A DNA stretch of 64,000 nucleotides, from positions 4,836,001 to 4,900,000 of the forward strand of contig NZ_CP146022.1 of assembly GCF_036967205.1 (NCBI RefSeq). Reading direction: 5' to 3'. Shown here in pieces: positions 1-64,000 of the stretch. The stretch comes from Streptomyces sp. Q6 (GTDB taxonomy: Bacteria; Actinomycetota; Actinomycetes; Streptomycetales; Streptomycetaceae). The position numbers and the translations under genes were made by a program. The notes beneath the pieces were generated by a model, which saw only the letters and a program-made list of their open reading frames with translations, was not told the DNA's origin and did no database searches. Position 1 is the stretch's first letter. Each line of letters begins with the position of its first letter.

Positions 1-731
1 TCATGCGGCTGGCCCGGTACGCGGGCCTGGACTCCGTCACCATCTGGGGCACCACCCACGACCCGGTCGCCAGCCAGGGGCCCGGCGGCTCCTCCGTCGT
101 CGCACGGATGCGGGAGGTCGAGGCCACCGAGTCCGGCCGCCTGTGGGCCGAACGGGACTGGTACGGACTGGCGTACCAGTCGCGGGATGTGCGCTACAAC
201 CCGTCGCCCAGCGCGGAAACGTTCACCATCAACTACGCCGACCTGGAGCCGGGCATCGAGCTGGCGGACGACGACCAGAAGATGGTCAACCTCGTCGACG
301 CGTCCCGGCCCGGCGGGGCGACGCAGCGTGTGTCCGCGCCCGCGAGCGTGCTGGCGTTCGGCGAGTACCCGCAGGACCTGACCGTCCTGAAGACGTCCGA
401 CAACTCGGTGCTGGACGCCGCGGCGTGGCTGGTGTCCCGCTACGCCAACCCCATGCCGGAACTGCGCGAGGTGCCCATCGAGGCGCACACCATGTCCACC
501 TACCTGGACATCCTCGACGCCGAGATCGGCTCGTACTTCTCCGTCTACAACCTGCCCGCGCAGGCGACCGCGCCGTCGATGCGCGTCACGGTCGAGGGCT
601 ACACCGAGACCATCAAGCACAACTCGCACGTGATCACGTTCCACACCAGCGCATCGTCGACCGACTCTGTGTGGGTCCTCGGCGACCCCGTGTACGGGGT
701 GCTCGGTTCGACCACCCGCCTCGCCTACTGA
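1..731 (+). CDS. Phage tail/structural protein, C-terminal part (left edge cut)
   Basis: The frame is open from the first bases of the window to a TGA at 729-731, so this is probably the C-terminal part of a longer gene. An ATG at position 3 has no visible ribosome site. The roughly 240 residues are mixed beta-type sequence without signal peptide or membrane segment. The ending (YTETIKHNSHVITFHTS) resembles C-terminal domains of actinophage minor tail proteins. The downstream order of structural genes, endolysin and holin-like gene supports a tail or baseplate role. I do not recognise a specific family. Confidence 0.6.
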   Translation, partial: MRLARYAGLDSVTIWGTTHDPVASQGPGGSSVVARMREVEATESGRLWAERDWYGLAYQSRDVRYNPSPSAETFTINYADLEPGIELADDDQKMVNLVDASRPGGATQRVSAPASVLAFGEYPQDLTVLKTSDNSVLDAAAWLVSRYANPMPELREVPIEAHTMSTYLDILDAEIGSYFSVYNLPAQATAPSMRVTVEGYTETIKHNSHVITFHTSASSTDSVWVLGDPVYGVLGSTTRLAY

Positions 732-743
732 CAGGAGCAGCCT

Positions 744-1205
744 GTGGCCATCGCCGTTGTGCGCGCCGAGAACTACTACGTGCCGCCGCCGCCCATGCCT
801 GCCGACGCGTGGGCTGACACCCTGCCCGCAGAGCTGGTCTTCGTCTGGACCGAGTACCGGCTGAGCCGACGCGTCACCATGCCGGACGGCGTCCTCGATG
901 GAGAGCCTGCCCTGTACGCCCGCGTCGACTCCAACCGCTGGCTCGTGCAGTGCGTGTGTGGCAGCGCCGACATCATCTCCCCAGCCGACCCACGCTGGGC
1001 CTGCGTCACCTGCGGCTACGGCTGGGTGTCGATCATCGTGCCCACCGCCGACGAGGTCGCCGCGATCGAGGCGCAGCTGCTCAAACAGCCCCGCCCGAAT
1101 CGGCGGTTCTGGTGGCATCCCAACGATCCGGCCAACCCGGACCGGCCCACCGATGCCCCGATCCCGCCGACCGAGCCGAGCAGGGTAGGGCAGGTGCTGA
1201 AGTGA
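744..1205 (+). CDS. Hypothetical phage protein with four-cysteine zinc-ribbon-like segment
   Basis: A GTG start at 744 follows AGGAG at 733-737. The 153-residue product has CVCG and CVTCGYGW motifs around residues 69-93, spaced like a small zinc ribbon, and a Pro/Arg-rich tail. It lies 12 bases after the tail gene and overlaps the next start as GTGA, so it is cotranslated with the structural module. The function is unknown. Such short Cys proteins are common between actinophage tail genes and may be structural accessory proteins. Confidence 0.6.
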   Translation: MAIAVVRAENYYVPPPPMPADAWADTLPAELVFVWTEYRLSRRVTMPDGVLDGEPALYARVDSNRWLVQCVCGSADIISPADPRWACVTCGYGWVSIIVPTADEVAAIEAQLLKQPRPNRRFWWHPNDPANPDRPTDAPIPPTEPSRVGQVLK

Positions 1206-1735
1206 CGTTCTCACCCCGCACCTGGACGTCCGGTGAGGTAGCCACCGCGGCCATGTTCAACACCGAGATCAGAGATCAGTTCAACTCGTTCTTCGGCGCC
1301 TGGTCGACGTACACGCCCAGTTGGGGAGCCGACGGCGGCGCGGCCCCCACGCTCGGGAACGGATCATTGACCGGCCGGTACCTCAAGACCGGACGCACCG
1401 TCGACTGGGTCCTTCAGCTGACATGGGGGTCGACCTCGGCGGCCGGCGGCGGCGGGTCCAGTGAGAACTGGTGGTTCGGACTTCCCGCAGCGCCCGCCGC
1501 CGGTTTCAGCCAGCGCATCGTACAGGCCGATGCGTTCGACAACAGCGCCTCCCTGCACTACGCCGGAACGGCCATCTACAGCACGCTCAACAGCGGCTGT
1601 GTGAAGACGTTCGTCGACCAGCTCGGCACCGGCCTCGTCGCGGCCAACGCTCCGATCTGGGACAGCACCGCCCCGTTCGTCTGGGCAGCCAGCGACATCC
1701 TCTACGCGTCCGGCCGGTACGAGGCTGCCGCCTGA
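1202..1735 (+). CDS. Phage structural protein, tail-fibre or decoration-like
   Basis: The GTG start at 1202 overlaps the previous stop (GTGA), which gives 177 residues. The frame is open further upstream but that part is a shadow of the preceding gene. The sequence starts with FSPRTWTSGEVATAAMFNTEIRDQ, and then shows YTPSWGADGGAAPTLGNGSL and a Gly/Ser/Trp-rich beta domain, a pattern seen in phage tail-fibre or head-fibre proteins. There is no signal peptide. The assignment rests on sequence flavour and position between tail and lysis genes. Confidence 0.6.
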   Translation: MTFSPRTWTSGEVATAAMFNTEIRDQFNSFFGAWSTYTPSWGADGGAAPTLGNGSLTGRYLKTGRTVDWVLQLTWGSTSAAGGGGSSENWWFGLPAAPAAGFSQRIVQADAFDNSASLHYAGTAIYSTLNSGCVKTFVDQLGTGLVAANAPIWDSTAPFVWAASDILYASGRYEAAA

Positions 1736-1752
1736 TCTGCCCAACACCCCGC

Positions 1753-1777
1753 CGCCCCGCGCCTGATGGCCGGGGCG
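1753..1777 (+). terminator. Hairpin between structural genes
   Basis: The arms CGCCCCG and CGGGGCG enclose an inner GCC/GGC pair with a TGAT loop. There is no clear T-tract. The ATG at 1766 lies in the loop, which argues that the next gene starts at the later GTG. Confidence 0.45.
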
Positions 1778-1798
1778 TTCGTCGTTCCTGGAGGCCTC

Positions 1799-2290
1799 GT
1801 GACGAACGTGTACGTCTGCTCGCTGAAGACCGACACCCCGCAGGCCATCGCGCCCGGCGGCACCTACTCGATCGTCCGGTTCCCGTATGCGGCGGGCGCC
1901 GAGTCCTACGACCCGCACGGCATGCACGACCCCGTCGACCCGCTCGGCTACGAGGTGCGCGACTGGCAGCGCGACGACCGGTCCGGGCTGATCTGGCCCA
2001 CCATCGGCGGCTGGGCCACGCTCACGTCGCTCATCTACTGGGAGTCCGGCGACTACGACGAGCTGCGCGACCGCTACGTCCGCGACCCGCTCTCCCTGGC
2101 GGGCGGCCCGGACTCCACCGCGACCGAGCATCGCGCCCCCAGCCCCGGCATCCAGTGCTTCCACAAGACGCACCAGATGTTCGTCACCGTCGGCACGCCG
2201 GTGGCACTGCTCGCCGGACACACCGCGCCGAAGAACGTCCGCATCACCCTCGCCGAGTTCAAGCTCGCCATCACCCCCGAAGGGATCTGA
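1799..2290 (+). CDS. Hypothetical phage protein
   Basis: The GTG at 1799 follows GGAGG at 1790-1794. An in-frame ATG at 1766 sits inside a hairpin and has no ribosome site. The 163-residue product begins TNVYVCSLKTDTPQAIAPGG, is acidic and aromatic with many short beta-type motifs (GPDST, GGWATLTSLIYW), and has no membrane segment. It precedes the endolysin by 2 bases. It is probably a minor structural or host-contact protein. No family is recognised. Confidence 0.55.
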   Translation: MTNVYVCSLKTDTPQAIAPGGTYSIVRFPYAAGAESYDPHGMHDPVDPLGYEVRDWQRDDRSGLIWPTIGGWATLTSLIYWESGDYDELRDRYVRDPLSLAGGPDSTATEHRAPSPGIQCFHKTHQMFVTVGTPVALLAGHTAPKNVRITLAEFKLAITPEGI

Positions 2291-2292
2291 CC

Positions 2293-3042
2293 GTGGCACC
2301 ACCCATGACCGCCGCCGAGTTCCTCGCCGCACTGAAGGCCGAGGGCCTGACCGTGGTTGAGGTCGGCGACTGGCGCCACCACAACCGCAACCACAAAGGC
2401 GCCTGGGGCCCCGTGAACGGCGTGATGATCCACCACACCGTCACCTCGGGCACCGCGGCCACGGTGCGGATCTGCCGCGACGGGCACGCCGACCTGCCCG
2501 GCCCGCTGTGCCACGGCGTCATCGCCAAGAACGGCACCGTCCACCTCGTCGGCTACGGCCGCGCCAACCACGCAGGCCTCGGCGACGACGACGTCCTCCA
2601 GGCCGTCATCGACGAGCGCGCGCTGCCCGCCGACAACGAGGCGAACACCGACGGCAACGCCCGCTTCTACGGCTTCGAGTGCGAGAACCTCGGCGACGGC
2701 CGCGACCCGTGGCCCGCTGCGCAGATCGAGGCGATCGAGCGCGTGGCCGCCGCGATCTGCCGCCACCACGGCTGGTCGGAACGTTCCGTCATCGGCCATC
2801 TGGAGTGGCAGCCCGGGAAGGTCGACCCGCGCGGGTTCGGCATGGCCTGGCTGCGCGGCCTCGTCCGCGACCGGCTCAAGCCGAGCACCACCTACACCGT
2901 GCGCGCGGGCGACACCCTCTCCTCGATCGCCGCGGCCAAGCTCGGCAGCGCCGCCCGGTGGCGCGACATCGCCACTCTCAACTCCCTGAAGAATGCCGAC
3001 GAAATCTCCGTCGGCCAGACGCTCAAGCTCCCCAAGAAGTGA
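2293..3042 (+). CDS. Endolysin: N-acetylmuramoyl-L-alanine amidase with LysM domain
   Basis: This enzyme cleaves the MurNAc-L-Ala bond of peptidoglycan for phage lysis. The GTG at 2293 has GAAGGG upstream; an ATG at 2305 is possible. The 249 residues contain an Amidase_2/PGRP domain at about 40-190, with zinc-ligand motifs VMIHHTVT and GHLEWQPGKVDP. In the second motif Asp takes the place of the third (Cys) ligand, as in many bacterial members. A LysM cell-wall-binding repeat occupies about 198-248 (YTVRAGDTLSSIAAAKLG to GQTLKLPKK). There is no signal peptide, so export would depend on the holin-like gene that follows. Confidence 0.92.
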   Translation: MAPPMTAAEFLAALKAEGLTVVEVGDWRHHNRNHKGAWGPVNGVMIHHTVTSGTAATVRICRDGHADLPGPLCHGVIAKNGTVHLVGYGRANHAGLGDDDVLQAVIDERALPADNEANTDGNARFYGFECENLGDGRDPWPAAQIEAIERVAAAICRHHGWSERSVIGHLEWQPGKVDPRGFGMAWLRGLVRDRLKPSTTYTVRAGDTLSSIAAAKLGSAARWRDIATLNSLKNADEISVGQTLKLPKK

Positions 3043-3050
3043 GGTCGACC

Positions 3051-3278
3051 ATGGCCAGCCCCTCCGCCCCGATCGAGAAGAAGGTCACGGCGTCCAGCGC
3101 CCTTGCCTACCTCGCGAGCCTCGCCGGGCTCGCGATCCTCGGCGCCGTCACCGACAACCCGTCCCTCGTCTCCGGCATGCCCGACGCCCTGGAGCCGTTC
3201 GTCCTCGCCCTGGTCCCGGCCGCCGCGTCGTGGATCGCCGGATGGGCGGCACCGCACACTCCGCGCTCGGACGTCTGA
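3051..3278 (+). CDS. Putative holin
   Basis: The gene starts at ATG 3051, 8 bases after the endolysin stop. The 75-residue product has two hydrophobic segments (ALAYLASLAGLAILGAV and FVLALVPAAASWIAGWAA) and a short charged N-terminus with KK, the size and topology of small two-helix holins. The position directly after the amidase supports release of endolysin through the membrane. Its stop overlaps the next start (ATGA). The family was not identified by motif. Confidence 0.65.
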   Translation: MASPSAPIEKKVTASSALAYLASLAGLAILGAVTDNPSLVSGMPDALEPFVLALVPAAASWIAGWAAPHTPRSDV

Positions 3279-3703
3279 TGAGACCGGCGGTCCAGCAGCT
3301 CACCCGGCGCCTGGGCCGCCGCGGCGCCCTGCTGACCCTCAAGGGAACCATGGCCGTGCTCTACGGATACGGGCAGACGAGCCAGCCCACGGGCAACTCC
3401 AACGGTCTGACACTGCTGCTGAAGCTGCGCCCTCTGGAGTTCTGGGGGTGGGCGTGGGTGGCCGCCGGGGTCATCGCCCTGGCGTCCGCATGGCTCCCTG
3501 CGCGCAGGGACTGGCCCGGGTTCCTCGCGGTGTGGCTGATCGCCACCCCGTGGGCCATGGCCTACCTCGTCTCTTGGTGGCCACTCGGCGAGTTCAGCCG
3601 CGGCTGGATCATCGCCATGATCTTCGGCGCGTTCGGCGCAGTGTGCCTCGTGGCCATCGGCTGGGACGAGCCTGCACGACAGGAGCCCCAGCGTGAGACC
3701 TGA
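3278..3703 (+). CDS. Phage membrane protein, possible second lysis protein
   Basis: The ATG at 3278 overlaps the preceding TGA. The 141-residue product has a basic N-terminus (TRRLGRRGALLTLKG) and about three membrane helices (WVAAGVIALASAWL, FLAVWLIATPWAMAYLVSWW, WIIAMIFGAFGAVCLVAIG), followed by an acidic/Gln-rich tail. Actinophage lysis cassettes often carry a second transmembrane protein of this kind. A holin, antiholin or superinfection role is inferred only from position. Confidence 0.6.
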   Translation: MRPAVQQLTRRLGRRGALLTLKGTMAVLYGYGQTSQPTGNSNGLTLLLKLRPLEFWGWAWVAAGVIALASAWLPARRDWPGFLAVWLIATPWAMAYLVSWWPLGEFSRGWIIAMIFGAFGAVCLVAIGWDEPARQEPQRET

Positions 3704-4070
3704 GATGCTGACTGCGCTGAGCGCCCTCGCCGTCGCCCTCGTCACCGCGGCGGGCGGCATCCTCACCGCGGTCATCGGCCGGCGCCAGCCCCGCCGCCCG
3801 CGCGGCGCCGAACGGCGAGACGACTTCACTGCCGTCACCGACAAGCTCGGCGAGCACATCGCGCGCCTGGAGCGCGACGCCGAACAGGATCGTCTACAGG
3901 CTGAGGCCGACCGCGCGAGGATCACCGCGCAAGACTTCGCGCTGCGGTACATCGCCGGGTGGGCGCGCTCGCTCGTCGCCTACATGCGCCAGGCGCAGCT
4001 CGAACCGCCACCGCCGCCGCAGCCGGTACCCGACGAGGCGCGCGCGTACATGCACGATCTCAGCAACTGA
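3693..4070 (+). CDS. Phage small membrane-anchored coiled-coil protein
   Basis: The GTG at 3693 overlaps the previous gene by 11 bases. The 125 residues comprise an N-terminal membrane helix (about 6-28), a basic linker (RRQPRRPRGAERR), a predicted coiled coil at about 45-80 (KLGEHIARLERDAEQDRLQAE), and a Pro-rich tail. One anchor plus a coiled coil recalls phage spanin-like or DUF-type proteins at the end of actinophage lysis cassettes. It is the last gene before a strong terminator. The function is not established. Confidence 0.6.
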   Translation: MRPEMLTALSALAVALVTAAGGILTAVIGRRQPRRPRGAERRDDFTAVTDKLGEHIARLERDAEQDRLQAEADRARITAQDFALRYIAGWARSLVAYMRQAQLEPPPPPQPVPDEARAYMHDLSN

Positions 4071-4072
4071 CC

Positions 4073-4106
4073 AGGGCCCCGCTCTCCTTCGGGAGGGCGG
4101 GGCCCT
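4073..4106 (+). terminator. Rho-independent terminator closing the phage operon
   Basis: A 15-bp stem (4073-4087 with 4092-4106, one G-T wobble) carries a TTCG tetraloop and is followed by TTT. It sits 2 bases after the last phage gene and faces the convergent acetyltransferase gene. Confidence 0.85.
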
Positions 4107-4110
4107 TTCG

Positions 4111-4548
4111 TCATGCCCGGTAGAAGACCTTGCCCTGGTGCGGCTGGACGCCGAGCGCCTCGTACAGGGCCAGCGCGGGCGGGTTGTCGGTGTCGGCCGT
4201 CCACTCGACACGCGAGCAGCCGAGACGCACGGCTTCCTCGCGGAGCGCGGACATCAGAGCGCGGGCCACGCCGCGGCGCCGTGCCGACTCCCGCACGAAC
4301 AACTCCTTCAGGTACAGCGAGGTGTCGGCACCGGCCGCGGGCCACAGCCGCGAGTACGACGCCATGCCGAGCACCTCGTCACCGTCGCGGGCGAGGAGCA
4401 CCGTCGCGACGGGCTGCTCGCTGAAGAGCGCGGCCCGTATCTGGTCAGGGTCTCCGAGCGTGTACTCGCCGCCGTAGTACTCCTCGATCTCCCCGAGGAT
4501 CACCGACAGGACGTCTGTGTCAGCCGCTGTCGCCGTGCTGATCTCCAC
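4111..4548 (-). CDS. GNAT family N-acetyltransferase
   Basis: The product transfers an acetyl group from acetyl-CoA to an unknown amine. A GTG start at 4548 follows GGAG with a 7-base spacer, giving 146 residues (VEISTATAADTDVL...). The acetyl-CoA loop is ESARRRGVARALM at about 91-103, and the C-terminal GNAT half shows NPPALALYEALGV. The start lies inside the end of the upstream XRE gene (29-base overlap), so the pair is translationally coupled. The substrate cannot be read from the sequence. It could be an accessory cargo gene of the integrated element. Confidence 0.85.
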   Translation of the reverse strand: MEISTATAADTDVLSVILGEIEEYYGGEYTLGDPDQIRAALFSEQPVATVLLARDGDEVLGMASYSRLWPAAGADTSLYLKELFVRESARRRGVARALMSALREEAVRLGCSRVEWTADTDNPPALALYEALGVQPHQGKVFYRA

Positions 4549-5728
4549 GCGTGCGCTCCATCTCGCCTGGGGGCAGCGCGAGAATCTCGCGCAGCGCCCG
4601 CACCTCATGCACCCCATGTGCACCGGGAGGCACGGTATCGGCGACCTGCTGCGCGCGGTAGATGATCAGTGCGGTGCGATGTTCCTGGTGCAGGCCCACC
4701 AGGGTGCGCGTGACCTGGTCGGCAGCGTTGGCCGGATCGCCGTCCATCACCGTGCACATGGCGGTGTCGAGCGCGACGAGAGCCCGGTCCATCCGCTCCG
4801 CCGTCGGGTACAGCTCGGCGGCACGGGAGAGTTCCTCCCGGGCACGGCCTGTCTCCCCGAGATGCGTCAGCGCATTCCCCGCGTGGAAGCGGAGTTGGGA
4901 CTCGTTGTACCCGAACGCGCTGCCGATCTGCTCGTCCTCGGGAAGCCGGCCGAGCGCAGTCTCCGCGGAGACGAGGGCGCGCGCAGCCGACTCTCCGTCG
5001 CCGAGCCGCGCATGGGCGCGGGCCTCAAGGGGAGCGGCAAGGGCCGGGCCGACGCACGGCAGGCCGCCCGCCACCTGCTGTGCGCGCATCGCCAACTCGA
5101 CGGCGCCGTACAGGTCGCCGGTGTAGTACAGCTGGTACGCCTCATGTGCGTACGCCCACGACAGGGTGGTCCGGTCCTCGGCGGATGCGGCCGCCGTGCG
5201 CGCGGTACGCCACCAGGAGGCGGCCCGGTCGTCCCCGAGCTTCAGGAGGGTCAGGGCGGTGAGGCCGGACATGCGGGCCGCGCCGACGAGGAGGCGACGG
5301 CGGACCGCTGGCGGGTGCCGGTGGGTGAGCAGGACGCGTAAGTCCTGGAAGTCGGCGAGCAGTTCGGGGAAGTGCACGGCCTCGGGCCGGTAGCGGGTGG
5401 CGCGGCCGTGCCGGGCGATCGTCCAGTCGATCTCGTCCAGGCTGCTGTCGCCGAGCGGCCCTGCGGCGAGGACCTCGTGCAGTCCGGCCTGTAAGGCGTC
5501 GGCCTGCTCGATGGGTGACTGGCCCGTCCTGACACCAGCGAGCGCCGACAGCTCCCCGCCCGCGCGGAGGGCGTCATCGAGGGCGCGGGCGATCTGCGCG
5601 GTGGGCTGGCGTATGCCCTTCTCCAGGTAGGAGATGAGGCTCTTGCTGCACGAGGCGAGGTCGGCGACATCGCGCAGGCTGCGCTCGCCGCGCCACCGGC
5701 GCAGAGCTTCAGCGAAGGACTCCGTCAC
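4520..5728 (-). CDS. XRE-family transcriptional regulator with TPR-like C-terminal region
   Basis: A GTG start at 5728 follows GGAGG with a 4-base spacer, giving 402 residues. An N-terminal helix-turn-helix lies at about 4-60 (LRDVADLASCSKSLISYLEKG). The remaining roughly 330 residues are alpha-helical, Ala/Leu/Arg-rich repeats resembling TPRs (ALEARAHARLGDGESAARALVSAE). This is the standard large XRE architecture of Streptomyces, usually found next to tiny proteins like those starting at 5911. Repeated TGTCCAC half-sites in the divergent spacer are candidate operators. It is coupled to the acetyltransferase at 4548. Confidence 0.85.
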   Translation of the reverse strand: MTESFAEALRRWRGERSLRDVADLASCSKSLISYLEKGIRQPTAQIARALDDALRAGGELSALAGVRTGQSPIEQADALQAGLHEVLAAGPLGDSSLDEIDWTIARHGRATRYRPEAVHFPELLADFQDLRVLLTHRHPPAVRRRLLVGAARMSGLTALTLLKLGDDRAASWWRTARTAAASAEDRTTLSWAYAHEAYQLYYTGDLYGAVELAMRAQQVAGGLPCVGPALAAPLEARAHARLGDGESAARALVSAETALGRLPEDEQIGSAFGYNESQLRFHAGNALTHLGETGRAREELSRAAELYPTAERMDRALVALDTAMCTVMDGDPANAADQVTRTLVGLHQEHRTALIIYRAQQVADTVPPGAHGVHEVRALREILALPPGEMERTRGDQHGDSG

Positions 5729-5746
5729 GGTGCCTCCGTCTTCGGA

Positions 5747-5785
5747 GTGTCCACTGTCCACTCAGCTGTGGACGGGTGTGGACAG
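5747..5785. promoter_or_regulatory. Candidate operator: TGTCCAC half-sites in both orientations
   Basis: TGTCCAC occurs at 5748-5754 and again at 5755-5761. The inverse GTGGAC occurs at 5768-5773 and GTGGACA at 5778-5784. This paired inverted array lies between the divergent XRE gene and the small genes at 5911, so autoregulation by the XRE protein is a reasonable inference. Confidence 0.5.
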
Positions 5786-5910
5786 CCCGGTCCTAGTGAT
5801 CGCTGTCCGTATGCACAACGCTACCGGTGAGAGCTGAAGCGCCGCAGGAAATGGCGCACCCCGGCGACCGCGCAAACGGTCCCGGGGTTGGCCGACTGGA
5901 TGGAGTCGAC

Positions 5911-6084
5911 ATGGCCGACAATACCGAGCCACCCGGCGCAGTGGCAGTGGCAGATACGGCGGCAAGCCTGGCGTACCGCGCGCTCCTGGCGCACATCACC
6001 TCGTGCGTCCGCTGCGCAGCGAACTGGCGAGCCTGCCCGACGAGGCGCGCCCTGTCGGAGACGTGGCGCGAGGTGCGGTCGTGA
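5911..6084 (+). CDS. Small Cys-containing protein of an XRE-associated pair
   Basis: The ATG at 5911 has GGAG 5 bases upstream. The 57-residue product has an acidic N-terminus, then YRALLAHITSCVRCAANWRAC with CxxC plus a third Cys, suggesting metal or disulfide binding. Its stop overlaps the next start (GTGA). Tiny proteins of this type commonly sit beside large Streptomyces XRE regulators, in some cases as partners of the regulator (for example the DUF397 type). This one is not obviously DUF397. A regulatory-partner role is inference. Confidence 0.6.
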   Translation: MADNTEPPGAVAVADTAASLAYRALLAHITSCVRCAANWRACPTRRALSETWREVRS

Positions 6085-6275
6085 GAGCGGAGACCGCCCG
6101 TCGCTGTAGCTACTGCGCGCGCGAGCTGCTCCCCGGCCAGCCGACGACACAGTACGTACCGCGGCCGCCGGTCATCGCCAGTCGCGTGCACATCGAACTG
6201 CACGACGAGTGCGTCGTGAAGGCGACCGAGGCGCCGGCCGTGAAGGGCGGTGACCGTGAACACGCGGCCCCGTAG
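6081..6275 (+). CDS. Small zinc-finger-like protein
   Basis: The GTG at 6081 overlaps the previous stop. The 64 residues include CSYCARELLPGQ at about 9-20 and HIELHDEC at about 37-44. This gives two CxxC-like ligands followed by His/His/Cys, consistent with a small treble-clef or zinc ribbon. It sits in a three-gene overlapping run with the genes at 5911 and 6256. No family is recognised. Tight overlap suggests the three small products are made in fixed ratio. Confidence 0.6.
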   Translation: MRAETARRCSYCARELLPGQPTTQYVPRPPVIASRVHIELHDECVVKATEAPAVKGGDREHAAP

Positions 6276-6414
6276 CGAGACGGTCCCGGAGTGCCGGGCC
6301 TGGCACCCCAACCAGGTCTACCGCTGCACCCTGCCGAAGGGGCACGGCGGCCAGCACAAGCACGCGTACTCGGGCCCGGTCATCGACGGCTGGCGCCGCG
6401 GCACGCACTGGTGA
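6256..6414 (+). CDS. 52-residue Cys/His-rich protein, very short gene
   Basis: The frame runs from GTG 6256 to TGA 6412-6414 and overlaps the end of the previous gene by 20 bases. The translation contains ECRAWHPNQVYRCTL and KGHGGQHKHAY, so two Cys and several His residues could bind a metal ion. There is no strong ribosome site, so translation probably depends on coupling. A strong hairpin follows 8 bases after the stop, which supports it as the last gene of the transcript. It is short enough to be missed by most gene callers. Confidence 0.55.
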   Translation: MNTRPRSETVPECRAWHPNQVYRCTLPKGHGGQHKHAYSGPVIDGWRRGTHW

Positions 6415-6422
6415 CATGAGCC

Positions 6423-6457
6423 CCCGCCGTCGTACCGGGACCCCGTACGACGGCGGG
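6423..6457. terminator. Hairpin terminator after the small-gene trio
   Basis: A perfect 13-bp stem is formed by CCCGCCGTCGTAC (6423-6435) and its complement (6445-6457) with a 9-base loop. It lies between convergent genes and could serve both strands. Confidence 0.75.
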
Positions 6458-6495
6458 CGGGCGGCGGTCGACGGCAATCGGGCCCGCCGCCCACA

Positions 6496-6738
6496 TCAGA
6501 CAAGATCGCTGAGGTCGCAGCCGAGCGCGGCAGCAATCCGGATCAGGGTGTCGACGGACGGGCTCTGTTTCCCCGCCTCGATGTTCACGATCGAGGGCCG
6601 GTCCACTCCGGAGTTGAGCGCGACCATCTCCTGCGTCATGCCGGCCTCTCGGCGCCGAGCACGGATGCGGGCGCCCACGGCCCGGCGACGGGCGAGGACC
6701 CAGTCGGGCGGAGGGTAGGCGGACGGCACTCTGTCCAC
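6496..6738 (-). CDS. Small XRE/Cro-type repressor
   Basis: The 80-residue product is almost entirely one helix-turn-helix domain at about 22-78 (AGMTQEMVALNSGVDRPSIVNIE, then SPSVDTLIRIAAALGC), the HTH_3 type of single-domain phage or element repressors. The start is ATG 6738. A dyad, TGTAGG-N6-CCTACA, lies 26 bases upstream and may be its operator. The location between phage genes and the tRNA suggests control of the integrated element, although it may equally be an orphan regulator. Confidence 0.8.
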   Translation of the reverse strand: MDRVPSAYPPPDWVLARRRAVGARIRARRREAGMTQEMVALNSGVDRPSIVNIEAGKQSPSVDTLIRIAAALGCDLSDLV

Positions 6739-6763
6739 CGTTGTGGGTGCATGATCGAATGTC

Positions 6764-6781
6764 TGTAGGAGTATGCCTACA
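6764..6781. promoter_or_regulatory. Candidate repressor operator
   Basis: A perfect 6-bp dyad, TGTAGG and CCTACA, is separated by AGTATG. It lies 26 bases upstream of the small XRE repressor start, a position suited to autorepression. Confidence 0.4.
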
Positions 6782-6862
6782 TCGCGGAGTGAACAGCGCG
6801 CTGTACGGCGAGGGGTTCACACGGGGCGTGATCGGAATGCAAGAACGAGTGCACGATGCACA

Positions 6863-6882
6863 CTGTCGGCATATGCCGACAG
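6863..6882. repeat. Perfect 20-bp palindrome
   Basis: CTGTCGGCATATGCCGACAG reads identically on both strands. Its core CGGCATATGCC recurs at about 6977-6987. It is too symmetric to be chance coding sequence and suggests a dimeric protein-binding site. Confidence 0.7.
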
Positions 6883-6969
6883 AGGGGAGGGTAAGTACCG
6901 GCCGCCAGCCCTGGCTTCGCGCCACTGTCGCCGTGCCCGGCGGGTGAAAAACGTGAAGAGTGCACGCAC

Positions 6970-7003
6970 AGCTCTGCGGCATATGCCACGACGCCGCAGA
7001 GCT
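6970..7003. repeat. 11-bp inverted repeat (hairpin)
   Basis: AGCTCTGCGGC and GCCGCAGAGCT form a perfect stem. The 12-base loop contains the GGCATATGCC-type core also present in the palindrome at 6863. Confidence 0.6.
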
Positions 7004-7116
7004 ACGGGTAGTCTCTGTAATTCGAAAGCTTGTTCGCTCGAAAGGGTGAATGACTCGGAACCAAGGCATCCGTTAGACATGGTGGGAAGTCGTACCCGGC
7101 GGAACACCCCAAGATC

Positions 7117-7159
7117 GTGCGTCGTCCGCCACTGGTGGCCCGGTCAGCCGACGACGCAC
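7117..7159. repeat. 10-bp inverted repeat
   Basis: GTGCGTCGTC (7117-7126) pairs with GACGACGCAC (7150-7159) across a 23-base loop, directly before the strong hairpin at 7162. Together they could fold as a two-stem RNA end. Confidence 0.4.
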
Positions 7160-7161
7160 AA

Positions 7162-7196
7162 GTCCGGCCCCCCTCATGCCGCGAGGGGGGCCGGAC
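7162..7196. terminator. Strong hairpin with no gene attached
   Basis: A perfect 14-bp stem is formed by 7162-7175 and 7183-7196 with a 7-base loop. No coding region ends nearby on either strand. It may end an unannotated transcript from 6770-7160 or bound the element. Confidence 0.65.
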
Positions 7197-7232
7197 GCTT
7201 TGTGGGTGTCGTGACCTGCAACGACGGCTTGA

Positions 7233-7254
7233 TCATTTAGGAGTCATTTAGGAG
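7233..7254. repeat. Tandem 11-mer sharing TTTAGGAG with the tRNA anticodon region
   Basis: TCATTTAGGAG occurs twice head to tail. Its TTTAGGAG part is identical to 7420-7427 inside the tRNA-Arg gene (the complement of the anticodon loop). It is a candidate recombinase-related sequence at an integration junction. Confidence 0.4.
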
Positions 7255-7331
7255 CCGCGCCCCTGTACTAGGGGTGTATCGAGAATGTGCGACACAGTGC
7301 CGAGACTGTACCCAAAGCGGAGACAGAAAGA

Positions 7332-7364
7332 CCCCGGACCCCGCTTGACCTGCGGTTTCCGGGG
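7332..7364 (-). terminator. Terminator of the tRNA-Arg transcript
   Basis: CCCCGGA (7332-7338) pairs with TCCGGGG (7358-7364), with an inner CCGC/GCGG pairing. On the minus strand a T-rich stretch (TCTTTCTG) follows, as expected for termination downstream of the tRNA. Confidence 0.7.
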
Positions 7365-7385
7365 CCTTTCCCCTGATCACGAACG

Positions 7386-7458
7386 TGCCCCCGGCAGGAT
7401 TCGAACCTGCGACACCAGCTTTAGGAGAGCTGTGCTCTATCCCCTGAGCTACGGAGGC
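7386..7458 (-). tRNA. tRNA-Arg (anticodon CCT)
   Basis: On the minus strand the acceptor GCCTCCG pairs with CGGGGGC (one T-G wobble) and is followed by discriminator A. The anticodon loop CTCCTAA carries CCT, reading AGG. The T arm is GCAGG-TTCGAAT-CCTGC. CCA is not encoded. The 3' end faces the prophage, the usual arrangement when a phage or integrative element uses a tRNA 3' end as attachment site. AGG is a rare codon in high-GC genomes. Confidence 0.95.
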
Positions 7459-7720
7459 CAGACGCGGTGTGCCGCCGTTGACGGCTGTACACCGGCGCCA
7501 GTGTAGCGGGTGGGCGTGGCCCCCTGCCGAGGGTGCCTCCGTGCAGGTCGGGTGAGACTTCTGCCCCTTCGCGGTCGTGGCGGCACCGTGCGTGAGCGGG
7601 TGGGCGGTGAGCGGGCGGTCGGCGCGATCGTGGGGCGGGGCCGGCGGCTGTCGGCCCGGGGCGGGGTGTGGCCCGCACGTATCTTGACGGGGACCCGCTG
7701 CGCGGACGTACCGTCCCACA

Positions 7721-9445
7721 ATGGACTCTCTGGAAGCGTTGCTCACCGCGCCGGGTGCACCCTTCGCCGTCGAGCGGGGTGAGGACGGGGGCCTCGCGTA
7801 CGCCGAAGGGCCGCGCACGCTGCGGGAGTTCGCCGAGACGACGTGGGCGTTCGGTGACACGCCGTTCCTGATCGCCGAGACCGGACGGCTGACGTACGGC
7901 GAGTTCTTCGCGGCGGCCTGCGCCCTCGCCCGGCGTTTCCTCGACCCGGGGGAGGGTGGCTACGGGCTGCGGCCGGGGGATCGTGCCGTCATCGCCATGC
8001 GTAATCACCCCGAATGGCAAGTCGCCTTCTGGGCCGCGCAGTTGGCGGGTCTGGTGGCCGTGCCGCTGAACTCGTGGTGGACCGCCGACGAGTTCGCGTA
8101 CGCCCTCGACGACTGCGAGCCCGGCGTGCTGCTCGTCGACGGTGAGCGCTACGAGCGCGTCGCCCCGTGGCTCGATGCCGCGGGCCGGGGAGGAGAGGGA
8201 GGGCGGCGGCCCTGGACGCTCGTGTTTCATGACGGGGGGCGGAGCGTGGGTGGGGCGCGCGTCGAGCGGTACGTGGATCTGCCGCCCGCCGATCCGCAGC
8301 TCGGGCCGCCCGACATCGACGTGCAGCCGGACTGGGACGCCACGATCCTCTACACGTCGGGGACCACGGGCCGGCCCAAGGGTGCCGTCGCCACCCACCA
8401 CGCCCACATGGGCGCCATCGCCAACCCCCGCTATTTCGCGGCGCTTTCCAGTCTCGGGCGCGGCCAGATCCCCGGGCAGGGGCCGGTGCCGGTCGGGCTG
8501 CTCACGTTCCCCTTCTTCCACGTCGCCGCGTTCACCGGGTTCTACGGGGCCATGGCGGCGGGCGGCACTCTCGTACTGCTGCGCAAGTGGGACCCGGACG
8601 CGGCGCTCGCCGCGATCCGTGACCACGGTGTCGCCGCCTTCGGCGGCGTGCCGACCACCGCGCTGCAACTGTTGGCCAGGGCAGCGGAGTTGGGGGATCC
8701 GCTACCGACGTTGACCATGTTCAACACCGGCGGGGCCGCGGCCCCCGCCCACCTCGTCGGCCGGCTCACCGACCACTACGGCGAACGCATCGAACCCCGC
8801 AACGGCTACGGGCTGACCGAGACCCTCGGCGGCGTCACCGCCAACTTCGGCGACCAGTACCGCCGTTGGCCCGCGAGCGTGGGGCGGCCCGCGCCCGCCG
8901 TGGAGACCCGGATCGCCGGGCCGGACGGCACGCCCCTGCCCGACGGGGAGATCGGCGAGCTGTGGCTGCGCGGCCAGTGCCTGGTGCGCGGCTACTGGCG
9001 GGACCCGGCGGCGACCGAGGCGGCGTTCACCCCGGACGGCTGGTTCCGCACCGGCGATCTCGCGACCTCGGCGGACGGCCGGATCAGCGTCGTGGACCGG
9101 ATCAAGGACATGGTGATCAGGGGCGGCGAGAACGTCTACTGCGTCGAGGTCGAGTCCTGCCTCCACGACCACCCGGACGTCCTGGAGGCCGCGGTCGTGG
9201 GCGTCCCGCACCCGGAGCTCGGCGAGGAGGTGGCGGCCCTGATCCGCACCCGCCCCGGCTCGGACCTCACCGCGGAGGCGGTCCGCGCGTTCGCGGCGAA
9301 GACCCTGGCGGCCTTCAAGGTCCCGGCCCACGTACTCCTCCAGGAGACGGAGCTCCCCCGCAACGCGACGGGGAAGGTCCTCAAGCGGGACGTGCGCGCA
9401 TCGGTGACGCGAGCGCGACCTCGGCCGAGCCCCTCCGGCGATTGA
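7721..9445 (+). CDS. AMP-dependent acyl-CoA synthetase / ligase
   Basis: The enzyme activates a carboxylic acid with ATP to an acyl-AMP and passes it to CoA. The 574 residues hold the AMP-binding signature YTSGTTGRPKGAVATHH at about 210-226, GYGLTE near 366, GWFRTGDL near 444, the hinge RIKDMVIRGGENVYCVEVES near 460, and the C-terminal catalytic lysine motif PRNATGKVLKRD near 546. Length matches medium- or long-chain acyl-CoA synthetases. TTGACG at 7684 lies shortly upstream of the start, and the transcript may have a very short leader. Substrate chain length cannot be read from sequence. Confidence 0.9.
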   Translation: MDSLEALLTAPGAPFAVERGEDGGLAYAEGPRTLREFAETTWAFGDTPFLIAETGRLTYGEFFAAACALARRFLDPGEGGYGLRPGDRAVIAMRNHPEWQVAFWAAQLAGLVAVPLNSWWTADEFAYALDDCEPGVLLVDGERYERVAPWLDAAGRGGEGGRRPWTLVFHDGGRSVGGARVERYVDLPPADPQLGPPDIDVQPDWDATILYTSGTTGRPKGAVATHHAHMGAIANPRYFAALSSLGRGQIPGQGPVPVGLLTFPFFHVAAFTGFYGAMAAGGTLVLLRKWDPDAALAAIRDHGVAAFGGVPTTALQLLARAAELGDPLPTLTMFNTGGAAAPAHLVGRLTDHYGERIEPRNGYGLTETLGGVTANFGDQYRRWPASVGRPAPAVETRIAGPDGTPLPDGEIGELWLRGQCLVRGYWRDPAATEAAFTPDGWFRTGDLATSADGRISVVDRIKDMVIRGGENVYCVEVESCLHDHPDVLEAAVVGVPHPELGEEVAALIRTRPGSDLTAEAVRAFAAKTLAAFKVPAHVLLQETELPRNATGKVLKRDVRASVTRARPRPSPSGD

Positions 9446-9463
9446 GAGCGGAGCCCGAAGACC

Positions 9464-10738
9464 TCAGCGGCGGGTGACGTACACCCGGTAGTTCCCGGAC
9501 GAGTCCGCCCCGCCCACGGAGATCCGCACGCCCGACTTCCGGTCCCGGAAGACCTCCCCGGGGCGGAACGGCGCGTCGGAGAGCTCCGCGTGCACGTTGG
9601 GCCGCCGCGTGCACCCGCCGCTGTCCGGCGTGGAGTCCTCCACGGTGACGGGGCCGTGCCCGGTGTCCACGTCCGCGTCGACCTTGTAGACGAGCACGCC
9701 GGGCCGGCACACCGCCTCGTCGTTGCCCTCCTGCGTCCGCACCTCGATCGCGTACCCGGTCTTCTCGGTCAGCGGCACGAACGCCATCTTCGTCCCGCCG
9801 GCCCGCCCGAGCGGCGTCAGCAGGTGCTCGGTGGTGCCGGGCTGCGCGGCGCAGCCGATCTGGGAGTCGTCGAGCCAGCCCAGCTTCCACTTGTGCCAGC
9901 CGAGGAGGTCGTTCCCGACACCCCAGTCCTCGCTCATGATGTCCCAGTGCCCGACGGCCCCGCCGCCGTCCTGGGTGTAGAGGTCGGGCAGCCCGAAGAC
10001 GTGCCCGTTCTCGTGCGGAAGGACCCGGTAGCCGGTCTCCGCGTAGCTGCCGGAGCCGTCGTCCTGGCGGGAGTACACGAACGACACGTTCGACAGCGGG
10101 GCGCCGTCGGCGACCGGCGCCTCGTGGTTCCCGGCGAACGTCACGGACAGCACGGTGTCCAGGGCGGACGGCCCCGCGTTCGGCGTGGTCAGGATGTTCA
10201 CCAGGTCGTACTGGCGGAAGTCCACGTCCTGGTCGGCCGCCGCCACGATGTCGTCGACCAGTTCGCGGTAGCCGGGCTCGAAGGGGGCGCCGCGCTCTAT
10301 CCCGTACGCGGCGAACGGCTTCGGCATCCGCAGCCAGTGCTGGACGGGAGCCTCGGGCCGGTAGTCGAGGCGCCCGTACGAGCCGGTCTCGAACCACTTC
10401 TGGGTCTTCGGGAAGAACTCGCCGAGCCGGTCCATCGCCGTGCCCTCACCGGGCGCGTCCGGGAAGTCGATCATGAGGTTCAGGGCGCGGACGGTGCCGG
10501 TGGACCGGGCGTAGCCGGGAGAGGTGGGCACGCCCTCCGACATCTGCACGCCGAGCGCGCCGCGGATCATGCAGGGCCCGAGCGACGTCGCCCGCGCCTG
10601 GGCCACGGGGCCCGCCGCGCTCGTCGAGCCGTCGAGGAGGCGGCCGGTGCTCGCCGTCATGGTCAGCGCGAGGGCCACCGCCGTGGCTCCGGCGAGCATC
10701 GCGCCCCGTCGGCCCCTGCGTATCCGCTGCTGCCGCAT
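9464..10738 (-). CDS. Secreted M6-family-like metalloprotease
   Basis: The 424-residue product has a basic N-terminus and a hydrophobic signal segment (about 14-43: MLAGATAVALALTMTAS). The zinc-protease motif HENGHVFGLPDLY lies at about 241-253, giving HExxHxxGxxD. Two His and a distal Asp/His ligand set is typical of immune-inhibitor-A-type M6 peptidases. The following GHWDIMS may be the Met-turn. The C-terminal half is beta-type. It is a single gene, convergent with the synthetase, and is likely exported to degrade protein. Confidence 0.85.
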   Translation of the reverse strand: MRQQRIRRGRRGAMLAGATAVALALTMTASTGRLLDGSTSAAGPVAQARATSLGPCMIRGALGVQMSEGVPTSPGYARSTGTVRALNLMIDFPDAPGEGTAMDRLGEFFPKTQKWFETGSYGRLDYRPEAPVQHWLRMPKPFAAYGIERGAPFEPGYRELVDDIVAAADQDVDFRQYDLVNILTTPNAGPSALDTVLSVTFAGNHEAPVADGAPLSNVSFVYSRQDDGSGSYAETGYRVLPHENGHVFGLPDLYTQDGGGAVGHWDIMSEDWGVGNDLLGWHKWKLGWLDDSQIGCAAQPGTTEHLLTPLGRAGGTKMAFVPLTEKTGYAIEVRTQEGNDEAVCRPGVLVYKVDADVDTGHGPVTVEDSTPDSGGCTRRPNVHAELSDAPFRPGEVFRDRKSGVRISVGGADSSGNYRVYVTRR

Positions 10739-10870
10739 TCGACCCGCCTCACGCTCGGCTCCTTTTCGATCACCCTGTGTCGAGGTGCGGCGGGCCGCGC
10801 GCTGGGTGCGCCGATCGTGGGTTTCTGCCGCACGGGGGGTGTGAGCCAGGTCACATGCGCGCCGGGAAAT

Positions 10871-10893
10871 AACCGGGGACGTTCTCCCCGTTT
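10871..10893. promoter_or_regulatory. Candidate TetR operator
   Basis: AACCGGGGA and TCTCCCCGTT form an imperfect dyad about 85 bases upstream of the TetR gene, in the divergent spacer with the protease gene. The position suits autoregulation. Confidence 0.4.
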
Positions 10894-10975
10894 AGTCGTG
10901 TGTCCGCGTGAAGCGGGGACTCGCTCCCCGGTTACGCGCCGGCACCCCAGTGAACCGAGACCGAAGGAGACCGCC

Positions 10976-11641
10976 GTGGTCACCGCCACCGCCACCGAGC
11001 AGCCGCAGTGCCGTGCCCCGCGTCCGCGGGCCGACGCCGTGCGCAACCGGGAGCGGATCGTGGCGGCGGCACGCGAGCTGCTCGTCGAGCACGGGACCGA
11101 CCTCCCGCTCGACGAGGTCGCCCGCCGGGCCGGCGTCGGCAACGCCACGCTGTACCGGAACTTCAAGGACCGCGGCGAACTGATGCACCACGTCGTTCTC
11201 ACGGTCACCGATCACGTCACCGAGCACGCGGAGCAGGCGCTCGCCGCCGAGGAAGCCGGCGAGAAGACCGCGTTCGAGGCGCTGCGCACCTTCGTGCACC
11301 TGGCCGCCGACGAGCGCATCGGCGCGCTCTGCCCGATGCTGAACGCCACCTTCGACAAGGACCACCCGGACGTCGTCGCCGCGCTCGACCGGCTCACCGC
11401 CGGCATCGAGGAGCTCATCGGACGGGCCCGTACGGCGGGCCAGCTGCGCACCGACGTCGGCGTCGGGGACCTGATGGTCGCCCTCTCCCAGCTCACCCGG
11501 CCGCTGCCCGGCACCGCGTGCCTGGACTTCGACCGCTTCGTACACCGTCATCTCCAGCTGTTCCTCGACGGCCTGATGACACCCGCCCGCTCGGAACTCC
11601 CGGGCGAGGCCGCGACCTTGGAGGACCTCCGCCAGGACTGA
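10976..11641 (+). CDS. TetR-family transcriptional regulator of the adjacent exporter
   Basis: The GTG at 10976 follows AAGGAG. The 221 residues have an N-terminal helix-turn-helix at about 22-68 (IVAAARELLVEHGTDLPLDEVARRAGVGNATLYRNFKDRGEL). The alpha-helical C-terminal ligand domain matches the TetR_C group that ends with a LFLDGL segment. It is followed on the same strand by an EmrB/QacA exporter after a 200-base repeat-rich gap. Repression of that exporter, relieved by the exported compound, is the usual role of this arrangement and is inferred here. Confidence 0.9.
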   Translation: MVTATATEQPQCRAPRPRADAVRNRERIVAAARELLVEHGTDLPLDEVARRAGVGNATLYRNFKDRGELMHHVVLTVTDHVTEHAEQALAAEEAGEKTAFEALRTFVHLAADERIGALCPMLNATFDKDHPDVVAALDRLTAGIEELIGRARTAGQLRTDVGVGDLMVALSQLTRPLPGTACLDFDRFVHRHLQLFLDGLMTPARSELPGEAATLEDLRQD

Positions 11642-11649
11642 GGCCCCGC

Positions 11650-11755
11650 CCTCGTACCACCACGCCTCGTACGACCTCGACCTCCTCGTACGACCACGAA
11701 CCCGTACGACGACCTCGACCTCGTACGACCCCGACCTCGCACGACCACGACATGG
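11650..11755. repeat. Degenerate CTCGTACGACC repeats
   Basis: CTCGTACGACC and close variants (CTCGTACGAC, CCCGTACGAC, CTCGCACGACC) recur about six times with irregular spacing between the TetR and exporter genes. GTACGAC-type sequence is partly self-complementary. Function unknown. Confidence 0.55.
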
Positions 11756-11841
11756 AACACGCGACGCGGCGCACCCGCGGCGTCCGTGCGGATCCATACA
11801 GAACCGATTTCTCACGCTTAACCACGACTTGGAGTCCCGCT

Positions 11842-13371
11842 GTGGGTACCCCCTTGCCGGAAACGGCTTCTCTCGACGGCGACGCGCGCCGCTGGAAGGC
11901 CCTGGTCTTCATCGCGCTCGCTCAGCTGATGGTCGTCCTCGACGCCACCATCGTGAACATCGCCCTGCCCGCCGCCCAGACCGACCTCGGCATCTCCGAC
12001 GGCAACAAGCAGTGGGTCATCACGGCCTACGCGCTCGCCTTCGGCGGCCTGCTCCTGTTCGGCGGACGCATCGCCGACCTGTGGGGCCGCAAGCAGACCT
12101 TCGTGACCGGCCTGCTCGGCTTCGCCTTCGCCTCGGCGCTCGGCGGCGCCGCGCAGAACGAGGCCATGATGTTCGGCGCCCGTGCGCTCCAGGGCCTCTT
12201 CGGGGCGCTGCTCGCCCCGGCCGCCCTCTCGCTGCTGGCCGTCATGTTCACCGACGCCAAGGAGCGCGCGAAGGCGTTCGGCATCTACGGTGCGATCGCC
12301 GGTGGCGGTGGCGCCGTGGGCCTGATCCTCGGCGGTTTCCTCACCGAGTACCTGAACTGGCGCTGGACGTTCTTCGTGAACATCCCGTTCGCGATCATCG
12401 CCGCCGCCGGTGCGTACTTCGTCATCCGTGAGCCGGCCGGCGGCCGCAACCGCTCGCCGCTCGACATCCCCGGCGTCGTCCTCTCCACCCTCGGCCTGGT
12501 CTCCCTGGTCTACGGCTTCACGCGCGCCGAGTCCGAGGGCTGGTCGGACCCGACCACCATCGGCATGTTCGTCGCGTCCGCGGTCCTGCTCCTCGCCTTC
12601 GTCGCCACCGAGGCCAAGGTGAAGCACCCGCTGCTGCCGCTGCGCGTCGTCGCCGACCGCAACCGCGGCGGTGTCTACGCCTCGCTCGGCCTCGCCGTGA
12701 TCAGCATGTTCGGCCTGTTCCTCTTCCTGACCTACTACCTGCAGATCGTGAAGGGCTTCTCGCCGGTCAAGACCGGCTTCGCGTTCCTGCCGATGATCGC
12801 GGGCATGATCACGGGCTCGACCCAGATCGGCGCCCGCCTGATGACGCGGGTCCCCCCGCGCCTCCTGATGGGTCCGGGCTTCCTGCTCGCCGCCTTCGGC
12901 ATGCTGATCCTCACGCAGCTCCAGGTGGACTCCTCGTACGCCGGTCTGATCCTGCCCGCCCAGCTGCTGCTCGGCCTCGGCATGGGTACGGCGTTCATGC
13001 CCGCCATGTCGCTCGCCACGATCGGTGTCGAGGCGCGGGACGCGGGTGTCGCCTCCGCGATGGTCAACACCTCGCAGCAGGTCGGCGGCGCCATCGGCAC
13101 GGCCCTCCTGAACACGATCGCGGCCTCGGCCACGACCGCGTACCTGGTGGACCACGCGGGCGGCAGCGTGAACCAGCAGCTGCTCCAGGCGCAGGCCATG
13201 GTGGACGGCTACACGCACGCCATCTGGTGGGCGGTCGGCATCCTCGCCGTCTCGGCGACGATCGCGTTCGCGCTCATCAACACCGGCGTCCCGGGCTCCG
13301 GTCCGGCCGCCGCGTCCGGCAGCACCGAGGGTGTCGAGGACGAGGTGCCGATCCCGGTGATCGCGCACTGA
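11842..13371 (+). CDS. DHA2-family (EmrB/QacA) multidrug MFS exporter, 14 TM
   Basis: The 509-residue integral membrane protein is of the drug:H+ antiporter-2 type. The start is GTG 11842 with TTGGAG upstream. The family motif LDATIVNIALP lies in TM1, GGRIADLWGRKQ in the TM2-3 loop, and an antiporter motif C-like region in TM5 (GAIAGGGGAVGLILGGFL). About 14 hydrophobic helices are present and the C-terminus is soluble and acidic. It is likely controlled by the TetR gene upstream. Substrate unknown. Confidence 0.9.
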   Translation: MGTPLPETASLDGDARRWKALVFIALAQLMVVLDATIVNIALPAAQTDLGISDGNKQWVITAYALAFGGLLLFGGRIADLWGRKQTFVTGLLGFAFASALGGAAQNEAMMFGARALQGLFGALLAPAALSLLAVMFTDAKERAKAFGIYGAIAGGGGAVGLILGGFLTEYLNWRWTFFVNIPFAIIAAAGAYFVIREPAGGRNRSPLDIPGVVLSTLGLVSLVYGFTRAESEGWSDPTTIGMFVASAVLLLAFVATEAKVKHPLLPLRVVADRNRGGVYASLGLAVISMFGLFLFLTYYLQIVKGFSPVKTGFAFLPMIAGMITGSTQIGARLMTRVPPRLLMGPGFLLAAFGMLILTQLQVDSSYAGLILPAQLLLGLGMGTAFMPAMSLATIGVEARDAGVASAMVNTSQQVGGAIGTALLNTIAASATTAYLVDHAGGSVNQQLLQAQAMVDGYTHAIWWAVGILAVSATIAFALINTGVPGSGPAAASGSTEGVEDEVPIPVIAH

Positions 13372-13409
13372 TCCGGCGCACGGCCGTGACGGCGGCCGTG
13401 CCCCCGCTC

Positions 13410-13925
13410 TCACCTGAGCCAGGGGAGGTCCGCCCCGGCCTCCTTGGGCTGAAGTCCCTCGGCGACGATCCGCATGATCTCGCCGAGGGACTTCTGCTGT
13501 TCCGGGGTGAGCCGGTCGAACAGGGCCTGGCGGACGGCCGTGACATGGCCGGGCGCGGACCGCTTCAGGACGTCGAGGCCGGCGTCGGTCAGGACCGCGA
13601 ACTGCCCGCGCTTGTCCGAGGGGCAGTCCTCGCGCCGCACCCAGCCGCTCTTCTCCAGGCGCGCGATCGCGTGCGACAGCCGGGAACGGGTGATCTTCGC
13701 GTTGATCGCCAGCTCCGTCATCCGCAGCCGCCGCCGCGGCGCCTCGCTGAGTGCGACCAGGAGCCCGAAGTAGACGTGCGGCATCTTCGCGTCGCGCTGC
13801 AACTGGCGGTCGAGGTGATCCTCCAGCAGCGTGGTGGCGTGGAGGTACGCGCGCCAGGTCAGCTGCTCGTCGTCGGTGAGCCAGTGCGGCTCGTCGGGGG
13901 TGTGTTCGGGCTCCATGGCAACCAT
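13410..13925 (-). CDS. MarR-family transcriptional regulator
   Basis: ATG 13925 follows GGAGG with an 8-base spacer; a second ATG at 13916 is possible. The 171 residues have a winged-helix MarR domain: MTELAINAKITRSRLSHAIARLEKSGWVRREDCPSDKRGQFAVLT at about 70-115. Divergent from a LigB-type dioxygenase, it shares a spacer of 86 bases that holds CTTGAA-based dyads. MarR proteins of this type commonly repress a divergent aromatic or redox gene and are released by phenolic ligands. The actual ligand is unknown. Confidence 0.92.
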   Translation of the reverse strand: MVAMEPEHTPDEPHWLTDDEQLTWRAYLHATTLLEDHLDRQLQRDAKMPHVYFGLLVALSEAPRRRLRMTELAINAKITRSRLSHAIARLEKSGWVRREDCPSDKRGQFAVLTDAGLDVLKRSAPGHVTAVRQALFDRLTPEQQKSLGEIMRIVAEGLQPKEAGADLPWLR

Positions 13926-13940
13926 CGTAAAGACCTCCTC

Positions 13941-13998
13941 CTTGAATATTAAACAAACCGGTTGTACGTTCGTCAGTACTTACACTTGAAACTTCAAG
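13941..13998. promoter_or_regulatory. MarR-type operators (CTTGAA dyads) between divergent genes
   Basis: CTTGAAACTTCAAG lies at 13985-13998, overlapping the start of the dioxygenase ribosome site (AAGGAGG). CTTGAATATT lies at 13941-13950 beside the MarR start. Two sites placed to block both divergent genes fit MarR autoregulation. Confidence 0.6.
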
Positions 13999-14011
13999 GA
14001 GGCTGGTCACC

Positions 14012-14800
14012 GTGTCCACCGCACCCGCGCCGGAGCGCATGCCCGCGCTCTACCTCTCCCACGGTGCCCCGCCGCTCGCCGACGACGCCCTGTGGCCCGG
14101 CCAGCTCGCCGCCTGGTCCGCCGACCTGCCCCGGCCGAAGGCGATCCTGATGGTCTCCGCGCACTGGGAGGAGGCCCCGCTCGCCCTCGGCGCCACCCGC
14201 ACGATCCCGCTCGTCTACGACTTCTGGGGCTTCCCCGAGCACTACTACCAGGTGACGTACGCCGCCCCGGGCGCGCCCGAGCTCGCCGATTCCGTACGCA
14301 AGCTGCTGCGCGCCCCGGGCGTGCCGGTGCAGGACGTGCCGGACCGCGGCCTCGACCACGGCGCGTACGTCCCCCTCGTCGAGATGTACCCGGGCGCCGA
14401 CATCCCGGTCCTCCAGGTCTCCATGCCGACGCTCGACCCGCAGAAGCTGATGGACATCGGGCGCCGCCTCGCACCGCTGCGGGACGAGGGCGTCCTGATC
14501 GTCGGCTCCGGCTTCTTCACGCACAACCTCGCCGCGCTCCGGCAGGGCGGCATCCCGGCGTGGTCGGCGGAGTTCGACGACTGGGGACACCGGGCGCTGG
14601 ACGCGGGCGACGTGGACGGACTGCTCGACTTCACGCACAAGTCCCCGGCGGGCGCCCTCGCCCACCCGCGCACGGAGCACTTCGCCCCGCTGTTCGTCAC
14701 GATGGGCGCGGCGGACGCCGCCGGTGAGCTGGACAACCAGCGGTCGGTGATCGACGGGTTCTGGATGGGGCTCGCCAAGCGCTCGGTGCAGTTCGGCTGA
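14012..14800 (+). CDS. LigB-type class III extradiol dioxygenase (4,5-DOPA dioxygenase family)
   Basis: This family opens catechol-type rings with non-haem Fe(II), although some members bind Zn. The GTG at 14012 follows AAGGAGG. The 262 residues include metal-ligand motifs LSHGAPP (His17) and SAHWE (His51), the GLDHGAYVPL motif near 114-123, and a C-terminal TEHFAPLF near 228. Length is typical. The divergent MarR gene suggests induction by an aromatic compound or quinone. No other ring-cleavage genes are nearby, so a stand-alone protective or detoxifying role is possible. Confidence 0.88.
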   Translation: MSTAPAPERMPALYLSHGAPPLADDALWPGQLAAWSADLPRPKAILMVSAHWEEAPLALGATRTIPLVYDFWGFPEHYYQVTYAAPGAPELADSVRKLLRAPGVPVQDVPDRGLDHGAYVPLVEMYPGADIPVLQVSMPTLDPQKLMDIGRRLAPLRDEGVLIVGSGFFTHNLAALRQGGIPAWSAEFDDWGHRALDAGDVDGLLDFTHKSPAGALAHPRTEHFAPLFVTMGAADAAGELDNQRSVIDGFWMGLAKRSVQFG

Positions 14801-14818
14801 GCGGAGTACCGAGCGGTC

Positions 14819-15385
14819 CTAGGGGTACTGGACGGCTGCGCGGCCGGGACCGTCCTGGCCGAGGGACTTCTCGTACCAGGCGACGTCCCAGTACGACCCG
14901 AACTTCCTGCCGACTTCCCTGTACGTGCCGACGTGGCTGAAGCCGAAGCGTTCGTGCAGGCGGACGGAGGCCTCGTTGGGCTGGGTGACGCCGGCGTAGG
15001 CGCGGTGGATGTCCTCGTCGGCGAGCGCCTCGAAGAGCGCCTTGTAGAGGAGCGTGCCGATACCGCGCCCACCCGCGCCGGGCGCGCAGTAGACGGTGAC
15101 CTCGACCGACGTGTCGTACGCCGCCTTCGCGCGGAACGGGCTGGACGTGGCGTACCCGAGGATCGGGCCGGACGTCCCGTCCTCGCGTTCCTGCGCAACC
15201 AGGAGGCGGTGCCGGCCGTCTTCCGGATGGGAGAGCAGCCAAGGACGTCGCTCTTCGGGAGTGAAGACGGCCGTGTCGAAAGTGATCGGCGTCTCACGGA
15301 CGTAGTGGTTGTAGAGGTCCGTGAGTGCGACGAGGTCCCCCTCGACTCCCGGCCTGACCTGCACCGCAGTGAACTCCGACGGCAT
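14819..15385 (-). CDS. GNAT N-acetyltransferase of the phosphinothricin acetyltransferase type
   Basis: The start is taken at the ATG 15385 (MPSEFTAVQVRPG), 188 residues; an in-frame ATG exists at 15436 without a good ribosome site. It matches the PAT/Bar subgroup: LTDLYNHYVRETPITFDT near 23-40, the acetyl-CoA loop APGAGGRGIGTLLYKAL near 101-117, and NEASVRLHERFGFSHVGTYREVGRKFG near 136-162. Family members acetylate phosphinothricin, methionine sulfoximine or related amines. The true substrate is not shown by sequence. Confidence 0.88.
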   Translation of the reverse strand: MPSEFTAVQVRPGVEGDLVALTDLYNHYVRETPITFDTAVFTPEERRPWLLSHPEDGRHRLLVAQEREDGTSGPILGYATSSPFRAKAAYDTSVEVTVYCAPGAGGRGIGTLLYKALFEALADEDIHRAYAGVTQPNEASVRLHERFGFSHVGTYREVGRKFGSYWDVAWYEKSLGQDGPGRAAVQYP

Positions 15386-15456
15386 CCTGTCCCCCTTCTT
15401 CGCGCGGCGTGGCGCGACAGGGTACTGCATGATCACAAAAAAGATGGGGCGGCTTG

Positions 15457-15482
15457 GGAATTCTGTCCGGATTCCAGTCGTT
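15457..15482 (+). promoter_or_regulatory. SigR-type promoter of hrdD
   Basis: GGAAT at 15457-15461, an 18-base spacer and GTT at 15480-15482 match the known SigR consensus GGAAT-N18-GTT. It lies 67 bases upstream of the sigma factor start. hrdD is an established SigR target in S. coelicolor, so this implies induction by thiol-oxidative stress. Confidence 0.8.
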
Positions 15483-15548
15483 GTTTCCTTCGGAAGCAGG
15501 GCACCCGAGAGGGTGTACGAGCCGACCTACCACCGCAAGGGAGCACGC

Positions 15549-16559
15549 ATGGCAACCCGTGCCGTAGCCCGTCGTAAGTCCGCCACCTCCGGCGAGACTG
15601 TCGCGGCACGCAGTGTTCGCGCCGTAGGCGGGGAGATCGCCGACCGCGACCTGGTCGGCATGTACCTCGACGAGATCGCGCGCACACCGCTGCTCGACGC
15701 CGCCAAGGAAGTCGAGCTGTCCCAGACCATCGAGGCGGGCGTGTACGCCCGGCAGATCCTCGACGGTGAGGTGTCCGACAGCACCGCGGCGGGTCAGGCG
15801 ACCCGCGAGGAGCTGGAAGCGCTGGTCGAGGCGTCCGAGAAGGCCAAGGACATCTTCATCAAGTCCAACCTGCGCCTGGTCGTGGCGGTCGCCCGCCGCT
15901 ACCCGCGCGCCGGCCTCCCCCTGCTCGACCTGATCCAGGAGGGGAACGCGGGCCTGGTGCGCGCCGTCGAGAAGTTCGACTACCGCAAGGGCTTCAAGTT
16001 CTCCACGTACGCGACCTGGTGGATCCGCCAGGCCATCACCCGCTCCATAGCCGACCAGTCCCGCACCATCCGGCTCCCCGTCCACCTGGTGGAGGAGCTG
16101 GGCCGCATCCGCCGCGTCCAGCGCGAGTTCAACCGGGAGAACGGGCGGGACCCGGAGCCCGCGGAGATCGCCGCCCAGCTCGACAAGACGACGCCGGAGC
16201 GTGTCGTCGACGTCCTGGACTGGGCCCGTGACCCGGTCTCGCTGAACATGTCGGTGGACGACGACGGCGACACCCAGTTCGGCGACCTCCTGGAGGACAC
16301 GTCGGCGGTGTCCCCGGAGCAGTCCGTCCTGACGCTGCTGCGCAGCGAGGAGCTGGACGATCTGATCGGCCGGCTCGACCAGCGCACCGCCTCCATCATC
16401 AAGATGCGCTACGGCATCGTCGACGGCCGGGAGCGGACGCTCACGGAGGTCGGCAAGGAGCACGGTCTGACCCGCGAGCGGATCCGGCAGATCGAGAAGC
16501 ACGCGCTCCTCGAGCTGAAGAAGCTGGCGCGGGACACGGGCTTCGACGCGGCTGCCTGA
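15549..16559 (+). CDS. hrdD: RNA polymerase sigma factor, group 2 (HrdD)
   Basis: The 336-residue sigma-70 family protein comprises region 1.2/2 from about 40 (DLVGMYLDEIARTPLLDAAKE), the -10 recognition helix in FKFSTYATWWIRQAITRSIADQSRTIRLPVH near 155-185, region 3, and region 4 near 270-330 (LTEVGKEHGLTRERIRQIEKHAL). The MATRAVARRKSA N-terminus, with no long acidic extension, separates it from the principal sigma HrdB and matches HrdD. Its -10 and -35 recognition residues resemble HrdB, so its regulon should overlap housekeeping promoters. It is preceded by a SigR-type promoter. Confidence 0.9.
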   Translation: MATRAVARRKSATSGETVAARSVRAVGGEIADRDLVGMYLDEIARTPLLDAAKEVELSQTIEAGVYARQILDGEVSDSTAAGQATREELEALVEASEKAKDIFIKSNLRLVVAVARRYPRAGLPLLDLIQEGNAGLVRAVEKFDYRKGFKFSTYATWWIRQAITRSIADQSRTIRLPVHLVEELGRIRRVQREFNRENGRDPEPAEIAAQLDKTTPERVVDVLDWARDPVSLNMSVDDDGDTQFGDLLEDTSAVSPEQSVLTLLRSEELDDLIGRLDQRTASIIKMRYGIVDGRERTLTEVGKEHGLTRERIRQIEKHALLELKKLARDTGFDAAA

Positions 16560-16665
16560 CCGGCTCGGACCGGGCGGTAGAGGGCCGGGGTGTTCTGCGC
16601 CCCGGCGTCCGCCCCGGTCCTGCGCGTTCGCGGCCGCGGGCCGGTGGTCCGTCCGCGCGCGGTTC

Positions 16666-16717
16666 GCCGCGCCCCTGAAAGCCTGCGGCCCCGCCGCTGA
16701 GCCTTCAGGGGCGCGGC
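16666..16717. terminator. Hairpin terminator between hrdD and the WYL gene
   Basis: A 14-bp stem, GCCGCGCCCCTGAA (16666-16679) with its complement (16704-16717), encloses a 24-base GC-rich loop. It lies between convergent genes and can serve both. Confidence 0.65.
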
Positions 16718-16775
16718 GCTCGCGTTTCACGGGCGCGAGCGACCACCCACCCGGCCCGGCGACGGGACGCCCGCT

Positions 16776-17762
16776 CTACGCCCGCGTCGTCGCCGCCGCC
16801 GACAGGCGCGCCCCCAGCTCCCGCACCGCCACGACCAGTTCCTCGGGACCGCGCACGCGGAAGTCGAGGCCCGTCATCGCCAGGCGGACCGCCGTCCACT
16901 CCACCGGCTGGGACACCGTCGCCCGGAGCCGGCAGCCGTCGCCCGACGGCAGGGCCACCGGGACCCCCACCACCGCCGGCACCCGCGCGGTGACCTCGTC
17001 GACCGGCGCCGCGAACTCCACGTCCATCTCGTACGTCGCCGCGCCCCGCGTGGCCACCGCGTGCCGCACGTACTCCGCCGCGTCCCCGCCCGGCACCTCT
17101 CGCGGCGCGAACCGCGCCCCCGTCGCGAACGGCTCCGACACCCGGTCGACCCGGAACGTGCGCCAGTCGTCGCGATCGATGTCGTACGCGACGAGGTACC
17201 AGCGGCGCCCCGTCGACACCAGCCGGCACGGCTCCACCAGGCGGCGCGTGGCCGCGCCGTCGGCGGCCTGGTAGTGGAAGCGCAGCCGCTCCGTGCCCGC
17301 CGTGGCGGACGCGATCACGGTGAGCGTCTCCGTCGCGATCGTGGCGCCGTCGCCCGACGTCAGCGGGATCGTCGCGGCCTGAAGCGTCGCGACGCGGTGG
17401 CGCAGGCGCGACGGCAGGACCTGCTCCAGCTTGGTCAGGGCCCGCAGCGACGCCTCCTCCACGCCCTCGACCGCGTGCCCGGCCCCGGCGCGCAGCCCCA
17501 CCGCGATCGCGACCGCCTCCTCGTCGTCCAGGACGAGCGGCGGCAGTGCCTTGCCCGCGACGAGGCGGTAGCCGCCGTCGGTGCCCAGCGTGGCCTGCAC
17601 GGGATAGCCCAGGTCACGCAGGCGGTCGATGTCCCTGCGGACCGTGCGGCGCGAGACACCGAGCCGGTCGGCGAGTTCGCCGCCCGGCCATTCCCGCGGC
17701 GTCTGGAGGAGCGAGAGGAGTTGGAGCAACCTGCCCGGGGTCGTGTCGGAGGTCGTCGTCAT
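16776..17762 (-). CDS. WYL-domain transcriptional regulator (HTH_11 plus WYL)
   Basis: The start is set at ATG 17762 because the in-frame ATG at 17783 would place a perfect operator dyad inside the gene. The 328 residues have an N-terminal winged helix (about 10-60: LADRLGVSRRTVRRDIDRLRDLGYPV), a WYL effector domain near 135-210 (RWYLVAYDIDRDDWRTFRVDRV), and a C-terminal beta domain. It is divergent from an MFS exporter with a 62-base spacer holding one strong dyad, so the two genes are almost certainly a regulator-target pair. WYL proteins may sense nucleic acid or small ligands; the signal here is unknown. Confidence 0.9.
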   Translation of the reverse strand: MTTTSDTTPGRLLQLLSLLQTPREWPGGELADRLGVSRRTVRRDIDRLRDLGYPVQATLGTDGGYRLVAGKALPPLVLDDEEAVAIAVGLRAGAGHAVEGVEEASLRALTKLEQVLPSRLRHRVATLQAATIPLTSGDGATIATETLTVIASATAGTERLRFHYQAADGAATRRLVEPCRLVSTGRRWYLVAYDIDRDDWRTFRVDRVSEPFATGARFAPREVPGGDAAEYVRHAVATRGAATYEMDVEFAAPVDEVTARVPAVVGVPVALPSGDGCRLRATVSQPVEWTAVRLAMTGLDFRVRGPEELVVAVRELGARLSAAATTRA

Positions 17763-17779
17763 GTTTTCCAGGATGCCGT

Positions 17780-17808
17780 CCATCTAGGACATGAACTGAC
17801 CTAGATGG
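17780..17808. promoter_or_regulatory. Operator between WYL regulator and MFS exporter
   Basis: A perfect 9-bp inverted repeat is formed by CCATCTAGG (17780-17788) and CCTAGATGG (17800-17808) with an 11-base spacer. Half-sites are centred 20 bases apart, so a dimer could bind one DNA face. It ends 16 bases before the exporter start. Confidence 0.75.
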
Positions 17809-17824
17809 CTTTTAGCTTTTCCGT

Positions 17825-19333
17825 ATGACCTCAACAGCAGCACCGTCAGTGGACGTCGCCGACCGGCGACGCTGGTTCGCCCTCGCCATCGTGATGACGG
17901 CCGCGTTCATGGACCTCGTCGACGTCACCATCGTCAACATCGCCCTGCCGACCATCCGGCACGACGAGGGCGCGACGGACGGTCAGATCCAGTGGATCAC
18001 CGCCGGATACGCGCTGGCCTTCGCCGCGCTGCTCATCACCGGCGGCCGGCTCGGCGACATCTTCGGCCGCAAGCGGCTCTTCCTCCTCGGCATCACCGGG
18101 TTCACGATCGCGTCCGCGCTGTGCGGTCTCGCGGCGAACCCCGAGATGCTCGTCGCGTCCCGGATCCTCCAGGGCGGCATGGCGGCCCTGATGGTGCCGC
18201 AGGTCCTGTCGATCGTGCACGCCACCTTCCCCGCGCACGAGCGCGGCAAGGTCTTCGGCCTCTTCGGCGCGATCGTCGGGCTCGGCGCGGTGACGGGGCC
18301 GCTGCTCGGAGCGCTGCTCACCGAGTGGAACATCGCGGGCCTCGAATGGCGCCCGATCTTCCTCATCAACCTGCCCGTCGGCATCGCCGCGCTCGTCCTC
18401 GGCTCGCGCGTCATCACCGAGTCCAAGGCGCCCAAGGCCCTGAAGCTCGACCTCGTCGGCGTCGTCCTGGTCACCCTCGCCATGCTGGCGCTCGTCTACC
18501 CCCTGACCCAGGGCCGCGAGAACGGCTGGCCGGTCTGGGGCTTCGTGATGATGGCGGCCTCCGTCGTGATCGTCGCCGTCCTCGTCGCGTACGAGAGGTC
18601 GAAGGCCCGCCGCGACGGCTCCCCGCTGATCGAGCTGTCCCTGTTCAAGGTGAAGAGCTTCGCGGGCGGCATCGCCGTGCAGACCGTCTTCGGCCTCGCG
18701 ATGGGCATCTTCTTCCTCACGTGGACGCTGTACATGCAGCTCGGCCTCGGCTGGAGCGCGCTGCGGGCGGGTCTGACGGGCGTCCCGTTCTCCATCGCCG
18801 TCTCGGTCGCCGCCGGAATCTCCGTGCAGAAGCTGGTGCCGGTCTTCGGCCGCAAGGTCCTCCAGGCGGGCGCGCTGCTCCTGGCGGCGGGCGTGCTGAT
18901 CTACGTGTGGGAGGCGGGCCACTACGGCCTCGGCATCACCTCCTGGCAGATGGCGCTCCCGCTGGTCGTGATGGGCCTCGGGATGGGCCTGATCGTCGCT
19001 CCGCTGACCGACGCGATCCTCTCCGAGGTGCCGCGTGAGCACGCGGGCTCGGCCTCGGGGCTGATCAACACCGTGATGCAGATGGGCAACGCGCTCGGCC
19101 TCAGCCTCGTCTCGGTCGTCTTCTTCAACGTCGTCGAGGACCACCTGCGCCAGGGCGCGGGCAGCGCCGCCTTCATCGACGGCTTCCGCCACGCGCTGCT
19201 CTGGGCGGCGGCGGTCCTGGTCGGCATCTTCCTGCTGATGTTCGCGCTGCCGAAGCACCCGGTGGTCTCCCAGCCCGGGGACGACGCCCCCGCGCAGGAC
19301 GCCACCGAGCGGGAGCGTGAACTCGTCGGCTGA
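17825..19333 (+). CDS. DHA2-family MFS exporter
   Basis: The 502-residue integral membrane protein has TM1 LVDVTIVNIALPTI, the TM2-3 loop GGRLGDIFGRKRL, a motif C-like region GAIVGLGAVTGPLLGALL, about 14 helices and a soluble acidic tail. The start ATG 17825 lies 16 bases from the operator and has no obvious ribosome site, so the mRNA may be leaderless or nearly so. Divergent from the WYL regulator, it is likely repressed by it. Substrate unknown; it resembles the other exporter at 11842 in type but not closely in sequence. Confidence 0.9.
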   Translation: MTSTAAPSVDVADRRRWFALAIVMTAAFMDLVDVTIVNIALPTIRHDEGATDGQIQWITAGYALAFAALLITGGRLGDIFGRKRLFLLGITGFTIASALCGLAANPEMLVASRILQGGMAALMVPQVLSIVHATFPAHERGKVFGLFGAIVGLGAVTGPLLGALLTEWNIAGLEWRPIFLINLPVGIAALVLGSRVITESKAPKALKLDLVGVVLVTLAMLALVYPLTQGRENGWPVWGFVMMAASVVIVAVLVAYERSKARRDGSPLIELSLFKVKSFAGGIAVQTVFGLAMGIFFLTWTLYMQLGLGWSALRAGLTGVPFSIAVSVAAGISVQKLVPVFGRKVLQAGALLLAAGVLIYVWEAGHYGLGITSWQMALPLVVMGLGMGLIVAPLTDAILSEVPREHAGSASGLINTVMQMGNALGLSLVSVVFFNVVEDHLRQGAGSAAFIDGFRHALLWAAAVLVGIFLLMFALPKHPVVSQPGDDAPAQDATERERELVG

Positions 19334-19365
19334 TCCGTCGGCCCGGGAGCGGGTGCTCCTCAGGG

Positions 19366-19409
19366 GTTGTTCTTGAGCGGGTGCTCGTGAGCGGTTGTTC
19401 TTGAGCGGG
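19366..19409. repeat. Short direct repeats after the exporter
   Basis: GGTTGTTCTTGAGCGGG occurs at 19366-19382 and 19393-19409. GAGCGGGTGCTCCT-type sequences also recur around 19349, 19375, 19430 and 19457. No function is evident. Confidence 0.5.
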
Positions 19410-19410
19410 C

Positions 19411-19456
19411 CCTGGTCACCTGCTCACGCGCGGGTGCTCCTGAGCAGGTGACCAGG
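19411..19456. terminator. Perfect 16-bp hairpin between convergent genes
   Basis: CCTGGTCACCTGCTCA (19411-19426) pairs fully with 19441-19456 across a 14-base loop. It sits 10 bases after the stop of the solute-binding protein and can end both transcripts. Confidence 0.75.
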
Positions 19457-19466
19457 AGCGGGTGCC

Positions 19467-20744
19467 TCAGGCGCTGGACTGTCCCACTTCGTCCAGCGCC
19501 TGAAGCACGTCCGCGGGCCGCCCGCCGCGGACCACCGCCCGGCCGATCCGCTGGCGCACGGCGCTCCGCACGGTGGGCCACGACTTCAGCCCCACCGGGT
19601 GGAACTCGGCACTCGGCATCTGGTCGACGAACTCCCACAGCTGCCGTTGCGAACGGTCCGCCCGCAACTGGTCCGACGCCGACATCGTCACCGGCAGCGT
19701 GGCCTGCCCGCCGCCGTACGTCTTCGCGGACCCGGTGCTGAACAGGAACGTCAGGAACGCGCCCGCCTCCTCGACATGGCCGCCCGAGCGGAACGCCATC
19801 ATCCAGTCGTTGAGCCCGACCGGCGGCGCCGCGGCGCCCCCCTCCCGCTGCGGGAAGGGCGCGTGGCCGTACGAGATCCGCGCCTGGTCGGCGGCGCCGA
19901 GCAGCACCGGGTGGGCGATGAGCATGCCGACCCGGCCCTTGAGGAACTGGGCGTACGCCTCCGTCCTGGTGAGCGTCGACGGGTCGGCGCCCGCGAGCCC
20001 GGGGGCGACGAGCTCGTCGCGCAGCCAGGTCAGGGTGGCCACGTTCTCGGTGGAGGCGAAGTCGTAGCCGCCGACGTCGGAGTAGCCGCCACCGCCGGCC
20101 AGGAGCCAGGCGAGGAGTTCGTCCTCGGCGGCCTCGGGGCCGAACTGGAGCGCGTACGGGGTGGGGACCCCGGCCTCCTTCAACGCCTGCGCGCAGGAAC
20201 GGAGTTCGGCCCACGACGTGGGCGCTCCGCCGAGACCGGCCTCCCGGAAGAGCGCCTTGTTCCAGAACAGGCGCGGGGTGCTGGCCAGGATCGGGACGCC
20301 GTACTGGACGTAGTCGGCCCGGCCCGCGTCGGCGAACGACGTGATGAAGTCCGCCTGCGTGGGGATCTCGAAGAGCTCGTCGACCGGATAGAGCTCGCCG
20401 GCCTCCGCGTACGGCGCGAAGATGTTGCTCTGCGCGATGTCCGGCGCGCGGCCGTCCCTGACCCGCCGCGCGAGCGTCGCGTCGATCTTGAGGAACGGGA
20501 CCCGCTCCACCTCGACGGTGATGTTCGGGTGCTTCTTCTCGAACGCCTTCACGGCGTCGCCCCACCGGTCGCCGATGGCGGCGCCGACGCTCTTGTCGTA
20601 GCTCGCGACGAGGAGCCGCAGCGTGACCTTGTCGCCGTCACCGGAGCCGGAGCCGCAGCCGCTCATCGCGAGGGCCCCCGCCCCCGTCAGGCCCGCTGTC
20701 CGAAGTAGGAACCGTCGCCGCCGCACCGTGCTCGCCCCGCTCAC
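19467..20744 (-). CDS. ABC transporter sugar-binding lipoprotein (family 1 SBP), orphan
   Basis: The extracytoplasmic lipoprotein binds a sugar or oligosaccharide. GTG 20744 gives 425 residues; a GTG at 20726 (VRRRRFLLR) is an alternative. The RRRRFLLR n-region suggests Tat export, and the lipobox ALAMSGC places the lipidated Cys at 30. The mature part shows SBP_bac_1 features (WGDAVKAFEKKHPNITVEVERVPF, RLFWNKALFREAGL, TSWAEL, VGLNDWMMAF). No permease or ATPase genes adjoin it, so it must use a transporter encoded elsewhere or have another role. It is divergent from a broken TetR gene. Confidence 0.85.
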   Translation of the reverse strand: MSGASTVRRRRFLLRTAGLTGAGALAMSGCGSGSGDGDKVTLRLLVASYDKSVGAAIGDRWGDAVKAFEKKHPNITVEVERVPFLKIDATLARRVRDGRAPDIAQSNIFAPYAEAGELYPVDELFEIPTQADFITSFADAGRADYVQYGVPILASTPRLFWNKALFREAGLGGAPTSWAELRSCAQALKEAGVPTPYALQFGPEAAEDELLAWLLAGGGGYSDVGGYDFASTENVATLTWLRDELVAPGLAGADPSTLTRTEAYAQFLKGRVGMLIAHPVLLGAADQARISYGHAPFPQREGGAAAPPVGLNDWMMAFRSGGHVEEAGAFLTFLFSTGSAKTYGGGQATLPVTMSASDQLRADRSQRQLWEFVDQMPSAEFHPVGLKSWPTVRSAVRQRIGRAVVRGGRPADVLQALDEVGQSSA

Positions 20745-20769
20745 CCGTTGACATGATCATTGCCTGGCG

Positions 20770-20786
20770 GTGGCAGATTGTGCCAC
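20770..20786. promoter_or_regulatory. Candidate TetR operator
   Basis: GTGGCA-GATTG-TGCCAC is a perfect 6-bp dyad in the 61-base divergent spacer between the binding-protein and TetR genes, where a TetR dimer would control both. Confidence 0.45.
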
Positions 20787-20805
20787 ATGGGCATACTCTG
20801 ACTTC

Positions 20806-21476
20806 ATGGCAGGGGTAGCGGACGCAGCAGGTGCGGGCGAGCGACGTGGGGCAGGGGCGGCGGCGACGCTGACGGAGCGGCGCAAGGCCGCGACCCGTCT
20901 GGACATCGCGCGCACCGCGGCCCAGCTCTTCACCGAGGACGGGCTGCGGCCCACCCGCGCCGAGGACATCGCGCGGGCAGCGGGTATCGCCCCGCGCACC
21001 TTCTACCGCTACTTCGCGACCAAGGAGGAGGCCGTCGCGCCCTCTTCGCCGCCGGCGCGCAGGAGTGGGCCGAGGCCGTCCGCGAGGCTCCCGCCGAGCT
21101 CGCCGTACCGGACGCGCTGCGGCACGCCGTCCGGCGCGCACTCACCGCGGACGACCCGGCGAACGCGGCCTCCCTGGAGTGGGTGCGCGCCCTGCTGCGC
21201 CTGACGCACGAGTCCCCGGCGCTGCGGGCCGTCTGGGCGGACACGTGCCGGGTCTCGGAGTCGACGCTGGCGCGCATCCTCGCGGACCGGCAGGCCGCCG
21301 ACGGCACCGCTGCCGCCGACCCCGGCTCGCTCGCCCTGCGGCTGACGGCGGGCGTCGCGTCGACGGCGGTGCGGGTGGCGGTGGAGACGTGGGCCGCCTC
21401 CGATGCCCCGGCGGCGGGCCCCGGCGGACCCGCGGCCCTGGCACTCCGATGCCTGGAGAACGCCCGGACCTCCTGA
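20806..21476 (+). pseudogene. TetR-family regulator with a frameshift at about 21040
   Basis: From ATG 20806 the frame encodes a normal TetR helix-turn-helix (ARTAAQLFTEDGLRPTRAEDIARAAGIAPRTFYRYFATKEEAVAP). It then runs into an implausible Ser/Pro/Arg-rich stretch. The +2 frame continues exactly where the family should, with LFAAGAQEWAEAVREAPAEL and on to LRLTHESPALRAVWADTCRV, ending at TGA 21474-21476. Adding one C to the CCC at 21040-21042 restores VAPLFAAGA and a protein of about 223 residues. Either a real mutation or a homopolymer sequencing error explains this. Confidence 0.85.
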
Positions 21477-21513
21477 ACCCGCCTTTCCGAATCCTGCTCT
21501 CCGGGAGGTCCCG

Positions 21514-22558
<1,045 letters not shown>

Positions 22559-22570
22559 TCCGCCCGGCGC

Positions 22571-22612
22571 GACGTGATCCGGGGTGACGTGATCCGGCGG
22601 GACGTGATCCGG
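22571..22612. repeat. GACGTGATCCGG direct repeats
   Basis: Three copies of GACGTGATCCGG occur at 22571, 22586 and 22601 with an exact 15-base period, just after the dehydrogenase stop. Confidence 0.7.
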
Positions 22613-22663
22613 CGGGACACGCATCCGCGGCGCGGGATGCCCACCTCCGGCGAGATGTGCGGT

Positions 22664-22700
22664 GAAGGGCCCGGCCTCCTTTTCGGAGGTCGGGCCCTTC
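22664..22700. terminator. Terminator after the dehydrogenase gene
   Basis: A 16-bp stem, GAAGGGCCCGGCCTCC with 22685-22700, has one mismatch and a TTTTC loop. It separates the dehydrogenase from the fructose operon. Confidence 0.75.
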
Positions 22701-22840
22701 GGCGTGCGCGCGCAGGGACCAATGCCCGTTTGTGTCTGTCGCGTGCCTGAATCTGTTTACTTTCTGGAAATCCAGTCGTAGCCTCACGATAGAGCAACAC
22801 ATTCGGGCACGCGCGGCGAAGAAGGCACAGGTAAACGGGC

Positions 22841-23602
22841 ATGTACGCACCAGAGCGCCAGCAGGAGATCCTCCGCCTCGCCCGCGACGGCGGCCGGGTC
22901 GACGTGCTGTCGCTGGCCGAGGAGTTCCAGGTCACCGCCGAGACGATCCGGCGCGACCTGAAGGCCCTGGACCGGGCCGGGCTCGTCCGGCGCGTGCACG
23001 GCGGCGCCATCCCGGTCGGGCGGCTCGACTTCGAGCCCGACCTCGCCGAGCGCGAGTCCACCGCAGCCGACGAGAAGGACCGCATCGCCCGTGCAGCCCT
23101 CGCCGAACTGCCGGCCGAGGGCAGCGTCGTCCTCGACGCCGGTTCGACGGTCGCCCGGCTCGCGGCCGCGCTGCCGCTGGAGTCCGAGCTGACCGTCGTC
23201 ACCCACTCGCTGCCCATCGCGGCCCGGCTCGCCGACCACCCCGGCGTCCAACTGCACCTCGTCGGCGGCCGGGTCCGCCACCGCACCCGCGCCGCCGTCG
23301 ACGCCTGGGCCCTGCGCGCCTACGCCGAGATCCGCGCGGACGTCGTCTTCCTCGCGGCCAACGGATTCTCGGCCGAGGCGGGGCTGACCACCCCCGATCT
23401 CGCCGAGGCCGCCGTGAAGCGGGCCGCCGTCGCCGCCGCCCGCCGGGTCGTCCTGCTCGCCGACTCCGGCAAGCACGGCCAGGAGCACTTCGCCCGCTTC
23501 GGCGACCTCGACGACGTCGATCTGCTGATCACGGACACCGGATTCGACCCCGAGGACGCGGCGGCGATCGAGGCGAGCGGCACGGAGGTGATCCGCGCAT
23601 GA
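22841..23602 (+). CDS. fruR: DeoR-family regulator of the fructose operon
   Basis: The 253-residue product has an N-terminal HTH_DeoR at about 5-57 (RQQEILRLARDGGRVDVLSLAEEFQVTAETIRRDLKALDRAGLVRRVHGGAIP) and a DeoR sensor domain with VLDAGSTVARLAAAL and LLADSGKHGQEHF. It is the first gene of fruR-fruK-fruA and overlaps or closely precedes fruK. By family knowledge it represses the operon and is released by fructose 1-phosphate or a related sugar phosphate. The symbol is assigned from operon context. Confidence 0.88.
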   Translation: MYAPERQQEILRLARDGGRVDVLSLAEEFQVTAETIRRDLKALDRAGLVRRVHGGAIPVGRLDFEPDLAERESTAADEKDRIARAALAELPAEGSVVLDAGSTVARLAAALPLESELTVVTHSLPIAARLADHPGVQLHLVGGRVRHRTRAAVDAWALRAYAEIRADVVFLAANGFSAEAGLTTPDLAEAAVKRAAVAAARRVVLLADSGKHGQEHFARFGDLDDVDLLITDTGFDPEDAAAIEASGTEVIRA

Positions 23603-23670
23603 CCAGCCACCCCCACCGGCCCCCTGGCCTCTCTGGCACCACCCCGAGCACGAAAGCGGCGATCCGCGGC

Positions 23671-24618
23671 ATGATCCTCACCGTCACTCCCAACCCCTCC
23701 CTCGACCGCACCTACGAGGTTCCCGGACTCGACCGCGGCGAGGTCGTGCGCGCCAGTGGCGAGCGCATGGACCCGGGCGGCAAGGGTGTCAACGTCTCGC
23801 GGGCCGTCGCCGCGGCCGGCGCCCCCACGCTGGCCGTGCTCCCGCTCGGCGGCGCCCCCGGCGCGCTCGTCGCCGAACTCCTCGACGCCCAGGGCATCGA
23901 GGTCGCGCCGGTCCCGGTCGCGGGCCAGACCCGTTCGAACATCGCCCTCGCGGAGCCCGACGGAACGCTGACGAAGATCAACGCCCCCGGCCCCGAACTC
24001 TCGGCCGCGGAAGCGGAGTCGCTGCTCTCGACGGTCGGCGCGCAGTCGGCGGGCGCCGACTGGATCGCCTGCTGCGGCAGCCTCCCGCGCGGTCTCGCGT
24101 CCTCCTGGTACGCCGAGTTGGTGGCCCGCGCGCACGCGGCCGGGGCCCGGATCGCCCTCGATACCTCGGGGCCCGCGCTCCTGGCGGCCCTGCGGATGCG
24201 CCCCGACGTCGTCAAGCCGAACGCCGAGGAGCTCGCCGAGGCCGTCGGCCGCCCGCTCGCCACGGTCGGCGACGCGGTCAAGGCCGCCGAGGAGCTGCGG
24301 GAGGCGGGCGCGGTGTCCGTCCTCGCCTCGCTCGGCGCGGACGGCCAGCTCCTGGTCGACGCGACGGGCTCGTGGTTCGCCTCGGCCCCCGTGGAGACCG
24401 TCCGCTCGAACGTCGGCGCCGGGGACTCCTCCCTCGCCGGATTCCTGATCGCGGGCGGCGCGGGACCGAAGGCCCTCGCCTCGGCGGTGGCCCATGGGGC
24501 CGCGGCCGTCCAGCTCCCGGGCAGCGCGATGCCGACGCCCCAGGACCTCCGCCCCGACGCGGTGACGCTGACGGCCGAGATCCCGCTGGACCGCGCCTTG
24601 AAGGAGCCGGTCGGGTGA
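23671..24618 (+). CDS. fruK: 1-phosphofructokinase
   Basis: The enzyme phosphorylates fructose 1-phosphate to fructose 1,6-bisphosphate. The 315 residues start at the family-typical MILTVTPNPSLDRTYEVPGL. An upstream in-frame ATG at 23599 overlaps the fruR stop and has GGAGG 10 bases before it, so a 24-residue longer form is possible. PfkB signatures are DPGGKGVNVSRA near 34-45 and NVGAGDSSLAGF near 249-260, with the catalytic Asp in GAGDS. It works on the product of the PTS encoded next. Confidence 0.92.
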   Translation: MILTVTPNPSLDRTYEVPGLDRGEVVRASGERMDPGGKGVNVSRAVAAAGAPTLAVLPLGGAPGALVAELLDAQGIEVAPVPVAGQTRSNIALAEPDGTLTKINAPGPELSAAEAESLLSTVGAQSAGADWIACCGSLPRGLASSWYAELVARAHAAGARIALDTSGPALLAALRMRPDVVKPNAEELAEAVGRPLATVGDAVKAAEELREAGAVSVLASLGADGQLLVDATGSWFASAPVETVRSNVGAGDSSLAGFLIAGGAGPKALASAVAHGAAAVQLPGSAMPTPQDLRPDAVTLTAEIPLDRALKEPVG

Positions 24619-24699
24619 CCGCCGCCAGGGGCCCGGCGCTGCGCCCTCCAGCGGCTCCGCCGCGGGGCGCGAGCACCCCACCACGCCCCGCACCCGCAC

Positions 24700-24950
24700 C
24701 CGCACCCGCACCCGCACCCGTAGACGAACGACGGATCCCGCAGCCGCACCCGCAGCAGCCGCACAGGCATCAGACGTACACGCGGCAGTCGTACACGCAG
24801 CAGCCGCACAGGCATCAGACGTGCACGCAGCAGCCCCACAAGCACCAGCGGCACGAGCACCAGCGGCACGAGCACCAGACGCACGAGCACCAGACGCACA
24901 AGCACCAGACGCACGAGCACCAGACGCACAAGCACCAGACGCACAGGCAA
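24700..24950. repeat. Repeat array between fruK and fruA
   Basis: The array contains CGCACC hexamers (about 24689-24720), two copies of a roughly 48-base segment containing GCAGCCGCACAGGCATCAGACGT (24754-24835), and then seven near-identical 15-base units of the type ACGAGCACCAGACGC (about 24838-24942). The 15-base period keeps frames open on both strands. On the plus strand it would read APDARAPDAQ in the fruA frame. It ends just before the fruA ribosome site. Confidence 0.85.
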
Positions 24951-24961
24951 AGGAGCCCGCG

Positions 24962-27073
24962 ATGACCGGCCAGATGATCACCGCGGACCTGGTCGATCTC
25001 GACCTGTCCGCCGACACCAAAGAGGCGGCGGCCCGCTCGCTGGCCGCACGCATGGTCGCCCAGGGCCGAGTGACGGACCTGGAGGGCTTCCTGGCGGACG
25101 TCGCGGCCAGGGAGGCCCAGATGCCGACCGGCCTCGACGGCGGCATCGGCATCCCGCACTGCCGCAGCACCCACGTCACCGAGCCCACCCTCGCGTTCGG
25201 GCGCGCGGCGCACGGCGTCGACTTCGGTGCGCCGGACGGACCCGCCGACCTGATCTTCCTGATCGCGGCCCCGGCGGGCGCGGACGACGCCCACCTCACG
25301 ATCCTGTCCGCCCTGGCCCGCCAGTTGATGGACGAGGACTTCAAGGCGGCCCTGCGCGCGGCGACCGACGCCGAGCAGACGGCCGCGCTCATCCGGGGCG
25401 ACGAGCAGCCCGCCGACTCCGCCCCGGCGGCTGAGGCGGCCGTTCCCGAGCCCGGACAGCCCGCCGGACAGTCCACCGAACAGCCCGCCGGACAGTCCAC
25501 CGAACAGCCCGCCGGACAGTCCACCGAACAGCCCGCCGAGCAATCCACTGAGCTCACTGAGCGCTCCGGCGATCAGGGCACGTTCAAGATCGTCGCGGTC
25601 ACGTCCTGCCCCACAGGCATCGCCCACACCTACATGGCCGCCGAGTCCCTGGAGAACACGGCCCGGGACACCGACGGCGTCGAGCTCACCGTCGAGACCC
25701 AGGGCTCCTCGGGCTTCACCCGCCTCGACCCGGCCGTGATCGCCGCCGCCGACGCCGTGATCTTCGCCCACGACGTCCCCGTACGGGAGAAGGAACGCTT
25801 CGCCGGAAAGCCGACGGTGGATGTCGGCGTGAAGGCGGGCATCAACCGCCCCGCCGAACTCATCGCCGAGGTCCGCGAGAAGGCCGCCCGCGGCGAGGTG
25901 TCCGCCGCCTCGCCGTCATCCACAGCTGTGGACAACTCCGGGGAATCCGAGGACGGTTACGGGACAAAGCTGCGTAAGTGGCTCATGTCGGGCGTCAGCT
26001 ACATGGTGCCCTTCGTCGCGGCCGGTGGCCTGCTCATCGCGCTCGGTTTCGCGATCGGTGGCTACGAGGTCGCGGACGTCAAGGTCGAGACCCTCCTCAA
26101 CAGCTTCGACTGGGGCTCCACGACCAGTTGGGCGGCGCTGCTGTTCTACACGGGTCAGGCGGCGTTCGCCTTCCTCGTCCCGGTGCTCGCCGGATACATC
26201 GCGTACGGCATGGCGGACCGGCCCGGTCTCGTGCCGGGATTCGTCGGCGGTTCGATCGCGCTGACGGTCAACGCGGGCTTCCTCGGCGGTCTCGTCGCCG
26301 GTCTCATCGCGGGCGCGGTGGTCATGGCGATCCAGCGGGTGAACGTGCCGGCGGTGCTGCGCGGCATCATGCCCGTCGTCGTGATCCCGCTGCTCTCCTC
26401 GATCGTCGTCGGCTTCCTGATGTTCGTCGTCATCGGCAAGCCCATCGCCTCGCTCCAGAGCGCGCTGACGGACTGGCTCAACTCCCTCTCCGGCGCCAAC
26501 GCGGTCATCCTCGGCGTCATCCTCGGCCTGATGATGTGCTTCGACCTGGGCGGTCCGCTCAACAAGGTCGCGTACGCCTTCGCGGTCGGCGGGCTGGCCG
26601 ATCCGACCGACGGTTCGCTCAAGGTCATGGCGGCCGTGATGGCCGCCGGCATGGTCCCGCCGCTGGCGATGGCCCTCGCCACCACCGTGCGCGGCCGCCT
26701 CTTCACCAAGGCCGAGCGGGAGAACGGCAAGGCCGCCTGGGTGCTCGGCGCGTCCTTCATCACCGAGGGCGCGATCCCGTTCGCCGCGGCCGACCCGCTG
26801 CGCGTCATCCCCGCCTCCATGGCGGGCGGTGCGGTCACCGGCGCCCTGTCGATGGCCTTCGGCTGCACCCTGCGCGCCCCGCACGGCGGCATCTTCGTGG
26901 TCCCGCTGATCGGCAACGCGTTCCTCTACCTGATCGCCATCGCGGTGGGCGTCTGCGTCTCGGCCGCCCTGGTCGTCGTACTGAAGGGAATGCGCAAGTC
27001 GGCTCCGGAGGCCCTGGTCACCGGCGAAGAGGCGCCCGCCGCACGGGAGTCGAAGGTCACGGCCGCCGCCTGA
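24962..27073 (+). CDS. fruA: PTS fructose transporter subunit IIABC
   Basis: This membrane permease takes up fructose as fructose 1-phosphate. ATG 24962 follows AAGGAG, giving 703 residues; an in-frame GTG at 24821 would add a 47-residue Ala/Pro repeat and is less likely. EIIA spans about 1-145, with the phosphorylated His66 in GIGIPHCRS. A Gln/Pro/Ala linker carries three PAGQSTEQ repeats. EIIB follows, with Cys216 in AVTSCPTGIAHTYMAAE. EIIC from about 335 has several membrane helices and the FDLGGPLNKVAY segment. General PTS proteins EI and HPr are not in the window. Confidence 0.93.
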   Translation: MTGQMITADLVDLDLSADTKEAAARSLAARMVAQGRVTDLEGFLADVAAREAQMPTGLDGGIGIPHCRSTHVTEPTLAFGRAAHGVDFGAPDGPADLIFLIAAPAGADDAHLTILSALARQLMDEDFKAALRAATDAEQTAALIRGDEQPADSAPAAEAAVPEPGQPAGQSTEQPAGQSTEQPAGQSTEQPAEQSTELTERSGDQGTFKIVAVTSCPTGIAHTYMAAESLENTARDTDGVELTVETQGSSGFTRLDPAVIAAADAVIFAHDVPVREKERFAGKPTVDVGVKAGINRPAELIAEVREKAARGEVSAASPSSTAVDNSGESEDGYGTKLRKWLMSGVSYMVPFVAAGGLLIALGFAIGGYEVADVKVETLLNSFDWGSTTSWAALLFYTGQAAFAFLVPVLAGYIAYGMADRPGLVPGFVGGSIALTVNAGFLGGLVAGLIAGAVVMAIQRVNVPAVLRGIMPVVVIPLLSSIVVGFLMFVVIGKPIASLQSALTDWLNSLSGANAVILGVILGLMMCFDLGGPLNKVAYAFAVGGLADPTDGSLKVMAAVMAAGMVPPLAMALATTVRGRLFTKAERENGKAAWVLGASFITEGAIPFAAADPLRVIPASMAGGAVTGALSMAFGCTLRAPHGGIFVVPLIGNAFLYLIAIAVGVCVSAALVVVLKGMRKSAPEALVTGEEAPAARESKVTAAA
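25459..25533. repeat. 24-nt repeats in the fruA EIIA-EIIB linker
   Basis: CAGCCCGCCGGACAGTCCAC and its extension recur three times with a 24-base period, plus a fourth degenerate copy, encoding PAGQSTEQ units. They lengthen a flexible interdomain linker. Confidence 0.8.
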
Positions 27074-27161
27074 AAGCCTCGTACGGCATCTGTCCGGCAC
27101 CCGTACGGCACCTATACGCCGTGCATGACGGGAACTGTCCGTTCCTGCGATATACGTCACG

Positions 27162-27183
27162 GTCCGGGACCAAAGTCCCGGAC
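27162..27183. promoter_or_regulatory. DevR/OsdR-type dormancy box and perfect dyad
   Basis: GTCCGGGAC-CAAA-GTCCCGGAC is a perfect 9-bp inverted repeat. Its core GGGACCAAAGTCCC (27166-27179) matches 13 of 14 positions of the mycobacterial DosR/DevR core GGGACTWWAGTCCC, which the Streptomyces OsdR regulator is reported to resemble. It lies 20 bases upstream of the small membrane protein gene at 27204. Confidence 0.6.
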
Positions 27184-27203
27184 TGTGGTGTTCACTGGAT
27201 CGC

Positions 27204-27461
27204 ATGCCTGAGCACGTGTCGATCCTTCAGCAGATAGGCCTGGCGATTCTCGCGGTCGCCACTGTGGCATGGGTGGTCGGCCTCGTCCGCCTGGTGCGCG
27301 CCGTCGCCGCCACGCCGCCGGAGCCGCTGCCGCGCTCCCGCTCCCTGCCACTGGGCCTGCTGCCCGGACAATCGCAGGCTCCCGCCGTGGAGTCGGTGCC
27401 GCTGTCGGCCGACGAACAGGACGCTTTCGCGGGCCTGGTACGGCAGTTCAGCCGCCGGTAG
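27204..27461 (+). CDS. Small single-pass membrane protein, possibly hypoxia-controlled
   Basis: The 85-residue protein has one N-terminal membrane helix (LAILAVATVAWVVGLVRLVRAV, about 12-34), a Pro/Ser/Arg linker and an acidic-to-basic tail (SADEQDAFAGLVRQFSRR). No family is recognised. The start ATG 27204 lacks a strong ribosome site. A near-perfect DevR/OsdR-type box sits directly upstream, suggesting induction under oxygen limitation or nitric oxide. Conserved function is unknown, and it is followed by a short 7-base repeat array. Confidence 0.65.
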   Translation: MPEHVSILQQIGLAILAVATVAWVVGLVRLVRAVAATPPEPLPRSRSLPLGLLPGQSQAPAVESVPLSADEQDAFAGLVRQFSRR

Positions 27462-27555
27462 CCGGTAGCGAATAGCCAGTAGCCGCTAGCGAATGGCCGG
27501 TAGCCGGTAGCCGGTAGCCGCTAGCCAGTAGCCATACCGGTAGTCGATGGCCGGT
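27455..27555. repeat. 7-nt TAGCCGG/TAGCCAG repeat array
   Basis: Near-tandem heptamers (CCGGTAG, CCAGTAG, CCGCTAG) run through the convergent spacer, with three perfect consecutive GTAGCCG units near 27500. TAG stops recur in one frame. No function is evident. Confidence 0.75.
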
Positions 27556-27560
27556 GGCTC

Positions 27561-28325
27561 CTACTGGTGGCCCTGGCTGCATCCGGTGCGGCGCTCGATC
27601 GCCGCGCGTGCCGCCTGCTGCGTCAGGTAGACCTCGCACATGTGCCGGCCGTCCGGTGTCGCCGTGTGCTCGACCTCCCAGAGGCTGACCTCGCACCCGT
27701 CGCGCAGCAGGAACGCGTGCTCGTACAGCGCGAAGCCATGACTTATACGGCGGCCGAACGCCTGCGTGATCTGGTGTGCGCACGCCTCCCGCAGCAGCCG
27801 TGCCGTGCCCGGCCCGGGGCGGGTCGTCGCGTCCGGGTTCTCCGCGCGGCGCAGCAGCCTGCGCGCGTGGTCGACGGAGCTGTCCGGGTCGGCGGGGCCG
27901 AACGTGCGGCGCTGTGGCGGGACCGGCGCCAACTGCACCGGGGCGATCGGGGCCTGGAGGTCGAACGCGGGCGCCGCCTCCGGGGGCAGCGGCAGCCGTC
28001 CCGTCGCCAGATGGAGCTCGTCCTCGGTGACGTACACCTCGTGCTGGGGCAGGCCGTCGCGTCCCGTGTTGTGCACGAGCTCCCACAGCGTGCGCGAACT
28101 GCCGTCGGCGAGCAGCCAGGTGTGCCGGTACGTCTCGCGGTGCAGGCCGGCGCTGTGGTGCGCCGAGTGCAGCGACGTGTCGTAGGCGAGTGCCGTGTCG
28201 AGCAGCCGCAGAGTCTCCTCGGGCAGCTCGAAGGAGTTCAGCGCACGACCGAGCAGACGGGCGAGTTCATCGTCGGGCGCGGCTTCGGGAGCTGTGGTCG
28301 GCTCGAAGTCGTACGGAACGCTCAA
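27561..28325 (-). CDS. DUF6227-type hypothetical protein
   Basis: The most likely start is TTG 28325, preceded by GGGAGG with a 4-base spacer and yielding (M)SVPYDFEPTT. An ATG at 28340 would add five residues. The 254-residue soluble protein contains two related halves: LLGRALNSFELPEETLRLLDTALAYDTSLHSAHHSAGLHRETYRHTWLLADGSSRTLWELVHN near 20-85, and a second near 185-230 (FALYEHAFLLRDGCEVSLWEVEHT). The similar xxH-x5-DG-x5-LWE elements suggest an internal duplication. It resembles a Streptomyces-restricted family of unknown function. Confidence 0.75.
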   Translation of the reverse strand: MSVPYDFEPTTAPEAAPDDELARLLGRALNSFELPEETLRLLDTALAYDTSLHSAHHSAGLHRETYRHTWLLADGSSRTLWELVHNTGRDGLPQHEVYVTEDELHLATGRLPLPPEAAPAFDLQAPIAPVQLAPVPPQRRTFGPADPDSSVDHARRLLRRAENPDATTRPGPGTARLLREACAHQITQAFGRRISHGFALYEHAFLLRDGCEVSLWEVEHTATPDGRHMCEVYLTQQAARAAIERRTGCSQGHQ

Positions 28326-28449
28326 GGCACCTCCCGGCATCGCTGCATGTCACCTTGTGGGTGCATACCGTAGCCCCTGGGTCCGACATCATGTCCTCGA
28401 AATCGCAAACGGGGAAGGGCAATTGGGCAACGTGCCTGCACAACGCGTC

Positions 28450-28477
28450 GGCCGCGCGGGAGGTTCCCGCACGGCCG
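28450..28477 (-). terminator. Hairpin after the L,D-transpeptidase gene
   Basis: CGGCCGCGCGGGA and its near-complement TCCCGCACGGCCG form a GC-rich stem with a 2-3 base loop and one mismatch, 25 bases past the stop. Confidence 0.5.
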
Positions 28478-28501
28478 GTGCGTCGTGCGGTGGCGCGCAG
28501 G

Positions 28502-29695
28502 TCAGGCGGCGCTGCCAGCGGTCCACTGACTCCATGACATGTTCCAGCCATTGAGGCCGTTGTCCGGGGCGATCGTCTTGTCGTGCGAGTTCTTCATGAC
28601 CACGACGTCCCCGACGAGCGAGTGGTCGTAGAACCACTTGGCGGTCGTGTCGCCGCCCGCGCCCTTCACGTCCCGCATGCCGACGCAGCCGTGGCTGGTG
28701 CCCTGGCTGCCGAAGATGCCGGGGGAGCTCCAGTAGTTGCCGTGGATGAACGTGCCGGACTGCGACAGGCGCATCGCGTGCGGCACGTCCGCGATGTCGT
28801 ACTCGCCGCCGAAGCCGACCGTCGAGCCGTTCATCCGCGTCTGCACGAACTTCTCCGAGATCACCATCTGGCCGTTGTACGTGGGGTGTTGGTCGCTGCC
28901 CGTCGACACCGGGACGGTCTTGATCGTCTGCCCGTCGCGCACGACCGTCATCTGCTGCGTGTTCGCGTCGACGGTGGAGACCTGCGCGCGGCCGACGGTG
29001 AAGGTGACCGTCTTCTTCTGCACGCCGTGCACGCCCTTCGCCCCTTCGACGCCGTCGAGGTCGATCTTCATCGTGACCTTGGATCCGGCCTTCCAGTACT
29101 GCTCGGGCCGGAAGTCGAGGCGCTGCGAGCCGAACCAGTGGCCGACGATCGGCTGACCGCTGTCGGACGAGACCGCGATGTGCGACTGGACGGCCTTCTT
29201 GTCCGTGATCGCCTTGTCGAAGGTGAAGGAGACCGGCATCCCGACGCCGACCGTCGAGCCGCCGTCCGGCGTGTACGTGCCGATGAAGCTGTTCGCGCTC
29301 GACACGGTCGTGAAGACGGAGTTGGCGGCCGCCGTGTGGCCCTCGCCGTCCTTGGCGGTCGCGGAGATGCGGTACTTGGTGCCGCGCTCCAGCTGCTTCG
29401 CGGGCTTCCAGGACGCGCCGTTCGCGGTGATGCTGCCCGCGATCTGCTCGCCGGAGGCGGGCTCGGTCATCTTCACGGAGGTCAGCTTGCCGTCGCTGAC
29501 CTCGACCCCCGTGGCGTTGATGGACGCGCCGGTCGAGCCGTCCTTCGCGGAGATGGTGATCCGCGGGGCGTCCTTGCCGCCGCCGTCCTTGCCGCCCTTG
29601 TTCCCCTCGGCGCTCGCGTCGCCGCCGCAGGCCGTGAGGGTGAGCGCGCCGATGGCGAGCGCGGCCCACGCGACGGCTATGTTCTGCTTCCGCAC
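28502..29695 (-). CDS. L,D-transpeptidase lipoprotein (Ig-like plus YkuD)
   Basis: The enzyme forms 3-3 peptidoglycan cross-links outside the membrane. GTG 29695 follows AGGAG, giving 397 residues. The lipobox LTLTAC puts the lipidated Cys at 23. Two Ig-like domains occupy about 50-250, as in mycobacterial LdtMt2-type enzymes. The YkuD catalytic domain at about 255-375 has HGNYW and SHGCVGM with nucleophile Cys337. The C-terminal Trp-rich tail (GWNMSWSQW) fits this class. It would act in carbapenem-sensitive, beta-lactam-tolerant cross-linking. Confidence 0.93.
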   Translation of the reverse strand: MRKQNIAVAWAALAIGALTLTACGGDASAEGNKGGKDGGGKDAPRITISAKDGSTGASINATGVEVSDGKLTSVKMTEPASGEQIAGSITANGASWKPAKQLERGTKYRISATAKDGEGHTAAANSVFTTVSSANSFIGTYTPDGGSTVGVGMPVSFTFDKAITDKKAVQSHIAVSSDSGQPIVGHWFGSQRLDFRPEQYWKAGSKVTMKIDLDGVEGAKGVHGVQKKTVTFTVGRAQVSTVDANTQQMTVVRDGQTIKTVPVSTGSDQHPTYNGQMVISEKFVQTRMNGSTVGFGGEYDIADVPHAMRLSQSGTFIHGNYWSSPGIFGSQGTSHGCVGMRDVKGAGGDTTAKWFYDHSLVGDVVVMKNSHDKTIAPDNGLNGWNMSWSQWTAGSAA

Positions 29696-29809
29696 GGTCT
29701 GCTCCTGTTCCGCGTGAATCATCCGGTACGGGGAGAGAGCCCGAGCGGGACGGAGAGGTTCCGTCCGGTTGATGTGAAGGCAGACACAGGGACAGTTCCG
29801 TGACGCCTG

Positions 29810-31287
29810 TTACGCGCCTGTGGGGCGTTCCTGCGCATCCTGCGCGCCTGGTGCGTCCTGCGCGCCTTGTGTGTCGTGTGTGTCATGTGGGCTGGGCGGG
29901 CCGTAGAGGTCGCCGTACGCCGGATACGTCCCGGCGGGGCCGTGCAGCGACTGCGCCGCCCGTACGGCCCGGACGATCGCCCGCGTCACCAGATCCGCGC
30001 CGGCCGCGAGGATCTCGTTGAGCGCGAGCGGATCCGCGGCGTCGAGCGGCCGGTCGCCGGTGGCGAGTGCGAAGACCGTGTCGCCGTCGTTCAGCAGATG
30101 TACGGGACGGACGGCGCGCGCGATGCCGTCGTGCGCGGTCCCCGCGACCTTCTGCGCCTGAGCACGGCTGAGCTCGGCGTCGGTGGCGACGACGGCGAGG
30201 GTGGTGTTGAGCGGGGCGTTCGTGGTCGGGGTGTGCGGCGGCCGGGGGCCCGTGGTCGGGGCGTCCGTGGGCGGGGTATCCGCGTGCCCGGCGTTCGCGG
30301 GAGGGGCGTCCGTGGGCGGGGTATCCGCGTGCCCGGCGTTCGCGGGAGGGGCGTCCGTGGTCGGGGTATCCGCGCGCCCGGCGTTCGCGGGAGGGGCGTC
30401 CGTGGTCGGGGCATCCGCGCGCCCGGTGTCCGTGCGCGGGGCGTCGGTGGTCGGGGCATCGATGGTCGGGGCGTCGATGGTCGGGACGTCGATGGTCGGG
30501 GCGGCCGCGTGTCCGCCGTCCCCGGGAGGGGCATCCGCGTACCCGGCATCCGTACCGAGCGGTCCCACCCCGTTCGTCGCCGCTGCCGCCGCCAGTCGCG
30601 CGCGGGCCGCCTCGTGCACCTCGGGGGCGGGGTACGTCACCGGTCCCGTGCCCGCGAAGAACTCCCCGTACAGCGCCCCGGTCGCCGGGTCCACCACCGA
30701 GCCCGCCGCGTTGGCGACGACCAGCGCGGCGACCGTGATGCCGGAGGGGAGCACGGTGGACGCGGTGCCGATGCCGCCGCGCAGGGGCCTACGAGGGCGC
30801 CGGTGCCCGCGCCCGTGTTGCCCTCCTGGACGGGGGCGCCCAGGCCGGTCGCCGCCGCGGCCTCGACCGCGGCGCGGCCCGTCGACGCGTCGGGGCGGGC
30901 CCGCCAGTCGCCGCCCCTGCCGAGGTCGAAGACGCAGGCCGCGGGCACCACCGGGACGACCTGCCCGGGGCCGCCCACCGGGACGCCCCGGCCCTGCTCC
31001 TCCAGCCACGCCATCACGCCCGACGCCGCGTCGAGCCCGTACGCGCTGCCGCCCGTCAATACGACCGCCTCGACGCGCTGCACCAGATTGCGCGGATCGA
31101 GCGCGTCGGTCTCCCGGGTGCCGGGGCCGCCGCCGCGCACGTCGACGGCGGTGACGATGCCGCCCGGCGGGGCGAGCACCACCGTGGTGCCGGTCAGCCG
31201 ACCGTCGCCGGTGCGGGTGGCGTGACCGACGCGCAGGCCGGCCACGTCGGTGAGGGCGTCGTTGCGGTGCGGGGAGGTCGCTGTCAT
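29810..31287 (-). pseudogene. P1/DmpA-type peptidase (S58) with frameshift near 30784-30787
   Basis: From ATG 31287 one frame encodes the N-terminal half of an S58 peptidase (NDALTDVAGLRVGHATR, LTGGSAYGLDAASGVMAWLEE, NTGAGTGALVG). The C-terminal half (RGGIGTASTVLPSGITVAALVVANAAGSVVDPATG and LSRAQAQKVAGTAHDGIARAVRPVH) is in another frame. Adding one C to the C-run (G-run on the plus strand) at 30784-30787 joins them as GALVGPLRGGIGTAS. The family self-processes into two chains and hydrolyses N-terminal amino acids or amides. A repeat-rich insert lies in the C-terminal half. Confidence 0.85.
30228..30520. repeat. 45-nt and 15-nt repeats inside the peptidase gene
   Basis: Several copies of a 45-base unit encode DAPPANAGHADTPPT-like segments. 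They are followed by 15-base units encoding APTID/VPTID. Repeat copies differ by single substitutions, which points to recent expansion. Confidence 0.85.
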
Positions 31288-31392
31288 GGCCCATGCGTAC
31301 CACGGCAGTTGACCCGCACCCGGGGGCTACGGCGTCCGCGCCGCCCGTACCAGGGGACTACGCGTCCGCGCGGCCTCCACCAGGGGCGCTGA

Positions 31393-31502
31393 GCCGTCCG
31401 CACCGCCCGCACCGATGGAGCTATGCCGCCCACACCGGTGGAACTAAGCCGTCCGCGCCGCCCGCACCGATGGAGCTATGCCGCCCACACCAGTGGAGCT
31501 AA
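31393..31502. repeat. Two 55-bp direct repeats after ltrA
   Basis: 31393-31447 and 31448-31502 are tandem 55-base copies with three differences. Partial copies flank them (31340-31392 and 31503-31535). Each contains ATGGAGCTATGCCGCC and ends in TAA, so it contains no extended reading frame. Confidence 0.8.
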
Positions 31503-31530
31503 GCCGCCCGCGCCCCGCGTACCAGGAGCG

Positions 31531-32775
31531 CTAAGCCGTCCGCGCCCCCCGCACCTCACGCGCGGAGAGCGTCACCCCGGTCACCACCGCGAGCGCCATC
31601 ACGATCCCCGCCGTGAGCACCGCCCAGTGCCCGGCGAACGTGGTCGCGAGCACCAGCACCGCGCACACCGGCAACGTCAGCTGCTGCGCCACGCCCGCCT
31701 TGAAGAACCGCGCGTGCAGCGCCCACACCATCAGCAGGAACACCGCCGTCGGCACCGTCACGGCCGCCGACGCCGCCGTCGTCGAGAGGTGGGCCTCGCC
31801 GACCGACTGCTCGACGGCGACCTCGATGCCCGCGCCGATCGCCGCCGCCGACGCGAAGATGAAGTAGTGGCCGTATCCCCACACGAACGCCTGCCGGTTG
31901 TCCTGCAACCGGTCGTGGATCGGCACCGCGAAGTAGATCCACCAGGCCGCGAACACGATCAGCAGGCCGCCCGCCGCGATCGGCAGCAGCTCGCCCAGCG
32001 CGTCGTTCTCCTCGATGCCCGACTTCACCGCGACCGTCGCCGCGGCGATCGACTCGCCGAGCACGATGATCGTGAACAGGCCGTAGCGCTCGGCGATGTG
32101 GTGCGCGTGCCAGGACGTCTGCCGGTCCCGCTCCGCGTACACCGGAACGCACATCTCCAGGACCGCCATCGCCAGGAACACCCAGTTCTGCGCGGCGCCC
32201 GTCGGCACGAGCATCAGGGCCAGCCAGCCGACCTGGCACGCCAGCACTCCGCCCGCGTACCGCAGCGCGACCCTGCGCTCGGCGCCGCTGGAGGCCGCCG
32301 CGGCCCGCAGCCAGTGCGCCGCCATCGCGACCCGCATGATCAGGTAACCGAGCCAGACGACCGTGAAGTTGTCGTGCTCGAAGGCCTGCGTGATCCCGGC
32401 CGCCAGGACGAGCACGCCCGCGATCTGCACGAGCGTGACGACTCGGTAGAGCGCGTCGTCGTTGTCGTACGCGGAGGCGAACCACGTGAAGTTCATCCAC
32501 GCCCACCACACCGCGAAGAAGATCCGCGCGTAGTCGATCACCCCACTGCCCGCGTGCCCCTCGGCGACGGCGTGCACCAACTGCACCCCGCCCTGCGCCA
32601 CGGCGACGACGAAACACAGGTCGAAGAAGAGCTCCAGCGGCGACGCGACCCGATGCTCCTCGTCGCGCCCGCGCTCGACCATGCGGCGCACGGGGGAGCG
32701 GTGGTGAGCAACCGCAGGAGCGCCGGGCGAGCCGGGTCCGCCGGGCGGGTGGGGCGTGTCTGGCGTGGAGGTCAT
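31531..32775 (-). CDS. Low temperature requirement protein A (LtrA) family membrane protein
   Basis: The start is ATG 32775, giving 414 residues; an open frame extends further upstream but lacks family character. About 11 membrane helices are present. Family motifs are ELFFDLCFVVAVAQ near 48-61, FAVWWAWMNFTWFASAYDNDD near 86-106, and HIAERYGLFTIIVLGES near 228-244. LtrA proteins occur widely in actinobacteria, but biochemical function is unknown. The gene is convergent with repeats and divergent from narK. Confidence 0.85.
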   Translation of the reverse strand: MTSTPDTPHPPGGPGSPGAPAVAHHRSPVRRMVERGRDEEHRVASPLELFFDLCFVVAVAQGGVQLVHAVAEGHAGSGVIDYARIFFAVWWAWMNFTWFASAYDNDDALYRVVTLVQIAGVLVLAAGITQAFEHDNFTVVWLGYLIMRVAMAAHWLRAAAASSGAERRVALRYAGGVLACQVGWLALMLVPTGAAQNWVFLAMAVLEMCVPVYAERDRQTSWHAHHIAERYGLFTIIVLGESIAAATVAVKSGIEENDALGELLPIAAGGLLIVFAAWWIYFAVPIHDRLQDNRQAFVWGYGHYFIFASAAAIGAGIEVAVEQSVGEAHLSTTAASAAVTVPTAVFLLMVWALHARFFKAGVAQQLTLPVCAVLVLATTFAGHWAVLTAGIVMALAVVTGVTLSAREVRGARTA

Positions 32776-32919
32776 GCGCACAGGACAGCAGATCGGCCCA
32801 CGGCGGGCGAACCGGCACGCGTCCACCGGCCGGTGCTCTCCCGGGCGGTGCGGGCGAGGCCGGGGCGGCCCGCCCGTCCGGCTCGCGACCCGCCGGACGC
32901 CCAACGGGAGCCGCCCGCA

Positions 32920-32934
32920 GGGACTTTGGTCTCC
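32920..32934. promoter_or_regulatory. DevR/OsdR-like box upstream of narK
   Basis: GGGACTTTGGTCTCC matches 12 of 14 core positions of the DosR/DevR consensus GGGACTWWAGTCCC. It lies 115 bases before the narK start. A related half-site (GACCAAGTCCTC) lies at 32968-32979. Confidence 0.5.
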
Positions 32935-33049
32935 CCGGATCGGGACCCTTCGGCGCGCCCCCGGGGCGACCAAGTCCTCTTACGCCCCTTTTAGCCCGGC
33001 GCGAATCTGGAGAGGCCAGGGAAACCCTCCTCACCACCAGGAACACGTC

Positions 33050-34483
33050 ATGAGTCCTGCCGTCAGGGACGCCGCCGCGGTCGACGACGTCACCCGTTCC
33101 TACGACCCCCAGCAGTACCGGCCGGGTCGCACCATCTCCGACTGGGAGCCCGAGAACGAGCTCTTCTGGAAGTCGGTCGGCAAGCGCGTCGCCGCCCGCA
33201 ACCTGTGGATCGCCGTCCCCGCCCTCCTGGTCGCCTTCGTGGTGTGGCAGGTGTGGAGCGTCACCGCGACGAACCTCGCCGACGTCGGCTTCAGCTTCAG
33301 CACCTCGCAGCTGTTCTGGCTGACCGCCGTCCCGGGTCTGACCGGCGGCACGGCCCGGATCTTCTACACCTTCCTCGGCCCGCGCATCGGACAGCGCCGC
33401 TTCACCGCGCTGTCGACGCTGGTCCTGGTGATCCCGCTGATCTGGCTCGGCTTCGCCGTCCAGGACACCAGCACCCCGTACGCCGTGATGGTCGCCATCG
33501 CCGCGCTCTGCGGCTTCGGCGGCGCCAACTTCGCGTCCTCGCTGGCGAACATCGGCTTCTTCTTCCCCAAGCGCGAGAAGGGCAACGCGACCGGCATCAA
33601 CGGCGGCCTCGGCAACCTCGGCGTCTCCGTCGTCCAGCTGCTCACCCCGATCGTCATCACCAGCTCGGTCATCGCGCTCGGCTCCGCCCAGCACAAGGCC
33701 GACGGCACCCCCGTCTACCTTCAGAACGCCGCGTTCATCTGGGTGCCCGTCCTGGTGATCCTGGCCGCCGTCGCCTGGTTCGGCCAGAACGACCTCAAGG
33801 TCGCCTCCACCCCCTTCAAGCAGCAGAAGGTCATCTTCAAGCGCAAGCACAACTGGCTGATGACCTGGCTGTACGTCGGTACCTTCGGCTCCTTCATCGG
33901 CTTCGCCGCCGCTCTGCCGATGCTGATCAAGACCACCTGGACCCCGATCGACGCCGCCTACACGGCCGCCACATACGCCTGGATCGGCCCGGCCATCGGC
34001 GCGCTCGCCCGCTGGGGCGGCGGCTGGATCGCCGACAAGCTCGGCGGCGCCCGCGTCACGATCCTCTCGTTCGTCGGCATGGCCGCCTCGATCATCGGCG
34101 TCATCGCCTTCATGCCCTCGAACGGGGCCGGCGGCAACTTCTGGGGCTTCCTCGCCTGCTTCTACCTGGCGTTCTTCTTCAGCGGCATCGGCAACGGCTC
34201 CACGTTCCGCCAGATCCCCGTGATCTTCCGCAGCCAGCACCTGAAGGGCCTCACCGAAGGCACGCCCGCGTACACGAAGGCGCTGAAGCAGGCGGAGATG
34301 GAGTCCGGTGCCGTCACCGGCTTCACGTCGGCGATCGCGGCCTACGGCTTCTTCTTCATCCCGGCGATGTTCGCCAACTTCGCGGTCACCAGCGCCCTGT
34401 GGTGCTTCGTCGGCTTCTACGCGACGTGCGTCGTCGTCTGCTGGTGGTTCTACGCCCGCAAGAACGCCGAGTCCCCGAGCTGA
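33050..34483 (+). CDS. narK: NarK-type nitrate/nitrite MFS transporter
   Basis: ATG 33050 follows AGGA with a short spacer. The 477-residue membrane protein has about 12 helices. The nitrate/nitrite porter signatures are GGTARIFYTFLGPRIGQRRF near 103-122 (with the conserved Arg), FGGANFASSLANIGFFFPKREKGNATGINGGLGNLG near 159-194, and WGGGWIADKLGG near 322-333. NarK proteins import nitrate or exchange it for nitrite in anaerobic respiration. It precedes pflBA on the same strand after a 228-base regulatory gap, with an upstream DevR-like box, so oxygen-limited expression is inferred. Nitrate reductase genes are not in the window. Confidence 0.9.
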   Translation: MSPAVRDAAAVDDVTRSYDPQQYRPGRTISDWEPENELFWKSVGKRVAARNLWIAVPALLVAFVVWQVWSVTATNLADVGFSFSTSQLFWLTAVPGLTGGTARIFYTFLGPRIGQRRFTALSTLVLVIPLIWLGFAVQDTSTPYAVMVAIAALCGFGGANFASSLANIGFFFPKREKGNATGINGGLGNLGVSVVQLLTPIVITSSVIALGSAQHKADGTPVYLQNAAFIWVPVLVILAAVAWFGQNDLKVASTPFKQQKVIFKRKHNWLMTWLYVGTFGSFIGFAAALPMLIKTTWTPIDAAYTAATYAWIGPAIGALARWGGGWIADKLGGARVTILSFVGMAASIIGVIAFMPSNGAGGNFWGFLACFYLAFFFSGIGNGSTFRQIPVIFRSQHLKGLTEGTPAYTKALKQAEMESGAVTGFTSAIAAYGFFFIPAMFANFAVTSALWCFVGFYATCVVVCWWFYARKNAESPS

Positions 34484-34498
34484 CGTTCGCAGCCCTTT

Positions 34499-34518
34499 CT
34501 TGTGAATACGTTCACAAG
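34499..34518. promoter_or_regulatory. Rex operator upstream of pflB
   Basis: CTTGTGAATACGTTCACAAG is a perfect 8-bp dyad around TACG. Its core TGTGAATACGTTCACA matches the S. coelicolor Rex operator form TGTGAAN4TTCACA. Rex represses at low NADH/NAD+, so induction under high NADH (oxygen limitation) is predicted. It sits 194 bases before the pflB start. Confidence 0.85.
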
Positions 34519-34525
34519 CGAACTT

Positions 34526-34539
34526 GGGTCGAAAGTCCC
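34526..34539. promoter_or_regulatory. DevR/OsdR-like box 1 upstream of pflB
   Basis: GGGTCGAAAGTCCC matches 12 of 14 positions of the DosR/DevR core GGGACTWWAGTCCC and begins 8 bases after the Rex operator. Confidence 0.5.
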
Positions 34540-34591
34540 GCAGAAAACCCCAGGTCACCTGGGAAATGCCCGGCGAGGGCGGCGTGAAAGT

Positions 34592-34618
34592 GGGTCCTTT
34601 GGTCCTGAACTCAGGACC
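34592..34618. promoter_or_regulatory. DevR-like box 2 and GGTCCTGA dyad upstream of pflB
   Basis: GGGTCCTTTGGTCC (34592-34605) is a weaker box. It overlaps GGTCCTGA-AC-TCAGGACC (34601-34618), a perfect 8-bp dyad. A second regulator site or a hairpin in the leader are both possible. Confidence 0.4.
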
Positions 34619-34711
34619 ATTGCGGCCCGCCGGACCGCCCTCACGGGAGTCCAATGAATACGCAGCAAAGAACGCAGCGAACCGCTCGAAGAGATGGGGA
34701 AGGTGCCGCAG

Positions 34712-36982
34712 ATGACTGCCACGCCCGCGGAGAAGACGACGCACGGCCAGGCCTGGAACGGCTTCAAGGGAGGCCTGTGGCGCGACGCCATCGACGTCCG
34801 CGACTTCGTGCAGCAGAACTACACGCCCTACGAGGGCGACGGCTCCTTCCTCGCCGGACCGACCGAGCGCACCACCGCCGTCTGGGACAAGCTCCTCTCG
34901 ATGTTCCCGACGGAGATCGAGCGCGGCATCCACGACGTGGACGTGAAGACCCCGTCCCGCATCGACGCGTTCAGGCCCGGCTACATCGACGGTGACGCCA
35001 AGGACCACAAGGACCTCATCGTCGGCCTCCAGACGGACGCCGCGCTCAAGCGCGCGATCATGCCGAACGGCGGCTGGCGGATGGTCGAGGGCGCCCTCAA
35101 CGCCTACGGCTACGAGGCCGACCCCGAGGTCCGCGAGATCTACACCCACCTGCGCAAGACCCACAACGAGGGCGTCTTCGACGCGTACACCCCCGAGATC
35201 CGCGCCTGCCGCTCCTCCGGCATCATCACCGGCCTGCCCGACGCCTACGGCCGCGGCCGCATCATCGGCGACTACCGCCGCGTCGCCCTCTACGGCGTCG
35301 ACCACCTGATCGCCGCCAAGCAGGCCGACAAGGACGCGCTGGCCGCCGAGTGGCCCACCGAGCACGTCATCAGGGACCGCGAGGAGATCTCCGAGCAGAT
35401 CAAGGCCCTGAACGAGCTCAAGGCGATGGCCCTGTCGTACGGCTACGACATCTCCGCCCCGGCCACCACCGGCCGCGAGGCCGTCCAGTGGCTGTACTTC
35501 GCCTACCTCGCCGCCGTGAAGGAGCAGAACGGCGCGGCCATGTCGATCGGCCGCATCGACAACTTCCTCGACATCTACCTCCAGCGCGACATCGAGGCCG
35601 GCCGCATCACCGAGTCCGAGGCCCAGGAGTTCATCGACGACTTCGTCATCAAGCTCCGCATCGTCCGCTTCCTGCGCACCCCCGAGTACAACGACCTCTA
35701 CTCCGGCGACCCGACGTGGGTCACCTGGTCGATGGCCGGCATCGGCGAGGACGGCCGCCCGCTCGTCTCGCGCACCACCTTCCGCGCCCTCCAGACCCTC
35801 TACAACCTCGGCCCGGCCCCCGAGCCGAACCTCACGGTCTTCTGGTCGCGCGATCTCCCCAAGGGCTTCAAGGACTTCGCCTCCCAGGTCGCCATCGACA
35901 CCTCGGCCATCCAGTTCGAGTCCGACGAGCTGATGCGCCCCAAGTACGGCGACGACACCGCCATCGCCTGCTGCGTCTCCGCGATGGCCGTCGGCAAGCA
36001 GATGCAGTTCTTCGGCGCCCGCGTCAACGTCGCCAAGGCGCTCCTCTACGCGATCAACGGCGGCCGCGACGAGAAGACCGGCAAGCAGGTCGTCGAGGGC
36101 TTCGAGCCCATCGAGGGCGACATCCTCGACTACGAGACCGTCGCCGCACGCTACGACGCGATGCTCGACTGGCTGGCCAAGACGTACGTCCACGCGCTCA
36201 ACGTCATCCACTACATGCACGACAAGTACGCCTACGAGCGCATCGAGATGGCCCTGCACGACCGGGACATCCTGCGCACCATGGCCTGCGGCATCGCGGG
36301 TCTGTCGGTGGCCGCCGACTCCCTCTCGGCCATCAAGCACGCGAAGGTCAAGGTCGTCCGCGACGAGACCGGCCTGGCCGTCGACTACGAGATCGACGGC
36401 GACTACCCGGCCTACGGCAACAACGACGACCGCGCCGACGACATCGCCAGGTCGATCGTGCACGGCTTCATGGAGAAGGTCCGCAAGCACCCCACGTACC
36501 GCGACGCGGTCCACACCCAGTCGGTGCTGACCATCACCTCGAACGTCGTCTACGGCAAGAAGACCGGCAACACCCCGGACGGCCGCCGCTCCGGTGCCCC
36601 CTTCGCCCCCGGCGCCAACCCGATGAACGGGCGCGACGAGCACGGCTACATCGCCTCCGCCCTGTCGGTCGCGAAGCTGCCCTACGACGACGCCGAGGAC
36701 GGCATCTCGCTGACCAACACGATCACTCCGGACGCGCTGGGCCGCACCCCCGAGGAGCGCGTCGGCAACCTCTCCGGCGTGCTCGACGGCTTCATGGCCA
36801 GCGACGGCTTCCACATGAACGTGAACGTCCTGAACAAGGCGACCCTCGAGGACGCCATGGAACACCCGGAGAACTACCGGCAGTTGACCATCAGGGTCTC
36901 CGGCTACGCGGTGAACTTCGTCCGTCTGACGCGCGAGCAGCAGCTGGACGTCATCAACCGCACCTTCCACGGCTCCCTGTGA
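34712..36982 (+). CDS. pflB: Formate C-acetyltransferase (pyruvate formate-lyase)
   Basis: This glycyl-radical enzyme converts pyruvate and CoA to acetyl-CoA and formate, and its radical form is destroyed by oxygen. ATG 34712 follows GAAGG; ATG 34694 is possible. The 756 residues are close to E. coli PFL (760). The adjacent catalytic Cys420-Cys421 lie in IACCVSAM and the radical Gly731 in RVSGYAVNF. The PFL-type N-terminal segments are intact. Its activase follows 48 bases downstream. In a Streptomyces this implies function during micro-aerobic or anaerobic survival rather than growth. Confidence 0.97.
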
Positions 36983-37030
36983 GCCGGTCCTCCTGACCGA
37001 GACAGCCCGAAGGACACGAGGAGGAACGTC

Positions 37031-37834
37031 ATGACCGTCATGCTCACCCAGAACCTCGCAGCGAACGACGCCGCCACCCCGGCCGCCGCCGCGACGCACC
37101 GCCCCACCGAGGGCTCGGTGCACTCCTGGGACCTGTCGACCGGCGTCGACGGGCCGGGCACACGGTTCGTGACGTTCCTCTCGGGCTGCCCCCTCACCTG
37201 CCTGTACTGCCACAACCCCGACACCTGGCGGATGCGCAACGGCAAGCGGACCTCGGCCGACGACATCGTCGCGGAGGCGGCCAAGTACACCCGGTTCATC
37301 GAGGCCGCGGGCGGCGGCGCCACCATCAGCGGCGGCGAACCGCTCCTCCAGCCCGTCTTCACCGGTGAACTGCTGCACCGCTTCAAGCACGAGCTGGGCC
37401 TGCACACCGCGCTGGACACCTCGGGCTTCCTCGGGGTGCGCGCCACCGACGCCCTGCTGCGCGACGCCGACCTGGTCCTGCTCGACATCAAGTCCTGGGA
37501 CCGCGCCACCTACAAGAAGGTCACCGGACGCCCGCTCCAGCCCACGCTGGACTTCGCGCACCGCCTCGCCGACCTCGGCAAGGACGTGTGGGTGCGCTTC
37601 GTGCTCGTCCCCGGCCTGACCGACGACCCCGCCAACATCGAGGGCGTCGCCGCCTTCGCCGGCTCCCTGGGCAACGTCTCGCGGGTCGACGTCCTGCCCT
37701 TCCACAAGCTCGGCGAGGCGAAGTGGCAGGCGCTCGGCAAGACCTTCACGCTGCACGACACCCCCTCGCCCACCCCCGAGCAGGTCGCCACCGCCAAGTC
37801 GATCTTCGAGGCCCACGGCCTCAAGGCCGTCTGA
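37031..37834 (+). CDS. pflA: Pyruvate formate-lyase activating enzyme (radical SAM)
   Basis: The enzyme installs the glycyl radical on PflB using SAM and a [4Fe-4S] cluster. The start is ATG 37031 with GAGGAGG upstream. The 267 residues have the cluster motif SGCPLTCLYCHN near 51-62, giving CxxxCxxC, preceded by SVHSWDLSTGVDGPGTRFVTF. SAM-binding ISGGEPLLQ lies near 98-106 and the later barrel part is LDTSGF. It is about 20 residues longer at the N-terminus than E. coli PflA. It is cotranscribed with pflB. Confidence 0.96.
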   Translation: MTVMLTQNLAANDAATPAAAATHRPTEGSVHSWDLSTGVDGPGTRFVTFLSGCPLTCLYCHNPDTWRMRNGKRTSADDIVAEAAKYTRFIEAAGGGATISGGEPLLQPVFTGELLHRFKHELGLHTALDTSGFLGVRATDALLRDADLVLLDIKSWDRATYKKVTGRPLQPTLDFAHRLADLGKDVWVRFVLVPGLTDDPANIEGVAAFAGSLGNVSRVDVLPFHKLGEAKWQALGKTFTLHDTPSPTPEQVATAKSIFEAHGLKAV

Positions 37835-37859
37835 CCGCCCGGCGACGTACTCTGGACGC

Positions 37860-38057
37860 ATGAGTACCGCCCCTGACCCGGAACCCGGGGAGCCGCGAGC
37901 GCGTGACCCCAAGGCCGCGCTGATCTTCGACGACCCGCTGACGGCGCAGTCCGCGGACGACAGCGACCGTGGCTGGGGCGACCGCCCGGCGGCGAGTGAC
38001 AACAGCGCCGCCGACCTGGCCCGCTTCCTCGACGAGAAGCCGCCCCACCACCTGTGA
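37860..38057 (+). CDS. Small acidic hypothetical protein
   Basis: The 65-residue hydrophilic product starts at ATG 37860 (MSTAPDPEPGEPRARDPKAA) and is Asp/Ala/Pro-rich with a conserved-looking ending (DLARFLDEKPPHHL). There is no membrane segment or motif, and the ribosome site is weak. It lies 25 bases after pflA and converges with mscL. No family is recognised. It may be an ordinary small chromosomal gene. Confidence 0.5.
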   Translation: MSTAPDPEPGEPRARDPKAALIFDDPLTAQSADDSDRGWGDRPAASDNSAADLARFLDEKPPHHL

Positions 38058-38076
38058 AGCGCCGCGGAGAGCGCGG

Positions 38077-38553
38077 CTACGACTCGGTGTGACCCGAGCC
38101 GCGCTGCGCCACGAGCGCGTCGCGGATCTCCTTGAGGACCTCCAGCTCGGAGATCTCCAGCGTCTCCTGGACGCCTTCCTTCGCCGCCTCCCTGGCCGCC
38201 TTCTTGGCGAGGTACTTCGCCATCGGCAACACCATCAGGAAGTACACGACCGCCGCGGTGATCACGAAGCTGAGGATCGCGCTCAGCACCGAGCCCCACA
38301 TGATCGGCACGCCGCTGACGACATCGCCCGCGTCGTTCGTCTCGCACGGGCCCTTGAGGCAGGAGCTGTAGCTCTCGAGGTCCTTGGTGCCGAGGGCGCC
38401 GACCAGCGGGTTGATGACCCCCTTGACCACCGCGTTCACGATGTTCGTGAACGCGGCGCCGATGACCACCGCGACCGCCAGGTCGATCACATTGCCGCGC
38501 ATCAGGAAGGCCTTGAAGCCCTCCCACAGACTCGGCTGACTCTTCTCGCTCAC
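38077..38553 (-). CDS. mscL: Large-conductance mechanosensitive channel MscL
   Basis: The channel opens at high membrane tension to release solutes on hypo-osmotic shock. GTG 38553 ([17 protein letters not shown]) has AGAGG at 7 bases; ATG 38571 is possible. The 158 residues show the MscL TM1 pattern [26 protein letters not shown] near 19-44. An extracellular loop carries two Cys residues (SSCLKGPCE), followed by TM2 ([21 protein letters not shown]) and the C-terminal amphipathic helix ([14 protein letters not shown]). Confidence 0.95.
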
Positions 38554-38670
38554 CAGAAGGCCTCTCTTCACATGTCCAGGTTGCAGAGCAAACGCCCCCG
38601 CAACTTACGACAGTTCGGGTCAGACCTGTCCAATTAGGTAACTCGAACGAGGGACTTGACGCGCCGTACG

Positions 38671-39318
38671 TCACCACAGCGTCACCGCCAGCCTGGACGT
38701 GGCCCCCGCACCCGCGAGGCGCGCGGCCGTCCGGCGCTCCACCCTCAGGACCACCAACGCCCCGCCCAGGTCCGGGGTTTCGCCGCCCCCGTCAAAGGTC
38801 TCACCAAGCCCCTCTGCGGCCGCCGCCCGCTTCGGTACGGACGCGACCCGCGCCCCCGACGCGAGCACCCGCGCCCCGGGCTTTCCGTCGGTCCGGCCCG
38901 CCACCACGTCGACCCGGTCACCGGGGCGCAGCAGCCGCACCGCTCCCGCGTCCGCGATCCGCACCGGCGCCGACACCGTCACGGCGGGCCCGCGCGCCCG
39001 CTGCCCCGGTGGGGCCGGTGCCCGCTCGTGTCCGTGTCCATGCCCCGCGCCGGGCGAGGGAACGGCGGCGACCAGCGCCGCCGCGGTCAGGGCGAGCCCG
39101 GCGGCCACGGTCGGCCGGCCCCGGTGCCGACCGCCCCGGCCCGCGGACCGCAGACGCCCGCCCCGCACGCGTACGGGAGCGAAGGGCGGCACCTCGGACG
39201 TCGGAGGCGTGCTGAGCCGGTCCGGGGGAGAGGGGGGAGAGGGGGGAGAAGAGGGGGAAGAGGTGGGCGAGGGTGAGGGGAAGGGGAAAGGGGAGGGGGA
39301 GGAGGGCATGGCCGTCAC
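38671..39318 (-). CDS. SAF/CpaB-like secreted or membrane-anchored protein
   Basis: The 215-residue product starts at ATG 39318 (or ATG 39309). The N-terminus is Pro/Ser-rich and low complexity, followed by basic residues and one membrane segment (TVAAGLALTAAALVAAVPSP, about 70-89). The C-terminal domain shows SAF-type features: PVRIADAGAVRLLRPGDRVDVVA near 117-139 and VLASGARVASVP near 150-161. Similar proteins are annotated in Streptomyces as RcpC/CpaB pilus-assembly-like, beside mscL. No other pilus genes are present. Confidence 0.7.
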   Translation of the reverse strand: MTAMPSSPSPFPFPSPSPTSSPSSPPSPPSPPDRLSTPPTSEVPPFAPVRVRGGRLRSAGRGGRHRGRPTVAAGLALTAAALVAAVPSPGAGHGHGHERAPAPPGQRARGPAVTVSAPVRIADAGAVRLLRPGDRVDVVAGRTDGKPGARVLASGARVASVPKRAAAAEGLGETFDGGGETPDLGGALVVLRVERRTAARLAGAGATSRLAVTLW

Positions 39319-39533
39319 CGCCTGCGGTTCGGAGGGGACCTGCGATCGGTCGAGCCGGGCAGCGCGCCCGTCTCGTCGACCACGATCCGCCTCCGCGCAC
39401 GATCGTGCTGAGCCCCGTGTACTACCGAGCGGTTGTGGACAACTCCCTCACCCGAAGGGGCAGCTCCCCCCTTTGAGCCCCCTGCTCAGCCGATCTTTGA
39501 GCCCCCTGCCCAGCCGCGTCGCGGCAGCCCGCG
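39319..39533. other. Spacer with short repeats
   Basis: No gene is seen. It contains two copies of CTTTGAGCCCCCTG (about 39471 and 39495) and a DnaA-box-like TTGTGGACAA (39432-39441), which is probably incidental. Confidence 0.5.
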
Positions 39534-40388
39534 TCAGGGCAGCCGGATCCCCGGGTCCATCCCGCCGAGCGCCCCCGCGCACAGGCAGTCCCGCTCGCCG
39601 CTCGCCGGCAGCCCCGCGACCGCGTCGAACAGCACCGTCCGCAGCCGGTCCACGTTCGCCGCGAACACCTTCAGGACCTCCTCGTGCGAGACTCCCTCCC
39701 CGCTCTCCGCGCCCGCGTCCAGGTCCGTGACCAGGGTCAACGACGTGTAGCAGAGCTCCAGTTCACGGGCGAGCATCGCCTCCGGGTGCCCGGTCATACC
39801 GACCACCGACCAGCCCATGGACTGGTGCCACCGCGACTCGGCGCGGGTCGAGAAGCGCGGGCCCTCGACGACGACGAGCGTCCCGCCGTCCACCGGCTCC
39901 CAGTCCTTGCCGCGCGCCGCCGCCACCGCGACCTTGCGCCCCACCGGGCAGTACGGGTCGGCGGGCGAGACGTGCACGACGTTCGGCACGGAACCGTCCG
40001 GCAGCGGATGCCCGTCGAAGTAGGTCTGCGCCCGCGCCTTCGTCCGGTCGACGAACTGGTCGGGGACCAACAGCGTCCCCGGCCCGTACTCGGGCCGCAG
40101 CCCGCCCACGGCGCACGGCCCGAGGACCTGGCGTACACCCACCGACCGCAGCGCCCACAGATTCGCGCGGTAGTTGATGCGGTGCGGCGGCAGGTGGTGG
40201 CCGCGGCCGTGCCGCGGCAGGAAGGCGACCCGGCGCCCCGCGACCTCGCCCAGGAAGAGCGAGTCGCTCGGCGGCCCGTAGGGGGTCTCCACCTGGACCT
40301 CGGTCACGTCGTCGAGGAACGAGTAGAAACCGGAGCCGCCGATCACGCCGATCTCGGCGTCAGGACGTGTGTTCGTGTTCGTCGCCAT
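39534..40388 (-). CDS. mtnP: S-methyl-5'-thioadenosine phosphorylase
   Basis: The enzyme cleaves methylthioadenosine to adenine and methylthioribose 1-phosphate in methionine salvage. ATG 40388 gives 284 residues (MATNTNTRPDAEIGVIGGSGFYSF). Purine-nucleoside-phosphorylase family motifs are VIGGSGFY near 15-22, the phosphate-binding PRHGRGH near 58-64, and MTGHPEAMLARELELCYTSLTLVTDLDAG near 188-216. The Pro after TGH favours an MTA-type rather than a purine-type pocket. It lies downstream of the FmdB gene on the same strand but behind its terminator. Confidence 0.9.
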   Translation of the reverse strand: MATNTNTRPDAEIGVIGGSGFYSFLDDVTEVQVETPYGPPSDSLFLGEVAGRRVAFLPRHGRGHHLPPHRINYRANLWALRSVGVRQVLGPCAVGGLRPEYGPGTLLVPDQFVDRTKARAQTYFDGHPLPDGSVPNVVHVSPADPYCPVGRKVAVAAARGKDWEPVDGGTLVVVEGPRFSTRAESRWHQSMGWSVVGMTGHPEAMLARELELCYTSLTLVTDLDAGAESGEGVSHEEVLKVFAANVDRLRTVLFDAVAGLPASGERDCLCAGALGGMDPGIRLP

Positions 40389-40420
40389 GGTCGACACAGT
40401 AGTCAAGGCGAGAACGCCGA

Positions 40421-40450
40421 AGACCCTGTCGTCCGGGGACGACAGGGTCT
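40421..40450. terminator. Terminator between fmdB and mtnP
   Basis: AGACCCTGTCGTCC and its exact complement flank a GG loop, a 14-bp perfect stem 27 bases past the FmdB gene. It lies upstream of the mtnP start, so mtnP probably has its own promoter. Confidence 0.7.
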
Positions 40451-40476
40451 CGTAAGACTCTCGTGGCAGCTCGCGC

Positions 40477-40815
40477 CTATGCGGCGGACGAGGAGCTGGA
40501 GGACGACGTCGAGGACGACGAGGTCGACGAGCTCGAGGACTTCGAGTCCGACGACGACGAGGTCGACGAGGTGGAAGGCTTGGCGTCCGAGGACGACTTG
40601 GCGGCCGGCGTCGAAGCGGGGCTGCTGCTCGACGACGAACCACGGCTGTCGTTGCGGTAGAAGCCGGAGCCCTTGAACACGATGCCGACGGCCGAGAACA
40701 CCTTCTTCAGGCGGCCACCGCAGTTCGGGCACTCGGTCAGGGCATCGTCGGTGAACTTCTGCACCGCCTCGAGGCCCTCGCCGCACTCGGTGCACTGGTA
40801 CTGGTAAGTCGGCAC
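40477..40815 (-). CDS. FmdB-family zinc-ribbon protein
   Basis: GTG 40815 follows GGAGG. The 112 residues have the FmdB zinc ribbon: MPTYQYQCTECGEGLEAVQKF (first CxxC at 8-11) and ECPNCGGRLKKVFSAVGIVFKGSGFYRND (second CxxC at 29-32). A 55-residue Ser/Thr/Asp low-complexity tail follows. FmdB was named from a methylotroph amidase regulator, but most members have unknown roles. A CIRCE-like element directly upstream suggests HrcA-controlled heat-shock expression, an unusual clue to function. Confidence 0.9.
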   Translation of the reverse strand: MPTYQYQCTECGEGLEAVQKFTDDALTECPNCGGRLKKVFSAVGIVFKGSGFYRNDSRGSSSSSSPASTPAAKSSSDAKPSTSSTSSSSDSKSSSSSTSSSSTSSSSSSSAA

Positions 40816-40827
40816 TGTGTCTTCCTC

Positions 40828-40854
40828 CTGGCACTCTCACTCAATGAGTGCTAA
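40828..40854 (-). promoter_or_regulatory. CIRCE-like HrcA operator upstream of fmdB
   Basis: On the minus strand TTAGCACTC-N9-GAGTGCCAG matches the CIRCE consensus TTAGCACTC-N9-GAGTGCTAA in 16 of 18 arm positions, with the exact 9-base spacer. It ends 12 bases before the GTG start, the leader position typical of groES CIRCE sites. Confidence 0.8.
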
Positions 40855-40884
40855 CGACGCTCCATAGTGGCCTATTCCACGGGA

Positions 40885-42171
40885 TCAGTCCACTGCCACC
40901 GGCACTCGGTGACCCACGCCACGTGCCACGGTCCGTCCCTGGGAGGGCGGAACGAGCCGCGAACGCATCAGGAACATGACTCCCAGGGCGAGCACCGTGC
41001 CGCCCATCGGCACCAGGAATCCGGCGCCGTCCCAGAACCGGTCCTCCAACTGTCCGGCCACCGTCACGGCGGCCGCCTGGCCCAGCGCGACCGCGCCGGT
41101 GAGCCACGTGAAGGCCTCCGTGCGGGAGTGCGCGGGGACGATCGACTCGACGAGCGTGTAGCCCGTGATCAGGGCCGGCGCGATGCACACGCCGACCAGC
41201 AGCCCGAGCCCGGCGAGCAGCGGCACGGACTGCGCCGCCCACAGGCCCGACGCGGTCAGGGCCAGCGCCGTGTAGGCGACGAGCAGGCGGCGCTGCGGGG
41301 CGACCTTCCAGGCGATGGCGCCGCAGACGATGCCCGAGAGCATGTTGCCCGCGGCGAAGACGCCGTACAGGACGCCGTTCAGGCCGGGCTCGCCGATCGC
41401 CTCGGTGTACGCGGCCAGCGAGACCTGCATGCCGCCGAAGACCGAGCCGATGCCGAGGAACGTCACGATCAGGACCCGTACGCCGGGGACCCGCAGCGCG
41501 GAGACGTGCTCCACGCGCGCGTGCCCGTCGACAGGGCGCACCGAGGGCTGGGTGCCCTTCTGCGCGGCGAACAGCAGACCGCCGACGAGGGTCAGCGCGG
41601 CCTCGGTGATCAGACCGGCGGCCGGGTCGACGCCGGTGCACAGCGCGGTCGCGAAGAGCGGGCCGAGCACGAACGTGAACTCGTCGGTGACCGACTCGAA
41701 GGCGGCCGCGGTCTGCATCAGCGGCGAACCCTGGAGCTTCACACCCCAGCGCGCCCGCACCATGGGCCCGATCTGGGGCGTGGAGGCACCCGTCGGCACG
41801 GCCGCGACGAACAGCGTCCAGGTAGGTGCCCCGGAGAGCGCGAGCGTGGTCAGCGCGATCCCGGAGGCCGCGTGCACGAGGACGCCCGGCAGCAGCACGG
41901 CGCGCTGCCCGAACCGGTCGGCCAGTTTGCCGCTGTAGGGCGCGAACAGCGCCATGGAGACACCGGTCGCCGCGGAGACCGCGCCGGCGGTGCCGTAGGA
42001 GCCCGTGGTGTGCTGCACGAGCAGCACGATGGAGATGGTCAGCATCGCGAACGGCTGGCGCGCCGCGAAGCCGGGAAGCAGGAACGTCCAGGCCCCGCGG
42101 GTGCGCAGGAGCTGCCCGTAGCCGGGACGCTTGTCGCCGGGGGTGTCGGTGACCGTGGCCTTGTCTGGCAC
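40885..42171 (-). CDS. MFS transporter
   Basis: GTG 42171 gives 428 residues with about 12 membrane helices. The TM2-3 loop motif is YSGKLADRFGQRAVLLPG near 79-96 and the C-terminal half begins near 215 (HVSALRVPGVRVLIVTFLGIG). The N-terminus is hydrophilic (ATVTDTPGDKRPGYGQLL). It resembles the sugar-efflux/arabinose-exporter-like MFS group. No neighbouring regulator points to a substrate. Confidence 0.85.
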   Translation of the reverse strand: MPDKATVTDTPGDKRPGYGQLLRTRGAWTFLLPGFAARQPFAMLTISIVLLVQHTTGSYGTAGAVSAATGVSMALFAPYSGKLADRFGQRAVLLPGVLVHAASGIALTTLALSGAPTWTLFVAAVPTGASTPQIGPMVRARWGVKLQGSPLMQTAAAFESVTDEFTFVLGPLFATALCTGVDPAAGLITEAALTLVGGLLFAAQKGTQPSVRPVDGHARVEHVSALRVPGVRVLIVTFLGIGSVFGGMQVSLAAYTEAIGEPGLNGVLYGVFAAGNMLSGIVCGAIAWKVAPQRRLLVAYTALALTASGLWAAQSVPLLAGLGLLVGVCIAPALITGYTLVESIVPAHSRTEAFTWLTGAVALGQAAAVTVAGQLEDRFWDGAGFLVPMGGTVLALGVMFLMRSRLVPPSQGRTVARGVGHRVPVAVD

Positions 42172-42374
42172 GGCCCTCGCCTTTCTGCCGCCTGGTAGCG
42201 CGCCGCCTCCTGGTCGAGGGGAGCGCGCCGAGAGCCGTCCTCATGCGCCGGGAACCGAGTGATACCTACGGTCCGCGCCAGGAGAGGCCCTGGGCCAAGC
42301 AGAAGTGCTGCAAGGGGACCGCGGCCGCTTTGCGGTCGCGCCGGCTCTACGTCAGGCAGAGTCGGTGAAACGGT

Positions 42375-42410
42375 GAATCAGTGGATCGGTGAGTCAGTGG
42401 ATCGGTGGAC
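42375..42410. repeat. Short direct repeat in the MFS-antiporter spacer
   Basis: TCAGTGGATCGGTG occurs at about 42377 and 42395 with an 18-base period. No function is evident. Confidence 0.5.
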
Positions 42411-42437
42411 CTGAGAAATCAGGTGCACCCACCCATG

Positions 42438-43940
42438 TTAACGGGCGGTTTCGTTCCCCGTGCCCAGCCAGCCGGCGAGCTTTCCGCCCAGGGCGACGGC
42501 CCGCAGGCGTGCCTCGGCGGCGTCGCGCACCGGGTCGGTGGCGACGACCAGGAGTTCGTCGCCGCGGCGCAGCACGGTCGTGGGGCCGGGCACGAAGGAC
42601 GTCCCGTCGCGGACGACGAGCGTCACGGCGGCGCCCTTGGGCAGCCGCAGCTCGCCGACCTCCACGCCGTGCATACGGGAGGCCTGCGGGACGGAGACGG
42701 ACAGCAGGTGCCCGCGCAGCCGCTCCAGGGGCGCCGACTCGATGCCGAGGTCGGCGGCGTCCGAGGGGCCGCCCAGGCGCAGCTTTCTGGCGAGCCACGG
42801 CAGGGTCGGGCCCTGGATGAGCGTGTAGACGACGACCAGGACGAAGACGATATTGAAGATCCGCTGGCTGCCTTCGATGCCGGTCACCATCGGGATCGTC
42901 GCCAGGATGATGGGCACGGCGCCGCGCAGCCCCGCCCACGACATGAGTGCCTTCTCCTGCCACGGCATCCGGAAGGGCACCAGGCTGATGACGACTTCCA
43001 GGGGGCGCGCGATCATCGTCAGGACGAGCCCGATGATCAGCGCGGGCACGATGTCGTTGCCCAGGTCGTGCGGGGTGACGAGCAGGCCGAGCAGCACGAA
43101 CATGCCGATCTGCGCGATCCAGCCGAGCCCTTCGGCGAAGCCGCGGGTGGCGGGCCAGTGCGGCAGTTTCGCGTTGCCCATGACCATGGCGGCCAGGTAG
43201 ACGGCGAGGAACCCGCTGCCGTGGGCCATGGCGCCCGCGGCGTAGGCGACGGTGGCGATGGCCATCACGGCGATCGGGTAGAGGCCGGAGGCGGGCAGTG
43301 CCACGTGCCGCAGCCCGAAGGAGCCGAGCCAGCCGACCGCGAGCCCGATCGCGGCTCCGATGGCGAGCTCCAGGGCGATCTCGCCGACGAGGAGGTACCA
43401 GGCGTCCACAGGGCCCGCCGTGGAGAACGCGACGACAAGGATGACGACCGGAGCGTCGTTGAAGCCGGACTCCGCCTCCAGGACGCCGGTCACGCGCGAC
43501 GGGAGCGGCACCTTGCGCAGGACGGAGAAGACCGCCGCCGCGTCCGTGGAGGACACCACCGCTCCGATGATGAGGGCCTGCCGCCATTCAAGGCCCACCA
43601 AGTAGTGCGCACCCGCCGCCGTCACGCCCACGCTCACCGCGACACCCACCAGCGACAGCGCGGCCGCCGCGGGCAGAGCGGGTTTGATCTCCTTCCATTT
43701 CGTGCCCAGACCGCCCTCGGCCAGGATCACGACAAGGGCCGCGTACCCGATGACCTGGGTCAGTTCGGCGTTGCTGAAGGAGACGTTGCCGATGCCGTCC
43801 TGGCCCATGGCGACGCCGATGCCGAGGTACAGGAGCAGGCTGGGCAGTCCGCTGCGCGAGGAGACGCGCACCGCGGCGACCGCGATGAGCAGCACAAGAG
43901 CGCTCACGAGCAGGAGCTGGTTGAGGTGGTGGACAGTCAG
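42438..43940 (-). CDS. Potassium/proton antiporter, CPA1 family with RCK_C domain
   Basis: The antiporter exchanges K+ (or Na+) for H+ to control pH and turgor. The family-typical N-terminus TVHHLNQLLLVSALVLLIAV is reached only from CTG 43940, which has GGAAC upstream; the first standard start, GTG 43907, would cut into helix 1. The product is 500 residues. About 12-13 helices are present, with the ion-site motif ESGFNDAPVVI near 156-166 and GLRGAVPIILATIPM near 333-347. A cytosolic RCK_C/TrkA_C domain (about 410-480: GVEVGELRLPKGAAVTLVVRDGTSFVPG) is likely ligand-gated. Confidence 0.88.
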   Translation of the reverse strand: MTVHHLNQLLLVSALVLLIAVAAVRVSSRSGLPSLLLYLGIGVAMGQDGIGNVSFSNAELTQVIGYAALVVILAEGGLGTKWKEIKPALPAAAALSLVGVAVSVGVTAAGAHYLVGLEWRQALIIGAVVSSTDAAAVFSVLRKVPLPSRVTGVLEAESGFNDAPVVILVVAFSTAGPVDAWYLLVGEIALELAIGAAIGLAVGWLGSFGLRHVALPASGLYPIAVMAIATVAYAAGAMAHGSGFLAVYLAAMVMGNAKLPHWPATRGFAEGLGWIAQIGMFVLLGLLVTPHDLGNDIVPALIIGLVLTMIARPLEVVISLVPFRMPWQEKALMSWAGLRGAVPIILATIPMVTGIEGSQRIFNIVFVLVVVYTLIQGPTLPWLARKLRLGGPSDAADLGIESAPLERLRGHLLSVSVPQASRMHGVEVGELRLPKGAAVTLVVRDGTSFVPGPTTVLRRGDELLVVATDPVRDAAEARLRAVALGGKLAGWLGTGNETAR

Positions 43941-43965
43941 GGGCTGTTCCTTCCGCGTTGCGGAC

Positions 43966-43995
43966 GTACCTCACCGAGGTACGTCACCGAGGTAC
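43966..43995. promoter_or_regulatory. Dyad and direct repeat upstream of the antiporter
   Basis: GTACCTC-ACC-GAGGTAC (43966-43982) is a perfect 7-bp dyad. TCACCGAGGTAC is repeated at 43971 and 43984 with a 13-base period. It lies 26-55 bases from the antiporter start and is a candidate operator or leader structure. Confidence 0.45.
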
Positions 43996-44204
43996 TTCGT
44001 TACCTTACCTAATGGTTAACGCTTTCTTGACGGCCGGACCATTTCGCCAACCCCCGTAGGGGGCCGCTTCCTGACTCCGCGTCCGGGGCCGCACCGCACT
44101 GCTCGTATGGTTGCTCTCGCCCTCCCGCCCGTCGCCCACCACCTCTCTTGAACGAGGGCCCTCCAAGCCCGCCGAGTCGTCTGCGAAGGACAGCAAGGAT
44201 CGCG

Positions 44205-46970
44205 ATGCCCTCCACTACGAACGCCTCTTCCGGTAGCCAGCCCGGTAAGAAGAAGGGGCGCAGAGCCCGACTGCTCGTGATCGTCCTCGTCCTTGCCGTC
44301 GTCGCGGGCCTCGGATACGGCGCCTATTGGGGCGTCGACAGCGTCCGCGCCTCCTTGCCGCAGACCACGGGTTCCGTGCGGATCGACGGCCTCGACGGCC
44401 AGGTGCAGGTCAAGCGGGACTCCTACGGGATCCCGCAGGTCTACGCGTCCTCCGACGAGGACCTGTTCATGGCGCAGGGCTATGTGCAGGCGCAGGACCG
44501 GTTCTACGAGATGGACGTGCGCCGCCATACGACCTCCGGGCGGCTCTCCGAGATGTTCGGCAAGAGCCAGGTCAAGACCGATGAGTTCCTGCGCACCCTG
44601 GGCTGGCACCGGGTGGCGCAGCAGGAGTACGACACCAAGCTCTCGCCGGCGACGAAGAAGTACCTCCAGGCGTACGCCAAGGGAGTCAACGCCTACCTTG
44701 CGGGCAAGAGCGGCAAGGAGATCTCCGCCGAGTACGTCGCGCTCGGCTTCGAGAACGACTACACGCCGCAGAAGTGGACTCCGGTCGACTCCGTGGCCTG
44801 GCTGAAGGCGATGGCCTGGGACCTGCGCGGCAACATGCAGGACGAGATCGACCGCTCGCTGATGACGAGCCGCCTCGGCCCGAAGCAGATCGCCGACCTG
44901 TACCCGGACTACCCGTACGACCGGAACAAGGCGATCGTGCAGGAGGGCGCCTACAACAGCGCCACGAAGACGTACGACACCTCGGCCTCGGGCAGCACGC
45001 AGACGCAGTCGGGCACCGGCGGTGCGGCGGGCACCGGCCTGACGGGCGATGCACAGGCCCCCAGCAGCCTTCAGAGCCAGCTCGGCGGCCTCGCCGAGGT
45101 CCTGGACCAGATCCCCGACTCCGCGGGCCTCGGGCCCAACGGAAACGGCATCGGCTCCAACTCCTGGGTCGTCTCCGGCGACCACACCATCACCAGCAAG
45201 CCGCTCCTCGCCAACGACCCGCACCTGGCGCCGCAGCTGCCGTCCGTCTGGTACCAGATGGGCCTGCACTGCACGACGGTCTCCAGCGACTGCCAGTACG
45301 ACGTGACGGGCTACACCTTCGCGGGCATGCCCGGCGTCGTCATCGGCCACAACCAGGACATCTCCTGGGGCCTGACGAACTCCGGCGCCGACGTCACGGA
45401 CCTCTACCTGGAGAAGTTCAGCGGTGACGGTTACCTGTACGACGACAAGACGGTGCCGTTCAAGACCCGCAAGGAAGTCATCAAGGTCGCCGGCGGTGAC
45501 GACAAGACGATCACGATCCGCGAGACGAACAACGGTCCGCTGCTGTCCGACCGCAACGACGAGCTCGTCAAGGTCGGCAAGAAGGCACCTGTAGGCACCA
45601 CGACGGCGCCCGACCGCGGCGACGGCTACGGCGTCGCGCTGCGCTGGACCGCGCTGACGCCCGGCAAGACCATGGACGCCGTCTTCGAGATCGACAAGGC
45701 GAAGAACTGGACCGAGTTCCGCAAGGCCGCCGAGGACTTCCAGGTCCCCTCGCAGAACCTCACGTACGCCGACACCGAGGGCAACATCGGCTACCAGCTG
45801 CCCGGCCGCATCCCGATCCGCGGCGAGGGCGACGGCTCGCTGCCGTCGCCGGGCTGGGACTCGAAGTACAAGTGGACCGGCTACATCAAGTCGTCCGAAC
45901 TGCCCTACGAGTACAACCCGAAGCGCGGCTACATCGTCACCGCCAACCAGGCCGTGATCGACGAGGACAAGTACCCGTACACGCTCACCACGGACTGGGG
46001 CTACGGCACCCGCAGCCAGCGCATCACCGATCTGATCAAGTCGAAGATCGACGGTGGCGGCAAGATCTCCACCGACGACATGCGCACCATGCAGATGGAC
46101 AACAGCAGCGAGATCGCCAAGCTGCTCGTGCCCAAGCTGCTGAAGATCGACGCCAAGGACTCGTACGTCCGTGAGGCGCAGCAGCTCCTGGAGAACTGGG
46201 ACTACACGCAGAACCCGGACTCGGCCGCGGCCGCGTACTTCAACTCCGTGTGGCGCAACATCCTGAAGCTCGCCTTCGGCAACAAGCTCCCCAAGGAGCT
46301 GCGCGTCGAGGGTCAGTGCCTGTACGTCGAGCCGGTGGACAACACCGGCCCCGCCGACGAGGACCGCAAGGTGCGCGAGTGCGGCGAGCGGGACGCGCAC
46401 TCGGCGCAGCCGGACGGCGGCGACCGCTGGTTCGAGGTCGTCCGCAACATCATCGACGACGAGGACAACGCCTGGTGGCAGGCGCCGAAGACCCGCACGG
46501 ACAAGGCCACGACCACGCGCGACCAGCTGTTCGCGCGGGCCATGGACGACGCCCGCTGGGACCTCACCGCCAAGCTCGGCAAGGACATCGACACCTGGTC
46601 CTGGGGTCGGCTGCACAAGCTGGAGCTGAAGAACCAGACCCTCGGCACCGAGGGTCCCGGCTGGCTCCAGTACATCCTCAACCGCGGTCCCTGGAAGCTC
46701 GGCGGCGGCGAGGCGGCCGTCAACGCGACCGGCTGGAACGCGGCGGGCGGCTACGGCGTGGACTGGGTCCCGTCGATGCGCATGGTGGTCAACCTGGCGG
46801 ACCTCGACAAGTCCAAGTGGATCAACCTGACCGGCGCCTCGGGCCACACCTACAGCTCCCACTACACGGACCAGACCGACAAGTGGGTCAACGGCGAGCT
46901 GCTGTCGTGGCACTTCAGTAAGAAGGCCGTCGACGACAGCACGTCGGACACGCTGGAGCTGAAGCCGTAG
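44205..46970 (+). CDS. Penicillin acylase family protein (Ntn hydrolase)
   Basis: ATG 44205 follows AAGGA, giving 921 residues. One membrane anchor lies near 22-44 (LLVIVLVLAVVAGLGYGAYWG). An alpha subunit with RIDGLDGQVQVKRDSYGIPQVYASSDEDLFMAQGYVQAQDRFYEMD comes next. An autocleavage site GNGIG/SNSWVVSG makes Ser318 the N-terminal nucleophile of the beta subunit. Downstream are NDPHLAPQLPSVWYQMGL and GHNQDISWGLTNSG. Members hydrolyse beta-lactam side chains or N-acyl homoserine lactones and related amides. The chromosomal Streptomyces members have unknown natural substrates. Confidence 0.92.
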   Translation: MPSTTNASSGSQPGKKKGRRARLLVIVLVLAVVAGLGYGAYWGVDSVRASLPQTTGSVRIDGLDGQVQVKRDSYGIPQVYASSDEDLFMAQGYVQAQDRFYEMDVRRHTTSGRLSEMFGKSQVKTDEFLRTLGWHRVAQQEYDTKLSPATKKYLQAYAKGVNAYLAGKSGKEISAEYVALGFENDYTPQKWTPVDSVAWLKAMAWDLRGNMQDEIDRSLMTSRLGPKQIADLYPDYPYDRNKAIVQEGAYNSATKTYDTSASGSTQTQSGTGGAAGTGLTGDAQAPSSLQSQLGGLAEVLDQIPDSAGLGPNGNGIGSNSWVVSGDHTITSKPLLANDPHLAPQLPSVWYQMGLHCTTVSSDCQYDVTGYTFAGMPGVVIGHNQDISWGLTNSGADVTDLYLEKFSGDGYLYDDKTVPFKTRKEVIKVAGGDDKTITIRETNNGPLLSDRNDELVKVGKKAPVGTTTAPDRGDGYGVALRWTALTPGKTMDAVFEIDKAKNWTEFRKAAEDFQVPSQNLTYADTEGNIGYQLPGRIPIRGEGDGSLPSPGWDSKYKWTGYIKSSELPYEYNPKRGYIVTANQAVIDEDKYPYTLTTDWGYGTRSQRITDLIKSKIDGGGKISTDDMRTMQMDNSSEIAKLLVPKLLKIDAKDSYVREAQQLLENWDYTQNPDSAAAAYFNSVWRNILKLAFGNKLPKELRVEGQCLYVEPVDNTGPADEDRKVRECGERDAHSAQPDGGDRWFEVVRNIIDDEDNAWWQAPKTRTDKATTTRDQLFARAMDDARWDLTAKLGKDIDTWSWGRLHKLELKNQTLGTEGPGWLQYILNRGPWKLGGGEAAVNATGWNAAGGYGVDWVPSMRMVVNLADLDKSKWINLTGASGHTYSSHYTDQTDKWVNGELLSWHFSKKAVDDSTSDTLELKP

Positions 46971-46993
46971 CGGAGTACCGCAGCGCAGTACCG

Positions 46994-47026
46994 CAGAGGG
47001 GCCCCACGCGCGCGTGGGGCCCTCTG
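46994..47026. terminator. Terminator after the acylase gene
   Basis: AGAGGGGCCCCACGCG pairs with CGCGTGGGGCCCTCT (one-base bulge) in a near-continuous 15-bp stem between convergent genes. Confidence 0.75.
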
Positions 47027-47028
47027 GG

Positions 47029-47652
47029 CTATCCGAAGCGCCGTACGCCCGACGGCGTCACGACCGCGTCCACCGGCTTGTCGTGCGCCTCCTCCGGCAG
47101 GTGCGCGACGACTTCGCTGTCGTACAGCAGCACCACCCGGGCCGGGTGCGCGCCGGCCGCCTCCAGGCGGGCCAGCACTCTGTCGTACGAGCCTCCGCCC
47201 CGGCCGAGCCGCATCCCGCGCGCGTCCACGGCGAGCCCCGGCAGCAGCACGACGTCCGCCTCCAGGACGGCGTCGGGCCCGAGCCGCCGTCCACCGGGCT
47301 CCAACAGGGCCATCTTCCCCGGGTGTTGCACGCGGACGAGCGAGGCTGCGCCCTCGTACGCCCCCCAGTCGAGGTCGTTGTCGGGCAGCAGCACCGGCAG
47401 CAGTACCCGGGTCCCGCGCGCGCGGAGGGTGTCCAGGAGGGCGCCCGTTCCCGGCTCGCCGCCTACAGAGACGTACGCGGCGACCGTGCGTGCGTCCGCG
47501 AACTCGGCAAGATCCAGTGCCCGCTCCGCCACAACCTTTTCCGTCGCCCGCACGTCATCGTGTAGCAACGTGTTCCTCACCGCGAGGAACTCTCGTCGCA
47601 ACGTGCGCTTGTCAGGGTGTGCGTGGTGCGGGTCGCTTGTGTGCGGGCTCAT
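47029..47652 (-). CDS. 5-formyltetrahydrofolate cyclo-ligase
   Basis: The enzyme converts 5-formyl-THF to 5,10-methenyl-THF with ATP. The 207 residues are typical of the YgfA/MTHFS family: KRTLRREFLAVRNTL near 15-29, VAAYVSVGGEPGTGALLDTLRARG near 58-81, and the signature LPGLAVDARGMRLGRGGGSYDRVLARL near 137-163 with the catalytic/ATP-binding loop. It is divergent from galU across a 93-base spacer. Confidence 0.9.
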   Translation of the reverse strand: MSPHTSDPHHAHPDKRTLRREFLAVRNTLLHDDVRATEKVVAERALDLAEFADARTVAAYVSVGGEPGTGALLDTLRARGTRVLLPVLLPDNDLDWGAYEGAASLVRVQHPGKMALLEPGGRRLGPDAVLEADVVLLPGLAVDARGMRLGRGGGSYDRVLARLEAAGAHPARVVLLYDSEVVAHLPEEAHDKPVDAVVTPSGVRRFG

Positions 47653-47680
47653 GGCTGGCTCACAAACCTCTCTTGTGCGT

Positions 47681-47690
47681 ACATATATGT
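47681..47690. promoter_or_regulatory. AT-rich palindrome in the galU/cyclo-ligase spacer
   Basis: ACATATATGT is a perfect 10-bp palindrome in an otherwise GC-rich region, 56 bases before galU. It could be part of a promoter or a binding site. Confidence 0.3.
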
Positions 47691-47745
47691 GCGATCAAAG
47701 CGGACCCACAGATTCCGCCCATAGCCGCCGGATAAGGTGACGGGC

Positions 47746-48648
47746 ATGACTGACTCGCACACCAGGATCACCAAGGCTGTCATTCCGGCCGCAGGCCTCG
47801 GCACCCGGTTCCTGCCGGCCACGAAGGCGACTCCCAAGGAGATGCTTCCGGTCGTCGACAAGCCGGCGATCCAGTACGTGGTCGAAGAGGCCGCCTCCGC
47901 GGGTCTCGACGACGTACTAATGATCACGGGACGCAACAAGCGCCCGCTGGAAGACCACTTCGACCGCAACTACGAGCTGGAGTCGGCCCTTCAGAAGAAG
48001 GGCGACGCCGACCGGCTCGCGAAGGTCCAGGAGTCCAGCGACCTCGCGACCATGCACTACGTCCGCCAGGGCGACCCCAAGGGCCTGGGCCACGCGGTCC
48101 TGTGCGCCGCCCCGCACGTGGGCGACGAGCCCTTCGCGGTCCTGCTCGGCGACGACCTGATCGACCCGCGCGACCCGCTGCTCGCGCGCATGGTCGAGGT
48201 CCAGGAGCGGCACGGCGGCAGCGTCGTCGCGCTCATGGAGGTCGAGCCCTCGCAGATCCACCTCTACGGATGCGCGGCGGTGCAGACCACCGACGACAGC
48301 GACGTCGTCAAGGTCACCGACCTCGTCGAGAAGCCGGACCCGGCCGACGCCCCGTCGAACTACGCGATCATCGGCCGCTACGTCCTGGACCCCCACGTCT
48401 TCGACATACTGCGCAAGACCGAGCCGGGCCGCGGCGGTGAGATCCAGCTCACCGACGCGCTCCAGCAGCTCGCCGCGGACGAGAAGGTCGGCGGCCCGGT
48501 GCACGGCGTCGTCTTCAAGGGCCGCCGCTATGACACCGGCGACCGCGGCGACTATCTGCGTGCCATTGTCAGACTCGCGTGCGAACGTGAGGACCTGGGC
48601 CCGGACTTCCGGACCTGGCTTCGCAGTTACGTCACCGAGGAGATGTAG
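47746..48648 (+). CDS. galU: UTP-glucose-1-phosphate uridylyltransferase
   Basis: The enzyme makes UDP-glucose from UTP and glucose 1-phosphate for cell-wall and storage polysaccharides. ATG 47746 follows AAGG at 8 bases; an in-frame GTG at 47737 lacks a ribosome site. The 300 residues carry the nucleotidyltransferase signature PAAGLGTRFLPATKATPKEMLPVVDKPAIQYVVEEA near 11-46 and the later VEKPDP and GRYVLDPHVFDIL segments. It is first in a block with the molybdenum cofactor genes, a synteny also known in mycobacteria. Confidence 0.95.
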   Translation: MTDSHTRITKAVIPAAGLGTRFLPATKATPKEMLPVVDKPAIQYVVEEAASAGLDDVLMITGRNKRPLEDHFDRNYELESALQKKGDADRLAKVQESSDLATMHYVRQGDPKGLGHAVLCAAPHVGDEPFAVLLGDDLIDPRDPLLARMVEVQERHGGSVVALMEVEPSQIHLYGCAAVQTTDDSDVVKVTDLVEKPDPADAPSNYAIIGRYVLDPHVFDILRKTEPGRGGEIQLTDALQQLAADEKVGGPVHGVVFKGRRYDTGDRGDYLRAIVRLACEREDLGPDFRTWLRSYVTEEM

Positions 48649-48652
48649 CACC

Positions 48653-50011
48653 TTGAGCAGCGCGACCACGCCGTCCACGTCGTCCACCGAAGGCCGGCCC
48701 CTCTGGTCGGTGGACGAGCACCTTGAGGACATCCTCAGCACCGTCCACCCGCTCGAACCCATCGAGCTGCAACTCCTCGACGCCCAGGGCTGTGTGCTCG
48801 TCGAGGACGTGACGGTGCCGGTCTCGCTGCCCCCCTTCGACAACAGCTCGATGGACGGCTACGCGGTGCGCGTCGCCGATGTAGCGGGCGCGAGCGAGGA
48901 GTTCCCCGCCGTGCTCACCGTCGTCGGCGACGTCGCGGCGGGCCAGGCCGAGCAGCCCGCCGTCGGCCCCGGCCAGGCCGTGCGCATCATGACCGGCGCC
49001 CCGCTGCCGCCCGGCGCCGAGGCCGTCGTCCCCGTGGAGTGGACCGACGGAGGACTCGGCGCGGGACCGGTCACCTCGATGACCGCCCACAGCGCGGCCC
49101 CTGAGGGAGCGTCGGGCGAGGTCCGCGTCCACCGCCCCGCCGAGGCACGCGCGCACGTCCGCGCGCAGGGCAGCGACGTCCGGGCCGGCGACCGCGCCCT
49201 GACCACCGGCACCGTCCTCGGCCCGCCGCAGATCGCGCTGCTCGCCGCCATCGGCCGCGGCACCGTCCGCGTCCGCCCCCGCCCGCGCGTGGTCGTCGTC
49301 TCCACCGGCAGCGAACTCGTCCAGCCCGGCGAGTCGTTGGGATCCGGCCAGATCTACGACTCCAACAGCTTCGCCCTCACCGCCGCCGCCCGGGACGCCG
49401 GAGCCCTCGCCTACCGGGTCGGCGCGGTCGCCGACGACGCGGAGACGCTGCGCTCCACCATCGAGGACCAGCTGATCCGCGCCGACCTCGTCGTCACGAC
49501 CGGCGGCGTCAGCGTCGGCGCCTACGACGTGGTCAAGGAAGCCCTCTCCACCATCGGCGACCCCGACGAGGAGGACGGCATCGGCGCGGGCAGCGGCGTC
49601 GAGTTCCGCAAGCTCGCCATGCAGCCCGGCAAGCCGCAGGGCTTCGGCTCCGTCGGCCCCGACCACACCCCGCTGCTCGCCCTGCCGGGCAACCCCGTCT
49701 CCTCGTACGTCTCCTTCGAGCTCTTCGTGCGCCCCGCGATCCGCACGCTCATGGGCCTGCCCGCCGACGCGGTGCACCGCCCCGTCCGGCGCGCGTCCCT
49801 CACCACCGACAAGGCGCTCACCTCGCCCGCGGGCCGCCGTCAGTTCCTGCGCGGCGCGTACGACGAGAAGACCGGCGCGGTCGCCCCCGTCGGCGGCTCC
49901 GGCTCGCACCTCATCGCGGCCCTCGCCCACGCGGACGCGCTGATCGTCGTCCCCGAGGACGTGACGTCGGTTGAGCCCGGCACCGAGGTGGACGTCGTCC
50001 TGCTGGGCTGA
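48653..50011 (+). CDS. moeA: Molybdopterin molybdenumtransferase MoeA
   Basis: The enzyme inserts molybdate into adenylated molybdopterin. TTG 48653, 4 bases after the galU stop, with GGAG about 10 bases upstream, gives 452 residues ([27 protein letters not shown]). Motifs are [15 protein letters not shown] near 62-76, [19 protein letters not shown] near 111-129, [15 protein letters not shown] near 216-230, [11 protein letters not shown] near 282-292, and the family-typical [16 protein letters not shown] near 343-358. It is the second gene of the block. Confidence 0.93.
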
Positions 50012-50142
50012 CCCGAACCGCCACCGATCCGGCCGCGGCCCCCACTGCCGATCCCGCTGTCCGAGGCTCGCGATACCGTGTCGCGCACAACTGTCCGGCG
50101 CGCCGCACCGCGCACGGCTCGGATCGGGAGCGCCACAGCACC

Positions 50143-50634
50143 ATGAGCACTTCTCAGGACCGACTCACGCACATCGACGAGGCGGGCGCCGCCCGCATGG
50201 TCGACGTGTCGGAGAAGGACGTCACCGCGCGCACCGCCCGCGCCAGCGGCCGCGTCCTCGTCTCGCCCCGGGTGGTGGAGCTGCTGCGGGGCGAGGGCGT
50301 CCCGAAGGGCGACGCCCTCGCGACGGCGCGCATCGCCGGGATCATGGGCGCCAAGCGCACGCCCGACCTGATCCCGCTGTGCCATCCGCTCGCGGTGTCG
50401 GGCGTGAAGCTCGACCTGTCCGTGGCCGACGACGCGGTGGAGATCCTGGCCACCGTGAGGACGACGGACCGTACGGGCGTCGAGATGGAGGCCCTCACCG
50501 CGGTGTCGGTCGCCGCGCTCACGGTCGTCGACATGGTCAAGGCGGTGGACAAGGGCGCGGTCATCACGGACGTCCGCGTCGAGGAGAAGACCGGGGGAAA
50601 GTCCGGCCACTGGACCCGCGGAGCAGGCGCATGA
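50143..50634 (+). CDS. moaC: Cyclic pyranopterin monophosphate synthase MoaC
   Basis: The enzyme completes the first step of molybdenum cofactor synthesis, turning the MoaA product into cPMP. ATG 50143 gives 163 residues, typical length. Active-site motifs are [14 protein letters not shown] near 19-32, [18 protein letters not shown] near 66-83, [27 protein letters not shown] near 109-135, and [14 protein letters not shown] near 145-158. Its stop overlaps the next start (ATGA). No moaA is present in the window. Confidence 0.95.
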
Positions 50635-51143
50635 CCGAGCCGTACCGCGCCCTCGTCGTCACCGCCTCCAACCGGGCCGCCGCCGGGGTCTACGAGGACA
50701 AGGGCGGCCCCCTGGTCGCCGCGGGACTCGAAGCGATGGGCTTCCAGGTGGAGGGCCCCCAGGTCGTGCCGGACGGCGATCCGGTCGAGGCCGCCCTGCG
50801 GGCCGCAGCCGAGGCGGCGTACGACGTCGTCGTCACCACCGGCGGCACCGGCATCTCGCCGACCGACCGGACCCCCGAGGCGACGGCCCGCGTCGTCGAC
50901 TTCGAGGTGCCCGGCATCCCCGAGGCGATCCGCGCGTACGGCCGGCAGAAGGTGCCGACCGCGGCGCTCTCCCGTGGCCTCGCGGGGGTCGCCGGGCGCA
51001 CACTGATCGTGAACCTGCCGGGTTCGAGCGGAGGCGTGAAGGACGGGCTCGCCGTCCTGGAGCCCCTGCTGGTCCACGCCGTCGACCAGCTCCGCGGCGG
51101 CGACCACCCCAGACCCGATGCCCACGCCGGGGGTGCCCACTGA
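50631..51143 (+). CDS. mogA: Molybdopterin adenylyltransferase (MogA/MoaB)
   Basis: The enzyme adenylates molybdopterin before Mo insertion by MoeA. ATG 50631 overlaps the moaC stop. The 170 residues of the MoCF_biosynth fold show [22 protein letters not shown] near 7-28, [19 protein letters not shown] near 67-85, and [19 protein letters not shown] near 131-149. Its stop overlaps a CTG that probably starts the acetyltransferase. MogA and MoaB are not reliably separated by sequence here. Confidence 0.9.
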
Positions 51144-51808
51144 ACAGCCCGTCCTGGCCCGTCGTCCTGGCGGAGGGCGATGTCGTCCTGCGCCCCATAA
51201 AGCTGCGCGACCAGCACGCCTGGCGCGAGGTGAACCGGCGCAACCGCGACTGGCTGCGCCCCTGGGAGGCGACCATCCCGCCGCCCACGCCGAGCGGCCC
51301 GATCACGCACCGACCGACCTACCGCCAGATGGTCCGCCACCTCCGCGCGGAGGCCAACGCGGGCCGGATGCTGCCCTTCGTCATCGAGTACCAGGGGCGC
51401 TTGGTCGGGCAGTTGACCGTCGCCGGGATCACCTGGGGGTCGATGTGCTCGGGGCACGTCGGCTACTGGGTCGACCAGTCGGTCGCCGGGCGCGGAGTGA
51501 TGCCGACCTCCGTCGCGCTCGCCGTCGACCACTGCTTCCGCACCGTGGGCCTGCACCGCATCGAGGTCTGCATTCGGCCGGAGAACGGGCCGAGCCGCAG
51601 GGTCGTGGAGAAACTCGGATTCCGCGAGGAGGGGCTGCGTCCACGGTATCTCCACATCGACGGCGCCTGGCGTGATCATCTCGTCTTCGCGCTCACCGCC
51701 GAGGAGGTCCCGGAGGGCATCCTCAAGCGCTGGCGGCGCCGGTGGCGCGGCAACACCGCAGGTCCGGGCGCACCGAGCGCGGCCGATCCCGGAGCTCCCT
51801 CGAAATAA
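51140..51808 (+). CDS. GNAT N-acetyltransferase (RimJ-like)
   Basis: The frame gives a complete GNAT only if it starts at CTG 51140, which overlaps the mogA stop as CTGA and adds [27 protein letters not shown]. The first standard start, GTG 51230, would remove the first beta strand. The 222 residues include YWVDQSVAGRGVMPTSVALAVDHCF near 116-140, and RIEVCIRPENGPSRRVVEKLGFREEGLRPRYLHIDGAWRDHLVFALT near 147-193, the RimJ/RimL pattern that acetylates protein N-termini. A rimJ-like gene occupies the same place in the mycobacterial galU-moeA-rimJ block. Confidence 0.88.
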   Translation: MNSPSWPVVLAEGDVVLRPIKLRDQHAWREVNRRNRDWLRPWEATIPPPTPSGPITHRPTYRQMVRHLRAEANAGRMLPFVIEYQGRLVGQLTVAGITWGSMCSGHVGYWVDQSVAGRGVMPTSVALAVDHCFRTVGLHRIEVCIRPENGPSRRVVEKLGFREEGLRPRYLHIDGAWRDHLVFALTAEEVPEGILKRWRRRWRGNTAGPGAPSAADPGAPSK

Positions 51809-51980
51809 AATAAATGTTCGATATTGATCGGCCGGGGACCGCACGGGCCATTAAATTCCCGTCCCGGTCGGACAGTTGATCGCATCAGTCACAAAAAAAG
51901 TTCGGAATATCAGCCAGATCGTGCGACACACCGGCCCAATTGGCGGATGGCCTCACGCAAACCCCTCTACGGTGTGAGGC
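51809..51980. other. AT-rich spacer upstream of sepX
   Basis: No gene is seen. It contains A/T-rich runs unusual for this genome (TAAAATAAATG and an A7 tract). GCCTCAC-N17-GTGAGGC (51950-51980) forms a 7-bp inverted repeat that abuts the sepX start, a possible operator or leader structure. Confidence 0.5.
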
Positions 51981-53189
51981 GTGAGCAGCAGCGGCCTCAT
52001 CTACGCAGTCATCGTCGGGGCCTGGGCCGCCTACTTGGTGCCGATGTGGCTCCGTAGGCAGGACGAGCTGAACGAAGCCCGTCCGACGGAACGCTTCAGC
52101 ACCGCCATCCGGCTCCTCTCCGGTCGGGCGGGCATGGAGCGCCGATACGCCAAGGACCTGCAAGCGCGCACGCCCGGGACGGACGAGCGGAGCGGCGACC
52201 CGGCCGACCCGGACGCGATCACCGACGCGGTGGACGTCCGGGCCTTCGTCACGTCCCCGGCCACCGAACGCCGTCACCCGGAGCCCGCACGGGAGCTCGT
52301 ACGCGAAGCCGTACGCGAATCCCCGCGCGAGCCGGAGCGGGAGCCCGCGCGCGAACCGGCGCCCGAGCCCGTCGCCCCGCCCCGGCAGACGCCCAAGCCG
52401 CGCCCCACGAGCGCCGCCTCCGCCGAGGCGCTGGCACGCGCCCGCCGGACCAAGGTGCTCGCCCGCCGTCGCCGTACGACCGTGCTGCTCTTCGCCGCCT
52501 TCACCATCGGCGCCGTCGTCGCCGGGGTCGGCGGCGTCTCCTTCCTCTGGGCGCCCGCCGCGCCCGCCCTCCTGCTCAGCGCGTACATCGTCTATCTGCG
52601 CGCCCAGGAGCGACGCCGCTTCGCCTACGTCATGGACCGCCGCCGCGCCGAGATCGCCGCGCAGCGGCTGCGCGAGCGCCAGCCCCGCAGGCGCCAGCCG
52701 GCCACCCACCGCGCCGAGGTCGAGTACGCCGACAACGCGGAGGAAGGACCAGGCGCCGAGCCGGCCACCGACCCCGGGCTCGAAGCGCTCGCCGCCGACC
52801 GGCGCGCGCTCGTCGAGCAGACCGATCACGCGGAGTGGGTCGACCAGCAGCGCGAGCGCCAGCGCCGTCCGGGCCCCGGCGACAGCTGGGACCCGGTGCC
52901 CGTCCCGCTGCCCACGTACGTGACCGCGCCCGTCGCCCCGCGCGCCGGTGGCGGCATCGACTACGGCGCCCCGGAGACCTGGAGTTCGGCCCGGTCCTCC
53001 GCCGCCGAGCAGGCGGCCCCCGAGCCGCAGCCGCAGGAGGACGAGCAGGCCACGGCCGACGGCGGCCGCAGCGACGCCCGCCGCGCCGCCTCCGCACGCC
53101 GCTCCCGCGAGCGCGGCCGCACGCCCCTCTTCGACCAGTACGACAACGGCGCCGGCGCCGACGGCCGGCCGCGCGCCGCCAACGAGTAG
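51981..53189 (+). CDS. sepX: Divisome membrane protein SepX/GlpR
   Basis: The 402-residue membrane protein has TM1 near 5-24 (GLIYAVIVGAWAAYLVPMWL), the conserved LRRQDELNEARPTERFSTAIRLL segment near 24-46, an Arg/Glu/Pro-rich cytosolic linker, and a hydrophobic hairpin near 165-206 (VLLFAAFTIGAVVAGVGG, then LLLSAYIVYLRAQERRRFAYVMDRRR). A long disordered tail follows. Domain order and location after galU-moeA-rimJ match the actinobacterial SepX/GlpR family, known to act at septa with FtsZ partners in Streptomyces. GTG 51981 lies at the end of an inverted repeat. Confidence 0.85.
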   Translation: MSSSGLIYAVIVGAWAAYLVPMWLRRQDELNEARPTERFSTAIRLLSGRAGMERRYAKDLQARTPGTDERSGDPADPDAITDAVDVRAFVTSPATERRHPEPARELVREAVRESPREPEREPAREPAPEPVAPPRQTPKPRPTSAASAEALARARRTKVLARRRRTTVLLFAAFTIGAVVAGVGGVSFLWAPAAPALLLSAYIVYLRAQERRRFAYVMDRRRAEIAAQRLRERQPRRRQPATHRAEVEYADNAEEGPGAEPATDPGLEALAADRRALVEQTDHAEWVDQQRERQRRPGPGDSWDPVPVPLPTYVTAPVAPRAGGGIDYGAPETWSSARSSAAEQAAPEPQPQEDEQATADGGRSDARRAASARRSRERGRTPLFDQYDNGAGADGRPRAANE

Positions 53190-53286
53190 GGCTCCCCGCC
53201 TCGGGCTGACCAGCTCGGGAACGGATTTCCAAGCACCCGGATCGGGGTGCTAGAGTTTCACTCGTTGCAAGGGCCGAACGGCCCGA

Positions 53287-53360
53287 GGGCCTGTGGCGCA
53301 GTCTGGTAGCGCACCTCGTTCGCATCGAGGGGGTCTGGGGTTCAAATCCCCACAGGTCCA
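53287..53360 (+). tRNA. tRNA-Ala (anticodon CGC)
   Basis: The acceptor GGGCCTG pairs with CAGGTCC and includes the G3-U70 pair that identifies tRNA-Ala. The anticodon stem CCTCG/CGAGG holds a TTCGCAT loop with anticodon CGC (reads GCG). The T arm is CTGGG/TTCAAAT/CCCCA-like, and discriminator A ends at 53360. CCA is not encoded. Confidence 0.95.
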
Positions 53361-53494
53361 CTGCAACGCCGAACGCGATTCAACTCGTGGACGGCAGACG
53401 GGATCCCGTCCGATCGAAAGATCGGGCGGGATCTCTGCGTTGGTGGCCCGTTCGACGGTGGCCCCCGCGCCCACGGCGCGCGAGAATCGCCCGC

Positions 53495-55507
53495 ATGTCT
53501 GAGTCCTTCGGTGGCACAGCCACCTTTCGCGACCTTTCCGCCTTCGTCGCCCGGCCTCGCCTCAACTCCCTTGCCCTGTCCGCCGACGGCAGCCGGCTCG
53601 TCGCCGCCGTGCAGAGCCTGTCGAAGGACGGGACGCGGTACGTGTCCGGCCTGTGGGAGATCGACCCGGCCGGAGAGCGTGACGCGCTGCGGCTGACCCG
53701 CTCGGGCAAGGGGGAGTCCGCGCCCGCGTTCGGCCCGGACGGCACCCTGTACTTCCTGTCCGGCCGGGCCGCGGACAGCGACGGCGACGAGGACGAGGGC
53801 ACCGCGCTCTGGGCGCTGCCCCCGCGCGGCGAGGCCGCCGTCGTGGCCGGGCACCCCGGCGGGATCACCGCGTTCACCGTCGCCAGGGACTCCGGCGCGC
53901 TCTGCCACACCGCCGGGCTGCTGCCCGGGGCCGCCGACGCGGAGGCGCACGGCAAGCTCCGTACGGCACGCAAGGACGCCAAGGTCACCGCGATCCTGTA
54001 CGAGAGCGGGCCGACCCGCGCCTGGGACCACGACCTCGGCCCCGAGGAGCCGCACACCTTCGTCCGGGCCGGTGCCGACGCGGAGCCGGTCGACGTCGGC
54101 GGGCAGGGGGTGGGTCTGGAGGATCCGGGGGACGCGGCGCTGTCGCCGGACGGCACCCGGGTCGCGTACCGCAGGTTCGTACCCGGGCGGGTCCCGGACG
54201 AGAACCGCAGCGCCGTGGTGGTCGCCGACGCGGTGAGCGGTGCCGAGATCCAGGTCGTCGCCGACGTCGAGCACCTCTACGAGGCGCCGCGGTTCACACG
54301 GGACGGCTCGGCCGTCGTGTGCTGCCGGATGCGCTACCCGACGTACGACGTGCCCTGGGACGCGACCCTCGTACGGATCGACCTGGCCGACGGGTCGGTG
54401 CGGGACCTGCTGCCCGGGTTCGACAACTGGCCCGGTGGCGTGGTCTGTTCGCCGGTCGACGACACGCTCTTCTTCACGGCCGACGAGCAGGGCCACGCGC
54501 CCGTCTTCCGGCGCGACCCCGACGGCGGCGTCACACGGCTCACCGCGTCGGGCGCGTACGGGTCCCTGTCCGTGGCCCCCGACGGGCGGACGCTCTACGC
54601 CCTGCGCAACGCGGTCGACTCCCCGCCGAGGCCCGTCCGCATCGACGCCGGGCGTGCCGACCAGACGCCCGTCGAACTGCCGGCGCCCGGCGACCTCGGG
54701 GCGCTGCCGGGCACGCTCACCGAGGTGCACGCGGAGGCGGACGACGGGTTCGCGCTGCGCGGCTGGCTCGTGCTGCCCGAGGGCGCGTCCGCCGAGCGGC
54801 CCGCGCCGCTGCTCGTCGCCGTCCACGGCGGACCGCACGGCACCTGGAACGGCTGGAACTGGCGGTGGAGCCCCTGGCCGTTCGCCGCCCGCGGCTATGC
54901 GGTGCTGCTGCCCGATCCCGCCCTGTCGACCGGCTACGGGCAGGTCAACCACGAGCGGGGCTGGGGGCAGTGGGGCGGACGCCCCTACACGGACGTGATC
55001 GCGCTGGCCGACGCCACCGAGGCGCGGGACGACATCGACGCCGGGCGCACGGCGCTCGCGGGCGGCTCGTACGGCGGGTACATGGCCAACCGGGTCGCCA
55101 CGCGGACCGACCGGTTCAAGGCGATCGTGAGCCACGCGGGGCTGTGGGACCTGCGGATGTTCCAGGGCGACACCGATGTCCCCTGGTACTTCCAGCGGAT
55201 CTTCGGCGACCCGCTGACCCGCCCCGACCGGTACGAGGCCGACTCGCCGCACCTGGACGTCGCGAGGATCCGCACCCCGATGCTGATCATCCACGGGGCG
55301 AAGGACTACCGCGTGCCCGTCGGGCAGGGTGCCGCCCTCTTCCAGGAACTCCAGCGGCACGGAGTCCCCGCGCGGTACCTGTACTTCCCGGACGAGAACC
55401 ACTGGGTCCTGAAGCCCCATCACGCCCGGCTCTGGTACGAGACGTTCCTGGGCTTCCTCGACCACCATGTCCTCGGCGCCGAGTGGCAGCGCCCCGACCT
55501 GCTGTGA
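53495..55507 (+). CDS. S9 (prolyl oligopeptidase) family serine peptidase
   Basis: The 670-residue cytosolic peptidase (no signal peptide) has an N-terminal beta-propeller at about 15-410 with WD/Asp-box-like repeats (LALSADGSRLVAAV, APAFGPDGTLYFL, AALSPDGTRVAY, LSVAPDGRTLYAL). A C-terminal alpha/beta hydrolase domain follows, with nucleophile Ser near 524 in GGSYGGYMANR, Asp near 604 in HGAKDYRVP, and His near 636 in ENHWVLKP. The layout matches acylaminoacyl-peptidase or dipeptidyl-peptidase IV-like members that trim short peptides. The exact specificity is not shown. Confidence 0.9.
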   Translation: MSESFGGTATFRDLSAFVARPRLNSLALSADGSRLVAAVQSLSKDGTRYVSGLWEIDPAGERDALRLTRSGKGESAPAFGPDGTLYFLSGRAADSDGDEDEGTALWALPPRGEAAVVAGHPGGITAFTVARDSGALCHTAGLLPGAADAEAHGKLRTARKDAKVTAILYESGPTRAWDHDLGPEEPHTFVRAGADAEPVDVGGQGVGLEDPGDAALSPDGTRVAYRRFVPGRVPDENRSAVVVADAVSGAEIQVVADVEHLYEAPRFTRDGSAVVCCRMRYPTYDVPWDATLVRIDLADGSVRDLLPGFDNWPGGVVCSPVDDTLFFTADEQGHAPVFRRDPDGGVTRLTASGAYGSLSVAPDGRTLYALRNAVDSPPRPVRIDAGRADQTPVELPAPGDLGALPGTLTEVHAEADDGFALRGWLVLPEGASAERPAPLLVAVHGGPHGTWNGWNWRWSPWPFAARGYAVLLPDPALSTGYGQVNHERGWGQWGGRPYTDVIALADATEARDDIDAGRTALAGGSYGGYMANRVATRTDRFKAIVSHAGLWDLRMFQGDTDVPWYFQRIFGDPLTRPDRYEADSPHLDVARIRTPMLIIHGAKDYRVPVGQGAALFQELQRHGVPARYLYFPDENHWVLKPHHARLWYETFLGFLDHHVLGAEWQRPDLL

Positions 55508-55508
55508 C

Positions 55509-56030
55509 TCAGTCCTGGAGCGGCTTCGCGTAGCAGCGGCTCAGCTCGTCGAAGCGGTAGTGGCCGAACTTCGGGCAGGGTTCGTAGCCGCTCGACGTGT
55601 AGAGGGCGATCGCCTCGGGCTGCTTGGTGCCCGTCTCCAGGACCATGCGCAGCCGGCCCGCCGCCCTCGCGTCCTCCTCCAGCGCCGCGAGGATCCGGCG
55701 GGCCAGGCCCAGGCCGCGCGCCTCGGGGGTGACGTACATGCGCTTGAGCTCGGCGTCGCCGTCCGCGTACGCCTCCTCGTTCGCGTCCTGGGTGCGCCAG
55801 CCGCCCGTCGCGAGCGGGGTGCCGTGCTCGTCGTACGCGATCAGGTAGAGGCCGTGCGGCGCGTCGAACATCGTCGGGTCGAGGGGGGTGACGTCGCCCT
55901 CGTCCCCGTACCGCTCCGCGTACTCGAGCTGGACCCGGTCGTTCAGGGCGATCGCGTCGGGGTGGCCGAAGGAGACGGGGCGCAGGGTGATCGCCGTGGC
56001 GGGCGCGGACTGAATGGTCATGCGTTTCAT
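55509..56030 (-). CDS. GNAT N-acetyltransferase
   Basis: ATG 56030 (or ATG 56021) gives about 173 residues; neither has a strong ribosome site. Motifs are ELKRMYVTPEARGLGLARRILAALEEDARAAG near 93-124, which includes the acetyl-CoA loop (EARGLGLA), and MVLETGTKQPEAIALYTSSGYEPCPKFGHY near 128-157. It resembles the GNAT group whose members carry a VETG-x-x-Q-x-x-A motif. The substrate is unknown. It is convergent with the S9 peptidase. Confidence 0.87.
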   Translation of the reverse strand: MKRMTIQSAPATAITLRPVSFGHPDAIALNDRVQLEYAERYGDEGDVTPLDPTMFDAPHGLYLIAYDEHGTPLATGGWRTQDANEEAYADGDAELKRMYVTPEARGLGLARRILAALEEDARAAGRLRMVLETGTKQPEAIALYTSSGYEPCPKFGHYRFDELSRCYAKPLQD

Positions 56031-56106
56031 CGTATCTCTATGCCGGGGGAGTGTCGCCTGGTTTGTGATGCGGTCGACCGTTCCAGTGTGCCGGTACCGT
56101 TGCCGG

Positions 56107-56910
56107 GTGCTGACTGTGACCTCTGTGAACGTGAACGGGCTGCGGGCCGCCGCGAAGAAGGGCTTCGTGGAGTGGCTCGCCGAGACCTCCGCCGACGTCC
56201 TGTGCCTCCAGGAGGTGCGGGCGGAACCCCACCAGCTGCCCGACGAGGTGCGCGAGCCCGAGGGCTGGCACGTCGTGCACGCCCCGGCCGGCGCCAAGGG
56301 GCGGGCCGGTGTCTCGCTCTACACGCGGCGCGAGCCGGAGCGGGTGCAGGTCGGTTTCGGTTCGGCCGAGTTCGACGGCAGTGGCCGCTACGTGGAGGTC
56401 GACCTGCCCGGCGTCGTCGTCGCCTCCCTCTACCTGCCCTCCGGCGAGGTCGGGACCGAGCGGCAGGACGAGAAGATCCGGTTCATGGGGGAGTTCCTCG
56501 GCTACCTGAAGGAGCTGCGGGGACGGGCCGCCGCCGAGGGCCGTGAGGTCCTCGTGTGCGGCGACTGGAACATCGCCCACCAGGAGGCCGACCTCAAGAA
56601 CTGGAAGGGCAACAAGAAGAACTCCGGGTTCCTGCCGGAGGAGCGGGAGTGGCTGAGCCGGGTCTTCGACGCGACGGACGGCGGCTACGTCGACGTCGTG
56701 CGGTCGCTGCACCCGGACGTCGAGGGGCCGTACTCGTGGTGGTCGTACCGGGGGCGGGCCTTCGACAACGACACGGGATGGCGCATCGACCTCGCGGTGT
56801 CGACCCCGGGGCTGGCCGCCAAGGCGCGCAAGGCCTATGTCGAGCGGGCCGCGACGCACGCCGAGCGCTGGTCGGACCACGCGCCGGTGACCGTGGTCTT
56901 CGACCGGTAG
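56107..56910 (+). CDS. xth: Exodeoxyribonuclease III
   Basis: The enzyme is a 3'-5' exonuclease and AP endonuclease in base-excision repair. GTG 56107 (VLTVTSVNVNGLRAA) gives 267 residues. Endonuclease/exonuclease/phosphatase-fold motifs are NVNGLRAAAKKGFVEWL near 8-24, LQEVRA with metal-binding Glu near 35, RYVEVDL near 93, GDWNIAHQEADLKNW near 154-168, WRIDLAVS near 225-232, and WSDHAPV near 256-262 with catalytic Asp-His. The short N-terminus is typical of the ExoIII rather than ExoA class. Confidence 0.92.
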   Translation: MLTVTSVNVNGLRAAAKKGFVEWLAETSADVLCLQEVRAEPHQLPDEVREPEGWHVVHAPAGAKGRAGVSLYTRREPERVQVGFGSAEFDGSGRYVEVDLPGVVVASLYLPSGEVGTERQDEKIRFMGEFLGYLKELRGRAAAEGREVLVCGDWNIAHQEADLKNWKGNKKNSGFLPEEREWLSRVFDATDGGYVDVVRSLHPDVEGPYSWWSYRGRAFDNDTGWRIDLAVSTPGLAAKARKAYVERAATHAERWSDHAPVTVVFDR

Positions 56911-56928
56911 GAGGGCGGCGGCCGGGGG

Positions 56929-57594
56929 CTACCCCGGTGCGTTGAGTTTGCGGTCCAGGGCCATCGAGAGTTCCGCCTCCACCACCGACTTGGCGAGCGG
57001 GCGCAGGCGTTGGACGTCCTTGTCGGTGCCGTGGGCGAGAACCAGGTCGACGAAGAGGTCGGCCAGGGACTCGGCGTGGTCGCGTACGCGCCAGGCGGCC
57101 GCGAGGACCTCCGAGAGGGGGATGCCCTCGCGGACCAGGGCCGCGGAGACGTCGAGCAGGCGGCGGCTGATGTGCACGATCTCCTCGCCGTCGGTGCCCA
57201 GGTAGCCGAGGTCCAGGGCGGCCTGGAGGTTCTCGGGGGTGACGTCGTCGGCGAAGTGGTCGGCGAGTTCGGCGGCGGAGAGGCGGACCGGGACCTCTTC
57301 GGTGGGCTCGCCCACGCCGAGGAGTTCGCCGACGTCGCGGCCGCGGTCGAAGGCCTCGGAGAGTTCGGCGATGCCGGTGAGGGTGTGGCCGCGGTCGAGG
57401 AGCGCGGCGATCGTGTGGAGGCGGGCCAGGTGCGTCTCGTCGTACCAGGCGATCCGGCCCTCGCGGCGCGGGGGCTTGATGAGGCCGCGTTCGCGGTAGA
57501 AGCGCACGGTACGGACCGTGATGCCGGCCGCCTTCGCCAGTTCCGCCATGCGGTACTCGCGCTTGTCGCCGGGTTGCGTCACTTCTTTCGCCAC
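56929..57594 (-). CDS. MerR-family transcriptional regulator
   Basis: GTG 57594 gives 221 residues. The N-terminal MerR winged helix lies at about 14-80 (YRMAELAKAAGITVRTVRFYRERGLIKPPRREGRIAWYDETHLARLHTIAALLDRGHTLTGI), but no MerR-type metal-binding Cys is seen. The larger C-terminal alpha-helical domain is a ligand-sensing or unknown domain. It is divergent from the monooxygenase operon with two dyads in the spacer, so it is the likely regulator of that operon. The inducer is unknown. Confidence 0.9.
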   Translation of the reverse strand: MAKEVTQPGDKREYRMAELAKAAGITVRTVRFYRERGLIKPPRREGRIAWYDETHLARLHTIAALLDRGHTLTGIAELSEAFDRGRDVGELLGVGEPTEEVPVRLSAAELADHFADDVTPENLQAALDLGYLGTDGEEIVHISRRLLDVSAALVREGIPLSEVLAAAWRVRDHAESLADLFVDLVLAHGTDKDVQRLRPLAKSVVEAELSMALDRKLNAPG

Positions 57595-57696
57595 GTGGCG
57601 AGCCTATGACACGTACGGCGGACCGCAGGGTCCCCTGGTGGGGGCGGGGGCCGGGCGACGGGCGGATGTACCGACGGTAACTTTCCTCCGCCCGCC

Positions 57697-57714
57697 CCCT
57701 ACCCATCGGTAGGG
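57697..57714. promoter_or_regulatory. Dyad 1 in the MerR/BVMO spacer
   Basis: CCCTACC-CATC-GGTAGGG is a perfect 7-bp dyad with a 4-base centre, the symmetric form of a MerR-binding site between promoter elements. It lies 68 bases before the monooxygenase start. Confidence 0.5.
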
Positions 57715-57737
57715 AGCTGCTCTACGCTCCGAATTGC

Positions 57738-57753
57738 GCCAGTGTTCACTGGC
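57738..57753. promoter_or_regulatory. Dyad 2 in the MerR/BVMO spacer
   Basis: GCCAGTG-TT-CACTGGC is a perfect 7-bp dyad, 29 bases before the monooxygenase start. Two distinct dyads suggest two binding proteins or two promoters. Confidence 0.5.
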
Positions 57754-57781
57754 AGGGTCGTGCGGCAAGGGAGGCGCCGGG

Positions 57782-59323
57782 ATGGGCAGCGACGAGCGCG
57801 GGCATGAGCACGTACGGGTGGCGGTGATCGGTTCCGGCTTCGGCGGGCTCGGCGCGGCGGTCCGGCTGCGCCGCGAGGGCATCACCGACTTCGTGGTCCT
57901 GGAGCGGGCCGACGCGGTGGGCGGGACCTGGCGCGACAACAGCTACCCGGGGTGCGCGTGCGACGTGCCCTCGCATCTGTACTCGTTCTCGTTCGCGCCG
58001 AACCCGGACTGGCCGCGCACCTTCTCCGGGCAGGAGCGCATCCGCGAGTACCTGGAGCATGTCGCCGACACCTTCCGGCTGCGGCCGCACATCCGCTTCA
58101 ACTGCGAAGTGACACAGGCGCGTTGGGACAGCGAGAAGCTGTGGTGGGAGGTCGAGACGACCGGCGGGACGTTCACCGCCGACGTGGTCGTCTCCGCGAC
58201 CGGTCCGCTGTCCGACCCGAAGACGCCGGACATCGAGGGGCTCGACACGTTCCCCGGCAAGGTGTTCCACTCCGCGCGCTGGGACCACGACTACGACCTG
58301 CGGGGCAAGCGCGTCGCCATGATCGGGACCGGCGCCTCGGCCATCCAGATCGTGCCCGCGATCCAGAAGGAGGTCGGCTCCCTCACGCTGTTCCAGCGCA
58401 CGCCGCCGTGGGTCATGCCGCGCGCCGACCGGAGCATCACCAGGGCCGAGCGCTGGGTGCACCGGCAGCTGCCCTTCACCACGCAGGCGCGGCGCGGACT
58501 CCTGTGGGGCATCAGGGAGTTGCAGGTCCAGGCGTTCACCAAGCGGCCCAACGAACTGGGCGTCGTCGAGCAGCTCGCCAAGCGGAACATGTACCGGGCG
58601 ATCAAGGACCCGGCGACGCGTGCCGCGCTGACCCCCGACTACCGGATCGGCTGCAAGCGGATCCTGCTGTCCAACACGTACTATCCGGCGCTCGCCCAGC
58701 CGAACGTGGCCCTGGTGGCGTCCGGTCTGAAGGAGGTCCGCGGCAACACGCTGGTGGCGTCCGACGGGACCGAGGCCGAGGTCGACGCGATCATCTTCGG
58801 CACCGGGTTCCACGTCACCGACATGCCGATCGCGGACCGGGTCGTCGGCGCCGACGGGCAGACGCTGATGCAGTCGTGGAAGGACGGCATGAAGGCGCTG
58901 CGCGGCGCGACGGCCAGCGGCTTCCCGAACTTCATGACGGTCATCGGGCCCAACACCGGTCTCGGCAACTCCTCGATGATCCTGATGATCGAGGCTCAGC
59001 TGAACTATCTCGCCGACTACATGCGGCAGTTGGACGTGCTCGGCGGCCGTGTCGCGCTCGACCCGCGCGAGACCGCCGTCACCGGCTGGAACAACCGCGT
59101 CCAGGACCGGATGAAGCGCACCGTGTGGAACACCGGCGGCTGCACCAGCTGGTACCTCGACGCGAACGGCGTGAACACCACCGTCTGGCCGGGCACCACG
59201 ACCGAGTTCCGGCAGGCCACGCGCCATGTGGACGTGGGGGAGTACGAGGTGGTGCGGGCGGCCGCGCCCGAGCCGCGTCCCCGCACCCAGGCGCGTACGA
59301 AGAAGAAGGCGGGTGCCGCGTGA
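57782..59323 (+). CDS. Baeyer-Villiger-type flavin monooxygenase
   Basis: This FAD/NADPH enzyme inserts oxygen next to a ketone to form an ester or lactone. ATG 57782 gives 513 residues. Motifs are FAD-binding GSGFGGLGAAVRL near 17-29, the GGTWRDNSYPGCACDVPSHLYSFSF region near 47-71, the BVMO fingerprint FPGKVFHSARW (FxGxxxHxxxW) near 157-167, and NADPH-binding GTGASAIQIVPAI near 182-194. A C-terminal TAVTGWNNRVQDRM and a basic tail follow. It heads a three-gene operon with overlapping junctions, GTGA to the hydrolase and ATGA to the SDR. Confidence 0.93.
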   Translation: MGSDERGHEHVRVAVIGSGFGGLGAAVRLRREGITDFVVLERADAVGGTWRDNSYPGCACDVPSHLYSFSFAPNPDWPRTFSGQERIREYLEHVADTFRLRPHIRFNCEVTQARWDSEKLWWEVETTGGTFTADVVVSATGPLSDPKTPDIEGLDTFPGKVFHSARWDHDYDLRGKRVAMIGTGASAIQIVPAIQKEVGSLTLFQRTPPWVMPRADRSITRAERWVHRQLPFTTQARRGLLWGIRELQVQAFTKRPNELGVVEQLAKRNMYRAIKDPATRAALTPDYRIGCKRILLSNTYYPALAQPNVALVASGLKEVRGNTLVASDGTEAEVDAIIFGTGFHVTDMPIADRVVGADGQTLMQSWKDGMKALRGATASGFPNFMTVIGPNTGLGNSSMILMIEAQLNYLADYMRQLDVLGGRVALDPRETAVTGWNNRVQDRMKRTVWNTGGCTSWYLDANGVNTTVWPGTTTEFRQATRHVDVGEYEVVRAAAPEPRPRTQARTKKKAGAA

Positions 59324-60255
59324 GCCGGCTGACGCGGGTGGCGGGCGGGCCGTACGAGCCTCCGGTCGCCGCACGGGAACTGACCGTGGCCTCGGCGGAC
59401 GGGGCACGGCTGCATGTCGAGGTGCACGGCCCCGAGGACGCCCCGGCCGTGGTCCTCGCGCACGGGTGGACCTGCTCGACCGCCTTCTGGGCGGCGCAGG
59501 TCCGCGCCCTCGCCACCGATCACCGCGTGGTGGTGTACGACCAGCGCGGGCACGGGCGCTCGCCCGCCGCCACCCAACTCCCGTACACCACGGACATGTT
59601 GGCCGATGACCTGGAGGCCGTGCTCGGTGCCGTGCTGGAGCCCGGCGAGCGGGCCGTGCTCGGCGGGCACTCCATGGGCGGGATGACGATGATGGCGGCG
59701 GCGGGGCGCCCGCGCTTCCAGGAGCACGCGGCGGCCGTGCTGCTGTGCAGCACCGGCAGCTCGGCGCTGGTCGCCGAGGCGACCGTCGTGCCGCTGCTCC
59801 GCGCGAGCGCGCTGCGCACCCGTCTGACGCGGTCGGTGCTCGGCTCGAAGGCGCCGCTCGGCCCGGTCACTCCCGTCGCGAAGCGGGTTCTCAAGTACGC
59901 GACCATGGGCCCGGGGTCGTCCCCGGAGAAGGTCGACGCGTGCGCCCGGATCGTGCACGCCTGCCCGCGCGGGGTCCGGTACGGATGGTCGCACGTACTG
60001 GAGAGGCTCCAACTCGACGCGGGTGTCGAGGCGTTGACGATGCCCGTCGCCGTGCTCGGTGGGACCGTGGACCGGCTCACGCCGATCGTGCACGCCCGGC
60101 GGATCGCCGCCGCGCTGCCGAACTGTGTGGGCCTGACCGAGCTGGCGGGGCTCGGTCACATGACGCCGATCGAGGCGCCCGAAGCGGTCACCGCGACGAT
60201 CCGTGAACTGTCCGACGCGTACGTGAAGTCTCAGAAGGGGGCGGATGCCGCATGA
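59320..60255 (+). CDS. Alpha/beta hydrolase
   Basis: GTG 59320 overlaps the monooxygenase stop. The 311 residues have the oxyanion HGWTCS near 49-54, YDQRGHGRSPA near 74-84, nucleophile elbow GGHSMGGMTM with Ser near 115, and the catalytic His in ELAGLGHMTPIEAPEAV near 279-293. A cap region lies near 130-230. In context it would hydrolyse the ester produced by the BVMO, giving an acid and an alcohol. This pairing is well known for BVMO operons. Substrate unknown. Confidence 0.9.
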   Translation: MSRLTRVAGGPYEPPVAARELTVASADGARLHVEVHGPEDAPAVVLAHGWTCSTAFWAAQVRALATDHRVVVYDQRGHGRSPAATQLPYTTDMLADDLEAVLGAVLEPGERAVLGGHSMGGMTMMAAAGRPRFQEHAAAVLLCSTGSSALVAEATVVPLLRASALRTRLTRSVLGSKAPLGPVTPVAKRVLKYATMGPGSSPEKVDACARIVHACPRGVRYGWSHVLERLQLDAGVEALTMPVAVLGGTVDRLTPIVHARRIAAALPNCVGLTELAGLGHMTPIEAPEAVTATIRELSDAYVKSQKGADAA

Positions 60256-61127
60256 GCAGGGTCAGTCTGGAAGGTCAGGTCGCGGTCGTCACGGGCGCGG
60301 CGCGCGGGGTGGGCGAACTGCTCGCCCGCAAGCTGTCGGCGCGCGGCGCCAAGATCGCGCTGGTCGGCCTGGAGCCGGACGAGCTGAAGCAGGTCGCCGG
60401 GCGGCTGCACGCCGACGCCGACTGGTGGCACGCCGATGTCACGGACCACGAGGCGATGGCGCAGGTCGCGCGGGAGGTGAAGGAGCGGTTCGGGAAGGTC
60501 GACATCGTCGTCGCGAACGCGGGCGTCGCGAGCGGCGGGCCCTTCGTGGACTCCGATCCCGTGGCCTGGCGCCGGGTCATCGAGGTGAACCTGATCGGTT
60601 CCGCGGTCACCGCCCGCGCCTTCCTCCCCGTACTCATGGAGTCGCGCGGCTATCTGTTGCAGATCGCGTCGCTCGCCGCGATCACGCCCGCGCCCATGAT
60701 GACCGCGTACTGCGCGTCGAAGTCGGGTGTCGAGGCGTACGCGCACAGCCTGCGCGCCGAGGTCGGTTACAAGGGGGTGCGGGTCGGCGTCGGGTACCTG
60801 TCGTGGACCGACACCGACATGGTGCGCGGCGCCGACCAGGACGACGTGATGCGCGAGCTGCGCCAGCGGCTGCCGTGGCCGTCGAACAAGACGTATCCGC
60901 TGGGTCCGGCCGTCGACCGGATCGTGGCCGGCATCGAGCGCCGCCAGTCGCATGTGTACGCGCAGTGGTGGCTGCGCGGCATGCAGGGGATCCGCGGGTA
61001 CCTGCCCGGGGTGATCGGGGCGGTCGGGCAGCGCGAGATGCGGCGGTTCGAGCCGCGGCTCGGGTCCGTGTCGAAGGGCCTTGTGGGCGCCGGCGGGTCG
61101 GCGGACGAGAGCGCTCGACTGCGCTGA
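60252..61127 (+). CDS. Short-chain dehydrogenase/reductase
   Basis: ATG 60252 overlaps the hydrolase stop. The 291 residues contain the NAD(P)-binding TGAARGVGELLARKL near 14-28, NAGVASGGPF near 88-97, catalytic Ser in IASLAA and the YCASKSGVEAY motif with Tyr/Lys near 155-160. The length and C-terminal extension (about 50 residues past the core) resemble the SDR group that acts on alkyl or cyclic alcohols. It could supply or consume the ketone/alcohol in the BVMO pathway. Confidence 0.9.
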   Translation: MSRVSLEGQVAVVTGAARGVGELLARKLSARGAKIALVGLEPDELKQVAGRLHADADWWHADVTDHEAMAQVAREVKERFGKVDIVVANAGVASGGPFVDSDPVAWRRVIEVNLIGSAVTARAFLPVLMESRGYLLQIASLAAITPAPMMTAYCASKSGVEAYAHSLRAEVGYKGVRVGVGYLSWTDTDMVRGADQDDVMRELRQRLPWPSNKTYPLGPAVDRIVAGIERRQSHVYAQWWLRGMQGIRGYLPGVIGAVGQREMRRFEPRLGSVSKGLVGAGGSADESARLR

Positions 61128-61251
61128 CCTGCGGTTCTGTCGTCCCTGGGTGTGCGGTGCACGGACGGTCATTGATCGAAATGCGCCGTATGTCCGAGCG
61201 TGTCAGGCTGGTCGAGGCCCGAACCCCTCACCCACTACAGGAGTGACCAGC

Positions 61252-61458
61252 ATGGGCATCATGGACCAGTTCAAGGACAAGGGCGAAGAGCTCGCCAACA
61301 AGGCCAAGGAAGCCGCGAGCGGCGACAAGGGCCAGGCGAGCGACCGCGCGCAGCAGGCCAAGGACGAGGTCGGCGAGCGCGGCTCGCAGGCCAAGGACCA
61401 GGCGCAGCAGGCCGCCCAGGACGCGCAGGACAGGTTCGATCAGGGGCGCGACTCCTGA
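61252..61458 (+). CDS. Small Lys/Gln/Asp-rich stress-like protein
   Basis: The 68-residue product starts at ATG 61252 after AGGAG (61240-61244) and reads GIMDQFKDKGEELANKAKEAASGDKGQASDRAQQ, a low-complexity hydrophilic helix pattern. It is similar in composition to CsbD-like or LEA-like stress proteins and to the MT0933-type antitoxin-like family often named in Streptomyces. No toxin is adjacent. A disordered-to-helical protectant role is inferred from composition only. Confidence 0.65.
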   Translation: MGIMDQFKDKGEELANKAKEAASGDKGQASDRAQQAKDEVGERGSQAKDQAQQAAQDAQDRFDQGRDS

Positions 61459-61492
61459 CGCTGTCGTACGCGTTCGTCCGTCCTTCTCTTCC

Positions 61493-61534
61493 GTGATCGA
61501 CCCCCGCCCGGCATTCCGGGCGGGGGTCGATCAC
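61493..61534. terminator. Very strong bidirectional terminator
   Basis: GTGATCGACCCCCGCCCGG (61493-61511) pairs perfectly with 61516-61534 across a 4-base loop, a 19-bp stem. It lies between the small protein and the convergent tricorn-type gene. Confidence 0.85.
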
Positions 61535-61551
61535 GTGGCGCCCCGGGCCGG

Positions 61552-64000
61552 CTACCGGGGAGGCAGCTTGGGGCGGCGGCGGTCCGGGATGTCCGAGTAG
61601 TCCGGCGGGTTCAGGGCGCCCTGTTCCTTCAGCAGGTTCAGGGCGAGCTCCACCGCGTCGTCGAGCTGCGCGTGCCGGCCCTCCGCCCAGTCGAGGGGGG
61701 TGCGCAGGACCTCGATGTCGGGGTCGACGCCCCGGTTCTCGATGGACCAGCCGTACTCGGGGAACCAGGCCGCGTTCATCGGCACGGTGATCACCGTGCC
61801 GTCGCCGAGGGTGTGCCGTCCCGTCATGCCGACGACGCCGCCCCAGGTGCGCTGGCCGACGACCGGGCCGAGCGCGAGCAGCTTGAAGGCGGCGGTGATC
61901 ATGTCGCCGTCGGAGGAGGTCGCCTCGTCGGCCAGCGCGACCACCGGGCCCCGGGGGGCGTTCGACGCGTACGACACCGCCTGCGCGTCCCGGGTCAGGT
62001 CCCAGCCGATGATCTTCCGGGTCAGCTTCTCGATGACCAGCTCGCTGATGTGGCCGCCCGCGTTGCCCCGTACATCGACGATGAGGGCGGGCCGGGAGAC
62101 CTCCATGCGCAGGTCGCGGTTGAACTGGGCCCAGCCGGAGCCGCCCATGTCGGGGATGTGCAGGTAGCCGCACTTGCCGTTGCTCAACTCCCGTACGACC
62201 GCGCGGCGTTTGGCGACCCAGTCCTGGTAGCGCAGCGGGCGCTCGTCGACCAGCGGGACCACGGCCACCCGGCGGGAGCGGCCTGCGCCGCCTGCCGGAC
62301 GCGAGGGGCCCGGAGTGCCTTCCTCGGCAGGGTGGTCGGCGACGGTGCGGGTGAACGTCAGTTCCACGGTGGTGCCGCCGGCGCCCGCGAGCAGCGGGAA
62401 GGGGCCGGTGAGCGGGTCGACCGGGCGGCCGTCGACGTGGGTGAGGACCGCGCCCTCGCGGATGCCGGTGCCGGCCAGCGGGGAGCGGGCCTTGGAGTCG
62501 GACGAGTCGCCGGGCAGGATCCGCTGGAGGGTCCAAGCGCCGTCCCGGCAGACGAAGTTGGCGCCGAGCATGCCCTGGGCGCGCTGGTAGTGCGGCGGGC
62601 CCTCGTTGCGGCGGGCGGCGGAGACGTAGGCGTGCGAGGTGCCCAGTTCACCGAGGACCTCGCGCAGCAGATCGGCGAAGTCGTCGGGGGACGCGACTCG
62701 TTCGACGAGCGGGCGGTACTGGTCGAGGACCCCGTCCCAGTCGATGCCGCACATGTCGGGGGCCCAGAAGTAGGTGCGGATGATGCGGCCCGCCTCGTCG
62801 AAGGCGCCGCGCCATTCGGCGGGCGGGTCGGCCTCGTGGAGGATGCGGCGCAGGTCGATCCAGACCGTGGAGTCGTTGTCGCCGGCCTCGGTGGACGGCA
62901 CCGACTGGAGGTCGCCCTCGTCGCCGACGACGAGCCGGGTGCCGTCCCCGCTGACCGCGAACCAGTCCATGTGGTCGACGAGTTGGGTCTTCTTGCCCTT
63001 GGCCAGGTCGAAGTGTTCGAGGGTCGGCTGGGAGGACGTGTCGGCCGGGTTGGCGAACGTCTCGCCGAGCGCGCCCGAGATCGGCCAGCGCAGCCAGACC
63101 AGACCGCCGCCGGCGACCGGGTGCATCGCCGAGTACTTGGAGGCGGCGACCGGGAACGGCACGACGCGGTTGGCCAGGCCCTCGATCTCCACGGTCGGCG
63201 TGCCGTCGCCGGTGTTCTCGCCCGGGTCGAGACCACCGGCCGCGGTGCGCCCGTCGGGCGAGAGCGCGAAGGGGGACGGGGTCGCCGACGACAGCGGTAC
63301 GAGGTAGGGGCGGCAGCCCAGCGGGAAGGACAGGTCGCCGGTGTGCACGTCGTAGACCGGGTCGAAGCCGCGCCACGACAGGAAGGCGAGGTAGCGGCCG
63401 TCGCGGGTGAAGACCGGGTTCTCGTCCTCGAAGCGGCCGTTGGTGACGTCGACGATCGTGCGGTCCTTGATCCGGGCCATCTTGATCTGCCGCAGCGAAC
63501 GCCCGATGCCGGGGTGGGCCCAGGTCAGCCAGGCGCCGTCCGGCGAGAAGGCGAGGTCGCGGACGGGCCCGTTCGTGGACCGGATCAGCTCGGTGACCTC
63601 GGTGACCTCGGTGACCTCGGTGACCTCGGTGACCTCGGTGACCTCGGCGTTCCCTTCCTGAGTCCCGGTCGCGTCGGCCGCGTCGTTCGTCTTCTCCGGC
63701 ACGGTGAGCAGCAGGAGGCGCCCGTCGTTCGAGGCGATGGCGAGGCGCCCGCCGTCCGGGTCCGAGACCAGCTCCTGGACGCGGCCGAGCCCGCCCGAGG
63801 CGAGGCGGCGCGGCGGGCGGTCGCCGCTGGCGCGCGGCAGGTAGGCGATCTCGACGGCGTCCTCGCCCTCGGCGTCGGTGACGTACGCGACCTGCCCGCC
63901 GGAGCCGAGCATCTCGGGCAGCCGTACGCGGACGCCCGGGGTGTCGGTGATGGTGCGGGCCGGTCCGTCGCGGTGGGTCAGCCAGTACAGGCTGCCGCGC
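61552..64000 (-). CDS. Tricorn-type protease, S41 family (right edge cut)
   Basis: The frame is open to the window edge, so the N-terminus lies beyond it; at least 816 codons are present. Beta-propeller repeats (AIASNDGRLLLLTVPEK, DLAFSPDGAWLTWAH) precede a C-terminal tricorn core. Next come PDZ-like VRDGAWTLQRILPG and TGIREGAVLTHVDGRPVDPLTG, and then the S41 catalytic domain, with LIVDVRGNAGGHISELVIEKL and the nucleophile Ser in DEATSSDGDMITAAFKLL. The enzyme degrades peptides, downstream of the proteasome in archaea. It shows an unusual VTE repeat (see findings). Confidence 0.9.
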   Translation of the reverse strand, partial: RGSLYWLTHRDGPARTITDTPGVRVRLPEMLGSGGQVAYVTDAEGEDAVEIAYLPRASGDRPPRRLASGGLGRVQELVSDPDGGRLAIASNDGRLLLLTVPEKTNDAADATGTQEGNAEVTEVTEVTEVTEVTEVTELIRSTNGPVRDLAFSPDGAWLTWAHPGIGRSLRQIKMARIKDRTIVDVTNGRFEDENPVFTRDGRYLAFLSWRGFDPVYDVHTGDLSFPLGCRPYLVPLSSATPSPFALSPDGRTAAGGLDPGENTGDGTPTVEIEGLANRVVPFPVAASKYSAMHPVAGGGLVWLRWPISGALGETFANPADTSSQPTLEHFDLAKGKKTQLVDHMDWFAVSGDGTRLVVGDEGDLQSVPSTEAGDNDSTVWIDLRRILHEADPPAEWRGAFDEAGRIIRTYFWAPDMCGIDWDGVLDQYRPLVERVASPDDFADLLREVLGELGTSHAYVSAARRNEGPPHYQRAQGMLGANFVCRDGAWTLQRILPGDSSDSKARSPLAGTGIREGAVLTHVDGRPVDPLTGPFPLLAGAGGTTVELTFTRTVADHPAEEGTPGPSRPAGGAGRSRRVAVVPLVDERPLRYQDWVAKRRAVVRELSNGKCGYLHIPDMGGSGWAQFNRDLRMEVSRPALIVDVRGNAGGHISELVIEKLTRKIIGWDLTRDAQAVSYASNAPRGPVVALADEATSSDGDMITAAFKLLALGPVVGQRTWGGVVGMTGRHTLGDGTVITVPMNAAWFPEYGWSIENRGVDPDIEVLRTPLDWAEGRHAQLDDAVELALNLLKEQGALNPPDYSDIPDRRRPKLPPR
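63591..63645. repeat. 9-nt tandem repeat in the tricorn gene
   Basis: GGTGACCTC recurs six times in tandem, with partial units at each end, encoding VTEVTEVTE on the minus strand. It is an in-frame microsatellite within the propeller region. Confidence 0.9.

Follow-up and report, generated by a model that had tools for sequence, protein, structure and literature searches.

The closest described counterparts of the regulatory arrangement reported here are the OsdKR system of Streptomyces coelicolor and the DevRS (DosR) system of Mycobacterium tuberculosis which, as far as the consulted portions of the sources describe them, likewise combine a palindromic box of the same kind, DevR-class regulators, and a haem-GAF kinase. 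The OsdR consensus in the S. coelicolor OsdKR regulon is given as AGGGCCGATCGGCCCT in the portion of that account consulted (PMC5069765), and DevR is described, in the accessible part of the report, as binding cooperatively at close sites, with the proximal site over the -35 region (PMC3029386). A second counterpart is the Rex regulon of S. coelicolor and Streptomyces avermitilis, which uses the same operator as found here; its targets, in the part of the description available, are respiratory, developmental, and others, but not pfl or adhE (PMC5355995). In Staphylococcus aureus, Rex binds DNA upstream of both pflB and adhE, as predicted here, and the same partly consulted account suggests a second anaerobic regulator, possibly SrrAB (PMC2883068). 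In the descriptions consulted, S. aureus is the sole species for which pfl and adhE are named in connection with Rex.

We analyzed a 64,000-nucleotide stretch of the Streptomyces sp. Q6 genome (the window). Whereas the OsdKR/DevRS promoters, so far as the consulted descriptions extend, have no Rex operator (ROP), here a fixed-spacing unit of a ROP and a DevR/OsdR-type box is added upstream at both pfl and adhE. The S. aureus pflB and adhE promoters, within the part of the account consulted, show neither DevR-type boxes nor a common fixed geometry, unlike those described below (PMC2883068). Among the best-ranked matches of the openly accessible literature, no report placing Rex or OsdR at fermentation genes of Streptomyces was found. 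With a probability of roughly three in four, judged from sequence comparison, the promoter of pflBA works as a composite switch, with Rex gating OsdR-type activation through an upstream module.

Predicted sites and genes at the pfl and adhE loci

The features of the pfl locus are as follows.
34499..34518, no strand assigned: predicted Rex operator, a perfect 20-bp dyad, CTTGTGAATACGTTCACAAG
34526..34539, plus strand: predicted DevR/OsdR-type box 1, GGGTCGAAAGTCCC, 1 mismatch
34592..34605, plus strand: predicted DevR/OsdR-type box 2, GGGTCCTTTGGTCC
34613..34626, plus strand: predicted DevR/OsdR-type box 3, AGGACCATTGCGGC
34650..34655, plus strand: predicted -10 of pflB, TCCAAT
34694..36982, plus strand: pflB, pyruvate formate-lyase (TIGR01255, 1160.8 bits; cut-off, 994.2)
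37031..37834, plus strand: pflA, pyruvate formate-lyase activating radical-SAM enzyme (TIGR02493, 294 bits; cut-off, 231.75)
37860..38057, plus strand: 65-residue ORF 3' of pflA, conserved in L329, L331, and L166

The encoded PflB carries the CC motif at residues 426 and 427 and RVSGY at 734, and PflA carries CPLTCLYC. The true start of pflB is possibly 34712, the start position of the orthologues, and the 65-residue ORF is possibly part of the pfl operon. The bifunctional AdhE is encoded elsewhere in the genome (NF010378, 1365.4 bits; cut-off, 951).

The original prediction placed a perfect Rex-type dyad before pflBA, and this reading is borne out. The operator TTGTGAA-N4-TTCACAA is matched without mismatches by the 18-bp core at 34500-34517, which is the sole match in the window at up to 3 mismatches (shuffle mean, 0.12). 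Only one other perfect operator occurs in the 8.95-Mb genome, before adhE. The genome-wide scan that had been proposed found 13 Rex-type sites at up to 2 mismatches, compared to 0 for the reversed pattern. Four of the Rex sites are letter-identical to the S. avermitilis rex, cydA, nuoA, and wblE sites in the available part of the published account (PMC5355995); the gene was confirmed for the rex site only.

DevR-type boxes were scored as mismatches to the palindrome GGGACNWWNGTCCC. Relative to the predicted transcription start of pflB, at about 34662, the ROP is centered near -153.5. Box 1, which had also been predicted and is conserved in position across species, begins 26 bp after the ROP start (center, about -129.5); box 2 begins 92 bp after it (about -63.5); and box 3 is centered near -42.5. 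Box 3 fits the full palindrome poorly (3 to 5 mismatches), with good conservation limited to its left half. Boxes 2 and 3 and the -10 element before pflB were absent from the original prediction, as was the promoter of adhE, whose architecture is the same. At both genes, boxes 2 and 3 lie about 21 bp apart and the start of box 3 precedes that of the -10 element by 37 bp, so that each promoter has the close tandem GGGMC-N4-GKCCC-type boxes of OsdR/DevR targets, the proximal one, the degenerate box 3, lying over the -35 region.

The regulators proposed to act at these sites are also encoded in the genome: rex (NF003992, 391.6 bits; cut-off, 226), with a hemA match after it; three DevR-class response regulators (58 to 73% identity among them); and a haem-GAF kinase, in which the first GAF domain gives a match to the DosT and DevS haem domains. 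The boxes may belong to another DevR-class regulator, for example that at L036:4029-4868, instead of the OsdR orthologue, given that all three regulators are this similar and share DevR as their best solved relative. We regard this attribution as rather unlikely, because SCO0206, a different pfl, is coexpressed with and rises with the OsdR regulon in Streptomyces lividans (PMC6302529), and OsdR is predicted to target narK in S. coelicolor (PMC5069765), both according to the portions of the reports consulted.

Conservation of the ROP-box module

One genome per species (84,980 species) was scanned for an exact Rex operator followed, after 8 bp, by an OsdR-type box. All 68 matches were in Streptomyces: 40 before pflB, 26 before adhE, and 2 apparent relics. 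S. xanthochromogenes and S. atratus are among the species with the module. The distance from the ROP to the -10 element, located with an expression drawn up after the alignment had been inspected, is 150 bp in 35 of the 40 pfl promoters and 152 bp in all 26 adhE promoters, and box 2 lies at +92 or +93 in both. The fixed geometry is thus directly visible in the genomes, as are the sites themselves and their conservation; the pfl and adhE promoters possibly share a common ancestor, and their likeness is therefore not necessarily independent evidence.

Of the loci of the type found in the window, 15 of 25 at pfl and 15 of 16 at adhE have a ROP with 0 or 1 mismatch, while the closest of 600 shuffles per gene had 3 mismatches. 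The ROP and box 1 co-occur at these pfl loci: 14 with the ROP have box 1, and 9 without it lack box 1 there, whereas box 2, box 3, and the -10 element are kept in all 23. This pattern, which 23 of the 25 loci fit, suggests that the ROP and box 1 are gained or lost jointly while the core pair stays. The departures are L088 and L128, with a ROP but without boxes, and L127, with neither; L091 and L092 have a box-like sequence elsewhere upstream, without a ROP. Since the ROP is absent from 10 of the 25 pfl loci, Rex control appears dispensable in some species. Taken with the presence of the regulators, the comparative evidence strongly supports the predicted convergence of Rex and a DevR/OsdR-type regulator on pflBA.

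In a GC-rich genome, DevR-type boxes might be chance matches, and their numbers are indeed barely above controls: the window contains 13 at up to 2 mismatches, against a mean of 11.45 in shuffled sequence, and 29 of 100 shuffles have at least as many. The scan proposed for OsdR yielded only a modest excess genome-wide, with 86 boxes at up to 1 mismatch against 52 for the reversed control. A comparable box before the fru operon (GGGACCAATGCCCG at 22715) is not conserved in any of 17 relatives, the best having 3 mismatches; it was accordingly rejected as a further DevR/OsdR target and serves as a useful negative control for the conservation test. A box-like stretch 22 bp upstream of it is, by eye, part of a terminator-like hairpin. 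The boxes before pfl, adhE, and the small gene described below are conserved in position across species, at pfl and adhE before two unrelated genes, which refutes the chance reading for them and makes it very improbable overall. DevR-type boxes thus exceed chance by conservation and position rather than by count. Counting a single motif is uninformative for boxes of this kind.

Candidate boxes before narK and a small membrane protein gene

Two further genes of the window have DevR-type boxes upstream.
33050..34483, plus strand: narK, nitrate/nitrite transporter (TIGR00886, 320.5 bits; cut-off, 311.7)
32920..32933, plus strand: candidate narK DevR-type box 1, GGGACTTTGGTCTC, 1 mismatch
32943..32956, plus strand: weak second narK box, low confidence, GGACCCTTCGGCGC, 23 bp downstream of the first
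27204..27461, plus strand: gene of an 85-residue membrane protein, predicted leaderless
27158..27187, no strand assigned: inverted repeat around the small-gene box
27166-27179: candidate small-gene DevR-type box, GGGACCAAAGTCCC, 0 mismatches
27191..27196, plus strand: predicted -10 of the small gene, TTCACT (TSTACT in relatives)

The predicted box before narK is present, but its conservation is weak, with up to 2 mismatches in 5 of 13 scored regions, compared to 17 of 260 shuffles; narK is a possible OsdR-type target, although its box may also be a chance match. The weak second box had been overlooked.

The closest match in the original prediction, before the small gene, is the only perfect DevR-type box in the window. 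It is kept at up to 1 mismatch in 52 of 67 scored orthologues, compared to 52 of 1,400 shuffles. The proposal that the small protein is a new regulon member is supported by the conserved box, but the promoter geometry departs from the -42.5 rule and the palindrome is partly unexplained; the gene probably is an OsdR-type target and lacks a Rex site. That the palindrome instead forms an RNA hairpin or serves a different regulator, and resembles a DevR box only secondarily, seems doubtful. Such a reading would account for an inverted repeat longer than the box in most relatives, for L245 and L270, which retain the repeat but lose the box letters, and for L241 and L253, in which the middle is shortened by one base. 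It is at odds with two other orthologue groups, in which DevR-type boxes occur but the long repeat does not. Nor do the repeats carry an RNA-like signature, since the ratio of wobble to A-C mismatches is similar at the small gene (42 to 10) and in the pfl and adhE boxes (32 to 8); wobble bias is non-discriminating as evidence for a hairpin. A mere fru terminator was rejected as an interpretation of the repeat: although a fruA match lies upstream of the small gene in 24 of 30 loci, the 1,500 bp examined contain none in L055 and L056, which have the repeat as well. Also dropped was an ECF-type promoter for the small gene, GGGAAC-N17-CGTC, because its upstream half is, by eye, not common to the relatives.

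Proposed action of the composite switch and its implications

In the composite switch, the haem-GAF kinase would phosphorylate the OsdR/DevR-class regulator when oxygen drops or NO climbs. The phosphorylated regulator would then occupy the tandem boxes near -42.5 and -63.5 and recruit RNA polymerase to the weak -10 element, TCCAAT. Upstream, the ROP abuts the third OsdR-type box, near -129.5; at low NADH, Rex on this operator could impede OsdR assembly at the neighboring box or otherwise shut the promoter, and Rex would leave when NADH rises. Full firing of pflBA would thus need low oxygen (or NO) together with high NADH, and pyruvate formate-lyase and AdhE, under the same switch, would support formate/ethanol fermentation that reoxidizes NADH. 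The enzymes are read directly from the genome. The original prediction spoke of a dormancy programme; the gene content (pfl and adhE) points to fermentation. Binding, the identity of the acting DevR-class regulator, the position of the transcription start, anti-activation, and the physiology are inferences from the sequences. As a counterpoint, a ROP near -153 is distant for simple occlusion of polymerase.

Alternatively, Rex could repress a second promoter further upstream that overlaps the ROP while OsdR activates the downstream one, the two neither interacting directly nor forming an AND gate. In the long form, some 150 bp separate the ROP from the predicted -10 element, pfl promoters without a ROP retain the OsdR core, and S. 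avermitilis Rex represses from sites overlapping the promoter or just downstream, in the portion of the report available (PMC5355995), all of which fit two promoters. We nonetheless hold this arrangement to be unlikely: no conserved -10 element close behind the ROP was noticed in the alignment by eye, long and short promoters alike have an OsdR-type box next to the ROP, and the ROP and box 1 disappear as a pair.

Beyond the composite switch itself, the chances seem even that these data reveal a Streptomyces lineage whose complete PFL-AdhE fermentation is controlled by a hard-wired AND gate. In this reading, the distal OsdR site would be blocked by Rex, a module of about 150 bp would control two unrelated operons with spacing preserved nearly base for base, and the ROP and box 1 would form an evolutionary unit. 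Synthesis of an oxygen-sensitive glycyl-radical enzyme would then require both an excess of NADH and a concurring signal from the O2/NO two-component system. The module joins two sensing systems that, in the Streptomyces literature covered, were found studied only separately. It maps a candidate fermentation switch to a definable set of species and predicts the exact bases to mutate. The results suggest that the Streptomyces Rex regulon, so far described mainly for respiration, includes fermentation genes in some lineages, as in Firmicutes. Streptomyces are usually regarded as obligate aerobes; they must nevertheless survive anoxic soil, and the module hints at fermentation when air runs out.

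Rex operators and OsdR-class regulators in the genome

The window covers bases 4836001 to 4900000 of contig 1 in a genome of 8.95 Mb and two contigs. Its features relevant here are as follows (window numbering):

near the pfl locus: fructose PTS (fru) operon
27204-27461: gene of an 85-residue membrane protein
between this gene and narK: DUF6227, L,D-transpeptidase, S58 peptidase and LtrA (other strand)
33050-34483: narK
34499-34518: Rex operator (core, 34500-34517)
34526-34539, 34592-34605 and 34613-34626: OsdR/DevR-type boxes 1, 2 and 3
34650-34655: predicted -10 of pflB
34694-36982: pflB
37031-37834: pflA
after pflA: 65-residue open reading frame (ORF), then mscL

The Rex dyad and the DevR-like boxes from which the original prediction assembled an oxygen-limitation regulon are all present as described. 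Before pflB, all 20 bp of the dyad fit perfectly. Besides its core, the genome holds just one other perfect operator, which precedes the gene of a bifunctional AdhE (1365 bits; cutoff, 951). At up to two mismatches, the genome holds 13 Rex sites versus 0 for the reversed motif. Four of the 13 are letter-identical to the Streptomyces avermitilis operators of rex, cydA, nuoA, and wblE, and a fifth is one letter off that of atpI, as given in the available text of PMC5355995; gene placement was checked for one of these five, the rex-identical site, which indeed precedes rex. DevR-type boxes with at most one mismatch number 86 genome-wide compared to 52 in the control, and their count in the window shows no excess over chance; by themselves, they are weak evidence.

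The rex gene was found (NF003992, 391.6 bits; cutoff, 226), with a hemA match behind it. At this locus (L034:5133-6810), the hemA match breaks off at residue 286 of the frame, and a second open frame comes next; in an essential gene, such a break would represent a frameshift or an assembly error. Searching the genome with one DevR-like regulator identified three close members of the class (100, 73, and 64% identity; next best, 42 to 44%), each with Mycobacterium tuberculosis DevR as its best solved relative. One has a gene for pyruvate phosphate dikinase nearby, like S. coelicolor osdR as described in PMC5069765. Another adjoins the gene of a GAF-GAF-HisKA_3 kinase, whose first GAF domain matches the heme-binding regions of both DosT and DevS. 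The match takes in the HHPPM stretch, whose histidine is the heme ligand. Thus, rex, DevR-class regulators, and a heme-GAF-like kinase are all present, which removes one ground for rejecting the predicted regulon, namely, a genome lacking rex or osdR. The third DevR-class gene (L036:4029-4868, minus strand; contig 1, ~4.367 Mb) adjoins a dehydrogenase E1 gene, and a perfect DevR-type box lies just past its end. A cluster around an osdR-like gene (L047; contig 1, 404001-424000) encodes universal stress proteins, pyruvate phosphate dikinase, phosphoketolase, HypF, and an iron-sulfur protein; this content hints that the OsdR region may include a hydrogenase locus.

A conserved Rex operator-box pair before pflB and adhE

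Among 199 Streptomyces genomes, 66 contain a PflB match of any length and 44 an AdhE match (E value printed as 0); 30 loci were read for each protein. Close relatives of the genes studied here ("window-type" loci) were delimited at identities of at least 75% for PflB (25 of 30 loci) and at least 77% for AdhE (16 of 30). The operator, with 0 or 1 mismatch, occurs in 15 of the 25 window-type PflB loci versus 0 of the 5 more distant ones, and in 15 of the 16 window-type AdhE loci versus 0 of the 14 others; in 600 shuffles per gene, the nearest sequence had 3 mismatches. An OsdR-type box starts 26 bp past the operator start in 10 long-form adhE promoters, as in pfl (weak in L117), and 19 bp past it in 4 short-form ones; one further adhE promoter (L128) has the operator and no box. 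Conservation in this region is not automatic, since the fru operon is also preceded by a plausible box, and this one is kept in 0 of 17 relatives.

The exact operator followed by 8 bp and an OsdR-type box was then scanned across 84,980 species, one genome each, a set from which the window's own-genome records may be missing. All 68 matches are in Streptomyces (chance expectation, <1 by hand arithmetic with equal base frequencies), 40 before pflB and 26 before adhE. The remaining two look, by eye, like relics: L166 keeps the pfl-like promoter boxes with no pfl after them, and in L155 the promoter resembles that of adhE while adhE itself is absent. Exact operators alone number 26, in 18 of 101 genus genomes (control, 0), and 24 were placed: 9 before pfl, 9 before adhE, 5 between ltrA and mscL, and 1 elsewhere (L332). 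The five ltrA-mscL loci (L329, L330, L331, L333, and L334) carry a perfect operator and no narK or pflB match there; in L329 and L331, it immediately precedes the conserved 65-residue ORF. These operators would be either fossils or sites of a Rex-controlled small gene.

In the portions of the literature available, Rex is already known at pfl and adhE in Staphylococcus aureus (PMC2883068), and PFL (SCO0206) has been tied to the OsdR regulon (PMC6302529). Among the best-ranked literature on Rex or OsdR at Streptomyces fermentation genes, no earlier report of a joint module on pfl and adhE was found.

Promoter geometry and a possible Rex gate

The promoters were aligned on the operator start; box 1 then lies at +26, a distance fixed by the scan pattern. 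In pfl, boxes 2 and 3 lie at +92 and +113; in adhE, box 2 lies at +93 and a weaker counterpart of box 3 at ~+115. The -10 element, sought with an expression devised after the alignment had been viewed (T[GC][CG]AAT), lies at +150 in 35 of 40 pfl promoters (none found in 3, shifted by 1 to 2 bp in 2) and at +152 in 26 of 26 adhE promoters. With transcription assumed to start 12 bp past the first base of the -10, the predicted centers of boxes 3 and 2 are -42.5 and -63.5, in agreement with the DevR rule, as stated in the text available from PMC3029386, that the start-proximal site overlaps the -35 and neighboring sites are bound cooperatively. Short-form adhE promoters lack ~70 bp, and in them, too, a box lies 37 bp ahead of the -10 (hand-measured).

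Fourteen operator-bearing window-type pfl loci carry box 1, shifted in L103 and L106 and in exact register in the other 12; in 9 operator-less loci, its place shows 7 to 10 mismatches. These 23 of the 25 loci all retain the -10 as well as boxes 2 (1 to 5 mismatches) and 3 (3 to 5 mismatches) in place, the left half of box 3 alone being well kept. The two misfits are L088, with the operator and no boxes, and L093, with neither; in L091 and L092, a sequence resembling a box stands at another upstream place. Because box 1 tracks the operator while boxes 2 and 3 and the -10 remain, the operator and box 1 look like a unit distinct from the core OsdR-type promoter. Between box 3 and the -10, many pfl promoters of L094 to L107 contain a conserved palindrome, TGATCGATCA, which by eye is absent from the window.

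The likeliest working would be OsdR-type activation of the promoter, gated by Rex. Rex at -153 would interfere with OsdR on the adjoining box, the least certain step; such interference is favored over simple polymerase occlusion because the operator stays close to an OsdR-type box whether the promoter is long or short. Alternatively, there may be a separate upstream promoter under Rex repression.

Further candidate OsdR-type targets

S. coelicolor narK is listed as a predicted OsdR target in the part of PMC5069765 available. In near relatives of the narK gene studied here, the box position is held with its letters drifting: a box with at most two mismatches occurs in 5 of 13 scored regions (13 of 21 were scored, including the internal narK matches L220 and L227) versus 17 of 260 shuffles. 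On this basis, narK is a possible OsdR-type target.

Orthologs of the 85-residue protein, proposed as a new regulon member, occur in 74 of 199 Streptomyces genomes; 70 upstream regions were read, and 67 were anchored on a conserved -10 picked by eye. A GGGMC-N4-GKCCC box (at most one mismatch, within 90 bp) precedes 52 of the 67 orthologs versus 52 of 1400 shuffles, which supports a predicted OsdR-class input. In 35 of the 52, the box sits within a longer inverted repeat ~31 bp ahead of the predicted start; in 6, it is ~53 bp ahead, with a degenerate second box ~23 bp further; and in 11, a classical OsdR-type box lies ~66 bp ahead. Such an input would not account for the long repeat, and the -31 position departs from the -42.5 rule. 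In L245, L270, L241, and L253, the repeat keeps its symmetry with the DevR-box letters or the middle spacing altered. By eye, a single membrane helix is present in the protein, whose tail, E.VELTpaE.dAFAGLvR, is conserved across 70 sequences.

Finally, a resuscitation-promoting-factor gene, RpfC-like and under the curated cutoff (L029:9909-10277, minus strand; contig 1, ~2817912-2818550), is preceded by tandem DevR-type boxes 20 bp apart and a third box upstream. An upstream box with at most one mismatch was found in 4 of 30 Rpf loci read (this one, L299, L300, and L310); the remaining 26 loci are paralogs or relatives at a greater distance. If functional, these boxes would mean that a dormancy regulator acts on a wake-up factor.
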